Part shown: positions 1-64,000 of the stretch, piece after piece | How the letters are laid out: every line of letters begins with the position of its first letter | Position numbering within the stretch: position 1 is the first letter of the stretch | Source: Owenia fusiformis | Lineage: Eukaryota; Annelida; Polychaeta; Sabellida; Oweniidae | DNA length: 64,000 bases | NCBI GenBank assembly: GCA_903813345.2 | Contig: CAIIXF020000005.1 | Coordinates: forward strand, 9,117,375-9,181,374 | Direction of reading: 5' to 3' | The notes under the pieces: model-generated | Told to the model about the DNA's origin: nothing | The model's input: only the letters and a program-made list of their open reading frames with translations | Database searches by the model: none | Translations under genes and position numbers: made by a program

Positions 1-490
1 CTATGGGATAAAACATTATAGGGAGAAAGTCAAGACAGATAAAGAATATAAAGGGAACATAGACCAATAGAATATAAGCTTATCTTACATGTTTGATACA
101 GTGGGAGGTTTCTCATCTCAAATATAAATTTATTTATTTAAATTAACATCTCACTTTAAGAGAAACTTCATTGTCCAGCAAATACTGTTTTAATAATATA
201 TGGTTCCTCTAACTAACCTGCATAACTTATTTTCTTTCATAGCTTTCAGATATGACTACATCCTTCGTCAGTGACGTACTGTTTGTTGATTTCCCGCAAC
301 AACAGCTGTCCTTGACAAATACTGTTTTGTTTTCATACCATTAAACCAAACAGAAAATATCTTCTTGTTTAATTGCACTGTTTAATTCAGATTTAAGAAA
401 AAATTATATTATATTTATTTGACACATTATATTTTGACACATATTTCACATTATATAATTAAATAATATTTTGTCATTCATTATTTTCAG
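1..490. other. Intron of the MGAT2-like gene, 5' limit outside window
   Basis: AT-rich sequence ending in the TTTTCAG acceptor at 484-490. No additional MGAT2-like coding segment is visible in any frame. Confidence 0.6.
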
Positions 491-3400
491 ACGCTGCCCC
501 GACTGTGATATTTTAACATTAGGAAACTATGACAAAAACATTAATTATGCAGCCTCTTCTGCAAGGGTATGTGAAGTCTATTTATTTGCATGCACGTTTG
601 GTTTCTGTTTTACACTTTTGATTATCTGATTGAAGTGAGAATCTGGGATAGATGAGCCAAGGGTAACAAAATTGCAAATAAACATTGACGATCGACAAAT
701 CTGTGTGCAAATACCATCTAACATATGTTATCTCATTAGAGACCTATGATATTTTATTAAATTATATGTGTAGATATTTTTTAGTATGTAAAGATATAAT
801 GCAGATCGACAATTTCTAACTTCTATATTCTTAATGCTCATTTGTGCCAAATTACCATAGATTGTTTCAATTAAATAAATCGTGCAAACTGAAATATGCA
901 AAACAAAATTGTATTTCTGGAAATGTACATAAAGAGATTTTCAAATGAAAACGTCAACAGCATATGTTTTATTTTGCTCAATAATGCATGTAATCTGTAT
1001 CAGTTGTTAATGATTTGTACATCATGTTAAAATGCTTTGTTGTTCGTCAACACAATTGTTATTAAATCCTTTGATAACAATCACATCTGTCATTTAGAAT
1101 ATTAAGGAGTCATAATTAAGTTTTATAAATATTCATATTTTTGATTCGCAATGTTTCTTTTTTGAGAAAAAAGCTATAAATCATCTATATTTTTCTATAT
1201 GTGTATTTCTATGTTTGTATTTGTCAGTTCTGTTACTTTTAGTTTTGAAATGAAATGGTTCATTTTGCTTTAATATATTGAAATTATTTTTTAGAACTTA
1301 TATGTTTATTCATCTGTATTTGCTTTGTGTTTGTGCATTTTCTGTATTGTTGCCATAATAATAACACATATTATGTATACATGTATATCCATATTCAGTT
1401 ATCTCCCCAGCATTAAAATAATCAATTGTTTAAAAAGAATTTACATTTAGTTGACAATATCAGTTTCGTCAGAATATTCCATATACGTTTTTTATGAATT
1501 AGCTTCAGCTTAGATTGCTGGGGAGAACACAGCAACTGTAAACAGCTTTGTATGCAGTTGTTGGGTTATGGTTGGTTTGGTTAGGTGTCGAATGCATGGC
1601 AAGTTTGTTTCTTAAAATGGTCTCTCTCAAACCCCTTCCATCCCATCGCAGACATCATGTATTTTGTAGAAAGCAACAGAGTTGATGGCCTGTGTTGTGC
1701 TGGCCAGAGTTGTGTACTGACGATACGTGGTTCCGAGAATCATGTTTGAACCAAATTTCAAAATGGTTACTGAATCTGTTAATCGATAAAAATAGCTAGA
1801 TTGGGGCATGCTTGATATGATTTGTCTAATAAATGTAGAGAATTACAGGGTTTTCTATGGTTCTTTATTTATATTTTGTTGAATCATGACACCCCTTATC
1901 TGGAACTGAATCAAGTTTAAGTTGTGTGCTTGGCATGGAATTTTCTTTGCTCCTTTAAAATGGTTAAAAATAATCATGGATATTTCTAATATCTCATACC
2001 TTTTGGGTACCACTACCTTGCCACAATGGTTAATGGCTGGCCATTTCTTACTTTAAAATAGGTTCTTTTAATTTATTTTCTATATTTAAGTCTTATTTTG
2101 CAATAAAGCAAGGGTTTTCTCTTAAAATGGCATGGGGAATGGTACATTGATTATGTTGATAATTCAAAGCATAATGTTATGAAAATGTATGATTATTAAT
2201 TTTAAAATTCAGAATTTGATTAAGTAAACTATTAAAATTCAGGTTTTGATTTCTATACAATTTCATTTTGTAAACTAAAGATATGATAATGTATGGTTCT
2301 CTGTGCATGACCTGTTTTATGAGGGACCCACCATTAGAACTTAGGGGAGGACCTTCCCTTGTCCAGGCCTACCAGTTTGCAAGGAAAAGAGTGTTTCCAG
2401 CTTGAGTTAAACTTGTGCCTGCACTTATTCTAGAACTGTTCGTAATAGTAAAGCCCAGTGATTGTTTGAAAAAAGGCTTGACTGGAGAAAAAATCATTGA
2501 GTCCAGTGGTTTCGGAGTAAAGTATTTAGCTTGTTGAAGTCACCCCTCATGTTTTAATGGTTGGTGCATAATGTCCTTGTGTTTTGCTACTATGCCAGGG
2601 TCTGTTGTCAGGGCTGCTAGAGTTCCTCCATATACAGCCTACGAGTAAACCCCAGACGGTTGCCTATGTAAGTGTGACCTCAGTGCCATCTATGTGGCAT
2701 GAATGGATTGGGCTCATTTGGAATGCACTTGTTTGTAACATGTTACTTTTAAATGTCACCCTTAATCTGTATAATATGGTCTGAAGTGCCATTTTTAAAA
2801 ATATGAGATTTTTTCATTTTTAATCTATTTAGCTCATCAACTTTCTTTCTGTGGGATTCTGGGTCAATGTCTCTCTCAATAGCTATCTTGCAGTTTATAC
2901 ACACCCCTAAGTGTCTTTTTCATGCACTTTTATGAATGAAATATTGTATGATGAAATTTTTCAAAAAAAGTTACATACATATTGTAATATCTACATTTAT
3001 ATAAAATTTTAAAGATGCAATTTTGAATATATCCTATGTACCATCATAACCAACCAAATTGTTATAAATAATTTATGTGATTACATATGAAAAAAGTTCT
3101 AATTTTAAACTAATATTTGTACCTGGTGTATTTTTGGCATTTTAATGTTTAGAAAAATTGAGAGTTGAATTGCTCTTTCTGCATTTTCAATATGCTCAAA
3201 AACTATTTTGCAAAATAAGAAAATGTATGGATTTTTCAACGGTAAATCTGTGTCAAATCTAACGTTCTTATTTTACACATGACATTTGAATATGTTGAAG
3301 TTCCATATGTCTACATTAAGTTTAATTTCTCATTTTCACAAAAATGTGAATTAGGAAATTATAATTCTGATAGGAGGATGTTTATTTAGGTCACTTCCTT

Positions 3401-6400
3401 CAATTGAAATTGAGAATCAATCAGAAATGACACTTCTTGGAAAAATCAAATGCAGAAAAGGTCTTAGATAAACCCAATAAAATGTTACTCCAGTCTCTAT
3501 CTCTTAAGTTTGTGGAAAATGGTAAATTAAAGGCTATATTGTTTTATTTATTTATGAAAAATGCAGTACTCTAATTTTGGTACAATTTTTTATTTTTTAA
3601 TTATCTTAGGATCTTTATGAATTTTCTTGTGAAGATACATTATGAAGATACATCATGAGCTTTTTTATGTCCAAACCACATGTGGATACATTGTGATGGT
3701 CTCCAACATTTTGAAGGTGTCCAGCAGTCGGTGTTCAGAGTTTGGCATTCGGCATCTGTAACAAATGGCAGGTGTGACATTTTACATGTTAATGCCTTGT
3801 CTCATGTTTGTTTCATGCATTGAACTCATTATATAAAAATCTAAGATTCCATCAATATAATAGAGGAAGAGATTCCAAAATTAGAGTGTTGCAATTTTGT
3901 GTCACCCTGTATCTTAAGATGTTGATAGATTCATAATCTTGAATATACATGTAGATATAAAATTGATGTTATAGATATTTATGTTCATTTATTTATGGTC
4001 AATGGATCATTTATGTTTTGCATAAACAATACTAATAATGTATTGTAATATCATTCCGGATACATACTTTATATTATTTGCATGCTAAACACCAGAAAAA
4101 TTGTTTATAACCTATTGATTGTTTGAAAACAACTAATGTTAAACTTATTGATATTGATCTGCTATAGTTGGTTTAATCTGCACATCTAACAATGTATTGT
4201 ATAATCAGCTATAAATAATTGTTTCTGCCTATGAGATCAGGGCGGCTTATGATACCAGGATGATTTGCATGTCAAATTAACCTTCAGATGAAATATGTTC
4301 AAATATTAAATAGTTGTAGAAAACCATAGGCATATTTTACCAAAATGAATTTTAAGACAAACTGAGTAAATTGAGTGAAATGAGCAATCTGATATGTTCA
4401 CTTTGTTACACAGAAATCTAAAAATCTGTATTTCATAAATTGTTTTCAGAAATGTTTTGATTTATCGTTTACAAAAATGAAATGGCATTTAACCCCCCCC
4501 CCCCCCACACACACATACACTAAATAAAACTATACATGTACAATTTTCACTGTTAATATTATGACTTCTCATCTAACATTGCTTTGTTCAATTGTAATAT
4601 TGCTTCATTAATCATTTGTTAGTGAACCTTTTGTTAGTATTAATCAATTAACTCTTTGACACAGTCACTTTTTTTTAAGAACATCTTAACTAAAGCAAAT
4701 TTTGCCTATTTCTAGTTTACCAGTGATGGATGTACCACATTTAATGCATTAAACTTAACAAAAAGTGCTGCTAGGAAGTGAGAGTCTTCAATCAAATGAA
4801 AGCTCATCCTACCAGACAATATGTGTCTCCATCATGTGTCTCCAATATGTGTCTCCATCATGTGTCTCCAATATGTGTCTCCATCATGTGTCAAACCAAG
4901 TTACTGATTGGCAGATTGGTAGTCTGTGGTCACATGACTGTGTCACTGAGTTAAATTGTTTGAATTCAGCTATACTGTTCCTCGATACTTCTATTTGATT
5001 AAAGTATGACTCAGGGTATATGTGATTTTTAGGCTTTTATAGTGATGTTATGTATTTTTTCAGGTTGAAACCAGTTTATGGGTGTCATCCAAACATAACA
5101 TGGGGATGGCCCTTACAAAAAATGTATGGAACAAAATTAGCAGCTGTGCAAAAGTAAGTCTACTTGTATAACACATTTTAGTAAGAGTTCTCATCGTATA
5201 TTTTTGGGAATGCCTTTGCAAGTTTATACATTCAGGCAATAACTCAAATACCAATTGTCCAATTTTATTTATGCTTCAAAGGCACATTTTCGAGACATAC
5301 CCTGTGAATGTTAAAGATCCGTGTATTCTTGTATCCAGTATTTATTTGGAAAATATTGTTTCAGTTTTAGCAGGGCTACTAGAATTCTGTTTTTCTGTGC
5401 CGCAGCAGCAGAAATGCAGAATTTTCAGTTTTTCAAAAATTTGCAGAATATTGAATTTCTGTTGATTTTTGCAGAATTTTCTCGGAATTCATGCTTTGAG
5501 AACATAAATTGAACTGAGAGCTTTCCTAGCATTGTTTTAGGTGCTTGCAGATCGTAAGATACTGTTTTCTATTACTCCTTGCCTATGTATCATCTCTATT
5601 TTCTAGTAGCCCTAAGTAATCAGCGTATTTGTATCGTCATAACTGAATTTATATTCATGAAACAAAATATATAATATTTGTAAATTGGTTTAAAAGTATT
5701 AGAATGTGTTTTATTGCATAGATAAATAGTTTATGTTAAACAAATAATTTGAAATTGAAATATATTTTCAGGATTTCTGCGAGTTCGATGACTATAACTG
5801 GGATTGGACATTGCAGTATGTAGGCATGAAGTGTATGCCGTCACCACTTAAAGTTCTATATGTGAAATCCCCGAGAGTCTACCATATAGGAGAATGGTAA
5901 GATTGTCATCCTGAGGGAGTCATTTTGAGAAATGTCACTTTCAATATCGTAGATTCAATTGTTTTCATATTCATGACAAAAACCTGGGATGATAAAATAT
6001 TGATCATAAAAATGTAAATTTTTTAAATTGTAATATGTAATCCTTTCATTCTGACACTAAACTTATTTTATTTGAGATTTAATTTTAAAAATACACTTCA
6101 TCATAAAATATTAAGTTTAAAAGATACACCACTGTGTCATTGTGGATTCAAAGAAAGAATTAATCACTTTCATTATTTTATTTGAGATTTAAATTTTGAA
6201 CAAACATTTCATTATAAAATGTATTTTAAAGCGAGATAAATTGCTTAAATTACAGCAACTGTTTGAAGTACAAGTCCATTTAGACTTGATTTTATAATAC
6301 GTATTTCTTTGTTAATTCATGAATTATGATTTTTTATTTTCAGTGGTACACACGCTAAACACAAAATATGTAATCCAAGGGATCGTGTAAATCAAATTAA

Positions 6401-6584
6401 CACTCTACTGAAAAATAACGAACAATTCCTATTTCCTGATACACTCACTTTTAGCCTGAGTCCAGTTCCTAAAATCCGTCTGCCAAAGCCAAATGGAGGT
6501 TGGGGAGATAAGCGGGACAGAGATCTTTGTCGTGATATTATCGCTGGGTTTAAACCTAATTTCACAAGACAAAAAATACATTAG
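491..6584 (+). CDS. MGAT2: MGAT2-like alpha-1,6-mannosyl-glycoprotein 2-beta-GlcNAc-transferase, C-terminal four exons (5' partial)
   Basis: Exons read as 491-566, 5064-5153, 5772-5896 and 6344-6584, all with AG acceptors and GT donors and one continuous frame ending at TAG 6582-6584. They encode about 177 C-terminal residues. Family GT16 (MGAT2) adds a GlcNAc to the alpha-1,6 arm of N-glycans in the Golgi. Recognised landmarks are DILTLG, KHNMGMALT, DDYNWDWTLQY, a Cys-rich stretch around CGTHAKHKICNP, and NGGWGDKRDRDLC near the end; DDYNWDWTLQY and NGGWGD match the vertebrate enzyme as I remember it. The N-terminal membrane anchor and most of the catalytic domain must lie left of the window; I see no further exon in 1-490. 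The first intron shown is 4.5 kb. Human MGAT2 has an uninterrupted coding region, so the split structure is a lineage difference. Family call is firm; exact first-exon phase is inferred. Confidence 0.93.
3674..3800 (+). repeat. GTCACC-type dispersed repeat, copy 1 (decayed)
   Basis: Shares the core GGTCTCCAAC, the CGGTGTTC/GGCATTCGGC segment, TGTAACAAATGGCAGG and TGTTAATGCCTTGT with the copies at 9168, 17005, 19267 and 23697. Confidence 0.7.
4493..4520. repeat. Poly-C / CA microsatellite
   Basis: A run of C residues followed directly by CA dinucleotides, inside the MGAT2 intron. Confidence 0.8.
4819..4892. repeat. 26-bp tandem repeat, about 2.8 copies
   Basis: The unit alternates ATGTGTCTCCATC and ATGTGTCTCCAAT, so it is itself two related 13-mers. 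Copies are nearly perfect, suggesting recent expansion. Confidence 0.85.
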
Positions 6585-7749
6585 CAATAATTGAAGATTG
6601 TGTATTACAGGGGCAAATGATATCAAAGTACTGTTTTCACTTCATTTCATCAGTGGTGGTTAATCAATGATATTATTTGAGAAATATCTCATTGGGTCCA
6701 ATGAATGTAAGTGAGACATTCGCCATTATTATATCACTGTCGAGCTTGCAATTAAATGATTGGTCAAAACTGGGTCACATGTCAGGCGATATTCATTGGT
6801 GGTTCTTATCAAATAAGACAACCAGTGAATATAATATGGATAAATAATTCTAATGATGTGAATACTGGTGCATCTTGCACACGTGATATTCCACAAAACC
6901 TTAGGTATCATCTTCTGAAAGTGTCACAGGTATTCACTGAATTACATGTATTCAACACTCTTCAGCATTTTCGAAATAAGTTAATTCCTTTAATTGTATA
7001 TCAAGATTAAAACAATGGTACATAAGCAAAGGTTTAATGTAAATATTTATGTTTAAACATATGGATTTGGTAGTAATATGATAAAACAAATATTTCACAT
7101 ACTTACCTGTGCATCTTTCACAAGTAATACTAGACTCATATTTCCCAGTCACATGTAGGACATAGACTAATGAGAGACTGAGGAATATGACAGTAATATA
7201 ATAATCCAGAAATCCACAATATTTATTTCATGCAAATCCAACTACCACACCTTATGCAGGAATGTATTCCTGAATTATTTTGGAATTGTAAAGTAATCAA
7301 TTTCTTTGTTTCAAATATTGAGCTTAAAATGAGTCATAAAATGTATAAAGGGTCAGGCTACTCCCATCGTGAGTAGACAACAACTAATGATATACTATTA
7401 GTAATAAATACAGTGTACTTGTAGAACTAAAATAAGTATGAACAAAATAAGAAAGGCATAAGTTCGAGAAACATTGCTAGTAGGAAAACAGAAAGATGTG
7501 CTGATGGGGTTATTTTAAAAGTGTGAGTACAGTGACATTATTGCATTCATTGCTTTGGGACAGTAATATCAAAACATTTGACTGTACCATATTATTTCAC
7601 AGCAGTATAAGTATGCATTAGAAAGCCTTGTAAACGAAATCCAATTTTATAGGAAAAAGTCACACTACACTTGACTACGCAAATATTTTCATGAACAATA
7701 AATAGACAAACATACATAATACAAAACAAGTGGCCATTTATCATGTTTA

Positions 7750-7790
7750 TGTCAGGATGAGCATTTTATGTCAGGATGAGCATTTTATGT
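7750..7790. repeat. 20-bp tandem duplication
   Basis: Two adjacent perfect copies of a 20-bp unit containing GTCAGGATGAGCATT. Confidence 0.8.
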
Positions 7791-8186
7791 GAAGAGGTAT
7801 TAATACTGTAATAAACTAAGTTCAAATTGAACACCTTTTTGGCTGAGAAAAATATTCAATTTTCTTTACTCTAACTAATAGGTTCTTTTATTTAGTCTTA
7901 GGGTATGTAAAGGTGTTCAATTTGTTCTTATATCCTAAGGTAGGGAATACTCAGAATAGATCTGATAATTTGAATCAAAAAAGGTCTTTACCAGTTTATA
8001 AAGGATACATATCCACCTGAGTTGAGATAATGGATATGATATGTATTCTCTGGGGAGATGGAGTTTTATAAACCGGGATATACATACAACAAGGTAATGA
8101 TATATATCCATTGATGCATAACATATATATCCTTGGTTGGATATGATATATATCTACTCGAATTTTAAGATGCTCCTTCAATATGG

Positions 8187-8290
8187 CAAGTGGAAATTAT
8201 GTAAACTCCTTATTTTCAAAGTTGTGGAAATTATGTAAACTCCTTATTTTCAAAGTTGTGGAAATTATGTAAACTCCTTATTTTCAAAGT
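8187..8290. repeat. 34-bp tandem repeat, three copies
   Basis: Three consecutive copies of a unit containing GTGGAAATTATGTAAACTC and CTTATTTTCAAAGT, essentially identical to each other. Confidence 0.9.
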
Positions 8291-9167
8291 CAAAGCAAAG
8301 GCCAATGTGAATTAATGTTGTGATTCTTATCAGAAAGTTGGCAATGAAGAAACAAAACATATATATGAAACAAAACATATAGGCCTATATAATTCCGTTT
8401 GAATCAAAGACTAGAGACAAGTCGAGAATAACTTTCTAAAAGATGTCATTCTATTTTATGCTATCGACATTCCATGTCATGTCTATGATTCTGAAAAAGG
8501 TAATGTCCCCTTTTTCGATTCAGATGAATTGTGACAATTTTGCATCTAATAATTTCATAATCCTCGATATATATAATCAGATACTATAGTATCCCAGCTC
8601 TTTTTGGATAATAGAATAATTATTGCAATTTGCAAGGTAAGCATTTTGCAAGGGATGCTTTTTTGAAAAGATTGCTTTGAAAATAGGAATAGCTTAGTAT
8701 ATCATGATTGAAACTGCTGAATGATATCTCTCCATGATATAAAAGAATTGTATTATTATACGGACCCCTCTTTTAAAGGCAGTATGTATATTTTATTGTT
8801 GATAGTGTTACATATATTTTATTTTATATTTTAGTGTGTTAGTGTTATTTTTGTGTTTTATGTCCCAATGTTAATAAGGCATTATGTTTGCGAAAAATAG
8901 AGCTAGGAGTTCTTGATTAGATGTATCAGCATTAAGTTTTTGATGCTTTATAACTCTTGAGAAAAAAATATATTCATTGTTAGAAAGTAACACTTTTGGG
9001 TGCTGTTTGGAAAATGTAAGAATGAACAAAAATTAATAGAAGGCCAAAGTGTGTTTTTTTGCCTTACATGGTGACATTTGGACAAATAAAAACTAGATGT
9101 GCGTATCCATTTTATGGATGTCCATGAAGTACATAGTTCACCATGTGTGTATATCAAGTGGTGCCAT

Positions 9168-9300
9168 TTTTTATGTCACCACCCATAAGTGGTGACATAT
9201 TGTTATGGTCTCCAACTTTTTTGTGGATGGTGTTTAGCGGTTGGCATTCAGTGTCTGTAACAAATGGCAGGTGGTGACATTTTGCATGTTAATGCCTTGT
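9168..9300 (+). repeat. GTCACC-type dispersed repeat, copy 2 (best preserved)
   Basis: Begins ATGTCACCACCCATAAGTGG and ends in GGTGGTGACATTTTGC followed by ATGTTAATGCCTTGT. The GTCACCAC / GTGGTGAC ends are inverted, as in a short non-autonomous DNA element, although the interior is not palindromic. Confidence 0.75.
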
Positions 9301-9870
9301 TCAAAGGTGTACTTTGGAATCAGAGAGGCACTGACTCCATTTAAATGCATTTAAATAAAGAAGCATAGAATACTGGAGAGGTCAGGATGTTTGCCACTAT
9401 GAGTGGTCTTATAATCAAAACAAACACAGGAAACTCAAAAGATATAGTTGAAGTATCTCTAGTGATAAATATTTGTGTATATGAAGCATAAAACAACTTT
9501 TTGTATTGAGTAGCTGTACTTGACATAACAAAAGGTAAAGTATTCTAGCTCATTTAGAGATGTTAACAAAGTTAGTACATATTGGTATTTTGATTTATTC
9601 CAGTTTCTGTTTTAAATAAAGCAAATGTTTATCAAAGTCCTATTGTTACGATTTGTAAATACGTCATTATTAACTGTGTCAGTCTCACCATCAGGTGGCT
9701 ATTGGCCAAATCGGGTTAGATAACATAGCAGACATACAAAAAGGTCCTCTAAACTTGAAAAATTTATAGATTGAAAGGATCAGTTTTCATCTATCCTTTT
9801 TGAGTTTGATAATTATACCATTTAAGATGAGTGAAAAAAAGTTCATAAAATATATTACCTATTCAATGTA

Positions 9871-10049
9871 CAGTAAAACCTGTGTACAGTGAAAACCTAT
9901 GGAGCTGCAAAAATGTGTTCACTGTAGGGAGGTGTTCACTACAGAGAGGCGATTTTATAAAGAAGTCAGTGGACTATGTGCTGAGAATGGGTGTTCGCTA
10001 GACACAGGTGTTCACTAGAGAGAGGTGTTCACTGAGACAGATTTTACTG
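9871..10049. mobile_element. TA-flanked MITE with CAGTAAAACC termini, copy 1
   Basis: 179 bp starting CAGTAAAACCTGTGTACAGTG and ending in ATTTTACTG, with TA immediately outside both ends. The interior repeats GTGTTCACT several times. The TA duplication and CAG start suggest a Tc1/mariner/pogo-type non-autonomous element; a second copy is at 20243-20415. Confidence 0.8.
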
Positions 10050-10889
10050 TATTTCACTTTTTATGATTTTATAACCTGGTCCCTCTATTCAGGGAATCTA
10101 CCCACCCTAGAAATCACATTTTCAAAGTCAAATAGATAAACAATTTTGAAACCATATTTTTGTAATTTTGTATGTTGATTTTGTGAAGTTATCAAAACAA
10201 AGAAAATGTCTTACCTAGTAGAGAATGTGGTAAGTAGTCTAAAGTTACAAATACTAAGAAGAAAGTAGAGTATTTTTCATTTCATAATTCATTATTTGAA
10301 TGCATTTTTCTATGTACCCCACTTTCAAAAAGGTCCTGTGGGCCTATTACAAGTGTATTAGTGAGAAACTTTAGTCTAAAGTTAAAACTTTGTATTATTT
10401 TTAATGGGGTATTTTAGGACTAGTTAGAGGTTGAGCCATTTTTATAGAGTTCAACTTACCCTTACTTAGAAATGAAAGTAGAATTAAATCTCTAGTCTAA
10501 TTGTAATATATCTCAGAAAAATGTAAAACAGAGATACATAAATGTTTATTTATTTTGTCTCTGCATGAATAAACAATTTTATTTGTTTAATTTTTGTCTG
10601 TGCTTTGTTAACACTTTATTTACATTTGTCAGAGTATTATGCTATATTTGCATTCAAATTAGAGTTACTTGTTATTAGATAGCAATTGTTGAAATATGTT
10701 ATACTTTATGAGATGAAACTAACGACTGTATGCAGTGTAAAATCTATTATAAAACTGTAAAATAATTCCAATTTTAGTGAAATGTGATGTTTTTAATGTG
10801 AGGCAATAATGTATAATAAATTACAAGATTGTATTTTAAAAAATAAACATTCTGTTTTTAATGTAATTTGAATGAAATTAAAGCTGATA

Positions 10890-11240
10890 TTGTGAATACC
10901 CTTGTACACACCCTCACATCTACAAGAGACTTTTTTAATAGACACCCATCATCTGTAAGATACACTTTAAATTAAAACCACACATCTGTTCAATTACCCT
11001 TAAAATATACACCCCGGGTATATTAGATACCCTTAAAAATAGACAACCCACATCTCCAGTTAGATACCCTTTTAAATAGACACCCCAAATCTGTTAGATA
11101 CCCTTTAAATGAGACAATCCGCATAATTAGATAACCTTTAGACACCCCACACGCATACATGTATAAGATAACCTTTAGACACCCCACACGCATACATGTA
11201 TAAGATAACCTTTAGACAACCCACATGCATTAGATACTCT
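10890..11240. repeat. Degenerate tandem array of about 35-40 bp units
   Basis: Repeated variants of TAGATACCCTTTAAATAGAC followed by ACCCCACATC. The last three units (from about 11125) are almost identical to one another, with TAGACACCCCACACGCATAC as their core. Confidence 0.75.
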
Positions 11241-12114
11241 TCAAATAGTTATATGAGGGCTGGTTGTCATGTCATAATTGGAAGATTATTTAACCTATTT
11301 ATGATGACATGAACAGCTAACAAGAGATCAGTTTTTAATCATATATATTTCCATATGACTAGTAGAGTACAGTATACACGTATGGTGCAAAATAAGTTTA
11401 GTCTAATTTCTAATTTCAAAACTACACTAAATACATTTCAGTAACTAGGCCATTTACACGCCAATAGTACTATTTAAATGGACAAAAAGAGAAAGAAATG
11501 AGTTGGAAGTGAGTTTTCAGAATATTCAACAGTTTTGACTTCATTTGACATTAATCTTAGATTTTTTAGGTGACATGAAAATGAAAAAAAATGTCACCCC
11601 TATTCAATTCCATTGAATTTGCACATTTCTGTGGCTTAATCTTCAATAACAAAATTTCATCAAATACCTTAAGCATATATCTCTTCTTTTTAAGAATAAA
11701 ATTAGGACTCATAAACGGTTAATAAAAGATTGACATTTTACAATCTCTTCTCATTCCTTTTAAACATAGAGCTATTTCATTTTTTTCACTAAAATATTTG
11801 TTTTCTTCATAATTTGTTTTCTTCAAAATTTGAGATTGTTTCATGGTGTACCTAATGTAGTGGTGTACATGCGTTACACCACTAATTTATGAATACCTAA
11901 AATCATCAAGAAAAACAACTGTAAATACAGTTTTGAGATAAGTCACCATTATGCTAATCCATCAGACTAATCAAATATATCTTAAAGAGGTATTATGTGT
12001 TTGTGTATATATCTTATATGTTAAAGAGGCACACATGGATATATCATTTTACAGAAGCATGTCACACACTATCAACAAGTGATACTAACAGTTTCAAGGT
12101 GACTTATTTGATTA

Positions 12115-12601
12115 CTGTAAAACGGGTATTGTTAGCGAGGGGTAATTGTTAGCGATTGTTAGCGATCGCTATAGTTTCGCTAAAAATTCAATTCGCTAAA
12201 ATAAACCGGGGCTAAAATAAACTGGGCGCTTTTGCAAATTCCCAGGAAACTACATGAATACTAGTATTTAAGGAGCTTTTCGTTCAGTGCTCGACTTCCG
12301 GATTGTAATTTGAGATTAGTTTGGACCGAAAAATTGAAATGCTACCGTGATTTTGTGATTAGTCAGATGAGATTACAGTAGTTTGGACCAATACCATGTG
12401 CGTTAGAAGTCTTACATTTTGATAATTCCTCTGTCATGTCCGTTATTCATTCTTCTGCCATAAATGATAAAATTTCTAATGCATTTCGCTAATTTGATTT
12501 TTAAAGATTAATCTTCATTTCGCTTAAATTTCCCGCGCTCAAACCCCCTAAAATTGAAAAATCGCTAAAATTCCCCGGTGTCAAAATTACCCGTTTTGCA
12601 G
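12115..12601. mobile_element. 487-bp TA-flanked MITE with CTGTAAAACGGG termini
   Basis: Left end CTGTAAAACGGGTATTGTTA and right end ATTACCCGTTTTGCAG are inverted copies, with TA on both outer sides (12113-12114, 12602-12603). Subterminal TTAGCG / CGCTAA words recur on both arms. No coding frame, so it is non-autonomous. Confidence 0.85.
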
Positions 12602-12855
12602 TATTTAAGTCATCAGTCTTTATTAATTTAGCACTGTTTAATTAATTAAATTTATTTTTGGTCATTTCTACAATTCTGGCAGTGCCAAAAGCGACACCAA
12701 TTTAATTTGGTGACTTTTAACATGACTGTAACAAGGAACCCTTGGCTCGAGACAATCAGTATTCAAAACATCAACTGACACAAATAACAATAAAAATTAT
12801 GCACTGTGCCTAGAACTCTTAAGAGTCAGGAACAAATCTCTTCAGTCTTAGGCAA

Positions 12856-12861
12856 TTTATT
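12856..12861 (-). terminator. Possible polyadenylation signal for ADO
   Basis: AATAAA on the minus strand about 160 nt after the ADO stop codon. Confidence 0.45.
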
Positions 12862-13020
12862 GAATGGATTTGTTAATGATAGTAATGTTCCATACATGCG
12901 ATATGGTAATTCAGCAAATGTAAACCAGGGTAGCAGTCCAAACATAGATAAGTAGCCTAGCAAACATTGCAACTCTAGTACATCCATGTACCAACGCCAT
13001 CAAAATCATTAGGTACATCT

Positions 13021-13764
13021 TTATATTCCAACAAGATATGGGTTCGGATCAGGACCTCTATAAGGGGCACTATCGCACCAAAAATCTTCTGGCTGACCTC
13101 TCAGCATCAACCATTTAACTGTACCGAGAGTTTTCTGAGTCTCTGCATCTATCTCCACTTGCTTGAAGTATGAGCACTCTCTGGTTCCGTGATCATGGTC
13201 ATAAGGGGGTGCAAGAATGTCAAGAAAAGCCATCGGTCCATTGATGGCAGTTATCTCATGTATGTTTCCTTTGACTGGTTCAACTTCACACATGCCATTG
13301 TTGTCTATTACATTATCAGCTTGTTGTTTTGTCGCTATCAAGTACTGACTTTGCCACTGTTTTACCTTGTCTAGAACTACCTGGGGCGGGTCGCGATTTT
13401 TTATTTCTGTGAACGACCGTATCCGTGCCTTTCCATGTAAGAGTTTACAGAGTCCATACATATTTGGGTGATTATGGAGCGGTATTGTAGCACCATTTCG
13501 CAACACAAATATGCCTATTGAGAAAACGTCTGTCTCCCAAATATTCACATACGTCACTGGGGCAGAAGTTGGATTTCTCATTGAGAAAACATCAGTGTTT
13601 TTCACAAGATCGTTGTCGAAGTTTAGATCTTCTGGTGTAATACTATTCACTAGTGCCTTTAATATCGACATTTGATCATGCAGGACGTTTCGCTGCAGTT
13701 TATTCTGAAAAGTATCAAACGCTGCTCGAGCGACTTTCTGGATTCGGGCCGCCATTTTGTCCAT
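13021..13764 (-). CDS. ADO: 2-aminoethanethiol (cysteamine) dioxygenase, single exon
   Basis: 247 residues in one uninterrupted frame. ADO is an Fe(II) thiol dioxygenase that oxidises cysteamine and, in vertebrates, N-terminal cysteines of proteins in an oxygen-sensing route. The cupin metal ligands are visible: H97 and H99 in IPLHNHP and H169 in GNIHE. The C-x-Y pair that forms the Cys-Tyr crosslink in the human enzyme is present as C197/Y199 in RECSYF. Other family marks are FLDILAPPYD and DFWC near the C-terminus. The start chosen is the first Met; a second Met at residue 4 is equally possible and sits in AAAATGGCGGC, a YY1-like context. The protein lacks the long insertion between ligands seen in the human protein. 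It is head to head with BIN3. Confidence 0.96.
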   Translation of the reverse strand: MDKMAARIQKVARAAFDTFQNKLQRNVLHDQMSILKALVNSITPEDLNFDNDLVKNTDVFSMRNPTSAPVTYVNIWETDVFSIGIFVLRNGATIPLHNHPNMYGLCKLLHGKARIRSFTEIKNRDPPQVVLDKVKQWQSQYLIATKQQADNVIDNNGMCEVEPVKGNIHEITAINGPMAFLDILAPPYDHDHGTRECSYFKQVEIDAETQKTLGTVKWLMLRGQPEDFWCDSAPYRGPDPNPYLVGI

Positions 13765-13983
13765 AATATCACGTGACCAATATTTTCATTTGATGATATT
13801 TGACTTATATAGATGGTGAAAGACCAGTATACATTGATATTTTGTGAGAATATAACACATAGAATCGTCCAGGAAAGTACTAATATACCATACAATGGAA
13901 ATACCTTGATAAATGTAGATTTATTTTCTGTTGACTTTTGACCTTGGTATGACCTTGAAAAGCAGGAAGTGAAAAAAATAAAA
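13765..13983. promoter_or_regulatory. ADO/BIN3 divergent promoter
   Basis: Only 219 bp separate the two start codons, so this is likely a shared bidirectional promoter. Visible elements are a palindromic TCACGTGA E-box at 13769-13776, 5 bp from the ADO ATG, and two nuclear-receptor half sites, TGACCTTGG at 13939 and TGACCTTGA at 13950-13958. The reverse complement of the second is TCAAGGTCA, the ERR/SF-1 consensus. Function is inferred. Confidence 0.65.
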
Positions 13984-16900
13984 ATGAGTTGGTGAGTATT
14001 TTTTCATTTCATATCAGTTTATCCATTCTTATTTGCTTTTTTCATTTATTCAAGATAACTAATTATCAATTTGAACATTCCAGGAATCCATTTAGGCGCA
14101 GTAAGATCGAGAAAAGAGCAATCAGCACAACAGTAAGTCATTGTTTTGTTTTTTTGAAAAAATTCATCCAAAAATAAAAAGTCAGCACCATCTTTCATAT
14201 ATAGGATAGATGGTGCTCACGCCTAATGTAATCAAAAGACCATAATGCAGTATTATCTGGAAAAATACATTCATGATGGGTTGATTCCCCCTAGTCTACA
14301 TGTATATCCTGGATGACAATCGGAGTCATCCTCGAGGGGGTGTAATGACCCTCGATTGCTACAATCCAGCTGTAATGGCTAGCTTAGTGGCTCGAATGAT
14401 ATAGCAAGGAACAAGGAAGTTCCTGGATTCGATTCCCACATGTGCCACTGAATTTAGCACACTCGATCTATCCCTTTCATGTCCAGTATCTGGCTTGTTA
14501 AACTTTCTCTCTGGGGGTGCCCATTTGCTGTTTGGACACATAACTACTTTATTATTCATTTACCCTGTTATCACATGTATCAAATGTTTTGCCACTGCCA
14601 GTATCATAATTGGAATGTATCGGTATGTAACTGGAACTTTTTAGTAGCATACAGGTACATGTACATGTACATTAAGGACAGGGTGCATGTTGGGAAATTT
14701 TCTGCATTCCTCAATTGAGTCACATGTTATTTTTCAAACATGAATAACTCCTTCCCCACATTGTCTTCATCTTCCAAGTTTGCACAAAGAGTGCACTTCT
14801 GTGCCTAGAAAAGCCTTGTGAGAAGGTTTGTTTTGTAAAATGTATAAAAAATGAGAAAATTCAGTGAAAAAAATTTCCGAAAATTTTCTGATTTTTTTCA
14901 CTGAATTTTCTTGTTTTTATACACTTTATTAAAACATTCTTCTCACAAGTCTTTTCTAGGCACATAAGTGCACTTCTTGTGAAAAACTGGAAGATATAGA
15001 CAATGAAGGGAAGGAGAGATTCTTGTTTGAAAAATAACATGTGACTCAATTGAGGAATGCAGAAAATTTCCCATCATGCACCCTGACCTTAAGAAAAGAG
15101 TTCAGTGTACGTGTACTGCAGTTTCAGCGTCTTAAATTCTTAAAATTGTTCATTTAAAGTGTGTATTATTCTAATGTATTTGCAGGAGGAGAGAGAATTT
15201 GAAAGAGAGGTCAAAAGAATACAACAGTAAGTTATATTTCATGTTACAGTAAAACAGAGAAAGGGATAATACAGAGTATTAGACTGTGAGATTTGAAGTC
15301 AGTTCTGATATGGCCCAGTTGATCTGTTCAGCATTTACATACAAATAACATACATGCAGACATGTAACAGCTGGTTCATAATTATATTTTGACCAGTAGG
15401 TCTAATATCATTATGGCACATTCTTTGCCAATATGATATACTTAGACTTCAATTTTGTACATCAATTAAGCTAGATGTGTCAATAGACTCGAAGCCCTGA
15501 CCATGTTATTCAAACTAGAATCAAAATCTCTCAAGGATGATTCCCTTCCTACATGGAAGAAGATTCACGATTAATTGTTTTTGTAGACACAAATCCTCGT
15601 ATAATACATATATTTTAAGGAATAAAGAAATAAAAATTTTATGATTTATGGCATAATATATGACCGGAAATTTTATTCTGTTTATTGTTAAAAGACCGAA
15701 ATCGTGTAGCAATTGAGGTCTTTGGCAATGGCCAGAATAAAATTTGAGGTCATATATTTGACATATTAGAATCAATATTATATTTTAAAGGTGCAACAAT
15801 TAGTGCAGGGGGGCCATTCAACAATCATCGACCAGTGTCAAAATATATTTAAGTTTGGATATTTCATCAAGGCTAACATATATTTTTATTATCTTCAATG
15901 GATGAATATTATTTCAGCGGATGTTCCTCTTGAAACGTGGTGGATCTTAAAAATCTATAAGTGGGACTCCCTTTATAGAAGCTTTGAACTTAATTTACAC
16001 TTCTTAATGCTGAAATTGATAGTTTATCCATACATTTTAAGAAAATAGTATGTCAAAGAAGATGTTAAGCCAAATATTGACCTGATAGCTCAGAAATTTT
16101 CTCTCTACAGTCCTTGTTGCCCCTTTAACTTGGGTGTTTTCTTGCTTTTTCTTTTTAGGCTTGAAGAAAACTCAAAGAAACTGTACAAAGAACTGAAAAA
16201 GTATGAAACTGCTTTAGATGGTAAGTGTTTGGATTCAAAGTGTTGAAATATCTTTAGAAGAATTTGGTTTAAATTACTATAAAATGAAATTCTTGAGAGG
16301 TAGGGATGCTGGCATAATTTTTAAAGTCACAAACTGCTATATATTATATATTATAGTTCTATGCATGAGTTTGCGAATCTTTGGATGAATTTCTACAAAC
16401 CACCAATATTAAAGGTAGAATCTGAGTTTTTGGAACTTTTAAAAAAGGAAATCATTAGAATTAATTTGGTATATTTCTATAGCAACAGACAAAACAATAA
16501 AAAATGCCAGAAAATTTATTGGAAATTATCATATTAAGATCGTGGAAAGTATCGAAAGTACTGATGTTTATCAGATCTTAAATGGGATTTGATATCTAGT
16601 TGATTGTAAATCTATTTGATCGTAAATATTGCTTGCACTTTGTTCACCCTGTACATGACAGATTCTGCCTTTAATTGACTAGTATTTTATATCTGAAATA
16701 ATATTTATTTTGCTTGTGATATACTTTGTTGTCAATTAACATTTCTAGTTGCTTCTCGAAGTGAATGCAGTTTAACCTTACATCTGTGTGAGTCTATCAA
16801 TCTCATGGACACATCTCAGTCAATGTCCCAGCAGCCACTTGGACTTTTAAAATCTACTGTTTGGCACTTAGATCCGGAAGGTGCGATATACAGGCCTACA

Positions 16901-19900
16901 GGGTGCTATAGATAATGAAATACAGCATGTTCCAAAAGTAACAGGACTGGTGCTGCCATTTTGTTAAAACTACCCGAATCTTATTTTAATTTTTGCATAA
17001 TGTACATTTTAATATCACCACCACAAATTTATTTTATTTTTGTGGACAGTGTTTGGTGGTCAGCATTTGTATCATATGGGAGGTGGCGACATGTTGCATG
17101 TTAATGCCTTTTGTAAGTGACTGGTGTATTATTAACAAAATACCAGCACATGTCCTGTTACTTTTGGCACAACCTGTACTGAGCTTTAATTGTACTATCC
17201 GTACATGGTCTTAGTTAATAGCTTGCGCTGCTCATCTTTATGTATCTATGTAAATAATACTAATGAATGATGGTTAAAAGGGTAATACATGTACATGTAT
17301 ATTATCATTAATCATTTGGTGAAAGGATATTTAATACTTACTTAAACATTGGGTTGGGGCAGATATGACGTTGAACATTAATTAGACGTGTTTCTGCATC
17401 ATTTACAGGAACAATGGATTAATCAACTGTAATGAACTGTTCAATCTTTTTTAGGTGACTGGTTATCTCTCAGTGTGCATGTTTCTTCTTCTTGGCTTTT
17501 CCTTTCAGGGTTTCTATATCCTGTAATTAACAGACTAGATGCTAGTACATATAATCTTAATTACGATTTAATATTCACATGTAATTTCTGGGTCGGGTAA
17601 ATTCCCCCAATGAGCCCATAAAATCATGAAAATAAAATATTATTCATTTTTGTTGCAATGAATTAGTACAATATATTTATTTATTTATTGAAACTTTTTT
17701 AAATAATACAATTATCACACTCAAAAGAAAGGTCCACTGAATCTGTTTCTATTCAAGTTCATGATACTGCGTTAGCCACCTGTTGGTGAAACTAGGAACT
17801 ATCTACTGGCATCTTGGTATCTAGAGCATGAAAAATAATATACAAAATAATCAAACATGTTAAAATGGTCTAAAACCAAAGGTAAAAACCTTAATTAATT
17901 AATAATGCGTTCAATCAAAAAACTGTTAATCTCGCAAAACCACCCAAATAATTCACTAAAGGTACAAAGATTGCAAAAAGTCAAATTGGCAGTTATGATG
18001 CTCATTTGGTCTCTTAACATTTAATATTATTACACACTTTTACATTCCAAAATATATTCACAATATGCTAATTTATATTTATATACAGCTGCTCCATTCT
18101 GTCGCTTGATTTGTGACATGCAGTTTTAATTAATAAAATGATATACATGTACTGTAGCTATTAAGACAATGCTTCATAACATGTAGATATTGTTTAAGTT
18201 ACATAGACTTTTATTAGAAATAAGACAGTACATTGTAGTGTAAAACAGATGTTCTTGGCTATCTCAAAGAAAATAGGAAAAATTGGAATCTTGCATGTTT
18301 TGTTACAAGTCAGATAAAAATATATGTTCCTGTAATCTTGATTATTACAACTTTTTAGTAGCTACATTTTCTAAAATTTGCCATTCTCCCAGCGTTTCAT
18401 CAATGTAACATGAAGCGCAATCACGCTGTATGAAATGCCAGGATATTGGCTAACCTAATGGCTGATGATTTTTCTGTTGTGTTTAATAGCCATGACGAAG
18501 GTTGAAAGTAGGGTGTCTCAAGATGTCCTTAAGGTGAAATTCAAGCCAGATGAGTCTAATAAGGGAATAAGAAACTATGCAGATGAATGGAACAGAGCAT
18601 CACAGAGACTGGAAAATCAACAAAAAGTATTGGTATGTAATAATAAAATGTATTGATGGCAAAGCTTTTTTATTTCAAGATTTATTTTATAAAATAATAA
18701 AGTAAGTACATGTATATAGGGTCAGGGTAAAATATCATTTGACAATAAATCTCCATGAGTCTTTTAGCATTACATGGTAGAAGATAATTAGCTAACTCTG
18801 TCTGAATTGAAACTCTGTCAAATTCCTTTCTCTGATCAAATCAAAAGTTTACCCAATGTATTATTATCTGAATTAAACATATTTATTCAACATTTAATTC
18901 CATTTTCAGACTTTTAACTGCCACAAAGGTGTTTCAGAACCAATCAAAAAGTGAGTTAACATATTTTTTATTACTTGATGTATATTTTTGGAGAGGGGTT
19001 AGAACCCTTTATGTAAAATTAACTCTAAAGTTGTTTATCTGTGATTTGTAGTTTAACTACTTGCTTGTTTTATAAAACAAGGCCAGTTTCGTTTCTGGCA
19101 GGTTAGGGTTTCCTTCAAAAAATTGCAGTTTTCCATAGATGTCCTGAATTTGGCATGGACAAATTAACTAGAAAATTATAGGATTTGAAAATACATTGAG
19201 TACCATTCAAATGAGAGAGAAAGCTAACTTTTGCCTTTAAGTTACTTTATGGTTTTGTGTATTTTTATGTCACTGCTTCTGTTATAGTCTCCAACTTTTT
19301 TTGCGGATGGTGTTTGACAGTTGGTGTTCTGTAGTTGGCGTCTTTAACAAATGTCAATGCCTTGTCTCTCTTTTGCTTTTGTCAGATTATCTCCATGACA
19401 TCATTCCAAAATATTTTCTTCACATTGTATTACAGATATATCGGCCACTTCCCTCAGGTGTATAGTGCTATAAAGAAGCGAGAGGCTGCTCTTCATGAAT
19501 ACAATAAAAGTCAGGCTAAAGTCGACAAATACCAGGATAAAGATAGAACTGGAGCCAATGTAGTTAAATTAGATACAGTAAGTACAACTGCCAAATATCA
19601 CTCTTCTATATTGATCATTGGGACCTCACCTTGTCTAAGATTGAATGATATTAACTTACTGCTAATCTTAAAAACTACAACAAATGACATCTTTAAGCTG
19701 GGCAATATATCAAAGTTTCTCTAATTTATCCAAAAGTTATGTTTTTGTCTGTTTTTTTATTTAGTATAAAAAAGGCCTAGTGCGGTCTAAAGATGAGTAC
19801 GAGAGAAATCACAAACACACGATGCGTGTAATGCCAAGTATGTACGACTACCGGGAGGACTACTTCAAGCCTTGTTTAGCAGTACTTGTAAATTCTCAGG

Positions 19901-20181
19901 TAATGTTTTTTTAAATTGGCATTCAGCATCAGCAAAAATTAGTAACACTTTTGTAATTCCAACCAGGTGTTCAAAATTTGTCATGTGAATGCATCGCATA
20001 ATGTTCCATTTCCGAATTCTTCATTTTCTATTTCCAGGCAAATTATTACACAGAATCTTTAAAAATCTACTCAGAGATGGCAAACGAGACCGGTGATATC
20101 TCAAACTCTGAACAAATACATCATAGGACTCAGGACACATTAAAACAGATCAAAGCATTAACTATAGTGGCGGATGATTAG
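13984..20181 (+). CDS. BIN3: Bridging integrator 3 (N-BAR/BAR domain protein), nine exons
   Basis: Exons: 13984-13991, 14084-14132, 15186-15226, 16159-16220, 18490-18632, 18910-18950, 19436-19577, 19765-19899, 20038-20181. All junctions are GT-AG and phases agree, giving 254 residues, against 253 in human BIN3. The start MSWNPF, the helix EEREFEREVKRIQQLEE, ALDAMTKVES, EPIKKYIGHFP, KREAALHEY, KVDKYQDKDRTG and the terminal KALTIVADD line up with the family along the whole length, so the product is essentially one BAR domain. BIN3 bends membranes and acts with Rho GTPases and actin in cytokinesis and cell shape. The first coding exon is only 8 nt. Introns 2 and 3 carry TTAA-flanked MITEs and intron 2 a tRNA-derived repeat. 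A MITE also lies in the presumed 3' UTR. Confidence 0.96.
14360..14560 (+). repeat. tRNA-derived SINE-like sequence in BIN3 intron 2
   Basis: Contains an A-box-like TAGCTTAGTGG at 14380-14390 and a B-box GGATTCGATTCC at 14425-14436, the spacing expected of a pol III internal promoter. The 3' boundary is uncertain and no tail repeat or target duplication was identified. Confidence 0.55.
14676..15088. mobile_element. 413-bp foldback MITE flanked by TTAA, in BIN3 intron 2
   Basis: The two halves are near-perfect inverted copies for about 200 bp each: GGACAGGGTGCATGTTGGG on the left against CCCATCATGCACCCTGACC on the right, centred near 14882. TTAA abuts both ends (14672-14675 and 15089-15092), the target of piggyBac and Kolobok elements. 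Termini differ from those of the piggyBac at 27825. Confidence 0.88.
15653..15762. repeat. Short inverted repeat in BIN3 intron 3
   Basis: ATATATGACCGGAAATTTTA on the left pairs with AAAATTTGAGGTCATATA on the right around a loop of roughly 65 bp. Confidence 0.65.
15789..16124. mobile_element. 336-bp TTAA-flanked MITE with AGGKGCAACAA ends, in BIN3 intron 3
   Basis: Left end TTAA|AGGTGCAACAA and right end TTGTTGCCCCT|TTAA are inverted. A diverged partial copy, including GGCCATTCAA and GATCATGGACC, begins at 57197 next to another TTAA. Confidence 0.7.
17005..17110 (+). repeat. GTCACC-type dispersed repeat, copy 3 (BIN3 intron 4)
   Basis: Carries ATCACCACCAC, TTGTGGACAGTGTTTGG, GGAGGTGGCGACATGTTGC and ATGTTAATGCC in family order. 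Confidence 0.65.
19267..19368 (+). repeat. GTCACC-type dispersed repeat, copy 4 (BIN3 intron 6)
   Basis: Carries ATGTCACTGC, TAGTCTCCAACTTTTTTTGC, GGATGGTGTTTGACAG, TTTAACAAATG and TCAATGCCTTGTC, ending about 65 bp before BIN3 exon 7. Confidence 0.65.
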
Positions 20182-20242
20182 TGTTGTGTGACTGAGGGTG
20201 TTAAATTATTGGAACCATTTACACATGTTGAAAGTATTACTA

Positions 20243-20415
20243 CAGTAAAACCAATCTTATTGAACACATCTCTAGAGAATACCTGCCCTTTATGAAGAAC
20301 ATTTCTTAAGACATACACCATTGACTTTTTCATAAAAATTCTCACTAAAGTGAATACAAACTTGTAACGATGCATGTGGCTGCAAAATTGTTCACTCAAT
20401 ACACAGGTTTTACTG
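20243..20415. mobile_element. TA-flanked MITE with CAGTAAAACC termini, copy 2, in BIN3 3' UTR
   Basis: 173 bp from CAGTAAAACC to GGTTTTACTG with TA on each side. It starts only 62 bp after the BIN3 stop codon and before the probable poly(A) signals, so it is probably transcribed as part of the 3' UTR. Confidence 0.8.
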
Positions 20416-20541
20416 TATACTGGCTGACATTTGGTGTGTCTGTGATCATTATATTTGACATGTAGGCCTATGTGAATAGTAATCACAATCCAGGTTCCTT
20501 TATGAATTGCAGTAAATATATATTATATTAACAGTATAAAT

Positions 20542-20552
20542 AATAAAATAAA
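20542..20552 (+). terminator. Overlapping AATAAA polyadenylation signals for BIN3
   Basis: Two overlapping AATAAA hexamers about 360 nt after the BIN3 stop codon. Confidence 0.5.
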
Positions 20553-22075
20553 TCTAATGTGTGTGTTAAGTTCTTTTATTTTTTCCTTTATATACAAGAA
20601 CTTTATGAATGTATTTTTGCACTTGAAATGCATTTGAAATTTTGCATTCAGAATTATGACATTATGCATTATATGAAATTTGCTTAGAAGAATATTGTTC
20701 ATATGTATGTACATGTACAGGATCACAAGAGGTCCAAATTATAAGTACCAATCTCACAATCATATTTACAGATGTCCAAGACTTGAATATTTTGAACCAT
20801 TATAAATATCATCAAAATTGAAGTGGAGAATTTCATAAAGAAACTAAGCTGATAAAAGTTGTTGTCAGCCAAAGAACGTTTGTTTTCGGCAAATTAAGTA
20901 AATATTTCTGAAAGTCAAGCTTGATGCCCCATTCAGATTTGATCTATGGCAACCATATAGTGGCTGTAGCTTCCAAAAATTGAGATAAAAGATGCAGCAT
21001 AACATATAGGAATAAGTAGTTCGATGTAGATTTTCTATATCAATTTCATGAAGCTACAGTCACCATACAGCAAATGTAACTGAGGGTTAATAGGATGACT
21101 ACTTTGTACTACTATTAGTACTTTGTAATGATACAAAAATAAATACACATTTTGAATTTGAATGGCTTATATTTCATCTCCTAAAGTGACATTTTGGTAA
21201 TCTAATCATGATTTCTGCTTTTATTTTATAGTTACAGAAATTTCAATTAATCCCATTTAACCAGTTCCAAAACCCATTTGCTTATTTTACAAAAAGATGT
21301 TTGAATACCTTTATTATAATGTTTCCAACAGGCTACCCATTTCCTTGATGCCTAGCACAGACCTTTCAAGCGACAACACTTCACCATATACCAGGAAAAA
21401 AACATAAAAACATATATATCACCTTTGACTTATACATTGACCTTGGTGTATTCACGAATGCAACAAACGGCTGCCGGCTACTGGATTACCATACTATTTT
21501 ATGGGCAACGCATTTAAATATGAAAAGCTCCTGCCACAATTCCATTCATATTTAAATGAGTTGGTCATAAAATAGTTGGCTGGTCCGGTAGCCGTCAGCC
21601 GTTAGTTGCATTCGTAAATACAAGCTAAAACTTCACTTTACCTTCGATACAGAAATATCATGTATGAGATGACCATGACCTCAATTAAACAAAATTGCCA
21701 AAATATAAAATACCCATATAATAACCTCTGACCTTAAAGATGACCTCCATAGACCTATACTTCTTAATGTGCCTTACATGACCTACATGTTTTCCAAGTG
21801 TTATCAAGTAGGCAGGTACTGACCTATAACCTTTCAGGTGACCTTGACCTTGCTTAAAAGCTGAAGACATATAAAGGCCTATGGGTGCATATATGCACCT
21901 ATTATATGCTTACAACAAATTACAACAATATTTCAGTTTTAAATTAATTTTGAACAATTTCAACATGTTCCATTATTTTAACATAAATGCTGGAAGGTTC
22001 CTAAATATGACATGGCAAAACATATTGTAGTGTATTGCATTTCCAGTTTTCAGTGCAAAAATACAAAACTTTAAA
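20553..22075. other. Intergenic region between convergent BIN3 and UBOX5
   Basis: No supported gene. Holds a 176-bp MITE (21447-21622) and a stretch rich in TGACCT words (21420-21860). The left part is simple AT-rich sequence. Confidence 0.55.
21447..21622. mobile_element. 176-bp palindromic MITE
   Basis: Left TGTATTCACGAATGCAAC and right GTTGCATTCGTAAATACA are inverted. The arms continue through CGGCTGCCGGCTAC / GTAGCCGTCAGCCG and ATTTAAATATGA. No clear target duplication. Confidence 0.82.
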
Positions 22076-23650
22076 CTAATGACACTTTTGAACATCTTTT
22101 GATAGGAAATCTATCTTACATATCTTGCATTTACCAGACTTCCTTCCTACTAAACAGTCCCTACATATAATATGTCCGCATGTGATCTTATACTTGCCAT
22201 TAGGCTTTGGTTCACTATCACACTGTGCACATAGTTTAGACAGATCTTTAGCAGGTTTAACAAACTTGCTATATGTAGGCAGGTAATTTAGGGAAGAGCT
22301 TAGTGCCTGGTCTAGACTATCACTAAGTTTGGTGCTATGGGAAGGTGTTCCTTTGGCATTAGACTTAAACTCTACTTTTTGTACCTTTGCAGCTGTAGGT
22401 TTATGTTCAGTTTGATCTTCATCTGTAAGATCAATTATATCTGTATGAGATCTCTTCAGTGGGGTTATTGTACTTTCCTTTGATACATTACATCTAATTC
22501 CGGTGTCTTTATGTTCCATTTGAGCACCTTGAGTACTTGAGGAATAGCTAGGTATAGGTATTTTTGCAATGCTCGAAGTTCCTCCTAGATTCTTTCCAAC
22601 TGATGTAAAAGTATCATCATTATTATGACCAAGAGTCCTACCAACATGTTTCAAAGAGTCCTTATCACTGTTGGTCAATAGGAACTGATCAATTCTGGAT
22701 TTTAACCCAGCATTCAGTAAAGGCTTGTGGCTGTCTGTGAAGATTACACCAGTGAAAGGATCACTTGGGGAACGTCCCCAATGAGCCTCGTATTCTATGT
22801 ATTTATCAAGGGTGCACTGGTCGATGGTATGGCCTGATGGTAACACAGAAGGAAGTGCCATTATCTCCATGGTCAATGGATCAATAAACTCTGGTGGAAT
22901 CTCAACATCATTTGGAAGGCTTGCCTTTTGTGCTGTATCAATGTCTGCTTTACATGGGCTGGATTCAGATGTGTTATCATGCACACTAACTGCAGGATGT
23001 GGGTTGATGTTGATGATATTATAGTTAATTTGTTGAATGAGGTTGGTTAACTGTCTTGGAGTACATAGAGCTGGTTGTCCCCAAATCTCTAGAGATTTCA
23101 TACCAGGTATAGCTCCCGCCAATGTCCTTGTGATCCTGATCATCACATGACTCACAGATCTGAGTGTCGCCACCCTATGGTGCCTCAAATCGCCTTCTAT
23201 GCAATTGTTCATATTCACAGAAATTTGGCTTTGATTCATTCTTTGCCTATTGCTTCTATTTACAAAACGTATCATTTTTGGTTCATCCGTGTATATCTTC
23301 CCTATCGGATAAAAAGTATCGGATGAAGAACTTACTTTCAAATCTGGACATTTATCTGTATCCATCAGCCAGCACCCTCTATTGAAGGATGACTGAGTTA
23401 ATATCTCAAAACCACATGATTTCTGTCCTCCAACTATGGGATTTATAACGACACTCTGTAAGTCTACATTACATGGGAATTCTACCGTAACACATACTGG
23501 GGGCTTTATGAATCTCTCAACCATGAAGCCACTGTTGCTCATAAACAAACCAGTTTTTCTAACTAAGTTTTCCACTTCATATCCATCTGCACAGACTTTA
23601 TCGCAGGATATCCTAGGCTTGAATGGAGGAAGACAGAAGTTGATTGACAT
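22076..23650 (-). CDS. UBOX5: U-box domain-containing protein 5 / RING finger protein 37
   Basis: 524 residues in one coding exon (human about 541). The N-terminal domain begins MSINFCLPPFKPRISCDKV and continues with FIKPPVCVTVEFP and LEIWGQPA, as in the UBOX5/RNF37 family. The U-box is at about residues 252-325 (PPEFIDPLTMEIMALPSVLP, WGRSPSDPFTG), and a C-terminal RING-like Cys/His cluster is at about 474-511 (CAQC, CGHIICRDC, CKIC). The protein is a predicted E3 ubiquitin ligase working with UbcH7/UBE2D-type E2s, mostly nuclear in vertebrates. Residues 330-470 are low in structure with the acidic DIIDLTDEDQ motif, which could be a SUMO-interacting type sequence. On the minus strand TTTTCAG lies 2 nt upstream of the ATG, so a 5' non-coding exon probably splices in there. 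Confidence 0.95.
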   Translation of the reverse strand: MSINFCLPPFKPRISCDKVCADGYEVENLVRKTGLFMSNSGFMVERFIKPPVCVTVEFPCNVDLQSVVINPIVGGQKSCGFEILTQSSFNRGCWLMDTDKCPDLKVSSSSDTFYPIGKIYTDEPKMIRFVNRSNRQRMNQSQISVNMNNCIEGDLRHHRVATLRSVSHVMIRITRTLAGAIPGMKSLEIWGQPALCTPRQLTNLIQQINYNIININPHPAVSVHDNTSESSPCKADIDTAQKASLPNDVEIPPEFIDPLTMEIMALPSVLPSGHTIDQCTLDKYIEYEAHWGRSPSDPFTGVIFTDSHKPLLNAGLKSRIDQFLLTNSDKDSLKHVGRTLGHNNDDTFTSVGKNLGGTSSIAKIPIPSYSSSTQGAQMEHKDTGIRCNVSKESTITPLKRSHTDIIDLTDEDQTEHKPTAAKVQKVEFKSNAKGTPSHSTKLSDSLDQALSSSLNYLPTYSKFVKPAKDLSKLCAQCDSEPKPNGKYKITCGHIICRDCLVGRKSGKCKICKIDFLSKDVQKCH

Positions 23651-23696
23651 AACTGAAAATTAAAGCACATGTTTTTTTAATCAAAATGAAAGTGCG

Positions 23697-23850
23697 AAAT
23701 GTCACCACCTACTATGCGAAATGTCACCACCTACTATTTGTTACAGATGCCGACCGCCGAATGCCAAACACCAACTATCGACCACCATCCACAAAAAAGT
23801 TTGAGTATATAACAATATGTCACCAGTTGTGGTGATGACATTAAAACATA
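23697..23850 (-). repeat. GTCACC-type dispersed repeat, copy 5 (inverted)
   Basis: Same family as at 9168 in reverse orientation, with an extra tandem copy of its end (GCGAAATGTCACCACCTACT twice, 23695-23735). It ends at ACCAGTTGTGGTGATGACAT. Confidence 0.75.
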
Positions 23851-23992
23851 AACATTTTATATAATAGAAGGATTCATAGATGTCACCATAGACCTATGTG
23901 GAAAACAGATAAGCATTAAAGAGTCAAGATTCAAGAACCTACATATTACTTTGAACTTCGGTGTTACAACATAATTACCTAATAACTGGCCA

Positions 23993-24761
23993 CTATTGTT
24001 TGGTCTGCAACTGTTGATGTCTCTCAGCCTCTGCTTGCAATAGTTTTGTTCTTTTCTTCACGTAGTGTTGCCAATGTAGCAGTTGCTGATCCTCTATGAA
24101 CTTAGCACACTGAGCGTTGGCAATCTCTTTGCGGAACTGTTCGTACTGGAGAAGTTCCAGTAGGTACAAACACTGAGGGTACTTTAAAAACCTAGGAAGT
24201 ATAATTTTCACACAATTATTGTCTCTAGAAACACCATGATTATGAATTCAATAAAATGCACATATACGATATATGCTTCCATGGTATAAGTTCTGTGATT
24301 TGAAAAAGCATGGCAGTTAGAATTAGCATTTCAATCAATGAAACAACAGAGTCAAAGCCACAAAATTCAAGATTTTGTACTATCATTTCAAGGCTTATTC
24401 AGATAAGCATGGCCATATTGACTATTTTTAATTTAATATTAGCGGAAACTGAATACTTATTCAGATTTTAATTACAATATTTCTACATGTTCAAAAGTGG
24501 TTTTCTCCTTAAATCAGCATTTCAATCAATGAAACAAAAGAGTAAGCCACAAAATTCAAGATTTTTTATCATATCACATGGTACGTACCTAGAATAGTCA
24601 GGTTCCTTCCAATACAGTAAATATTTGAGGTAGTTGATGAAATTCTTTTCCTTGAAGTATCCCCTCTGAGCTAAAAAGTTCAGATAGTTAGGGTTGGCTA
24701 GACACTGCACAAACTCCAGTTCAACTTGGAACCTATAACGCTGTTGATCTTCTGTTTCCAT
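23993..24761 (-). CDS. MED31: Mediator complex subunit 31 (SOH1), two coding exons
   Basis: Exon 1 is 24761-24589 and exon 2 is 24191-23993 on the minus strand, joined at AG|GTACGT...CTAG|G; together 123 residues (human 131). The Soh1 core is intact: ELEFVQCLANPNYLNFLAQ, RGYFKEKNFINYLKYLLYW, the KYPQCLYLLELLQ helix, and NAQCAKFIEDQQ followed by LHWQHY. MED31 is a small subunit of the Mediator middle module, bridging transcription factors and RNA polymerase II. The chosen start METEDQQ resembles the internal METDD of the human protein, leaving room for an upstream exon (see 26411-26440). Same strand as UBOX5, with about 340 bp between them. Confidence 0.95.
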
Positions 24762-24779
24762 ACTGGACTAATATTGCAG

Positions 24780-26400
24780 GGACATAGTTTACGTCTCACT
24801 GTAAATATAAGAGAGGATGAGAGATTTAAAAGAAGGTTCAGACCATGCTCTAGAGTTGACTGGTAGTAAGGCAATGGAGACATGACATTCAACAAGTCAT
24901 TGTTACTACAACTCTGATTGTAAAGATCAGGGAAATCATGGAGAGAACTATTTACATCCTTTATAATGTATTTTAGTGTGTATTCAGAAGAAGGGATCTA
25001 AGGATCTGCTACAAAAATCCACTTCTGTGTTCATTCAAAGCCACCTAGAAAGAATAAGGCACAGGGTGAACAATATTATACCTAAAACAAAGCAGTGTGG
25101 GCCTAGACCTAGAATGCAAGATGGCTGCCGAAAAGTTTTAGAATGTCTAACCATGTAACATGTGTAAAAATTTGAAGTAAATCCGTTGAGTGATTTTCCT
25201 GGAATCATGATGACAAGATTTATCTAAAAACTTTCAAGATGGCCACCAGAATGCAAGATCTAGATCTTCTTACCATGTAACATGTGTGAAAATTTGAAGC
25301 AAATCCATCAAGTAGTTTTCCTGGAATCGCGATGACAATATTTATTTAAAAACTTCCAAGATGGTCGCCAGAATGCAAGATGGCCACCCAAAAGTTAATC
25401 AGCTCTAGAACTTTTTACCATGTAACATGTGTAAAAATTTGAAGTAATTCTGTCAAGTAGTTTTCCTGGAATCGTGATGACAAGAAAGTGAGACTCCGCC
25501 CACCCGCCAAGCTGATGACAATATCATACCTTTTTTAGGTACAATTAAAAAATAGTCCAAATTAACCAGTTTCTATGTAAATTAACCTAATCTGCACTAG
25601 TGGATTAAGATGGGGCTTGGGGGTGCATGTCCCCCTAAAAAGTCTGAATTTTAACTGGAAAACAAAATACCTGGTTATGGAATGTTAATAACGCATTGCA
25701 TACGCTATAATCAGACCCGAGAATAGACCTACGATCTGAAATTGGTCAGAATGCACCAAATGATGTTCAATCTTCAAAAATTTTTTGGGAGGAGAACCCC
25801 CCAGACCCCCTATTCTCGCTCTGAAATTGCTCAGAATGCGCAAAAATTTTTCAAACCCCCTGTTGTGCTCGTTCGCTACAATTAATCATACACGCGGTTC
25901 GCTTTGTTCACAGTTATTATCAAACGCCCCCCAACACAAAATCCTGGATCAGCTCCTGATCTGCATTGACTTTGGAGTAAAAGTTGGAAAGAGTTAAGCA
26001 GAAATCCTGCCCTTTAGATCCCTTCTTCTAAATAAACACTTCTTCTTCTTCAGATACAAATATCCAGATCTACAATTTCAACCTACATAGCTATACAATT
26101 ATATATCATATGTGAAAATCATTTCTTGTTTTGGTTCGAAGTTGTAACTTATGATAATTTAAATAGGTAATGTTTGAAATTCCAAAAAAGAACAATCAAA
26201 AACAAGAAAATGAATTTTATGGCCGATAATATGTTATAATTTTCTTAACTTGTATATTTCACGATAGTTTGAAGTATCTTCGATATATCATGACGAGGCA
26301 TGACTCCTAGACATATAAACCAATATGGAATACCCTTGGAGTTTCACATAATCACTCAAAAGATGCATTAAAACAAGTTTTTACCTGGATTTTTTGTGTA
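24780..26400. other. MED31 upstream/intron region
   Basis: No exon other than the one proposed at 26411-26440. Contains a degenerate tandem repeat at 25130-25490 and otherwise unremarkable sequence. Confidence 0.5.
25130..25490. repeat. Degenerate tandem repeat of about 125-145 bp, three units
   Basis: Each unit holds ACCATGTAACATGTGT, AAAATTTGAAG, GTTTTCCTGGAATC, GATGACAA and an AAGATGGCC / GAATGCAAGAT segment, with substitutions and small indels between units. Confidence 0.8.
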
Positions 26401-26410
26401 GATTTCTTAC

Positions 26411-26440
26411 CGGAAGTGTTTGAAAAGCGCCATCTACCAT
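26411..26440 (-). CDS. Candidate upstream first coding exon of MED31
   Basis: On the minus strand ATG at 26440 opens MVDGAFQTLP, followed by the strong donor CCG|GTAAGA. A TATTAG acceptor 6 nt upstream of the MED31 ATG is in matching phase and would give MVDGAFQTLPSSMETEDQQ, comparable in length to the human N-terminal extension. The acceptor's pyrimidine tract is weak. It could also be the first exon of something else or non-coding. Confidence 0.35.
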
Positions 26441-27271
26441 ACTTTTTAGCAAATTTCAAGTTTTGTTTTGGAGAGCCCAGTCTCCGAGCCTTTCGTCCAG
26501 TGCCATCCGTACCTCCTGTGCCTTACCTCATGCAGATCTTTAAATTCCCGCGAAATGTACCCTTCTAAATATTTTGACCTGCTTCAAAAAAATATATTTC
26601 TTTGCGTTTGCTACTGATTTTATTCGTTGTATTTTATAGAATGTTTATTTCTAATGTAGTAAGAATTCATTTATAAGAAAAATATTAAGGAATTCGTAAC
26701 AAACTGTTAAAATGAATACTTAGGAATTTGCAAGGTCAGAAATTGTTTATTAACACCGTTGCTATGCAGTTCGTTTTGAAGTGACGTCATCCCCATATTC
26801 GTAATTTTAATCGTCTAATAAACGAATACCACATGTCGATGTGATGTTTTAATCGATAAAATTGAATTTGTTACATATTTCTTTATCTTGTTATTAGATA
26901 ACACGTTATGATATTGGTGAACTCGCCAGAAATTAACATAATATTATTTGAAGCGTTTTTGGAAAATTTTGACACCGCCATCTTGAAATCGTGTAATAAT
27001 GTTGAACCCAGTGATTATCGATCTTGACATTTTACAATTTGTTGCTCCGCAGAGATTTTTACTTAAAACACATCAAATACAACATTGATTACCAATTTCG
27101 ATGGTAAAATCATTTGTAAACGTCATGATTAATGTTATATTAAAGTTTTGGCGTTGTTGATTTCGTAATAAAGAAAGTACTAATTTCTGAAGCTTTCTAA
27201 GATCGTGCCCCGGGAATTTTAGAACTATTTTAACAACGTCAGAGAGGTAGTGAAGGTACGCAACGGACGAA

Positions 27272-27328
27272 ATGAATTTTGAGAATGTGGAGAGCCAACC
27301 GCGAAAAAGACTGATTGTGAAGTGGCAG
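27272..27328 (+). CDS. Candidate orphan first exon (unidentified gene)
   Basis: ATG opens MNFENVESQPRKRLIVKWQ and runs straight into CAG|GTAAAT, a plausible donor at phase 0. The codons read as ordinary protein and the upstream DNA has promoter-like CRE-type TGACGTCA (26782). No homologue recognised. The next downstream sequence is the piggyBac insertion, which would then lie in this gene's first intron. The exon at 34677 is on the same strand but in a different phase, so at least one further exon would be needed to join them. Confidence 0.3.
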
Positions 27329-28067
27329 GTAAATAATGTTTCCAAAATGATAAACCTGTGTATAGTTGTAACCATTTCATTGTATTTGTCGTAACTATAT
27401 CCTTATTTTGCTTGATTATTATGAAAATTTATGTGTTTGAAATTTGTTCAATTTTTTGGAAACTTCCATTCCATTCAAAAATCCCCAGGGTTTTCATTTG
27501 GCCATCTTTTTGAAAATACAGAAGCTACATTTATTGTGTCTGTCAACTCATTTTGACATCAAATGCACGTGTATCAGTCATCATGTAAATCTTCATACAT
27601 TGTGTAAATCTTCATCTCTGATTTGAGGTGCATGTTTTTACCTTTATCGCATCCTACGACCCCCACTACGTTACCACGGCTTGCAACTATTGTCATGGTC
27701 AAATCAGTCATTAACATTATCATGGTCATGACAGGCCCTGCAATATAATATAGCACTGTCACGGTTATACCAGGCTTTCACGATAACACTATCACTGTCA
27801 TGGCAGGATTCTTGTGCAACTTAACCCACTCACTACGGCCCCATGCTATTTCGTCAGCAATCTGACGATGGTATTCTGGACCAGCGTCTAGAGGCATGTC
27901 AGGGTGACACCCATCATGAATTGTATAAAATTGAAGATTTATACTTACTTTGTTGATTATATGTACTTTTTTGATGTATAATAAGGTTTAACATGAAAAA
28001 AACATAAAGAAAAAAAAAAAATTGAAAACACGACTTTGTTGATTTTTCCCGTGATGCACTTGTCAAA

Positions 28068-31000
28068 ATGGCGGAAAATTTAAAACGCCCTGCTAGAGAT
28101 GCAAAAACAAGAGCCTTACAGTTCTTTCAAGACGGGTTTTCACTTGATGGGGACTCTAGTGATGAAGATGGTTTACCAGAGCATGAGGAGAACCAATTAG
28201 ATGAGGATTTTATGAGAGCTAGGTATGTAAAATGTAAGATGATTGTGTTGTTCGTCAGTTGTTGTCAGTTTCAAAAAATGAAAAAAAAACTTTTTGCAAG
28301 CAAAACACGAAAAAAAGTAATTATGCGAGGAAAAGACTGATTACCAACCTTTTTCAAAATACAAAGTACCATAACATGGTATTTTACCATAGGAAATAGC
28401 GATGAAATGTCCATAAAATTGCTGAATAAGTTACTTCCGGTCCATCGCGAGTGGGCGATAATAGGGTACATTCAAGTTTACGCACTTTTCTATCTATCTG
28501 CTTCAATAAACAGAATCAGTTAACCAGTATACAAATATGACTGTTGCTTCTTTATTTGTTAATATCTATAAATATTGCTTCTTTTACCCAGATTTCCATG
28601 TCAATTCATACTACCTGCATCCCATGGCAAAATTTTCAAAATCTATGATATTTGAACAGGCTTTTTCAACATTTTAGGCAAATTGATAATAGTGATGCTG
28701 ATTCTACAGCTGATGATGATACTGATTCTGATGACAGTCTTGCTGACAATGGTGTTGATTCTGATGATAGCCTACCTGATGCCCCTGGTCCAGGAGGAGA
28801 TGCAGCACAAGGAAGACCTTTGCCCCGGGATGTGGCTAATGACCAGATAAAATACGGGTATGGTCAAAATGATATTGCCCCCAACCCATTTCAATTTCGT
28901 CCAATCAAAGAGCCAGGCATCCAACTTGGAAGGCTTACCCGTAATGGTCTACTGCAGTTTACCTCTGCCCTTTCCATATTTTCACTATTCTTCTCAGATG
29001 TCATTTTACAAGAAATAGTCATCAACACAAACCTTTATGCCTGGTTAAATATCTTAGACAAGCCATCATATTCTTCTGCTGATGGAGGCTGGCAAGATGT
29101 AACTGTCCCAGAAATTCGACAGTTCATTGCTATATTGATTTATATGGGATTTGTTGATGTGGCAACGATTGACAGGTACTGGTCATTGAAGACATTGTAC
29201 AATGGACTATGGGCTAGGAGGTTTTTGTCCAGAGAAAGGTTTCAGGCAATTTTGGCATTTCTTCACATATCAGATCCAACACGAGAGGTCCCATTTGTGC
29301 AGGATAAACTAAGAAAAATACGCAATTTGATCGACCATATTCAGAATGTTTCAATTGAACTCTTTCAACCAGATCAAAATGTGTCAGTAGACGAACGCAT
29401 GGTCAGATCAAAACATCACAGTGGATTTCGGCAATTCAATAAGGACAAACCTGTCCGGTTCGGATTTAAATTGTTTGTTTTGGCCGAAACGGACTCAGGA
29501 TATACATTCAAATTCAAAGTCTACACTGGCAAAAACAATGAACCAATAGGTGACAATGGAGTTGCTTACGATGCGGTCATGAGTCTAATGCAGGGCCTAT
29601 TAAACCAGGGATATCGTGTATTTTACGACAACTGGTACAGTAGTGTCGCACTCGCAAATGAACTGGTATATAACAATACAGACTGTTGTGGTACTATGCG
29701 TGAAAACAGGGTCGGCGTTCCTCAGACATTGAAACATAAATGGGTCAAACCTAACAGAGGTAGTCTTAGGCTAGATTTTCCAGGGTCATTGTTGGTTTGT
29801 TGTTGGGCTTGTTGGTTAGAAATGGTTTGATGGCTTAGTTTTCAGCTTTATTCTTGATAACATTTTTATATTAACACATTTACCAGTTATGTATTAATAT
29901 TATTATTACTTATAGAATTATATTTATTTCTTATATGATCATTTAACGTTACACTTAAAGTATCAATTTTCTGTTTTGAAATAATTTTTTCCCTTGATAA
30001 TGCTGTTATAATATAGGGTAACGAACATGTTTTTGTGAAAAGAATGTTGAGAATAATAGAACTGTGGGTTTATTCACATTTTAGTGATATTATGTTCATT
30101 GCCATAAAACTTGCTAATTGAGATAGTATTGAACTGTATTTATTTCTTACCAATAGCTCATATTTCACCATGAAGTTTAACTTTACATTTAATGTATTTT
30201 TCTAGGTAATGTCAGGTATGTTAGGCAAGATAGGCTGTGCTTTCTTCAGTGGAAAGATTCCAAACTGGTGACCATGCTATCATCTTTTGGATCAGTATCC
30301 CAACATGATTTTGTGAGGTAAGCATAAGGCTTTTGATAGAAATCAGAATTTTCTCAACACTCAACAATTTTCTCAGAACTCTGTGCTCTTTTTTCATATG
30401 TGCTGAAATATACTTGTGACAGTTCCCATATGATTGACATTGCAGAACTAACTTTACAGTTTACCCTGTAAATTATAAATGTTTGATTATGCTAATTTCT
30501 AACTTAGGCTACTGCTATTTATATGTTTAGACGTATGGTGAAGCAAGCAGGTCAATGGAGACAAACGCTGGTGAGAAGGCCAAACATTATTTCTGCATAC
30601 AATAATGGAATGGGAGGGGTGGATAAGTCTGACCAGTTGATTGCAAGGTAAATAATTTGATGGTTTTGATATTTTATTCCAGCATGCATTCTACATTTCA
30701 AAACAGATGGACCAATATCAATAAATATGGGTTATCTTGCATGTGTCTTAGTAAATTATTCTGTTCCAAAATAGTAAAAATACCATAGGCCTACCATTTA
30801 CAGGTGGGGTGGAAATGAAACTTGATTGCTCTTTCTGATTTTCACATCAGACATTTTGATTTTATCAATAAATATGGGTTATCTTGCATGTGTCTTAGTA
30901 AGTAAATTATTCTGTTCCAAAATAGTAAAAATACCATAGGCCTACCATTTACAGGTGGAAATGAAACTTGATTGCTCTTTCTGATTTTCACATCAGACAT

Positions 31001-31762
31001 TTTGATTTACTTTCAGGTACAACATACTTCAGAGGAGCAGGAAATGGTGGAAAGTGCTATTTTTTCACATGGTGGATGTTGCAGTAGTGAACAGCTACAT
31101 ATTGTTCAATCACCTCAGGACAAAGTTCCCTGACCACCCTGATTTGCAGAGACCAGCAAGTAAGTTGCTGACTTCTTATCACTTTGAGATGAAATGCATT
31201 TATATAGATTATTGTGAATGCATTTAAATGTACATAGATTATTGTATAGTAAATGTGGTTTGAAAATAGTGATTAGGGTCTTTTGATGTTTGACTTTTTG
31301 AGTAGGGCTTATTTTCTCTGCATTATTACAAAATGTAGGTAAATTGCAATAACTATGTTATAATTTTTTTTGTGTTCATATTGACAATGAAGTAAAATGT
31401 TGCCGCTAACTTTTCAATTGATTCCTATACAAATACTATGCTAGCTGAGTAGCTGTATGTAATACTGTGGTATATTTTCAGGATATGGTCAACTCGAATT
31501 TAGGGAGGAGTTGGTGAGGCAACTTGGAAATATTGCCAATGATGAAGGCGTTCCACCACCATCATCATCAGCCCGTAACGTTCTCAAAAGTGATGCTGCA
31601 ATGCATCTACCTCTCAGAACAGACAAGCAGAGGAACTGCAAACTTTGTTACCAGCAAAGTAGGACGGAAAGAAAATCAATTTGGAAGTGCAATGTTTGTG
31701 ACAAATACTTTTGCTTGAATGAAAGAAACTGTTTCACAGCCTTCCATTTGAATCTTAGATAA
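28068..31762 (+). CDS. piggyBac transposase (PGBD4-like, DDE_Tnp_1_7), six exons
   Basis: Exons 28068-28222, 28678-29759, 30206-30317, 30531-30647, 31017-31159, 31482-31762 join in frame to 629 residues, without stops or frameshifts. The donor of exon 2 (G|GTAGTC) is the weakest junction, but the joined text there (KPNRGNVRYVRQ) follows the family. The N-terminus is acidic and serine rich, with two DSDDSL repeats (about residues 68-84) that look like casein kinase 2 sites, known to inhibit DNA binding in the moth enzyme. Catalytic aspartates are all present: D290 in SVDERM, D369 in FYDNWYSS, D481 and D484 in GGVDKSDQ. The C-terminal cysteine-rich domain that binds the terminal repeats has C589, C592, C606, C609, C614, C620 and H624. 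It excises and inserts DNA at TTAA. Could be active or newly domesticated; intact TIRs favour a mobile copy. Confidence 0.93.
30717..31008 (+). repeat. 147-bp tandem duplication in piggyBac intron 4
   Basis: Two adjacent copies starting ATCAATAAATATGGGTTATC (30717 and 30864) differ only by a 4-bp gain and a 5-bp loss. Both carry the intron's 3' half, but only the second is followed by the TTTCAG acceptor. Confidence 0.93.
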
Positions 31763-32181
31763 AAGATAAAATTAATGGAGGTAACATTGAATTTGTAAGC
31801 AGAGGAATTGTAAGTACTAGGATGTTACCAGCAAAGTAAGATTGAAATTAAATCAAATCAGGAATGCAATATTTCTGAGATGGAAGAAACTGTTTCACAG
31901 CATACCATTTGAATTCAATTACTGTGTAGGTACTAGGTAACATGGAATTTGTTAAACATGGAGGTTCTGTAACCCAGGTATTTTTTTACGCTTACTATAT
32001 TTCATGTTTTCGCTAATTAATTTTTGGATTTTGACACTATTAAATGTTTCGTAGGCCTATTTAAAGTGCCAGACTGTTGAAAGAGATTACCTACACTCAG
32101 GTGCTACTGTTTTCTAGTTAAATCACATTTTTAATACAATTAAATGTGTATTTTATTCTATAAAAGATAGATTCAAAATGA

Positions 32182-32187
32182 AATAAA
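32182..32187 (+). terminator. Polyadenylation signal of the piggyBac transposase
   Basis: AATAAA 420 nt after the stop codon, inside the element. Confidence 0.55.
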
Positions 32188-32346
32188 GGACTGGTAGGTA
32201 AATATTGGTGTATATTTTGTCGTTATTAACCCAAAAAGTGCTTAAGTTGTACTTTGCATCTAAATGTTTATAAACGGTGTCATTGCGATGTAATCTCATT
32301 TGAATAATTAATCATATGATATAGGTTTTTGGAAATGTGTATTTTT

Positions 32347-33264
32347 AGCTTTAAAATGATATGTAGCATGCCAGGGAAGTATGAAATGTATTGAATGGAG
32401 GTTAGTCCTTACTAATGGGCATTTTTACAACGATTCGCGCATTTTTATTGCTAATCGCCATTTTTATGACTTTTCCCAGCATGTTCAAAGACCTGTAATT
32501 TCTTTATATGAAAGAGTTGGGAGGTCATTGATAGCCCATTGTAAAGCTCTGATCAAATGCTTCGAAATGACATATAACACTTATCCATAAATATGGGGAG
32601 TGTTGGTCAATCTCAAGGTAACCATGAAATTTTTGTGAATTTTTCACACTTTTTACAATCGTACAGTCATTTGTAACGTCACAATGACGTCATCTCATTT
32701 GCATAAATTAGCATATTTTATCAAAATTGGAAACCATGGCTTATAAGCTTTACAATGAGGTATAACTTTCCAGGGAAGTGTTAAAAGAATTGATAATAAC
32801 AAACTTTATTCATGATATTGGCCATAGAGTCAAATGGTCAATGGGCATTTTTACAACGATTCACACATTTTTCTTGCTTATCGCCATTTTTATGACTTTT
32901 CCCAGCATGTTCAAAGACCTGTAATTTCTTTATATGAAAGAGTTGGGAGGTCATTGATGGCTCATTGTAAAGCTCTGATCAAATGCTTCGAAATAACATA
33001 TAACACTTATCCATAAATATGGGGAGTGTTGGTCAATCTCAAGGTAACCATGAATTTTTTGTGAATTTTTCACACTTTTTACAATCGCACAGTCATTTGT
33101 GACGTCACAATGACGTCATCTCATTTGCATAAATTAGCATATTTTATCAAAATTGGAAACCATGGCTTATAAGCTTTAAAATGAGGTATAACTTTCCAGG
33201 GAAGTGTTAAAAGAATTGATAATAACTAACTTTATTCATGATGTTGGCCATAGAGTCAATAAAT
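32347..33264. repeat. Subterminal 426-bp tandem repeat of the piggyBac element (about 2.2 copies)
   Basis: Landmarks recur at exactly 426 bp: AATGGGCATTTTTACAACGA at 32414 and 32840, TTATAAGCTT at 32741 and 33167. Units start at about 32347, 32746 and 33172 (the last partial). Each full unit contains CACAATGACGTCATCTC, a CRE-type palindrome, followed by the octamer ATTTGCAT. Repeated binding sites near one end could serve transposase or host factors; this is inference. Confidence 0.9.
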
Positions 33265-33419
33265 TCTTTAAAAATGGGCTGTAGTTAAAGGGTTAAAAAC
33301 ACGTTGTGACATGGTGACGGTTGAGCCAGGCATAAGTCTTGCAACAGATAGGGTCTCGCATATTTGCACCTGCAATGTATATCTTCACCAGTTATTACTA
33401 TTTCTTCTCTGGTACTGTA

Positions 33420-33561
33420 CAGGCCCGTAGCCTGGGGAGGTTTGCAGGGTTCGGGTTCGGGTTGATTTTAGCCATATTTGGGCCAAAATTGTCAAATGTG
33501 AACCCCCCCTGGAGATTTTTGAAAACGGAACCCCCCTTGGCAAATCCTGGCTACGGGCCTG
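33420..33561. mobile_element. CAGGCCCGTAGCC MITE, copy 1
   Basis: 142 bp from CAGGCCCGTAGCC to GGCTACGGGCCTG. Flanked by the perfect 5-bp duplication CTGTA (33415-33419 and 33562-33566). Confidence 0.88.
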
Positions 33562-33939
33562 CTGTACCTGTAATTTCAATTTTTAGGGGTGTCAACTTTA
33601 GTATTTGGTATCATTACACATAGGCATAGCCAGGGGTGGGGGGGTGTCTGATGCTTGTGAACCCCCCCCCCCCCCCATAACCAATATCTTGGGTTTTATC
33701 TTCAAACTGAGTGGCATTCCATGGGGATCCATCATCGCTTTCCACTGGGTCTATCACAAATAAATCCTTGACAAGCAAGATGAAATAGGTTTTCTCTACT
33801 TGCAGCTACAAAAATGCAGTTTTCTTCATTGCAAGCCCAACTTAGAGTTCTTGTGATAGCCATTATTAAGGAAATGTTAGTTACATGTAACTATTAATGT
33901 TCATAAATAACATAATAAAATTAACTGGTTAATCAGATT

Positions 33940-34135
33940 TGCCCCCACGTGATTAGTAACGTCATACATAAATTAGTTTTGGTTTATTGGTTTCTTGGTA
34001 ATCACGACGTCACGGCAACCATATGATTGTTGTGTAAACAAATTACAAAACATCTTGGCATTATGACGTCATGATTTAATTGACCAAAAACGGGCCACGT
34101 GGGGACCAATGAGAGATCACGTGGGGGCCAATAAC
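33940..34135. promoter_or_regulatory. Cluster of CACGTG and ACGTCA words inside an inverted repeat
   Basis: GCCCCCACGTGAT at 33942 is matched exactly by ATCACGTGGGGGC near 34116. Between and beside them are another CACGTG and several ACGTCA half-CRE words (e.g. GTAACGTCAT, CACGACGTCACGG, ATTATGACGTCATG). It may be an enhancer-like block or the core of a further MITE. Confidence 0.4.
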
Positions 34136-34676
34136 GTCACAACTTATTCGAATATTGCTTATTAAGAAGCTATAACGATCGGTAGAGTGAAATAATTTTC
34201 ACAATACTGATGAGAAAACACGTCCAAATACATTTATAAAAAAATTCTATTGATTCCTTTAGGTAAACAATACCATTTCATATCTGCTTTTAAGAACATT
34301 AGATTTTGAGAACAAAAATATAACTTTGACAAGTTTTTTCAGGGTAATATGAAGACTAAATGTTCTTATTCTATTGTATAAATCAGAACTGAAGTTACAA
34401 AGTTATAAGAAAAAAAATTACAATTTATTTACATGTACTTGTTAATATCTTCCTCATTTGACATACAAATTAATTCATTAGTTGTACTACTATATGTACA
34501 ATAGTTTACTTTAGGGGTTGAAAATTGTAAGATCAACTAAATATAGATAATGCCTCCCGCCATCCTACTCTTTGTCAAAAAACTTTTCCCATAATGTTCC
34601 CAATAAGTTTTAATTCTAGGCACTGTCAAGCACCTTCATCCTTTTAAATTCATTTCCTTTCTTTGATATTTTTCAG

Positions 34677-34924
34677 TTGACCGATCACCATATTCATCAA
34701 ATTTATTTGACCAGAGGCGATTTTGTATGACTAAAGCGGAGGTCAAAGATCGTGAAAATTCTTCCCCAGGAAACTGTAGTAAAAGGTCAAAGGTCTTGGT
34801 TTCATTCATAAAGGAATGCAAAGAGGAACAAGGAAGAAATCTTCATGGGAGTTCAGGTCTACTACTAAACTTAACAAACTCAAATGTTCCTGTACCATCA
34901 ATGGAATACTTCTCTTTGTTATAA
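34677..34924 (+). CDS. Candidate terminal exon of an unidentified gene
   Basis: After the pyrimidine-rich acceptor ATTTTTCAG at 34676, a frame entered with one borrowed base reads DRSPYSSNLFDQRRFCMTK onward for 81 codons to TAA at 34922-34924. Composition is protein-like (charged, few repeats) and unlike the surrounding AT-rich shadows. A consensus donor, G|GTAAGG, follows the stop by one base. No family recognised. May belong with the orphan first exon at 27272, which would place the piggyBac in an intron. Confidence 0.33.
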
Positions 34925-35560
34925 GGTAAGGTATTAAAATTCTGTTGTATTGATAATCTTTAATGAATGGCAATAATATTCATTGTGAAATATTTCTGAT
35001 TTGTTTATAAGCCATATTAACATGCAGAATAACACTTAATATAATTATTATAGTCTAACATGCCTATAGGGATCGGAACTCTCGAGTTAGCTGTTCAAAT
35101 AAGGAGGTGTTTCCAAAAATAGGATAAAAAAATTGTTGATATTTATTATATACTTTTGAGAGATGTTTGCTTCTACTATGTCGAAATGTCGGTCATTACT
35201 CCACACTTCTTGCACTCATGATTTTCCTTTAGTAAAAAATATGTGTTGCCAAAAGGTACATCATTCAGAAAAATAAGTTTGATCTCTAGCATACTGGCAC
35301 CCGGAGTATCAGAGCCAATACTGTAGTACAGTACAGAATTGAAGCTCTCTTTTAAGAAGCAAATTCAAAAGTGTTGAACTTGCTTATCAGATTTTCACAT
35401 GAAAAGCTCAAATATTGAAACTTAGAAATCCAGAATGACTCAATATGTTTAACCAATGATTATATAAAAGTATCAAAATGGGTGTGTTTGTAACATAATT
35501 CAGTGTTTTATTGTCATTGTGTCAACTAGGTGCTGTCATAATACCTTCATTGTAACAGTG

Positions 35561-35776
35561 CAGTGATCTCCCCATGTCACTTTTACCGGGGGCTCCCCCT
35601 ACTTGAAACCAAAGGCCCCCCAGTTGGCACCCAGTTGGCATCTGCACTTCAACTTCTGATTTAAAAAATGAGTGAAGTAAGCACCTACACTGAGATATTG
35701 TGAGCGTAGCGAGTGCTGATTTTTTCAGACTTGAAATCTTGCACCCAGTTGACAATTTTTTTTGGGGAGAACACTG
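35561..35776. mobile_element. CAGTGWTCTCCCC-ended MITE, 216 bp
   Basis: Left CAGTGATCTCCCC and right GGGGAGAACACTG are inverted. The 5-bp duplication CAGTG stands on both sides (35556-35560, 35777-35781). Inner words CACCCAGTTGGCA / CACCCAGTTGACA recur on the two arms. Confidence 0.83.
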
Positions 35777-36134
35777 CAGTGACAATATTTTCATAAGATC
35801 ATCAATAATCTCTCGCTAATCTGATTATGGACAATAACATCAATGAAGTAATAGGATTTAAGTATATTCTGTTTTTGTTTCCAAGAAATTGTTGTTTCAA
35901 AATGTTGTTTCATTGTAGCATTCAGTGCTTGATTCATAATTCATTGTTTCAACATTTTCATTTCATCTTATGCATCTTACTCAATGCTGGGAATACTTAT
36001 TCTTGTATTATAGTTTGAAATGGGTGTGTTATATTTATATTTTTCCATGAAAATAGATACAAAATACAAAAAATATGAAGGACATATCAAAATAATATAA
36101 TATAACATTCCCATTTTATTTGTACCATGTGTGC

Positions 36135-36202
36135 AGACTGCAGAGTCTAGTATAGAGCCGAAGCCCTCTATTAAGAAGCGAAGTTGAAGGAATTCAAAGG
36201 GT
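36135..36202 (+). repeat. Short dispersed repeat (GCAGAGTCTAGT ... TTAAGAAGCGAAG)
   Basis: Similar sequence occurs at 35332-35375 (GAATTGAAGCTCTCTTTTAA) and, on the minus strand, at about 52945-53015 (GCAGAGTCTAGTTAAAC, TTTTAAGAAGTGAAGTCG, GCAAAGGGTAATGG). Confidence 0.55.
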
Positions 36203-36242
36203 ATTTCATTTGAAAACAACTGGAATTATCATAATACATCTA

Positions 36243-36380
36243 CCGTATTATCTCTAATAAAGGCACACACTCCAATAAACGCACACCTGACTTTTCCAAG
36301 AAAGACTGGCAACTTGAAAAACAAAAATCAAGAAAAATATGATTTATTTGAGCGGGCGATAATAGGGTAATATTGAATTA
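36243..36380 (+). mobile_element. Terminal fragment of an ACCGTATTYTCTC-ended element (left partner)
   Basis: Starts ACCGTATTATCTCTAATAAA followed by GGCACAC, and reaches GGGCGATAATAGGGTAATAT. An inverted partner lies at 39619-39736 and a diverged fragment at 44347-44450. The pair could be the two ends of one element now split by the insertions at 36388 and 37237. Confidence 0.65.
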
Positions 36381-36387
36381 TTCACTA

Positions 36388-37202
36388 ACCCTACTATCAC
36401 ACCAAACTAGTTCTCACTACATTCTCAAAAACAGGCTTCAACTGTGTACGAACGGACTGGACCTACTAAGAACCGTTTGGGATCTATTTACAAACTTCAT
36501 CGAACGTACTCGAATGGGTAGGTCCTCTAGAACTTAGACAATGCTCAAAATGTTCTCGTGGTCGTCACGTTCTACAATTAGAACGAATGAAAACGTACTA
36601 ACGACGAGCTGGACGTACTACGAACGGAACCGTCATACTTCAATCCTACTGGGGACGTTTTAACAACGAGTTGAACTGTCTGTCTGAGGACGTGTTGAGA
36701 ATGAGGTAGAACTAATTGCAAACGTGTTTAAACTGATTAAGAACGTATTTAACACTGTTTATGAACGAGTTAGCAAAAATATAGCTATCACACCAAACAA
36801 GTTGCCACTGCGTTCTTCAAAACTGGTTTTTAAACTGTTTGCGAACGGAATGAACGTAGCTGCAACTTTCGAAGGTCTATTTACGAACTTTATGAACGTT
36901 CTCAGACGGGAATGTGATTTTAGAATTTTGAATCGATTCAAAATTCGATGGCGACCATACCGTTCTGTAATCAGGTCATGTTGACCTTCTAGACTAAGGG
37001 ACGCGTTCTACTACGTTGCACACCGACGTGGTCCGACCTGAACGAACTGCGAACGAGATGGACATATTGAAGACTGTTTAAGAACGAAGAAGCTAATTAT
37101 TTCAGACATATTTCCCGATCACAGCCAGATTGAGCCCGTTTTACGATGTTTTCGTAGGACTGGTAAGAACGGGTAAGAACTAGTTTGGTGTGAAAGGGGG
37201 GT
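36388..37202. mobile_element. 815-bp inverted-repeat element rich in GAACG words
   Basis: Left ACCCTACTATCACACCAAAC and the reverse complement of the right end, beginning ACCCCCCTTTCACACCAAAC, both continue TAGTTCT. TA lies outside each end. The interior repeats GAACG/CGTTC dozens of times, and a third terminus-like copy (GCTATCACACCAAACAAG) sits in the middle at 36780, suggesting a dimer or nested copy. No transposase frame. Confidence 0.82.
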
Positions 37203-37236
37203 TACCGCTATCGATAGAGCCGTTTGTGAGTATAAT

Positions 37237-39130
37237 TAGAGGCTGACGGTAATTCCGGTTATACGGTTTCGGTACGAAATTGAGCATTTACCGGTATTGA
37301 AATTATTAACCGGTTAACCAGCGATAATCCCCGGGGAAATAAAAGACACGTCGTTTTTTTAAAATTATTTTGTTTAATTTCCACTTTCACGATGCGTACA
37401 TTTACATAGACATTTAGATGTCCATGTTTGGCAGTTCAGGTGTGATATCCATGTTTGGCAGTTCAGGTGTGATGTCCATGTTTGGCAGTTCGGGTGTAGT
37501 AGCTTCATGCTCAGGCAGAGGTGGAGAAACACCAGGGTTCAAAGATGACATACGCTTATAATGTAAATCTGTATTGAGATGACATCGTCGCTGATTGGTC
37601 AAAAGTCGACAAACAAATGACGTCATCAATGGCGGTTTAAAATTTTCGAAATACGCTTCGAATAATATTATGTTCATTTCTGGCGTGTTAACCAATATCA
37701 AAGCTTCTCATTTCACATCAAGATAAAGAAAGGTGTATGGAATATGCCTATATCAATTAAAACATCCCATCGAAGTGTAGTATTTGATAACTAGCCGATG
37801 AAAATTCGAACTAACGAAGGTGGTAAGCAAGAGAGGTAATTATGTCTGTCATCTTTAAACTCTGGGGCTTCCCCTCCTCTTATGCTCAGGCTCAGATTTG
37901 GTTGTAGTTATGTTTGGCAGTTCCGGTGAAGTTGTAGTGTCAAGGTCAGATCCAGAAATTGAATTATGTTTGTAATAGTCATTTACGAACAGCAAATGTT
38001 TTTACGAACAAAGGAGTGGTATCGATATGGAGAACTTTTTGAACACACGTTTCTCTTAAACCAGTCATAAGAAAAATCTAAAAATTTAAAACATCGTCAA
38101 TTTAATGGTCATCTTTTGAATGGTAACAAAATAATTTGAAATATATATATATACTTACATCTATATTATTTTAGAAAACACATCAAACACTTGTTTTGTT
38201 CTTGGTATCATGTTTCCAGAGTGAAATGAAACATATTTCCGAACCTCATTTGAACAAAACGACATAAACATAACATGTTTAGGTCTCTCAATATTGTAAT
38301 TGTACAAAGGGAATTTTGGTTGATTTCAAAAAAGTATCTTGTTAATGAATAAAATAAAAGGTTTATCTTAAAAAATACTTAAAATATACTTAAAAAATTC
38401 CTTTGTATAACTATAATATTGAGAGGTCTAAAAACATGTCGTATATGCTATTTTGTTCCAACAAGGTTCGGAAAGACATTTTATTTCATTCTCAAGAATT
38501 GGTAGAAAGGGCAAAAAAACTGCACTAAAAAAAAAAAAAATGTTAACAAAAACAGTTATATAAAATATTTCTAAATAATTTTTGCATTAAATTGTAGTCA
38601 ATCAGTCAACATTAGATAAAATGCCGTGTTTTTTACAGAATGTTTTCAATGATTGGTTTAAGAGAAAAACATTGTTGAATTCAGTTCTCCATATCGATAC
38701 CACTCCTTTACAAACAACAAGGCATTGACAACCTCAGGTTGAAGTCGTGCCCGTTTGGAAGTGGTGGTGTTGCTAGCTGCACTGAATCTATTTTACCTAC
38801 CCCATCCCCATGTATACTGCACGTCGCTTGCTATTGATACAGTTGAGAAATGGTTTGAAATGTGTAATACATTTAATTTAAAACTAGATATACATCTTGA
38901 TTCGTTAGATAGTTACATACTATTTCGGGAAGTTCATCAGTATGGGTTCTAATCGGTCTCGCATCATGTATGCATATATACTTGAGAACCTATGGAGAGA
39001 GTTAGGAACAAAGTGGGGGTGGCAGCGCATTGGCATTTTATCTTACATATCTTTACCGGTATTTCGGTAACGGTACGGTTATAAGCGTGACGGTTACCGG
39101 TACTGGTTTTCAGTACCGTTGCGACCTCTA
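37237..39130. mobile_element. hAT-like element, 1894 bp, with 8-bp target duplication
   Basis: Perfect 8-bp direct repeats AGTATAAT lie at 37229-37236 and 39131-39138. The ends are TAGAGGCTGACGGTA and, reversed, TAGAGGTCGCAACGGTA, typical of hAT termini. Both subterminal regions are crowded with ACCGGT/GGTAACCG words. No complete transposase is visible; the interior carries the short tandem repeat at 37408-37500. Probably non-autonomous. Confidence 0.88.
37408..37500 (-). repeat. 30-bp tandem repeat (three copies) with open coding frame
   Basis: Three copies of a 30-bp unit containing TCCATGTTTGGCAGTTC. On the minus strand they read TPELPNMDI three times at the end of a 95-codon frame (37701-37414); a diverged fourth unit is at 37905. 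No family recognised, so coding status is open. Confidence 0.7.
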
Positions 39131-39444
39131 AGTATAATGCTGTTACAGACGTGTCTAAGGAACCTTATCAGCTATAACTATGTTCATGATAACCTTATAG
39201 TGATGAGTTAAAAGCTACAATGAACGTTAATTCGGGCCCGTCGCCATTACTCAAACTCGCAGTGCATCATGGGAGTTCCGATCGATAAATATTCTTCTGC
39301 CCTTTCCCACAAACAAATATTCAATCCTTTATAAATGTTAAGTAGCATTATATGGATATAAAACATATTTTCACCAACTATGAGGACCATTCAGATACAA
39401 GAAGCCTTTAGATTTTGACTCAGGTATCGGTGTCAATTTCCAAA

Positions 39445-39557
39445 ATGGCGCCTGCTCGGAGTGGATGTTTATCATCAATATTGATGCGTATTATAATGCC
39501 AATTAACCCACGGAAACACATTCAGCAGATTGATAAATGCATAAGGAAAACATTGAG
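39445..39557 (+). CDS. Candidate orphan first exon with promoter-like upstream
   Basis: AAAATGGCGCC gives a YY1-like start; the frame reads MAPARSGCLSSILMRIIMPI onward to a GAG|GTATGA donor (113 nt, phase 2). About 170 bp upstream GCATCATGGGAGTTCC resembles the ZNF143/SBS promoter element. The basic, Arg-rich N-terminus could be a mitochondrial presequence. No downstream exon found. Confidence 0.3.
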
Positions 39558-39618
39558 GTATGATAATATGTTATCTAGTTGGAGTGAGTCTAGTTTTAAA
39601 GGGGAAAATCATGAAACA

Positions 39619-39736
39619 CCCTATTATCGCCTAATTTTTTTTTCACAAATCCCCGGGGATTTTGTCATTTGAGACATCTCCTCCAGGAGAATTTGGTAGA
39701 CGCACTGTGCGTTTATTGGAGAGAATACGGTACTTT
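39619..39736 (-). mobile_element. Terminal fragment of an ACCGTATTYTCTC-ended element (right partner)
   Basis: Ends GCGTTTATTGGAGAGAATAC followed by GGTA. Its reverse complement matches the start at 36243, and CCTATTATCGCC matches GGCGATAATAGGG of the left partner. Confidence 0.65.
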
Positions 39737-41312
39737 AATACATATCTTACCTTTGAAAAGTTTGAAAAAGATTATAGATAGATGAAGACAATCAGGTTGT
39801 CATGGCAATCATCATCATTGTAACTTTATATCCAAATTGAGTGAATGTCTTTATGTCTCACACAATGTGATAATAAAGTTTTTCTGGATCACTACCCCTA
39901 TCTCTTATCACTAACTGTTAAATAGATCAATTTAAACAAACAGAATTGAAGCTTTTACCACAACGTTTCATCTTTGGAACCTATGTTTTAATGGTATGTA
40001 TGGTAAACTCTCTATACTGACTGAAACCATGGGCTTCAATCTAGTTGAAAGCCCATGCTGAAACTGTCCCTTGTAGACAGGTATTTCTTATGCCAGCCCA
40101 AAGCATTGTTGAACAAGAATATATTTATTGCTAACGAGCTCCATGGTAACAAAAACAATAGAAAAAGAACATAAGAATGCATTAAGCTTCAAATATGTTA
40201 AGTTGAGAGATGAGGCAGAACTGAATGTTCTCTGAAAGATAAATGAAACAGAAAACTTTTTGGAATGGTTCTAAAACATTTAACTTTCTGAATGAATGGT
40301 TATGAACGACTTTATGTGACTTCTACTGCAAGTTTGTATCTTCAAATTATTTTAAGAGACTTAGAGCTTAGTTAAAAGTGTCATCAACAGATAACAGATT
40401 TAATCAATTTAGAGTCTTCATTGATCCCCTCGGTTGATGTTTACGTTGGAGCTGATTTAAATTATTTTGTTTGCCTCTTCCAGACATCATTTACATAACA
40501 CAGACTGTATAATGTTTTTCAAATCAGTTGACAGTTTGCATATCTTTAAAATTATTAATATTATTTTTATTTCTGATTTACCTCTGAATATATGAGGGAA
40601 TTGTAACTGAGAATTACTATTCATTTCAGCTCTTATTTGAGGCCTGAGGGAACATAGCTTGAATGTTTATATATTTAATACATGGATGTTTGCAAATTTT
40701 TATATCTATTAAGTATACTTTTCAATGGCCTCAAATAATAGCATTTAAATTCATTTGGGGCTTCTAAAGGTGGTCACCCTGATTCTAGATTTGTAATATT
40801 TTAAATCCTAATCACTCTGATTTTCCCTTGTCACATTGAACTAACATAGAATTACAAAAATACATGTTGTTGTGGTATTTCATAGCAAACGTTTGGTTGT
40901 TAATTTTTCTAATTCTTTCTGATGTCACTTAAATTTCCATTTTGAAAACCATTCACAACTTGGCATTCACCCTTTTGGAACCCTTTTTGAGGGCCACACA
41001 CATTTCATGGATATAGATAAAGAGCATTGATTCAACATTGCATGTTCAAGATAATTTGATATTAATGAATAGTTTTATATCTATATGTCATTTTACTCTT
41101 GGATTCATCTTTAGTTGGTGTTATAGTGAATCACCTGGATCATCAAAATGGTAAGGTTAGATTTAAGATTTCTGTTTGGAAATTAATTATTATGATTATT
41201 GGTTAGCAATATAGTATGTAGTGGTATAGAAGGTTACCATAAATAGTATAATTAAAAGGGAACTTCAAAAATGATTAAGATATGCATTTTTTAACCCAGT
41301 TCTGTTACATAC

Positions 41313-42869
41313 CAGTCTGGCAAATAAGAGATCGCCAAACGCCAAAAACAGGGAGTGAAAAAAATTTGGCGATAGATGTTGCGATCTACCTCGACAATTT
41401 TGGCGATGGATGTAATCTAACTACACAGGTTTTATCCCCGACATTTGCTTGATCTTCTCACAAAAAATCATCGCAAAACAATATCTAGATCTATCAAAAT
41501 ATTGGCGAAAGCAATACAAATTCAAATCTTCCTTTTTACACACAAAACCAAATCGTTATATAACCGCTGCTCTAATTGGCCGAAATACTAAGAATGAAGC
41601 GATGTCCACCAATCAAAGCCATCTATACATCAATGCTCTGATCCCTTTATTTGTTTATCTGGCAAAGCACGTGGCTAGGGGGTGAATCAAAAATGCAACA
41701 AAACAAAACTTAGTTCGAACAAGACATAAGTTCATACAGCCTTCCAATAGTATCAGCGATCATATATTTATCTTAAATTAACTCATAAAACCCTGCCTTG
41801 ATTGCTCCACTGGGTTTATCAAGATTAGTTATTGTTCTCTCCGTATTACTAGAAAGAGTTCACGTGGAGCTTACATTGAGATGGTCCCTAATTTCTTTTG
41901 GGATGCGCAGACGCACTGCGCAGTAGGTTTATCAATGCCGGTCACAGTGACCTGGTCTATCAGAGTTCTCGCTGGGTATTTTTAATTACTCCATCAAGTA
42001 GAGAGATTAAATAAACTAGATTTGAAGTTGATCCTATGAAGATAGATACCGGGCACATTAAGATCCAGTCCATCGCATGATGAGGTGGTTACAATGATAA
42101 ACTGGGTATGGAAACAAATCCACTTCCAGTTTAATTTGATCGGTAGATTACCATATTCACTTTCAATAACGCCTAGTAATGCCGTATCGTTGTCAGTCTT
42201 ATTTTGAAATTCAATGTTTTCCTGTTTCGACTTTCCATACCCCATCAAATGTTAGGTTAATTTTTCAAATCATACCACCTTCACAACTACATGTACTTGT
42301 GTATTGAAATCTCAGGATTGAAAATAAAATTTTACAGCATTTATTTAGATAAAATTCAGCTTTGTGTCAACTACTGGCAACATTTTCAGTGGTTTTCAAC
42401 CTCAATATTTCTATACACAAGTAGTTTGTGTGATATAAGAACCAACCCCACATAGGGGGTAGAAGTTCCGATGCTATGAATCTGAAGGCCAAAATACAAC
42501 CCATTCCAGAGGGAAGGGAGTCCCCCCCCCCTCTCTAATATTCTCTATATTTATAGGCTAGAGAACATAAGAGCGAGGGTTGACTTACTCTCAATGCCCG
42601 TTCCATCCCAAAGTTGTTTTCATCCCATCCCTAATTTACCCTCCCCTTGATTTGCTGAAAATAAAAGACAGACATTGGAGATATATCAGAATTAACAGCA
42701 GCGCTTTGAGAATAATAAATCTTTTTCCTTTATTTTTACAGTCAAAATTAGGGGAGCACAAAATTGACTCGACAAAATAATGGCGAGACAGAAAATTTTT
42801 TGGCCAGAGTGTTTTAAATGTCTCTTGACAAAATTGGCTACAGCAAAAAAATCCTTATTTGCCAGACTG
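41313..42869. mobile_element. 1557-bp element with CAGTCTGGCAAATAAG termini
   Basis: Left CAGTCTGGCAAATAAG and right CTTATTTGCCAGACTG (one base differs) are inverted, and the 5-bp duplication CATAC is perfect on both sides (41308-41312, 42870-42874). Subterminal GGCGAT / ATCGCC words recur. No transposase frame visible. Confidence 0.87.
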
Positions 42870-43419
42870 CATACTAATAGTGAGGTATTATATCTGTGAT
42901 TCTGTCTTCTTCTGAACTATTTGTTCGCAAATGTATAGATTTTCTGAAACATGATACTGACAAACCTTTGTGATAAAAATGTTGCAGATATTCTGCCTAC
43001 AACTCGTTAAATAAGGAAAAAAGAAAAATTATACCTTTGATTGAGGTTCCGACATTTTGTTACCGAAATGGATACATTTCAGTGAATAGTTTCAAACATT
43101 TCATGATATGCTGGAATTTGATATTCAACATATCACTGGCAGATCTGGGGGGGGGGGGGGTGGGCAGGGGTAAGTGGTATGTTTAAGTGTGAGTTGTAGT
43201 TGTACTCATCTGTTTAAGGTAGTGCCGCATACATACATATTTCAGGTCTTTTGAATCAAAATGTTTGAATTTCAATATTCTTCCACAAATATTGTAAATA
43301 TCCAAATAAAAATTTGAAAATTATTATAACTATTTGATTTAAAATTAATGGTAATTTTATTCATGGAAGTTTCATAAAAATTATCATCCTGTAGAACCAC
43401 CTTAAAAAGAATTTAGTAC

Positions 43420-43622
43420 CAGGGGTGGATCTGGGAACCAACAAGGGGGGGGGGGGCAAATTTCAGGTCAGAGAAAAAAACTTCTGGGCCCCTAAAACCT
43501 AAAAGTAGGCCCAAATTTTGAAATTTTAAGGCCCATTTTCTTCTAAATTTGGTCTGAAATTAAAAAAATAAGGCCTTAAAAGGCCAAGTAATAACCAAAA
43601 AGGCCCCCCAGATCCGCCAGTG
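43420..43622. mobile_element. 203-bp MITE with CAGGGGTGGATCTGGG-type termini
   Basis: Left CAGGGGTGGATCTGGG and the reverse complement of the right end, CACTGGCGGATCTGGG, are inverted. The 5-bp duplication AGTAC is perfect (43415-43419, 43623-43627). Confidence 0.85.
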
Positions 43623-44346
43623 AGTACTATAAGAGATATCCTGTTATTATTCAACATCTTAGAATGTTGTTTTCATCAAATTGTTTTCATTCCAGCCCTG
43701 GATGTGACATAAATACAAATCATTGATTTGTTTGAGGACAGCATATCCCCTAAATACACATCCATTAGGTCTATCAATGAGTCAGCATTTGTCTTACATG
43801 TTATAACACCTTTCTTAAGAGTCGCTCTCCAGGCTGTTGTATTTTATACTTATACTTTGCACTCTATCACACTGTTTAAATATTGTTCAAATTTTGTTCA
43901 GAGATGAGAAGTCATATAGGTTCATCTGCAGAAATTATATTTTGGTCTTTCGTAACTGAACAAATGGCAGTTTTATTAGTTTGATGGCTCTGCTATTGCA
44001 GAAAGTAGAAATTTAATGCTTTACTCTGCGATTTCTTCAGTTCTAAGTGTTCCTAAGGGTAGCACCGGCAAAACAAGTCTTGGATGTTGTTCATTTTCAC
44101 CACATGGAAGTTCTCAATTTGGAACTACCCAATTGTTTATTTTTTGAGAACAAACAACATTCTACTAGCAACAAGTAAATAATCATTTATACTCTGTTTG
44201 AGTTTTACTTTCACAAGAACATATTTTTTGAAGCTGTTAAACACGCAATGATTTTTATTAAGCCTAAAATATGTAGGGAATAAATATTTCCCATATGCAT
44301 AATATCACATATTTTGTTTTGTATTAAAAAATTCAGTCTTGAAATA

Positions 44347-44450
44347 CCATATTTTCTGCAATAAGCCCACATTCTCTAATAAGCGCCTACCTGCTTTTTT
44401 CACAAAGTTCAAGAAAAAGGGGGGGGGCAATAATGCTACATAGCCTCGCC
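44347..44450 (+). repeat. Diverged ACCGTATTYTCTC-type fragment
   Basis: ACCATATTTTCTGCAATAAG, CTCTAATAAGCGCCTACCTG and the following TTTTTTCACAAAG parallel the fragment at 36243. Confidence 0.55.
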
Positions 44451-45014
44451 CCCTCACAATCTATGTAAATAATTATGTTGAATGATATGCAAATGAATAA
44501 CAATTACCTAAAAAAGTTCAAGAAATATTGAGAAATGACCGAGCCAATAATGATAATATGAGAAAAAGATTGAAATCCATGAATCAAGATACATTATATC
44601 ACCATAACAACTGAATTATTCAGTTGGTTCAAAATTTAGGGTCACAGGGGTTTGTTCACTCATGTACTGGGATCTCTGCAAAGCATCAGAATTCATAAAT
44701 GTTTATTTGTCTCATAATTTAAGTGTTCTCATTTTTACTTGGGAGGTCACATAATTTCATTTACAAAAACATTCCTCCCTTACAGAATTTTTACGTGTTT
44801 TGTAGTGTAGGGTGATACAAGAATGCAGGAATGCAAGGGGTATTGCACGAAATGAAGAATCAAGCTGACATTTTTACTCAAGTGTCAAGTGGTTTTCAAC
44901 ATATGTTCAAAAATGAACAATAATTGTAAATCTCAAATCTGATTCACTATTTTGTTTTTTGTTTTAGGGATCAGATCAATATTTCGATGTATGAGCATAA
45001 ACATATAAGGCTCG

Positions 45015-45130
45015 ATTGCCATACCCCCCTGGCCAAATATTCTTTCAAAACCAGGCAGCCAAAATAGTCCCAAGTAAACCCTCTTGAAATTTTAGAAAAC
45101 TGAACCCCCTCGGCAAAAGCTGGCTACAGC
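45015..45130 (-). repeat. CAGGCCCGTAGCC-family fragment
   Basis: CCCCCCTGGCCAAATATTCT, CTCTTGAAATTTTAGAAAAC and GGCAAAAGCTGGCTAC match the interior and one end of the family; the other end is lost. Confidence 0.6.
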
Positions 45131-46082
45131 GAATGTATTAAATTACATTAAGTGCGAAGGAGTAAGTAATGAGTCTATTAATTTTGAAAGCAAGTGATCT
45201 TTTGAAAAATTAAACGTTCTATTACATTTTTTGGGAAAATATAATGGTCAGTCTGACATGTAGTTTTAAAATTATGTTATTATGATGATGGATGATATCG
45301 AAATATTAAAATGGTCGCCTACTCAAAATCTGCTATACAAAGTATAAATCACCTGGGCCTGTTCTCTGTGTATACCAAGCCATTGAAATTCTATTATATC
45401 CCCACCCTAAAGAAAATCAGTTAGGCTTCATCAGCGTGTTTGCTCAATGTAATCTTATCCTTTTGAAGTTGAACAAGGTATTACCCTCTTGATGAAGAAC
45501 TTACGTTTTCAATTATATTTTGATTAAAAAAAGTTGAATTTCAAGTCACATTATCAAAGAAAATATTTCCAAAATGATTAATGAAAATATAAGTATTATT
45601 TTATGATGTCTCATATATCATAATTTTTTTTTAATTTACTAGTAGTATTTTTATTTTTTGGAGTCTATTAAGGTAACAAAAACACCAAGTTGAAAATGTC
45701 ATATTTACCATGTGATAGTGGAATTCTAAGCAGTTGGTTAAACACACTTGTATGTACAATACACTAAAAGATTAAAAGAAAAACATAATAATGTGTTGAT
45801 TCAACTCGATATTGAAAAAAGATAAAATTACCTTTGTATTTATTTAGTATTCAATCCTAGTTTTCTTTATCCACATTTGAAAATTTGGTTGCGTCAATAA
45901 GAGGATTTTGAAACTTGAATATGTTTTGAACATAATAGTTACTTTTACCCAGGTGATATATGCAAGTCATTTTTCGTCAAAGCATTATGTCAAAAATGGA
46001 TGGAAAAATGTAAGTGTTATAATGTTTTAATTACATATTTATTTGTACAATATTCCTGTTAGAGTTGGCACTTGTTTGATGA

Positions 46083-46245
46083 CTAGGTCACATTTGCTAT
46101 TCCAAATTGAATGTCAAATCTCAAATTTGAGGTCAGGTGTGAACTCCTGAGAACTTGTACATGATTTTAATTCGAAGCAGATTGAAATCAGTTTTGAACA
46201 AAATACTGCAATAGACCAGGTGCCGGCTGATGAATCGGAGCAAAG
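46083..46245. repeat. GGTCACATTTGCTC-ended MITE, diverged copy
   Basis: AGGTCACATTTGCTATTC at the left and CGGAGCAAAGGC at the right, with TTTTGAACAAAATACTG inside, parallel the copy at 46526. Confidence 0.55.
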
Positions 46246-46471
46246 GCATAAATGATGAAAGTTAAAGTCAAACATGACTTTTAAATAATAAGGATAATTT
46301 TTTGATAATTGCGTTTTGTGGCGTCAGTTAGCCGTATCATTTGTCATACAGATTATACATGCCAAATATGGATCATATATATTGATTGTTTGAACACAAT
46401 AAATGCAGTCTTAATTTAAATTATATTATATTGATATTTTCAACAGTTTCATTTTATTAGAATCTATAGTA

Positions 46472-46775
46472 CAGTGAAATCTGTGAAGAGGAACACCTCT
46501 AGAAGTGCAATGCCTCTGTAATGCCTGGGTCACATTTGCTCCGATCCATCGGCCGGCGCCCGGCCGATTGAGTGTTTTGTTCAATATTGTATTCAATTTT
46601 GAACAAAATACTCAATCGCCCGGATGCCGTAGTGAAAATCCGAGCAAATATGACCAAAGCAAAAGTGGAACACTTTTCAGAATCCCAAGACCAACTTCTA
46701 TAAGTGGTACACCTAATAAGTGGAACACTTCTAGAGGTACCAAAGGTGTTGCACTTCGACAGGTTTTGCTAAGTA
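46472..46775. mobile_element. CAGTRAAAYC-type MITE carrying a nested palindromic element
   Basis: Starts TA|CAGTGAAATCTGTG and ends near GACAGGTTTTGC, a decayed relative of the elements at 9871 and 20243. Inside, 46526-46654 is a separate palindrome: GGTCACATTTGCTCCGAT against ATCCGAGCAAATATGACC, with TTTTGTTCAATATT / TTTTGAACAAAA near its centre. Confidence 0.65.
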
Positions 46776-47153
46776 TATTTGAGCATTTTTGAAATATTCT
46801 TGAAATGTACAATATTTATCTCTACATATCCGTATATAATTGGAAACAATATTATTTCCTGATATGATAAATGTCTTATAGGAAATCACTATGCATTTCT
46901 ATAAAATATGAAACCAATCCAATTAAGATGTGTTTTTGATAAGTGACATATTTGATTTATCTAAAGCACTTTAGGGAGTACAATTAGAATATTAGCCATT
47001 TATAATATCAGCTATCATTCTGTGTAACTGGGGAATATTCAAAGGGAATTGTCATTATTAGGAAAGATAAAGGGAAGTTTGTGGCTCAGCGGCCATGTTT
47101 GGGTCTTGGGGACCTCTGGTAAAAATTAAAAGGTTAACTATATAGGGGCACAG

Positions 47154-47338
47154 CAGGCCCGTAGTCAGCCAGGGGAAGGAGGTTGGAGGGTTTCGAACTC
47201 TGGCCAAAAATCCTTTCAAAACCATACAGCTTTTCATCATTCTGGGCACTTTTCAAGTGATTTTGGGCATAAGTTGTCAAATGTGAATCCCCCTGAAGCC
47301 TGAGCCTCCCCTCTTTGCAAAAGCTGGCTATGGGCCTG
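47154..47338. mobile_element. CAGGCCCGTAGCC MITE, copy 2
   Basis: 185 bp ending GGCTATGGGCCTG. Flanking 5-mers CACAG and GACAG agree at 4 of 5 positions. Confidence 0.78.
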
Positions 47339-49424
47339 GACAGTGTGGCAAGTAAAGTACTGAGGAGATTGTAGTAGCAGGAAGAACCCTACATGAAATG
47401 TTCATGACTGAGATAAGTCTCATCCTATTATCATATGCTAATGATCATGATGATTGGCTGTATCTTTATATCCTTGGTCCAGGGGTATAATATAATCATT
47501 TTCTTTCTGACCTTATCCCATATCTAAATGTATACTCTGTCTGGTGCACAGACCAGAGAAATGCCTCATTATCCATTGGCTTAATACCTAATTAACCATA
47601 TTTTCTAGAGGCTGTACACTGTACTGTATGTATAATTACATCCAGATGCATGCTGGGGTAAAGTAAGTAGCTGCACAAAAACATGAGATCTTGTCATGTT
47701 GTTTATTATAAAAACAGAATTATCAACAAATCTTCAGAGATCTGTAAACAATGAAACAGTGCCATCTGATTGATGTCATGCATCTTGCACTTTAGTCTTA
47801 GCGCTTCTGCCTTATACAAAGCTAATACAGTGGCTTGGATTGCTATACAGGGGTACTAGCTTTTGAAACTCGGGCACTATATATTTCTGCAAAGCCAATG
47901 CATATAGGCCATGCACATACAAGATAATGTTCGCGAAAAATGCATGGACTATTCTTTTCGGCGTTCGGTTTTTTGATGTTTCGCCGTTTGTTTTTTGATG
48001 TTCATCTCCGGTTATATTTATGGTTGACAATAATCGGAAATGCGTGACAAATATGCAAATTGTGGAACAGTTGACAGGCCTGTGTCTCACATGCGCTCAA
48101 ATCAATGATTCATTAATTGAAGATTTTCTGTCAGAGCCTGGTCCGGGACCCTCTTCGAAAACTTTCCCCACTGTCGCATTTATGGCTTTTATGTATCAAT
48201 TGAAAAAACATCCTGCAGGAAAGGGGTACTGCATTTCTAGAAATCCAATATAGGACTCACTGCATGTCTTAAAAATAATTTTTAACATGGCCCAGTTTGC
48301 AATTTCTCCAAGGGAGACAGATAGAGTTGCAGAAATAAAAATTGGTAAAAGTTTTTATTTGCAACCTCTACCCATGGTTCAACAACTCAAGTAGATATCA
48401 CTTGCTCATTGACTTCTCAACAAATTCCAAGGTTCCAATTTAATGTTTCTCATCAATTTAGGATAAGTCACAAAAACAAAGTCATAGAACTTGCAAATTT
48501 ACTTGTGGTTGGTATATTTCTATGGCAATATAAATAGTCTTATCAGTGGTTAATAGCATGTGTTTCTGCTTGGCCTACTAAATTAATCATACATCTAGCT
48601 CTGGTAAGTGTCTTAGATTCATGGGCCTGTTTGAGAGGCTGTATGTTTCTGGTAGCAAGGAACACCCCGCAGGCTACAAGTACAAGTAGCCTGTATAGGT
48701 ACGAGGTCAGCTTTGTGTAAGTCTGTGAGAAATGTCTGGGATGTTTTTTTAGATGATGCATATAGGATGGAGACAATGCTAACTGAAATTCAATATGAAT
48801 ATGAGGCAAATGACCTTAAAGTTATGGTAGGTTGAAATGAGTGAAGAACTTTCGCCTGAGTGAACTTTATTGATAGATTTTGGATAAGAGTTCGGAATGA
48901 GTCTTACTCCAGACTCGTGAACCATATTAATCTGATAGAATTGAGTGAATTTATCAAGAATTTATCGCTCAATTATCAGGGAAATTCCAAAGATAACTTT
49001 ACTCATATGGATTCAGTTAATGCAACTGGTGATAACATCTAAGAAACAAGTCCATCAATCTGTATCTTTTGATTAGAAACTTAATTTCACAAGTAAAATA
49101 GGAACAAGTTTAACAGAAGTGAAACAGAGAAGTGGATTAATTTCGAGAATTGCACGTCAAATGCACATTAGGATAGTAGATATACTCTGGACTAATTTAA
49201 GGATGATATTAGATGTTAAGATCGTATTCCTGAGAGGGGTTGCCATTTATTGATGTGACAATCCTGGGTGAAAATTGGACTGTCGGATATGTAATTTATT
49301 TGCTGTTAGAAGAAACAACACAATTAAAATGGTGTTGTGTTATGTATGAAAAGTTGTAACTGGGGAAATCAACCACTCTGCTTTATGTCAAGGACATACA
49401 GTACAAGTATTTTCAAAGCTCACA

Positions 49425-49565
49425 CCATGCCATGCCGTCGAGATGCCGGCTGCTCTACGCGTGCATCGCGACCGCTGCACGCCCGCTCTTCGTCTGTGCG
49501 CCGAGCGCTCTTCGTGCTCACAGCGACAGCGATTCTACTGCTTAGCTAGCGCTTAGCATGCGCTA
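49425..49565. repeat. GC-rich dispersed repeat, copy 1
   Basis: An island of GC-rich sequence in AT-rich surroundings, with words GAGCGCT, GCGACCGC and CTACGACCG-like text shared with 58660-58830. Confidence 0.5.
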
Positions 49566-51473
49566 TACGACCGATGTAGTTACCAGATAGTAATTTATAC
49601 ATGTATGCACTGTACATATGCTTAGCGGTAGAATTCACAGTGAGCACGAAATGAAAGCAGATTGTTTAGATTGTAATTGAACTGGATGTTTTTATATCCA
49701 TTATACTGTATGCGGTCGTAATTAATCATTGGTTCACTAATATGCTCGATACTTTAAATGAATAAATTGGTAGTAAGTTTATCAGTTGAAAAATCCATAA
49801 TAAACACCAAGAACATGTAACTGAATTCAAATTGTATATAATCCACGGTGTTTTCTTTTTTGGTAACACTCCGATAGGCATCGCCATCGGGATAGTTCTG
49901 CCGATCGGCTAAGTCATCGGGACGGCATTTCCGTCGGCACAGTGTAAATCAATGCATTGTGCAACTTACCTGTACATCGGAGGATCCAAGAAAACATCGA
50001 TGAACTCATAATAATATTTCTTGAGAGTTAGATTATGTTTTGAGCGGGTAAAAATTGTGTCCACTATTAAGTTATATTCTTGAAACAATTCAATAAATAA
50101 GTATACTTAGAACTAGTTTTTTTCAATAAAAACTACTATTGCCGTTTTAAAAATGTAGAAATCCTTTTATAGAGCATTCTTTACCATAATTTATAAAATA
50201 ATCTTTCAGACGGGCAAATCACAATGAGGACAAATGATAAGTCTGTCATTATGTCTGTACGCACACGTAGATTGTACGTTGAAGTTGGACCGTCGATGAT
50301 TTTTATTCCGACATTCAAAGACAAATATATTTGAAATACTTTCAGGATTGTTATTCATTTGTTGTAATACAGATTGACTGATAGACCATTTAATTGTAAT
50401 GGGTTGTGCTTGGGATTCACAGAATTATTCTATGATAATCTGAGGATATATCAAAATTAATTTTAAATGCGGATGTTTACATAAAAGATCTTGTTTCCAT
50501 TTCGTAAAAACAAAAATATTGAAGTACGATAATAGATCGGATATTAGCGTACCTCTGTGGAAAAGAATCAAAAGATACTCCAGTATGATGATTTGTCATT
50601 TTAGAAATTCGTCAATTTGACTAAACTATCCCCCGGAACTAGCCTTTCAGGTTAAGCAAATGCGACAGATACATGTATCTAAAGAAAGTTACATTTTATT
50701 CTTGATTTCAGGGAATAATTGTAATGATAAACATAAATTGCAATTATTATTGTTTTGCTATTCCAATCATATTTTGCGTTTTATCAACTTTTCGAAAAGC
50801 TATACGCATATGATACTACAACTACTTCTGACAGTGGTTTATCGTAACTTTTTGCAAATATGGATGTTTATACTGCTTGTATCTTATTCTAGGGAGTTTT
50901 ATATAGACAGGACTTCCTCTTCACAATGTAATTATATATTTTCTGTTTTGTAGGTTCCCGTGGGTAAGATACCAACAAGAACAATACGGCCCATCCTAAA
51001 GGGCACAGACCCGTCAGTGGCGTTCTTCAAGTTATAGCCCATGGAGATATAGTTTGTGAATCTTGCCTACACAGCTGCTCGATACAAGTGCAAAATACAC
51101 ATAATAACCCTAATATAATATAGATAAATGTTTGGCATGCATTGTGTTTCTGTTTCATTGTTAAATTATTTGATAACTTATAATAAGCAGATAAGTTAGT
51201 TGCTTTTCAGGTATTACGCGGCGATGTAGGACTGAAAACCCGGGACTGAAAACCAGCGTCACACATGTACATTTTCTCGGATATTCCTCCATAAGCAGAT
51301 ATACATGTTTGCATGTTTTAATTTTGATTTGATTTGTTTTTTTTGAATTACACGAATTAGATAAAGTCTTTCAAATGTTACCAGTCTTTGGTGGTGAGAT
51401 TTCATGTAGGAATTAGAATTAGAATAAGATTTATTACGACTGTACGATCTGTTTTGTTTGCATCGTTCATTGT

Positions 51474-51686
51474 CAGGCCCGTAGCCAGGATTTGCCAAGG
51501 GGGGGGGGGTTCAATTTTCAAAAATTTCCAGGGGGGTTCACATTTGACAATTTTGGCCCAAATTAGGCTAAAATCACTAGAGAAGTGCTCAAAATGGTCA
51601 AAAACTGCATGATTTTGAAAGAATTTTTGGCCGGGGGGGGGGGGTTCGCCCGAACCCTGCGAACCCCCCCCCTGGCTACGGGCCTG
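51474..51686. mobile_element. CAGGCCCGTAGCC MITE, copy 3 (best preserved)
   Basis: 213 bp from CAGGCCCGTAGCCAGG to CCTGGCTACGGGCCTG. Perfect 5-bp duplication ATTGT (51469-51473, 51687-51691). Confidence 0.9.
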
Positions 51687-51802
51687 ATTGTATAACGTTG
51701 ATAAAACACAAGGTCAGCATTGGAATTACAGAATTGTGCGATTCCCTACCTCCCATTCATAGATTTAGTCTCATGGCCATGGTATTCAAAATTATATTTG
51801 TT

Positions 51803-52153
51803 CTGTCATTCTGATTCCCGTGTCGGGACATTCTGATCTATCGGAGTCTCACTTTATCTAACCCTTTGGTATTCCAAAGGATAAAACTTGCTGTGGATCA
51901 CACAATGGTGTCGGGAGATTAAACCAGTGAATGTTCCGATCGTCGCAACATTCGATACACCGAGAGATTTCACGGATTCATACATGCATACTGTACATGT
52001 ATATTCAGCACAGTATGCATGTACATTCCATATATCCTTCCAATAATAAGTGCTGCATGTATAAACCTGTGAAACCTCTCGGTCCATAGGATGTTGTGAC
52101 GATCGGAACATTTAACTGGTTAAATCTCCCGATACTGGAAATAAGAATGACAG
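51803..52153. mobile_element. Foldback element with a small insert in its left arm
   Basis: Outer left TGTCATTCTGATTCCCGTG pairs with right GGAAATAAGAATGACA. Inner left ATGTTCCGATCGTCGCAACA pairs with right TGTTGTGACGATCGGAACAT. The left arm is interrupted by about 88 bp bounded by direct repeats GTGTCGGGA (51820-51828 and 51908-51916). Confidence 0.8.
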
Positions 52154-53371
52154 GGGAAATCTGGGAAATCTGAAAGAGTCCATGCCTCCTGAGCCTTATG
52201 TGACTGGCAAATAAAATCAGCACGGAAAGTGCATCCTTGAATTCCGAGGTTGGGTAGTAAACTGTCACCTTTAATTCAGATAGAATTATCTATCATATCT
52301 GTTTTCCTGTTAAGAATCACGATTCCGGATAACGAATGAGGGGAATTTTCATACTTTATCATTCCGTTCTTAATATATTGTATAATATATTTGTATTCTG
52401 TTTTACGGGTTCCCATTGAAATTGGTTACAACACAGGCAATATATCGCAGGTTAAATGAGTGTTCAACAATTAAACATGGCGGTCTTCATTTTATAGTTC
52501 ATGAAAATTGCCTCAAGTACAATGTCAAAATCTCAAGATGATTTCTTCCGACCTATGTTTACTGACGAGAGAGGGGTACGCAGTTGCTTGAAGCAAGCAT
52601 AAACTATGAAAAATCCATAGTCCGATAATTAATTAATTGGCACGAATCTGTTAATTGTTTTTGTTATTGTTACTTGATTAGACGGATTTTCAGATATTAT
52701 CTGCATTGAGATGGCTGACATTGGTTTTATCTCTGTGTTTTATCTTTAATAATTTTTAACAGAGTTAGGACTAGCCTACAAGGAATTCCATATAGCCTAT
52801 AATTGATTTTAATTTAATAAATAGAAATGGTAACGCTCCCGAAGAGTGCATGTGTGCCTGGCAGGATCGCCAATAGAATTGCATGCTTTGTTTTGTTTTG
52901 ATAGTTAGTTTAGAACTTTTACCACGTGAAGTATTCAATCCATTACCCTTTGCATTCGTTCGACTTCACTTCTTAAAAGAGAGCTCCGTCTTAGTTTAAC
53001 TAGACTCTGCACGCAGGGTATCAATCCATACGCAAACGTGCGTGTACTTTGAAGGGCTTTGAAGTCTCTGGTAACATTAATTTTTAGGGTTTCGAAGCCA
53101 TTTCCACCTCCTCCTGTATTCTTTCTATGGGAGAGGTTTTTCAAAAATAATTATAAACTTTTGAGACCTTTGGGGATATCAAGTCGCATATCAAGTCACA
53201 TATCCTTATATATTTTGTTTTTTTTCCTGAAGGATTGGAAAATAAAAATTCAAACATAGAGAGGCAAAGACGTGATAGTGTGGGAAGTTTTAATATTTAA
53301 TTTATGCTTTTCTTTCATTCAAATGGCAACCCTCGAATATAATTGCAATTGACTTCCATTGCATTTGAAGG

Positions 53372-53519
53372 GGGAGGGGGTTCAATCATCGCCTTTCTCC
53401 AAAGTTTATTTAAAATCGTGCAGTTTTTCATGATTCTGAGCTCTTTTAACTTAAGTGATGACCAATGTTGTTTAATGTGGACCCCCTGCCCCCATCACTG
53501 GAAAATGGCTACGGGCCTG
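53372..53519. repeat. CAGGCCCGTAGCC-family fragment
   Basis: GAGGGGGTTCAATCATCGCC, TGCAGTTTTTCATGATTCTG and GGCTACGGGCCTG follow the family order; the left terminus is lost. Confidence 0.6.
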
Positions 53520-53956
53520 AAAGGGCAAATATTGTCATTGATTTCTCGAAAGCTCATAATACACCCAATCAACAAGGTGGGTTTGAAGGTGAAAACCTAG
53601 ACGATCTCTGTAATCAAAGGCTGAGACGATATTTTCTATAATCAGAGTCCTAGACGACTTCTGCTGTAATCAAGAGTCCTGGGTGATCTTTAGACTTTCT
53701 CATAATTAAAGTAGCCAAACATCCGCTGAACAGGGAAATTGATGGATTAATGAATAATCTTTTGTTTGTTATTTTAATTACACTTATTGTTTTGACAAAT
53801 ATAAAACGTTTGTTTCCGATTATAATACAAGTGTATGTATCAAATCTATCATGTGAAGCAATCCCTAAAAGCAGAACAAGACAGCCACAATAACCACCTT
53901 GTTCTAAGGGTATAACTACTAGTTTAGAAGTCTTATATTTTACTATATGACTTGAG

Positions 53957-54152
53957 CAACAGCGGGCCATAGTGCAGTGGTCAGTCGTAGTGGTGTTCCA
54001 AAATGAATATCAACATTCAGCATTGAACACACTGAAACTAAACCTTTTTGAAAAATTCCAGGGGTCACATTTAACAATGAAAACTAATGAAAACTTTCGC
54101 CCAAAAGCACGTGTTCACTGCTCAAAATGTAGAAAAACTGACTATGGGCCTG
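53957..54152. repeat. CAGGCCCGTAGCC-family fragment, strongly diverged
   Basis: TTGAAAAATTCCAGGGGTCA, CACATTTAACAATG and GACTATGGGCCTG are recognisable; the left terminus is lost. Confidence 0.45.
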
Positions 54153-54492
54153 AATCTCATCCCCCCATTCAGTTCCATCACTAACATTCATTTATATCAT
54201 AATTTAATATATTTAGTATTATTGAGAATGTAAGCTGGACAGTCATATAATAAAACAAATATTTCGTTTTATCTCAGGCCCTTAGTCAGGATTTGCCAGG
54301 GAGGATTCGTGGAATACTAGTACATGTAGTATCACTTTTGAAAGATGTACAGGTATAATTCACCATGATAGAGTGCAATATTTGCTAAATAATCAAAAGA
54401 AATAGACATCTGCAGCGGCAGCAGTGCAACATTTTCATATCAAAATTAATAAAAAGAGCATGCTATAAACTGTAACTCTATATAAGCTTATA

Positions 54493-54578
54493 TTATGTAA
54501 CATGCAAAAACAATAAATCTATTTCAATACTGCTAATATGGAGCTTTTTGTCTTCGAAATTGTCACGATCGCCGCCAC
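54493..54578 (-). CDS. Candidate minus-strand terminal exon A
   Basis: After the acceptor TTATTACAG, a frame entered at phase 1 reads GGDRDNFEDKKLHISSIEID and stops at 54493. Short, so weak by itself; noted because two similar candidates lie upstream on the same strand. Confidence 0.2.
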
Positions 54579-54653
54579 CTGTAATAAAACAATAGAGAGG
54601 TTAAGCTACACGTTCTTTAGGTGAACGCGTAAAACTTATTTTTCCCTGGGGCA

Positions 54654-54845
54654 CAGGCCCGTAGCGAAGGGGGTTCGATGGGTTCGGGCGACCCCCCTGG
54701 CCAAACATTTTCTCAAAATGTTGCTGTTTTCTGAGCATTTTTAAGTGATTTTGGCCATTTTTGGACCAAAATTGTCACAAGTGAACCCCTCCTGGAATTT
54801 ATCAAAAAGTGACCCCCCCATTGGCAAATCCTGGCTACGGGTCTG
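54654..54845. mobile_element. CAGGCCCGTAGCC MITE, copy 4
   Basis: 192 bp ending GGCTACGGGTCTG. Flanking 5-mers GGGCA and GGGTA agree at 4 of 5 positions. Confidence 0.8.
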
Positions 54846-55144
54846 GGGTATATCTCTCAAAGTTGTCTTTAAATTTGACTAGTTTAGTATAAAGATCAGG
54901 TTTTGCTAAATGTATGTAGCTGAATCTCTCTTAATACATATCTGAAAGATAACGCAAACCCTTAATTATTAACTTTCAAATATAAACAATGAAACAAGTA
55001 ACTGAAAATTAACATGAACGCCAAGTAACCCACTGACTCTTGGGATTCGAAAGTCAGTTGTGGTTGCAAATGGTCGAATGCATTCATTGAATTAATGATT
55101 ATAACTAAATATTTTTCAGAACTGCGTCGAATTCCACAATGCAT

Positions 55145-55229
55145 TTACTCCTGTCTGTAGTGAAGGCTTGCACCAACCCCTTCGGCCTCGCCTCTCTTCC
55201 TGCTATCCCTCTCGTAGCATCCCACTATC
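55145..55229 (-). CDS. Candidate minus-strand terminal exon B
   Basis: Strong acceptor TTTCATTTCAG, then (one base borrowed) IVGCYERDSRKRGEAEGVGA and a further LHYRQE to a TAA stop. The charged, Gly/Arg-rich peptide and richer GC content differ from the surroundings. Same entry phase as candidate exon C, so the two could be alternative last exons of one gene. No family recognised. Confidence 0.3.
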
Positions 55230-56559
55230 CTGAAATGAAATGAATTAAACAGACGAATTTCATGTACATTGTATTAATTGATGCATCATAATTATTCAAT
55301 CGTATGATGAATTAAATATTATTTACAATTATTTTGAATACCAAACAAAACCCTTTTATGTCATTCTGTTACTCTTGGTATCTTTCTTTTTCACCTGAAA
55401 CATGCTGAGCAGACATGAGATGCCATGGTTTATCATGATGCTTTTATATAGGCTATTAATTATAGTTCTCTTTGCAATATAAAACTGGTATGTTTATGCA
55501 AAACCCAATTGGACTGATATAAAGGGGTATTGTTTCATTATGTGGACTTGAGAAAGGCCGACATACTCATTGCTTCCAGTTCCAACCTAACTTATAATAA
55601 GAAGTTATCAAGATCCAAAAACACGATCGCTTCTTAAACAATACGCTTGTAAAATCCCGGCGATCAAATGCAATCAAACTTTCGCAATCAGGTGCCTAAT
55701 TAGTCTTTTGATCTCCGAAGTTTTACTGGACTTTTCAATGAACTCGTGAGAAGCAAACGCAATCATCACAAACTCAAATAAATTTTAAATAGAGTAAAAC
55801 CCAGGGAAAAAGATCGCGTGGTTATTTGATTTTTTCATAGGAATTTGGCATATTTCAATTTTGAAATAGCAAAAGTCTGTCTCGGAAGAATTTACCAAGC
55901 ATATAGATAGATATTTGTACTTCCTTTGATCAGTGGCCGGTGTGACTGGAATTCGAATCTAATCTGTTTCATTTTTTATGTAAATTGAAAGGAATAAAGT
56001 TTTATTTTAAGTGTTTTAACAATATTAACGTTTGGCGTGCAGCGCAACTTCATACACAATCAAAGAACAGAATACAGGTATAAGAACATGCCTTTTATTT
56101 TCAAGCTCGAGCAATATCCCCGTTATAAACCCAAAATACGGTCCTTGGCAGCAAACCTGTATGTGCCCGCTTTTCACTGTAACTAATAAAATAAATTAAG
56201 TACTGAATATAAAATTCGATTCTGAATAAAAACTTTAAGAACGTGGTTTGCGTTATTCAATTATTTATTTAAACGAACGCTCTCGTCTTTTGAACTTTAT
56301 AAAGAGTAAATCCGATCTGAGATTTGAAATCGGGAATAAAAGATACATACATACATAATAACAAAAGATATACGTTCCCAAATAAAAAAAATAGGAGAAG
56401 AATCTAGATTACAATCCAATAAACAATATCTGAGACTATCAGACAATATCAAGTTTAAAATCCGACAATACGCTCCGGCCGTGAAAGTTTCTGAATTTAA
56501 TAACAACGTATATTTTAATGTGTAATTATATCCATTGATGTTGTAAACTATACTACGGC

Positions 56560-56876
56560 TTAAGCAGAATTTTCTACTTGGATAATTCCTGCCTCGATAG
56601 TGTAGGGATCGCTCACATCAGGTAGGCCATCATAGGGGGGGGGGTTCACATAAGTCAGAGAGTGTGTCAAAGGACACTCTTCTTGTCTCACTGACCTTGT
56701 AAAATTGTTCTATAGTTGCGTTCCAAATGCAGGTGTCTGAAAATATTTCATCTGATGGAGAAGTTGTTCTTGTTCTGGGAGTTTCATTTATTTCAAAATG
56801 GTTCAAGATAAGGTCGAGTTTCCTGCTGTTCTCTTCTACGGTCTTCTGGAGTTGTATTTGCATATTATAGATTTCA
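56560..56876 (-). CDS. Candidate minus-strand terminal exon C, frame broken at a homopolymer
   Basis: After ATTCCAG the frame reads EIYNMQIQLQKTVEENSRKL and continues through a predicted coiled coil, NHFEINETPRTRTTSPSDE and VSFDTLSDLCEPPP, for 81 residues to a TGA in a run of ten G (56635-56644, C on this strand). Beyond the run the shifted frame stays open and protein-like (YDGLPDVSDPYTIEAGIIQV) to a TAA at 56560. The break coincides exactly with the homopolymer, so it may be a sequencing slip or a real frameshift. A PPxY WW-binding motif would sit at the join. An internal AAG|GTCAGT donor offers another ending. Coiled coil plus acidic tail recalls channel C-termini, but no family is recognised. 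Confidence 0.4.
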
Positions 56877-57066
56877 CTGGAATAGCGTACCCAGTGTTAA
56901 AGGCTCGCCATTAACCAAAACGCAATATGAGAACATCAATAATTTTTCATTTTCATACAACTGAAGGGATAATAAATGCTTTAATATAATATAAAGTAAG
57001 CGCATTTATAAATGTATTTTAAGCGTAAAATCAAAGCACAACCAACCATTTACTAAAAAAAAGAAA

Positions 57067-57145
57067 AAATGTCAGACTTGGACTCGAACCCGGACCATCC
57101 ACGTGACAGGCGAGGATCTCCAAACCTCGACACCTCAACATCAGT
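57067..57145 (-). repeat. tRNA-Asp-like relic
   Basis: The minus strand reads CTCGCCTGTCACGTGG, like the anticodon arm of tRNA-Asp (GTC), then a B-box GGTTCGAGTCC. The T-stem does not pair properly and the acceptor stem is missing, so it is a pseudogene or SINE head rather than a working tRNA. Confidence 0.45.
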
Positions 57146-57969
57146 TATTACCGTAAACAATTAAACAGTACCATATAATAAAAAACAACATATTAAAGGT
57201 GCAACAATGAGTTCAAAGCGGCCATTCAATGATCATGGACCATTTATTAAAGTTTGGATTGCCCGCCCTATTTTCCCCATTTTTTAATTTTTGTATAATC
57301 TCTCATTAGGCCTATAGCTCAAAATATCACTAGGGACCAAGAGAAAACCCTAGAATTGTACGTGTCATGGAATAGGCTGTTCAGAATGTCAGCCGCTTGC
57401 CGTCGGAAGACTGCTTCGCTCACTGGAATAGCGTACCCAATGTTAATAATAGCCTAGTATCATTGCTAGAAACCGTGTGATTTTATTGGTCGATTCAGTA
57501 CCATGTGATCAAAAATACCATAACATATATTAAAGCTCTATTGGGATTTTAAAAGACGTATTGCCGGGCGTATTTTCCGCCCGGGAATTCTGACAACTGT
57601 ACTGGACGAAAACATCGGGAGACCGCTCCGCCCACTGTCTGAAGCCAATTTTTTGCTATAAATCAAGCCACGGGGATCTACACGACCTGTGATTTAAATA
57701 CATGTTAGTAAAGTGATCATCAAAATGAATGTCCTTGCTTGCTTTTAAAAATAAGTTTTCATGCGTTATAGGCCTATACAAATTGAACGGGGTGAGTAAT
57801 GTGTCTAAAGACATGATAATAATATGTTACTTCATTTTATTTCATATAATTACTCCAAATTTTCCCATCTCACTCTTCTGAGTTAATGAGTTCCTTTTAA
57901 AAAATACGAATTCGTGAATTTGTTCCATCGTATGTATCACTCCCCCTTCCCCGTTTACGGCAACCGCAT

Positions 57970-58020
57970 TCGTATGGTACGTGTACACGTACATTCGTAT
58001 GGTACGTGTACATGTACATT
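57970..58020. repeat. 25-bp tandem duplication with GTACGTGTACACGTAC palindrome
   Basis: Two adjacent copies of a unit starting ATTCGTATGGTACGTGTAC. Confidence 0.8.
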
Positions 58021-58319
58021 AAACTAACAAGAAAGCAATAACATTAGTTTTGTGATAATAACGTCCCTTATAAGTATTTGTTTTCGGCTCGTGTAGATCA
58101 CTGATTTATAGCAAAAACATTGCCTTTTGCACGTTGGTGACGATGAACCTTTTGATTAGATGTCATGATGTTTGCAGCGCCTACTGTATTCTTAAAGCAA
58201 TTCAAGAGTAAACTTTCTCTTTATCTTGAAAAAAAAATCTTCTAGATTTGTTGAATTTTCTTGCAGAAATCGATGCCTTATTTTATCCGATCACAAAGCG
58301 TAGTGTTGCATTTATACAG

Positions 58320-58830
58320 TTTCATATTACATTCTACGGCCGAGATCTTAACTGCTAAAAGGACGCTCAGCGTTATGTTTTAGGCATCTTTACGCGATTT
58401 TTATTGAACCGTTCGTTTCATTAAAATATTTCAAATCAAATTATGAATTACTATAAAAGGTAAATAAAAATAGAAAATGATGAATAATGCGTTGAAAGTA
58501 ATAACTTCTTTCAAATTATGAATTGCTATAAAAGGTAAATAAAAATAGAAAATAATGAATAATGCGTTGAAAGTAATAACTTCTTTCAAATTGCATTTCT
58601 CCCTTGGAATTCTAGTTTAAAATGATTACAGTTATTAATGTTGCAATGTTCCATTGAATTCTACGGCCGGATCTTACATGCTCATCAACTGCGCTGGTGG
58701 TGAACGACTGCGAAGCGGACGCTCAGCGCATTGAGCGCTGGCGATCTACGACCGCATCGCGCGCGAATAGCGAGCGACCAACGAACGCTCAGCGCACGAA
58801 CTACGCCCGCTTCCCGAATGAGTGTACGGC
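58320..58830. repeat. GC-rich dispersed repeat, copy 2, with internal duplication
   Basis: TTCTACGGCCGAGATCTTAA at 58333 and TTCTACGGCCGGATCTTACA at 58659 are direct repeats, each followed by GGACGCTCAGCG. The second continues into a GC-rich block of CGCTCAGCGC and GCGATCTACGACCGC resembling 49425-49565. It lies just upstream of the GT49 gene. Confidence 0.6.
58438..58592. repeat. 77-bp tandem duplication
   Basis: Two adjacent copies containing AAATTATGAATTRCTATAAA, AAAATAGAAAATRATGAATA and AGTAATAACTTCTTTC differ by only a couple of bases. Confidence 0.9.
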
Positions 58831-58995
58831 GGATGGCGATGTGTGAGCTTTGTTACTGAGAGTACTGTATTTCCTTTGTGAATTGTGTATTTTAACATTC
58901 CATTTGGATCTGTTGAATGTGAGATAATAGACTGACTTCATTACATCATAGAGCGCCTACCAGATAACATTTGACAGATCACATATTTTATAAAA

Positions 58996-60843
58996 ATGTT
59001 GAATGGTAAAATGTTGTTGAAAGTGAGACGAGCGACTGGATTCGGCCAAGCTCCTTATCGCAGGTATAGAGGCATGAAATCGAACTTCCTGTTAATCTTA
59101 TGGGGCCTCTGTATGCTTTCTATGATCAGCGTGCTCATCATATATCTATACATCTCCAAGAACAATGAAAAGGTTTTCCATAATGCTAGTGACATACACT
59201 ACACTGATATTGACGATACACCAAAGAGCGTACCAGGAGCCACAGAAGTCGAAGAACTTGATGAAGCTAAGGCTTTGGATTTTAGCCTAACATTTACGAC
59301 ACTTGTTGATAATAAGGATGTAGCTTTACAACGAGGCTGGTGGATGCCACATGTTCGCTGGAAGGAGGCGGTAGAATGCGACAACCAGGAATGGGGAATC
59401 TGTGCAAAGGTTCTCAGCGTATCCTGTAAACCTGAAAGCATCAGAGCCATCTATCAGTTCATACCAATACTAAATGAAGCCCCACTTCGGGGATTCTATT
59501 TCTCAGTGAGAAGCTCTGGAAAATATCTCAAAAAAATTCCCAATCCTGACAGGGGTCACACTGAGTTTTTCTATGGTGCAGTGGCTGTGATTCGTTTCAT
59601 GGATTTTAGCAATCACACCTTACAGTTGAATTTTTCTCCTTCAGATGAAAATCTCTACATGCATTCAGAGATACATTATATGTTACCACCAGGCGATCTT
59701 AAAGTTACTAGTGTTACCATAATGTTAGGTTGTTATGGCTACGCTGGTTTGGTGAAATTCACTGATATTAATTTGAAACCAATCAGATTACAAGAAAGAA
59801 ATGAGATTCCACGTGAGTTAACACCTTTCGATTTTATCTCAAAATGTCCACAGTTGCCTTCTCCTCTCCCTAAAGTGCCAAAATTTAAAACGCAACAATT
59901 TTTGATATCGAATGATAAATTTGACAGTCACATGTTAAGCTTGGTTACCTTAGTAACACAACTCTCAATGGATAGATTAAACATTGCTGCTGAAATACTT
60001 CAAAATTGGGACGGACCGATATCACTCGCGATTTATGTCCCAGCTGGTGACTCCAATAATCAATGGAAGGAGCAGTATGTCCATAAAAAACTACAAGGAA
60101 TCAAAATTGGACCCCATTGTGATGTCACAGTCATGTATGGGATTCACCCAGATGAGCGGTATCCTATCAACATGTTGCGTAATGCCGCAGTTAGAAGTGT
60201 TCGAACGGAGTATATGTTTCTTGTTGATGCAGATTTTCTTCCGTCACCTAATTTCCAAGAAATATTTGACATGACATTAAAAGCTAACTTCAAAAAAAGA
60301 TCTCACGAATCATTTGATAAAACTGCTTTTGTCGTCCCCGCTTTTGAATATATGGAAGACCCGGAGCCCACAGACCCCTTAGCACATTCAAAAGCTGAGC
60401 TTCTTGAAATCGTCTTGAATGAACAGTCTAACATTGAAGTATTTCGAATACTAGAATCACCAGATGCCCATAAACCTACAGATTACCAAAGATGGTACAC
60501 CAATAGCAAAATATATAGGATCAAAAATTATCAGGACAAATACGAGCCATATGTAGTGCTCCGCAAAAATGATAAAGTGCCTTTATACGATGAACGCTTT
60601 GATGCATATGGAATGAACAAAGTTAGTTTTATAATGGAATTGAAAGCTGCTGGATATGAATTCCTTGTTTTACCAGACTCTTGGGCCATACACCTACCAC
60701 ATATGCCCACCCCCTTTAACTTTGCCTTTCTCAATAGCCCCTTGGAGAGACTAAGGAATCGTGTATTGAGATTTGAATTTAATGCAGATCTTAGTAGGAA
60801 ATACAGGATCGGAGGTTGTGTGGAACAAATATTCATGAAATAG
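58996..60843 (+). CDS. GT49-family glycosyltransferase (LARGE/B4GAT1-type), type II membrane protein
   Basis: 615 residues in one exon. A single membrane segment at about residues 31-53 after a basic N-terminus predicts a Golgi type II protein. The C-terminal 300 residues read as the GT49 domain: SLVTQLSMDRL-type start, ISLAIYVPAGD, YPINMLRNAAVRSVRTEYMF, the DXD metal site D411-A412-D413 in FLVDADFLPSP, VVPAFEYMEDP, and the YDERFDAYGMNKVSF and SWAIHLPHMPTPF motifs. In vertebrates this domain transfers glucuronic acid (B4GAT1, LARGE). Residues about 98-275 (RGWWMPHVRWKEAVECD onward) form an additional beta-rich domain absent from B4GAT1, while LARGE has a GT8 domain there instead; it looks like a lectin or carbohydrate-binding fold. 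Acceptor sugar unknown. No introns; the first Met was used, a second is at residue 6. Confidence 0.9.
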   Translation: MLNGKMLLKVRRATGFGQAPYRRYRGMKSNFLLILWGLCMLSMISVLIIYLYISKNNEKVFHNASDIHYTDIDDTPKSVPGATEVEELDEAKALDFSLTFTTLVDNKDVALQRGWWMPHVRWKEAVECDNQEWGICAKVLSVSCKPESIRAIYQFIPILNEAPLRGFYFSVRSSGKYLKKIPNPDRGHTEFFYGAVAVIRFMDFSNHTLQLNFSPSDENLYMHSEIHYMLPPGDLKVTSVTIMLGCYGYAGLVKFTDINLKPIRLQERNEIPRELTPFDFISKCPQLPSPLPKVPKFKTQQFLISNDKFDSHMLSLVTLVTQLSMDRLNIAAEILQNWDGPISLAIYVPAGDSNNQWKEQYVHKKLQGIKIGPHCDVTVMYGIHPDERYPINMLRNAAVRSVRTEYMFLVDADFLPSPNFQEIFDMTLKANFKKRSHESFDKTAFVVPAFEYMEDPEPTDPLAHSKAELLEIVLNEQSNIEVFRILESPDAHKPTDYQRWYTNSKIYRIKNYQDKYEPYVVLRKNDKVPLYDERFDAYGMNKVSFIMELKAAGYEFLVLPDSWAIHLPHMPTPFNFAFLNSPLERLRNRVLRFEFNADLSRKYRIGGCVEQIFMK

Positions 60844-63310
60844 CAAAGTAGTGTATATTACAATGTGACAAAGACAATATTTAGTTATAGCTTTATATAC
60901 CAAATGTTTCAAATCTTTTTTAATGATACTGTATGAGTTTTGTTGTTGTCAATTCAAGCTCAATATCAATTCAATGAAGATCAGTGTTATTTTAATGATG
61001 ATCGATTTCACACTGATGGCAAAATTTTCTTTTTAATTAAGTGTTGCATTGTAATCCTGTCTGCATCAATGCTATCACATAAACGAATACTCAATTAATC
61101 AAAGGCTAAGACATTTAATCATGAAATATTATGTAACTGGGGACTACTGGGAAGTGAAATGAAACTGTAAATATAGGATGCAGCATTGAAAGGCAAAAGT
61201 TGTATATTCTTAAGTTTTACCACCTTGGTACTTGACAATCATAAATCTCAGAAAAAGAATACAATAATGTCACTTATTTCTCATTTAGATTCCAACTGTG
61301 CCTATTAATCATTATTTAATCATTATAATCAATTCGTGTATGTAAATTTCTACATGTTTAGAGATGGAACCTAATAGTCAACATTATGTGGAAGACACTT
61401 TCTTCAAAAACGAATATTGTAATCTAACCCTGTTTAAAATATGAACGTTTTTCGAAAACCATAGCATGAGCTCACAAGAACATTTATTTGTCAGTATATC
61501 TTGTCTGCATTGATTCTAAATTGGCGGTTCTTTTCAAGGGAATATGGGTAATTGACATAGAAGGTCATGAGTCAGAGGTCATCCAAAAAGTAATTTATTG
61601 AGACTGGATGCAAGACTCCAAAGAAAGAACGCCCAAAATAATAGTAAATGCAAATAAACCAATATACATGCACATGAACAGAAAACTCTTTCTTTACCAA
61701 GAAGAATAAACGAGAGATGTTTACTAGTGCCAAAAGACCACGTGCAGTATGGCAAGTGATTTTAGACAGTCATATCTTTCACCATGAGTACTTTCTGGGC
61801 ATACATACAGTGGCTTTTATTGAAGCAATATGTTTTCTTTCAAGTGAAGTCCCTATGATAGTAAAATATCAATCCAACTCTCTGAAACATTATGGTGGAT
61901 TAGGGGCCCACCTTGGCACTTTTTGAAAAATGTTAGGCTTATTTTTTAAAAAGAGGATCTTGTTTTTCTCAATTTAAACATATCGAAAGTCTCCTTTACG
62001 CTACATTAACAATTTCTGAAAAGGGGATGGGTATTGAAATGCAATAAAGTTAAAAAACCACATATCCCATGTTATTTTCCCATAGAAAAAACTCGTGCTA
62101 TCCATTGTTATCAGCATAATTTTGGTCATCGAAAATTGATATCTTCAAAACTAGACTTTCAATACCATTCTATTTTTGCACATGTCTTAGACCCCTTGTT
62201 GAATAATGTTTTCATGCAATAAAAATCAGGAAAAGAAGATCCTCTTTTGAGTAAATAGGTTCAATATTTTGAAAAAAATGTTGACATGGGGTCCCCATTC
62301 ATAATTTTTCGAATTGTTTGATTTATGTTTTTATCATCATGGGTACTTCACTTGAAAGAAAAAATATTGTTTTAATAAAAACCACTATATTTATGCCCAG
62401 AAAGTACTCATGGTGAAAGATATGACCGTCTAAAATCACTTGCCATACTACACATGGTCTTTTTCACTAGAGAGGGGTTTATCGACTTGTTGACTTGAGA
62501 TAGAGGTGTTCACTAGCAAAGTTCATGAAAGATATACATCTTGAGAGGTTTTCACAAGAGGTGTTCATTGAATAGATGTGTTCACCAAAAAGAATTCAGG
62601 AGAGAGATACATTAATTAAAAGAACATTTTCATCAGAGAGAGTTGTTCATTAAATTAAGGTGTCTAAAAATACTATATTAATGTACATGTATCTACAGAT
62701 CTATAGTACAATATTTTGTTAACTGCTTGATAATCATAATTATACATAATACATCATATATATTTTGTATAAATGATAACATGTGTTTGTTTTCTGAGGT
62801 CTTCAACCCATGAATCTGTAGTATTAATATTATCATTAGATGACATTTTAAGAATAACGGCTACGGAAGCGTCCCAAAAATAATTAGCTTTTAGCTTATC
62901 TGGCAAAATGGTAAAGGAAGATAACCAAGTTCCAATTATTAGTTTCAAAGTTATTCCAAAGGTAGAATTGAGTTTTTTGTGTCTCCCATATTTATTTTGG
63001 AACATATCTAGGGGAGGGGCTTGCTATATTCGCTTTGATCACTTGAGTTCAGGGATGTATTTCCCTAGATCTACAACTCCAGTAAAAGTCATGTAAGTGA
63101 TATGAATAGCAGGTCTATGAGCTACCCTCATTTTTTACTGGCTTCAGAGAAAATATTGGTTTTATAGTATTTGATGTTCTTTTATCTTATCAGTTCTCCT
63201 CAGTGTTTTGCTTTTCAACTTCTTTTCAACTTTGGTTGTAACTGTGTAAGTGTGGATAGATTAGGGGGGCCGTAGTTGGATCACTTTTGGGATTGTTTAT
63301 ATCTCTAATA
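60844..63310. other. Region downstream of the GT49 gene
   Basis: 3' UTR and intergenic. Possible AATAAA signals at 61653 and 61705. Contains the foldback at 61722-62471 and, beside it (62462-62640), GTGTTCACT repeats like those in the element at 9871. A minus-strand frame at 62754-63005 follows a pyrimidine-rich acceptor (CCCCTCCCCTAG) but has no recognised relatives. Confidence 0.5.
61722..62471. mobile_element. 750-bp foldback element
   Basis: Arms of about 240 bp: left AGTATGGCAAGTGATTTTAG and CACCATGAGTACTTTCTGGG against right CCCAGAAAGTACTCATGGTG and CTAAAATCACTTGCCATACT. Inner arms end in AAAGAGGATCT / AGATCCTCTTTT. The loop is about 270 bp. No coding frame. Confidence 0.82.
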
Positions 63311-64000
63311 CAGGGTGTCCAAAAAAAAACAGGACCGTAAGAAAGTTGAATAACTCGGTCAATTTTGCATATTTTGCCTTGAAATTTCAAAATTATTTAG
63401 TTCATTCAATGTGAATTTTGTTGTGAAAGTTTGATAATAATCTACTGATTGAGTCAAAAACTACAGCTCCTAACAAAACATGCCCCAAATGTGCAAATCT
63501 CATCTCTATGCACAATTCAATCCGGCGAACAAAGCTGTTGATGATCCTCCTACACACATGTCTTTCTGAATTGACAAGTTTGTTCAAAGAACAATTGCTA
63601 CTGGGGCTTACATCCTCCTGATGAAGTGTTACAGCATCCATTGCATTCTGAACAATGCACTCCCTGGGTGGCAATGAGGTAACATGGAATCATCAGTCCC
63701 TTTTGGTTCGAAGGTGACTGGGGACTTGCTATCATCATGAACAAGGACCAGTAAGTTCTCACCAAGTTTTGGAGGTCACTAAGCACCAAATGGGACATCT
63801 AAGGAGATAATTAAGCAGTGGATTCAACAAGCCAATACCACCCCAACACTGCAAATGATATGCTGAAATGGTTTAGGCAATGCTTTGGTGGTCAGCTCAT
63901 CAGTTGCAGAATGCAAACCATATGGGCAGCTCATTCGCCTGATCTAAACCCCCCAAATTTTTATCTTTGAGGATTTCTCAAAGCTGATGTGTATACTGAC
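63311..64000 (+). pseudogene. Decayed mariner/IS630-like transposon, runs off the window
   Basis: Left terminus TACAGGGTGTCCAAAAAA is typical of this group. Near the window end one frame reads HPNTANDMLKWFRQCFGG, then WAAHSPDLNPPNFYL, a stop where the family has Trp, then GFLKADVYTD, matching the C-terminal half of the DDE/D transposase domain (PHTA and SPDLNP motifs). Stops and frame changes upstream show it is dead in this copy. Confidence 0.75.

Follow-up and report, generated by a model that had tools for sequence, protein, structure and literature searches.

The locus studied here raises the question of whether a piggyBac element whose transposase gene is split by five introns is still a transposon or is on its way to becoming a host gene. 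Introns in a piggyBac transposase gene are often read as a sign that the host has tamed the gene, and the initial annotation of the window (the whole stretch of 64,000 nucleotides of Owenia fusiformis DNA that was analyzed) had allowed either that the element may still be mobile or that it is caught early in domestication. The complete element lies on the forward strand at positions 27821 to 33296 and measures 5476 bp including both TTAA. From 27821 it reads TTAACCCACTCACTACGGCCCC..., and it runs out at 33296 in ...GGGCTGTAGTTAAAGGGTTAA; the edges annotated initially are borne out, with TTAA on both sides and inverted tips that agree at 13 of the 18 positions after TTAA. The alignment of other copies stops at these edges, beyond which their sequences are unlike, and an uninserted paralogous site gives the same limits. 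Copy alignment and a tip pattern search define the left TTAA with its inverted tip (27821 to 27842, forward strand) and the right inverted tip with its TTAA (33275 to 33296, reverse strand). The tip pattern TTAACCCNNTNACTACNGCCC has 12 listed genomic occurrences, every one of them at an end of a window-family copy, and the same pattern written backward gave 0 matches on each strand. Short terminal inverted repeats adjoining TTAA are a piggyBac superfamily feature, and the tips of this element are listed in the genome only at copy ends. The window element is a structurally complete member of this superfamily; as a transposon its type is a known one, and what is notable is how it is built. Below, F1 is the window family, F2 its sister, F4 a second relative, and F3 a more distant one.

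The gene model of the initial annotation also holds, as six exons on the forward strand join into one frame of 629 codons with the catalytic residues D290, D369, D481, and D484. Exon 1 (28068 to 28222) is followed by exon 2 (28678 to 29759; exon model and Pfam), which holds most of the DDE domain with D290 and D369, exon 3 (30206 to 30317), exon 4 (30531 to 30647), with D481 and D484, exon 5 (31017 to 31159), and exon 6 (31482 to 31762), which carries the C-terminal Cys/His stretch and the stop. All five introns of the window copy are GT-AG, with phases 2, 1, 2, 2, and 1: intron 1 (28223 to 28677, 455 bp, phase 2), intron 2 (29760 to 30205, 446 bp, phase 1, after residue 412), intron 3 (30318 to 30530, 213 bp, phase 2), intron 4 (30648 to 31016, 369 bp, phase 2, within which about 150 bp are duplicated in tandem), and intron 5 (31160 to 31481, 322 bp, phase 1). 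Introns 1, 3, and 5 were placed by the exon model and cross-family comparison. In intron 2, 22 donor/acceptor pairs keep the frame open, 3 of them with a GC donor; the pair adopted has the best-looking donor by eye and a position that recurs exactly in two related families, and intron 2 sits in the same place in three other families (in F3 by eye). The predicted protein is a DDE_Tnp_1_7 transposase with the DDD(D) residues of the superfamily: the Pfam match covers positions 2 to 349 of the 349 in the model (E = 1.8e-85), and the protein is related to piggyBat (9c0f; E = 1.9e-45) and piggyBac (6x67; E = 7.6e-27). The C-terminal Cys/His domain described initially stands as a pattern visible by eye and conserved in F2, but no Pfam zinc-finger model matched this stretch in a Pfam search of the transposase. 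A sequence scan confirmed the AATAAA poly(A) signal (32182 to 32187) and gave a TATAAA at 27924 to 27929 as a possible promoter box, both on the forward strand; F2 has neither TATAAA nor TATATA within its first 300 bp.

The initial annotation had proposed looking for further copies and for empty TTAA sites, and both were found. F1 occupies eight loci in the 498-Mb genome, with exon-2 identity of 98 to 100% in the main ones, and each of six aligned copies lies only 0.24 to 0.44% from their majority. The full 629-codon frame and identical splice sites are kept in four of these six, the window copy having three replacement changes absent from the other three intact copies. Both exact tips occur in five of the eight loci, with TTAA at both edges and unlike flanks, and three of the four open-frame copies carry both. 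Decay of the family is nevertheless under way: two loci (C10 and C11b) have internal deletions but keep both tips, a third carries a 6.9-kb insertion and is missing its final 13 bp, a fourth is a fragment, and the open-frame copy C11a has lost its left TTAACC. Uninserted paralogous sites with a single TTAA match the joined flanks of three of the five insertions, the window included, in keeping with the duplication of the TTAA target at insertion that marks the superfamily. Uninserted sites for C4 and C10 were not seen among the 40 candidates scored of 2084, where 39 of the 40 top rows were one repeat. Such paralogous sites are evidence of clean insertion, not of excision. An exact-tip pattern search of the genome listed no short non-autonomous relatives with the same tips beyond the eight loci.

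Near-identical copies, intact tips, and uninserted paralogous sites together show that F1 moved recently. The window element is very probably a recently transposed, structurally complete piggyBac, whose splicing and expression are predicted and whose present activity is possible. As far as sequence goes, near-identical dispersed copies with unlike flanks, TTAA edges, uninserted sites, and the four of six aligned copies whose frame is open also favor the suggestion that it may still be mobile.

The introns have a longer history than the copies that carry them. F2 and F4 are also TTAA-ended, with protein identity to F1 of 58.6% and 53.8% (the latter over exon 2 only), and each has five introns with the same phases as F1, while F3 has intron 2 (by eye) and lacks introns 3 and 4. 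Intron sequences of F1 and F2 do not match each other, and the tips of F1, F2, and F4 are unlike one another. Between F1 and F2, dN is 0.37 and silent sites are saturated, giving no silent-site value and hence no between-family dN/dS; in the piggyBac tree, the F4 row contains a few wrong residues from an earlier intron 2 acceptor and a missing intron 5. Several near-identical copies exist in two of the three full-ended intron-bearing families, and the same genome also has piggyBac loci that lack introns, six of which were read and have open frames. The shared places and phases indicate that the introns are older than F1 and were already carried by the ancestor that at least three full-ended families have in common. 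The pairing of five introns with intact ends, which the initial annotation had singled out, is therefore real and notable but no paradox, since this build recurs in no fewer than three full-ended families belonging to one clade and one intron was already known in the mobile element Pokey. Because three full-ended families share the five introns, introns in a piggyBac are in themselves no sign of domestication.

The ends of these families share further structure. A 16-bp palindrome with 6 of 8 pairs lies at 27852 to 27867 (forward strand), offset 31 from TTAA, and F1, F2, and F4 have one at the same offset with differing letters (0 of 20000 shuffles); by analogy with piggyBac and piggyBat, it may be the binding site of paired Cys/His domains. 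At the right end, a 426-bp tandem unit (32414 to 32839, forward strand) is followed by a second (32840 to 33265, forward strand), 97% identical over 420 bp. The motif ATGACGTCATCTCATTTGCATAA occurs on the forward strand once in each, at 32684 to 32706 and at 33110 to 33132, the latter at a distance of 164 bp from the right tip. F1, F2, and F4 all have such a duplicated unit at the right end, and the motif is conserved in it. A genome DNA search with 86 bp of the unit returned only the window family; a pattern search for the motif also picked up F2, so DNA searches of this kind miss diverged copies. We speculate that a whole clade of piggyBacs acquired its introns step by step during its mobile life, beginning with intron 2, and carries in its duplicated right-end unit a TGACGTCA and ATTTGCAT module, ending 161 to 164 bp from the tip, that would be needed in cis either for transpososome assembly or for switching the enzyme on in host cells with CREB- and POU-type factors; as a whole this proposal is tentative and rather doubtful.

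Could the window locus instead be a young domesticated or half-domesticated host gene with its transposon ends still present? Five introns, retained catalytic residues, and a single open frame would suit such a gene, and the domesticated piggyBac gene PGBD5 also bears introns (the relevant part of PMC3902484). A domesticated gene would be expected at a single locus with ends lost or decayed; here there are eight loci, five with both tips, and near-identical copies sit at unrelated TTAA-edged sites. The intron set predates F1 and is common to other full-ended families, and coding changes within F1 are not clearly constrained: 17 replacement and 10 silent changes among the six copies (shared changes counted in each copy) do not clearly depart from the 2.65 to 3.73 to 1 expected without selection. 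Domestication of the window locus, one of several equal copies, was accordingly rejected as highly unlikely, leaving the initial suggestion of early domestication unsupported. Scarcely credible is a reading in which the introns are unspliced insertions that break one frame; the many open donor/acceptor pairs of intron 2 would permit it, but three families have GT-AG junctions that agree in place and phase, although the intron sequences of F1 show no match to those of F2, and this argues otherwise, and it was rejected on the shared places.

It is also improbable that F1 copies were moved in trans by the transposase of another family, such as an intronless one, while their own spliced gene lay idle. 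The six intronless open-frame loci could supply such an enzyme, and the internally deleted copies C10 and C11b, with both tips, suggest that some copies may move without their own. Against this, tips differ among the three families compared (F1, F2, and F4), and protein identity to F2 was kept despite saturated silent sites, as were the splice places, which indicates that the spliced gene was used. A substantial possibility, if short of probable, is that F1 was recently mobile and is now dead, its copies silenced or its transposase inactivated by point changes, a reading that overlaps with recent transposition. Every aligned copy departs from the majority, copies are few, and structural damage affects four of the eight loci, with a tip lost in a fifth; yet in four copies the open frame, the catalytic residues, and the splice sites are all retained, and three of these copies have both tips.

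For a recently transposed element of this structure, we propose that an internal promoter would yield a pre-mRNA whose six exons the host spliceosome would join, giving a 629-residue DDD/D transposase. Judging by piggyBac and piggyBat structures, a pair of Cys/His domains could bind the left palindrome, which lies 31 bp in from the edge, and the tips would be bound by the catalytic core. The element would then be excised and inserted at a new TTAA, duplicating that site; TTAA edges and uninserted sites show the insertion step, and excision is presumed. As the element moves as DNA, its introns would travel along with it. The element is also a naturally occurring case where transposition could be gated by splicing, and its conserved right-end module lends itself to deletion.

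Among known systems, the piggyBac of Trichoplusia ni (Ifp2, 6x67) has a DDD/D transposase, a TTAA target, and inverted tips, as in F1. The length given for it in the consulted portion of PMC12324416 is 2475 bp, compared to 5476 bp for the window element. PiggyBat of Myotis lucifugus (9c0f) also has a DDD/D transposase, aligned over residues 101 to 609. Its left-end imperfect palindrome is bound by two Cys-rich domains and its right end presumably has no such site, according to the part of PMC11707139 drawn on here; F1 has a left-end imperfect palindrome too, with different letters. F1 differs in its longer ends and duplicated right unit; its own gene has five introns. The excerpted account in PMC3902484 counts piggyBacs as single uninterrupted frames, with PGBD5 and the piggyMacs of ciliates excepted, a rule from which the five-intron F1 gene departs. 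The mobile Daphnia Pokey is a long piggyBac with internal repeats and a transposase intron proved by RT-PCR (PMC3575242, PMC3849761, and PMC3315735, each in part). Pokey has one intron of about 68 to 84 bp, in contrast to five of 213 to 455 bp in F1, and its repeats, unlike those of F1, are located upstream of the gene and are similar to the host ribosomal spacer (same excerpts). Vertebrate PGBD5 is a piggyBac transposase gene split by six introns (PMC3902484, in part); the likeness to F1 is in the splitting as such, and unlike F1 the chordate gene is domesticated, single copy, and without ends, with three of four catalytic aspartates lost. As far as its excerpts go, that paper leaves open whether the PGBD5 introns preceded domestication, a question that now becomes a comparison of intron places. 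If the stepwise-intron clade is real, domesticated genes like PGBD5 could have their introns from an intron-bearing mobile ancestor.

The segment at 27821-33296 is a complete element from TTAA to TTAA and is a piggyBac by its edges, inverted tips and transposase; a C-terminal Cys/His stretch is visible by eye and conserved in a sister family, but matched no Pfam zinc-finger model. TTAA stands at both edges, and the imperfect inverted tips that follow (left TTAACCCACTCACTACGGCCC; right TTAACCCTTTAACTACAGCCC, read inwards) are identical at 13 of 18 positions. Six exons (28068-28222, 28678-29759, 30206-30317, 30531-30647, 31017-31159 and 31482-31762) join into one frame of 629 codons; the five introns, all GT-AG, measure 455, 446, 213, 369 and 322 bp, and TATAAA at 27924 and AATAAA at 32182 flank the gene, both within the element. 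The predicted transposase holds D290, D369, D481 and D484, which align with their counterparts in intronless relatives and in piggyBat. It matches Pfam DDE_Tnp_1_7 over model positions 2-349 of 349 (E = 1.8e-85), as well as the solved transposases of piggyBat (E = 1.9e-45) and piggyBac (E = 7.6e-27). The edges, inverted ends, single frame over six exons, five introns, four aspartates and poly(A) signal described in the initial annotation were borne out on the window sequence. Intron 4 carries a tandem duplication of about 150 bp (30716-31008) that is missing in the copy on contig C10, so intron length differs among copies, with splice sites untouched. Just upstream of the element, a 19-codon ATG frame (27272-27328, +) runs into a donor-like GTAAAT and could be a host first exon, the element sitting in a host intron. 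Other open frames in the window lie at 22076-23659 (-), which matches DUF5918, U-box and, weakly, RING and resembles a UBOX5/RNF37-type ubiquitin ligase; at 13021-13785 (-), with a match to PCO_ADO (E = 4.6e-51), a thiol dioxygenase family; and at 58975-60843 (+), with 622 codons and a Glyco_transf_49 match.

A genome search with exon 2 located other copies of the element's family, F1, which occupies eight loci in the 498-Mb assembly: C5 (the window copy, within C5:9117375-9181374), C8, C7, C4, C3, C10 and two on C11 (C11a at 15.08 Mb, C11b at 31.58 Mb). Left-end and right-end searches each returned seven loci, with matches stopping exactly at the element edges save in C11a, where the left match starts only at position 7, and C7, where the right end is without its last 13 bp; beyond the edges, the flanks show no likeness. 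The tip pattern TTAACCCNNTNACTACNGCCC was listed 12 times genome-wide, at six left and six right F1 ends (backward control, 0), which places both tips at five of the eight loci. Six loci were aligned (C5, C8, C11a, C11b, C4 and C10); C7, which carries a 6.9-kb insertion, and the decayed C3 were omitted. These copies diverge from the majority letter at 0.24-0.44% of sites. In four (C5, C8, C11a and C4) the full 629-codon frame is kept and the splice sites are the same, whereas C10 is shortened in frame by 183 bp and C11b by large deletions.

For the five copies with both tips, 75-bp flanks were joined across one TTAA and searched in the genome, 40 of 2,084 candidates being scored. Among those 40, C11:31167917-31168050 matches the joined flanks of the window copy at 118 of 134 bases with a gap-free joint, at least 39 dispersed repeats match those of the C8 copy across the joint at 94-99% (the two inspected each hold a single TTAA), and C3:32264144-32264283 agrees with those of C11b at 130 of 139 bases, a gap of 3 bases lying some 20 bases away from the joint; none was found for the C4 and C10 copies among the 40 scored. 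Empty TTAA sites, a check proposed with the initial annotation, are at hand for the window, C8 and C11b copies; although paralogous, not allelic, these sites bear out both the edges and the duplication of the TTAA. The repeat that received the C8 insertion is dispersed and homogeneous, has an inverted arm, occurs at no fewer than 39 genome places and is apparently a young mobile element itself.

Near-identical copies, unlike flanks and uninserted sites support recent movement of F1. With regard to the earlier suggestion that the element may still be mobile, they speak for recent rather than present mobility. The other suggestion, that the window locus is caught early in domestication, is unsupported, as the locus is one of several equivalent copies. 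The six aligned copies depart from the majority by 17 replacement and 10 silent changes (a change common to several copies being scored once per copy) against a neutral expectation of 2.65-3.73 replacement changes per silent change, so single copies give no clear sign of selection. The proteins of F1 and its sister family F2 share 58.6% identity across 606 residues, with a dN of 0.37 and silent-site divergence too great for a value, which argues that the protein has been constrained in the long term.

F2 occupies four loci about 99% identical (97.2-99.6% by piece), three of them bounded by TTAA on both sides and set in unlike flanks, and shares the F1 intron phases (2,1,2,2,1) at matching residues. 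A third family, F4, has one copy at C6:5111350 and another, 99% identical, divided between C8:38638550 and C8:38641615; along 303 exon 2 residues its protein is 53.8% identical to that of F1, and its five introns are in identical phases. In each of the three families, intron 1 is the one placed with least certainty, exon 1 being short and acidic. DNA likeness between F1 and F2 is confined to the exons and right-end unit, with no match in the introns. F3, a more distant family, is represented by two copies (L023 and L024, at C4:29672568 and about C4:28460914) that share their left tip at the TTAA and differ in their flanks; this tip reads TTAACCC, with a palindrome, ACGCGTATATATACGCGT, nearby. 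Compared at the places of introns 2, 3 and 4, F3 has intron 2 at the residue and phase of F1 (judged by eye), and its match to F1 is continuous over the intron 3 and 4 places (residues 422-508). Six further piggyBac loci read in the genome are intronless, with longest ATG frames of 436-601 residues. An unrooted tree of 11 sequences, all from the Owenia fusiformis genome and three partial, grouped F1 with F2 (0.994), next F4 (1.000) and next F3 (0.899). From this one genome, we infer as the simplest reading that intron 2 came earliest and that the rest were gained before the F1/F2/F4 split, always in mobile elements; alternatively, F3 may have lost introns rather than never gained them. A single piggyBac-like locus at C4:23724299 (L021) is continuous across the intron 2 place and has an altered context following its second aspartate (FTDSAYTS); it may be a host gene.

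At the left end, a 16-bp palindrome stands at offset 31 from the TTAA in F1 (CGTCAGCAATCTGACG, 6 of 8 pairs), F2 (CGTTAAATATTTTACG, 7 of 8) and F4 (CGATCACCGGTGATCG, 8 of 8) alike. F1 by itself is unremarkable, since a second stretch, at offset 97, also scores 6 and at offset 185 the right end has one with 7 of 8 pairs. The three families taken together are remarkable: when their 250-bp left ends were letter-shuffled 20,000 times, 0 shuffles reached the combined score of 21 at a shared offset, and the three right ends add up to 14 at their best shared offset. Flanking letters show the places to be homologous, so pairing was kept while letters changed. PMC11707139 describes left-end palindromes, unrelated in sequence, that are bound by two Cys-rich domains in piggyBac and piggyBat, the piggyBat right end being presumably without such a site. 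By analogy, we propose the Owenia palindrome as a putative site for two Cys-rich domains.

The right end comprises two tandem units in F1 (426 bp each, 97% alike), F2 (about 77% alike) and F4 (95.8% alike over 403 bp); that units resemble one another more inside F1 and inside F4 than across families points to re-duplication or homogenization. Every unit in F1 and F2 contains ATGACGTCATCTCATTTGCATAA, listed at one mismatch or fewer 21 times in the genome (control, 0): 14 in F1 and 7 in F2, against 8 expected, the C3 copy of F2 holding one. From the end of the last motif to the tip is 164 bp in F1 and 163 bp in F2. F4 has no match at one mismatch or fewer and one looser match (up to six substitutions) per unit, of a type also seen in 2 of 100 shuffled versions of the 10 kb searched; ATTTGCAT is retained there, and TGACGTCA (unit 2) or TGATGTCA (unit 1) lies further upstream than in F1 and F2. 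Sought at the F1/F2 distance from the motif, the right TTAA of F4 lies 161 bp from the looser match, with a tip equal to the left tip over 16 letters. This constant distance favors a role in end assembly, while resemblance to what we take to be consensus sites of CREB/ATF and POU factors (TGACGTCA and ATTTGCAT) favors a role in expression; we lean, by a little, toward end assembly.

According to PMC3902484, piggyBac transposases are single uninterrupted frames, PGBD5 and ciliate piggyMacs excepted; solely intronless homologues are reported from acorn worm, sea urchin, sea squirt and Oikopleura, and whether PGBD5 gained its introns before domestication is left undecided. In Daphnia, RT-PCR has proved a single intron, about 68 bp long, in the mobile piggyBac Pokey (PMC3575242 and PMC3849761). 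An intron in a mobile piggyBac is therefore not new in itself. Some intron-bearing piggyBac entries are to be expected in Repbase. Among the open full texts searched, PMC5601938, PMC8086355 and PMC8354472 included, we found no multi-intron mobile piggyBac. The five-intron clade, with its common end architecture, is a variant within piggyBac.
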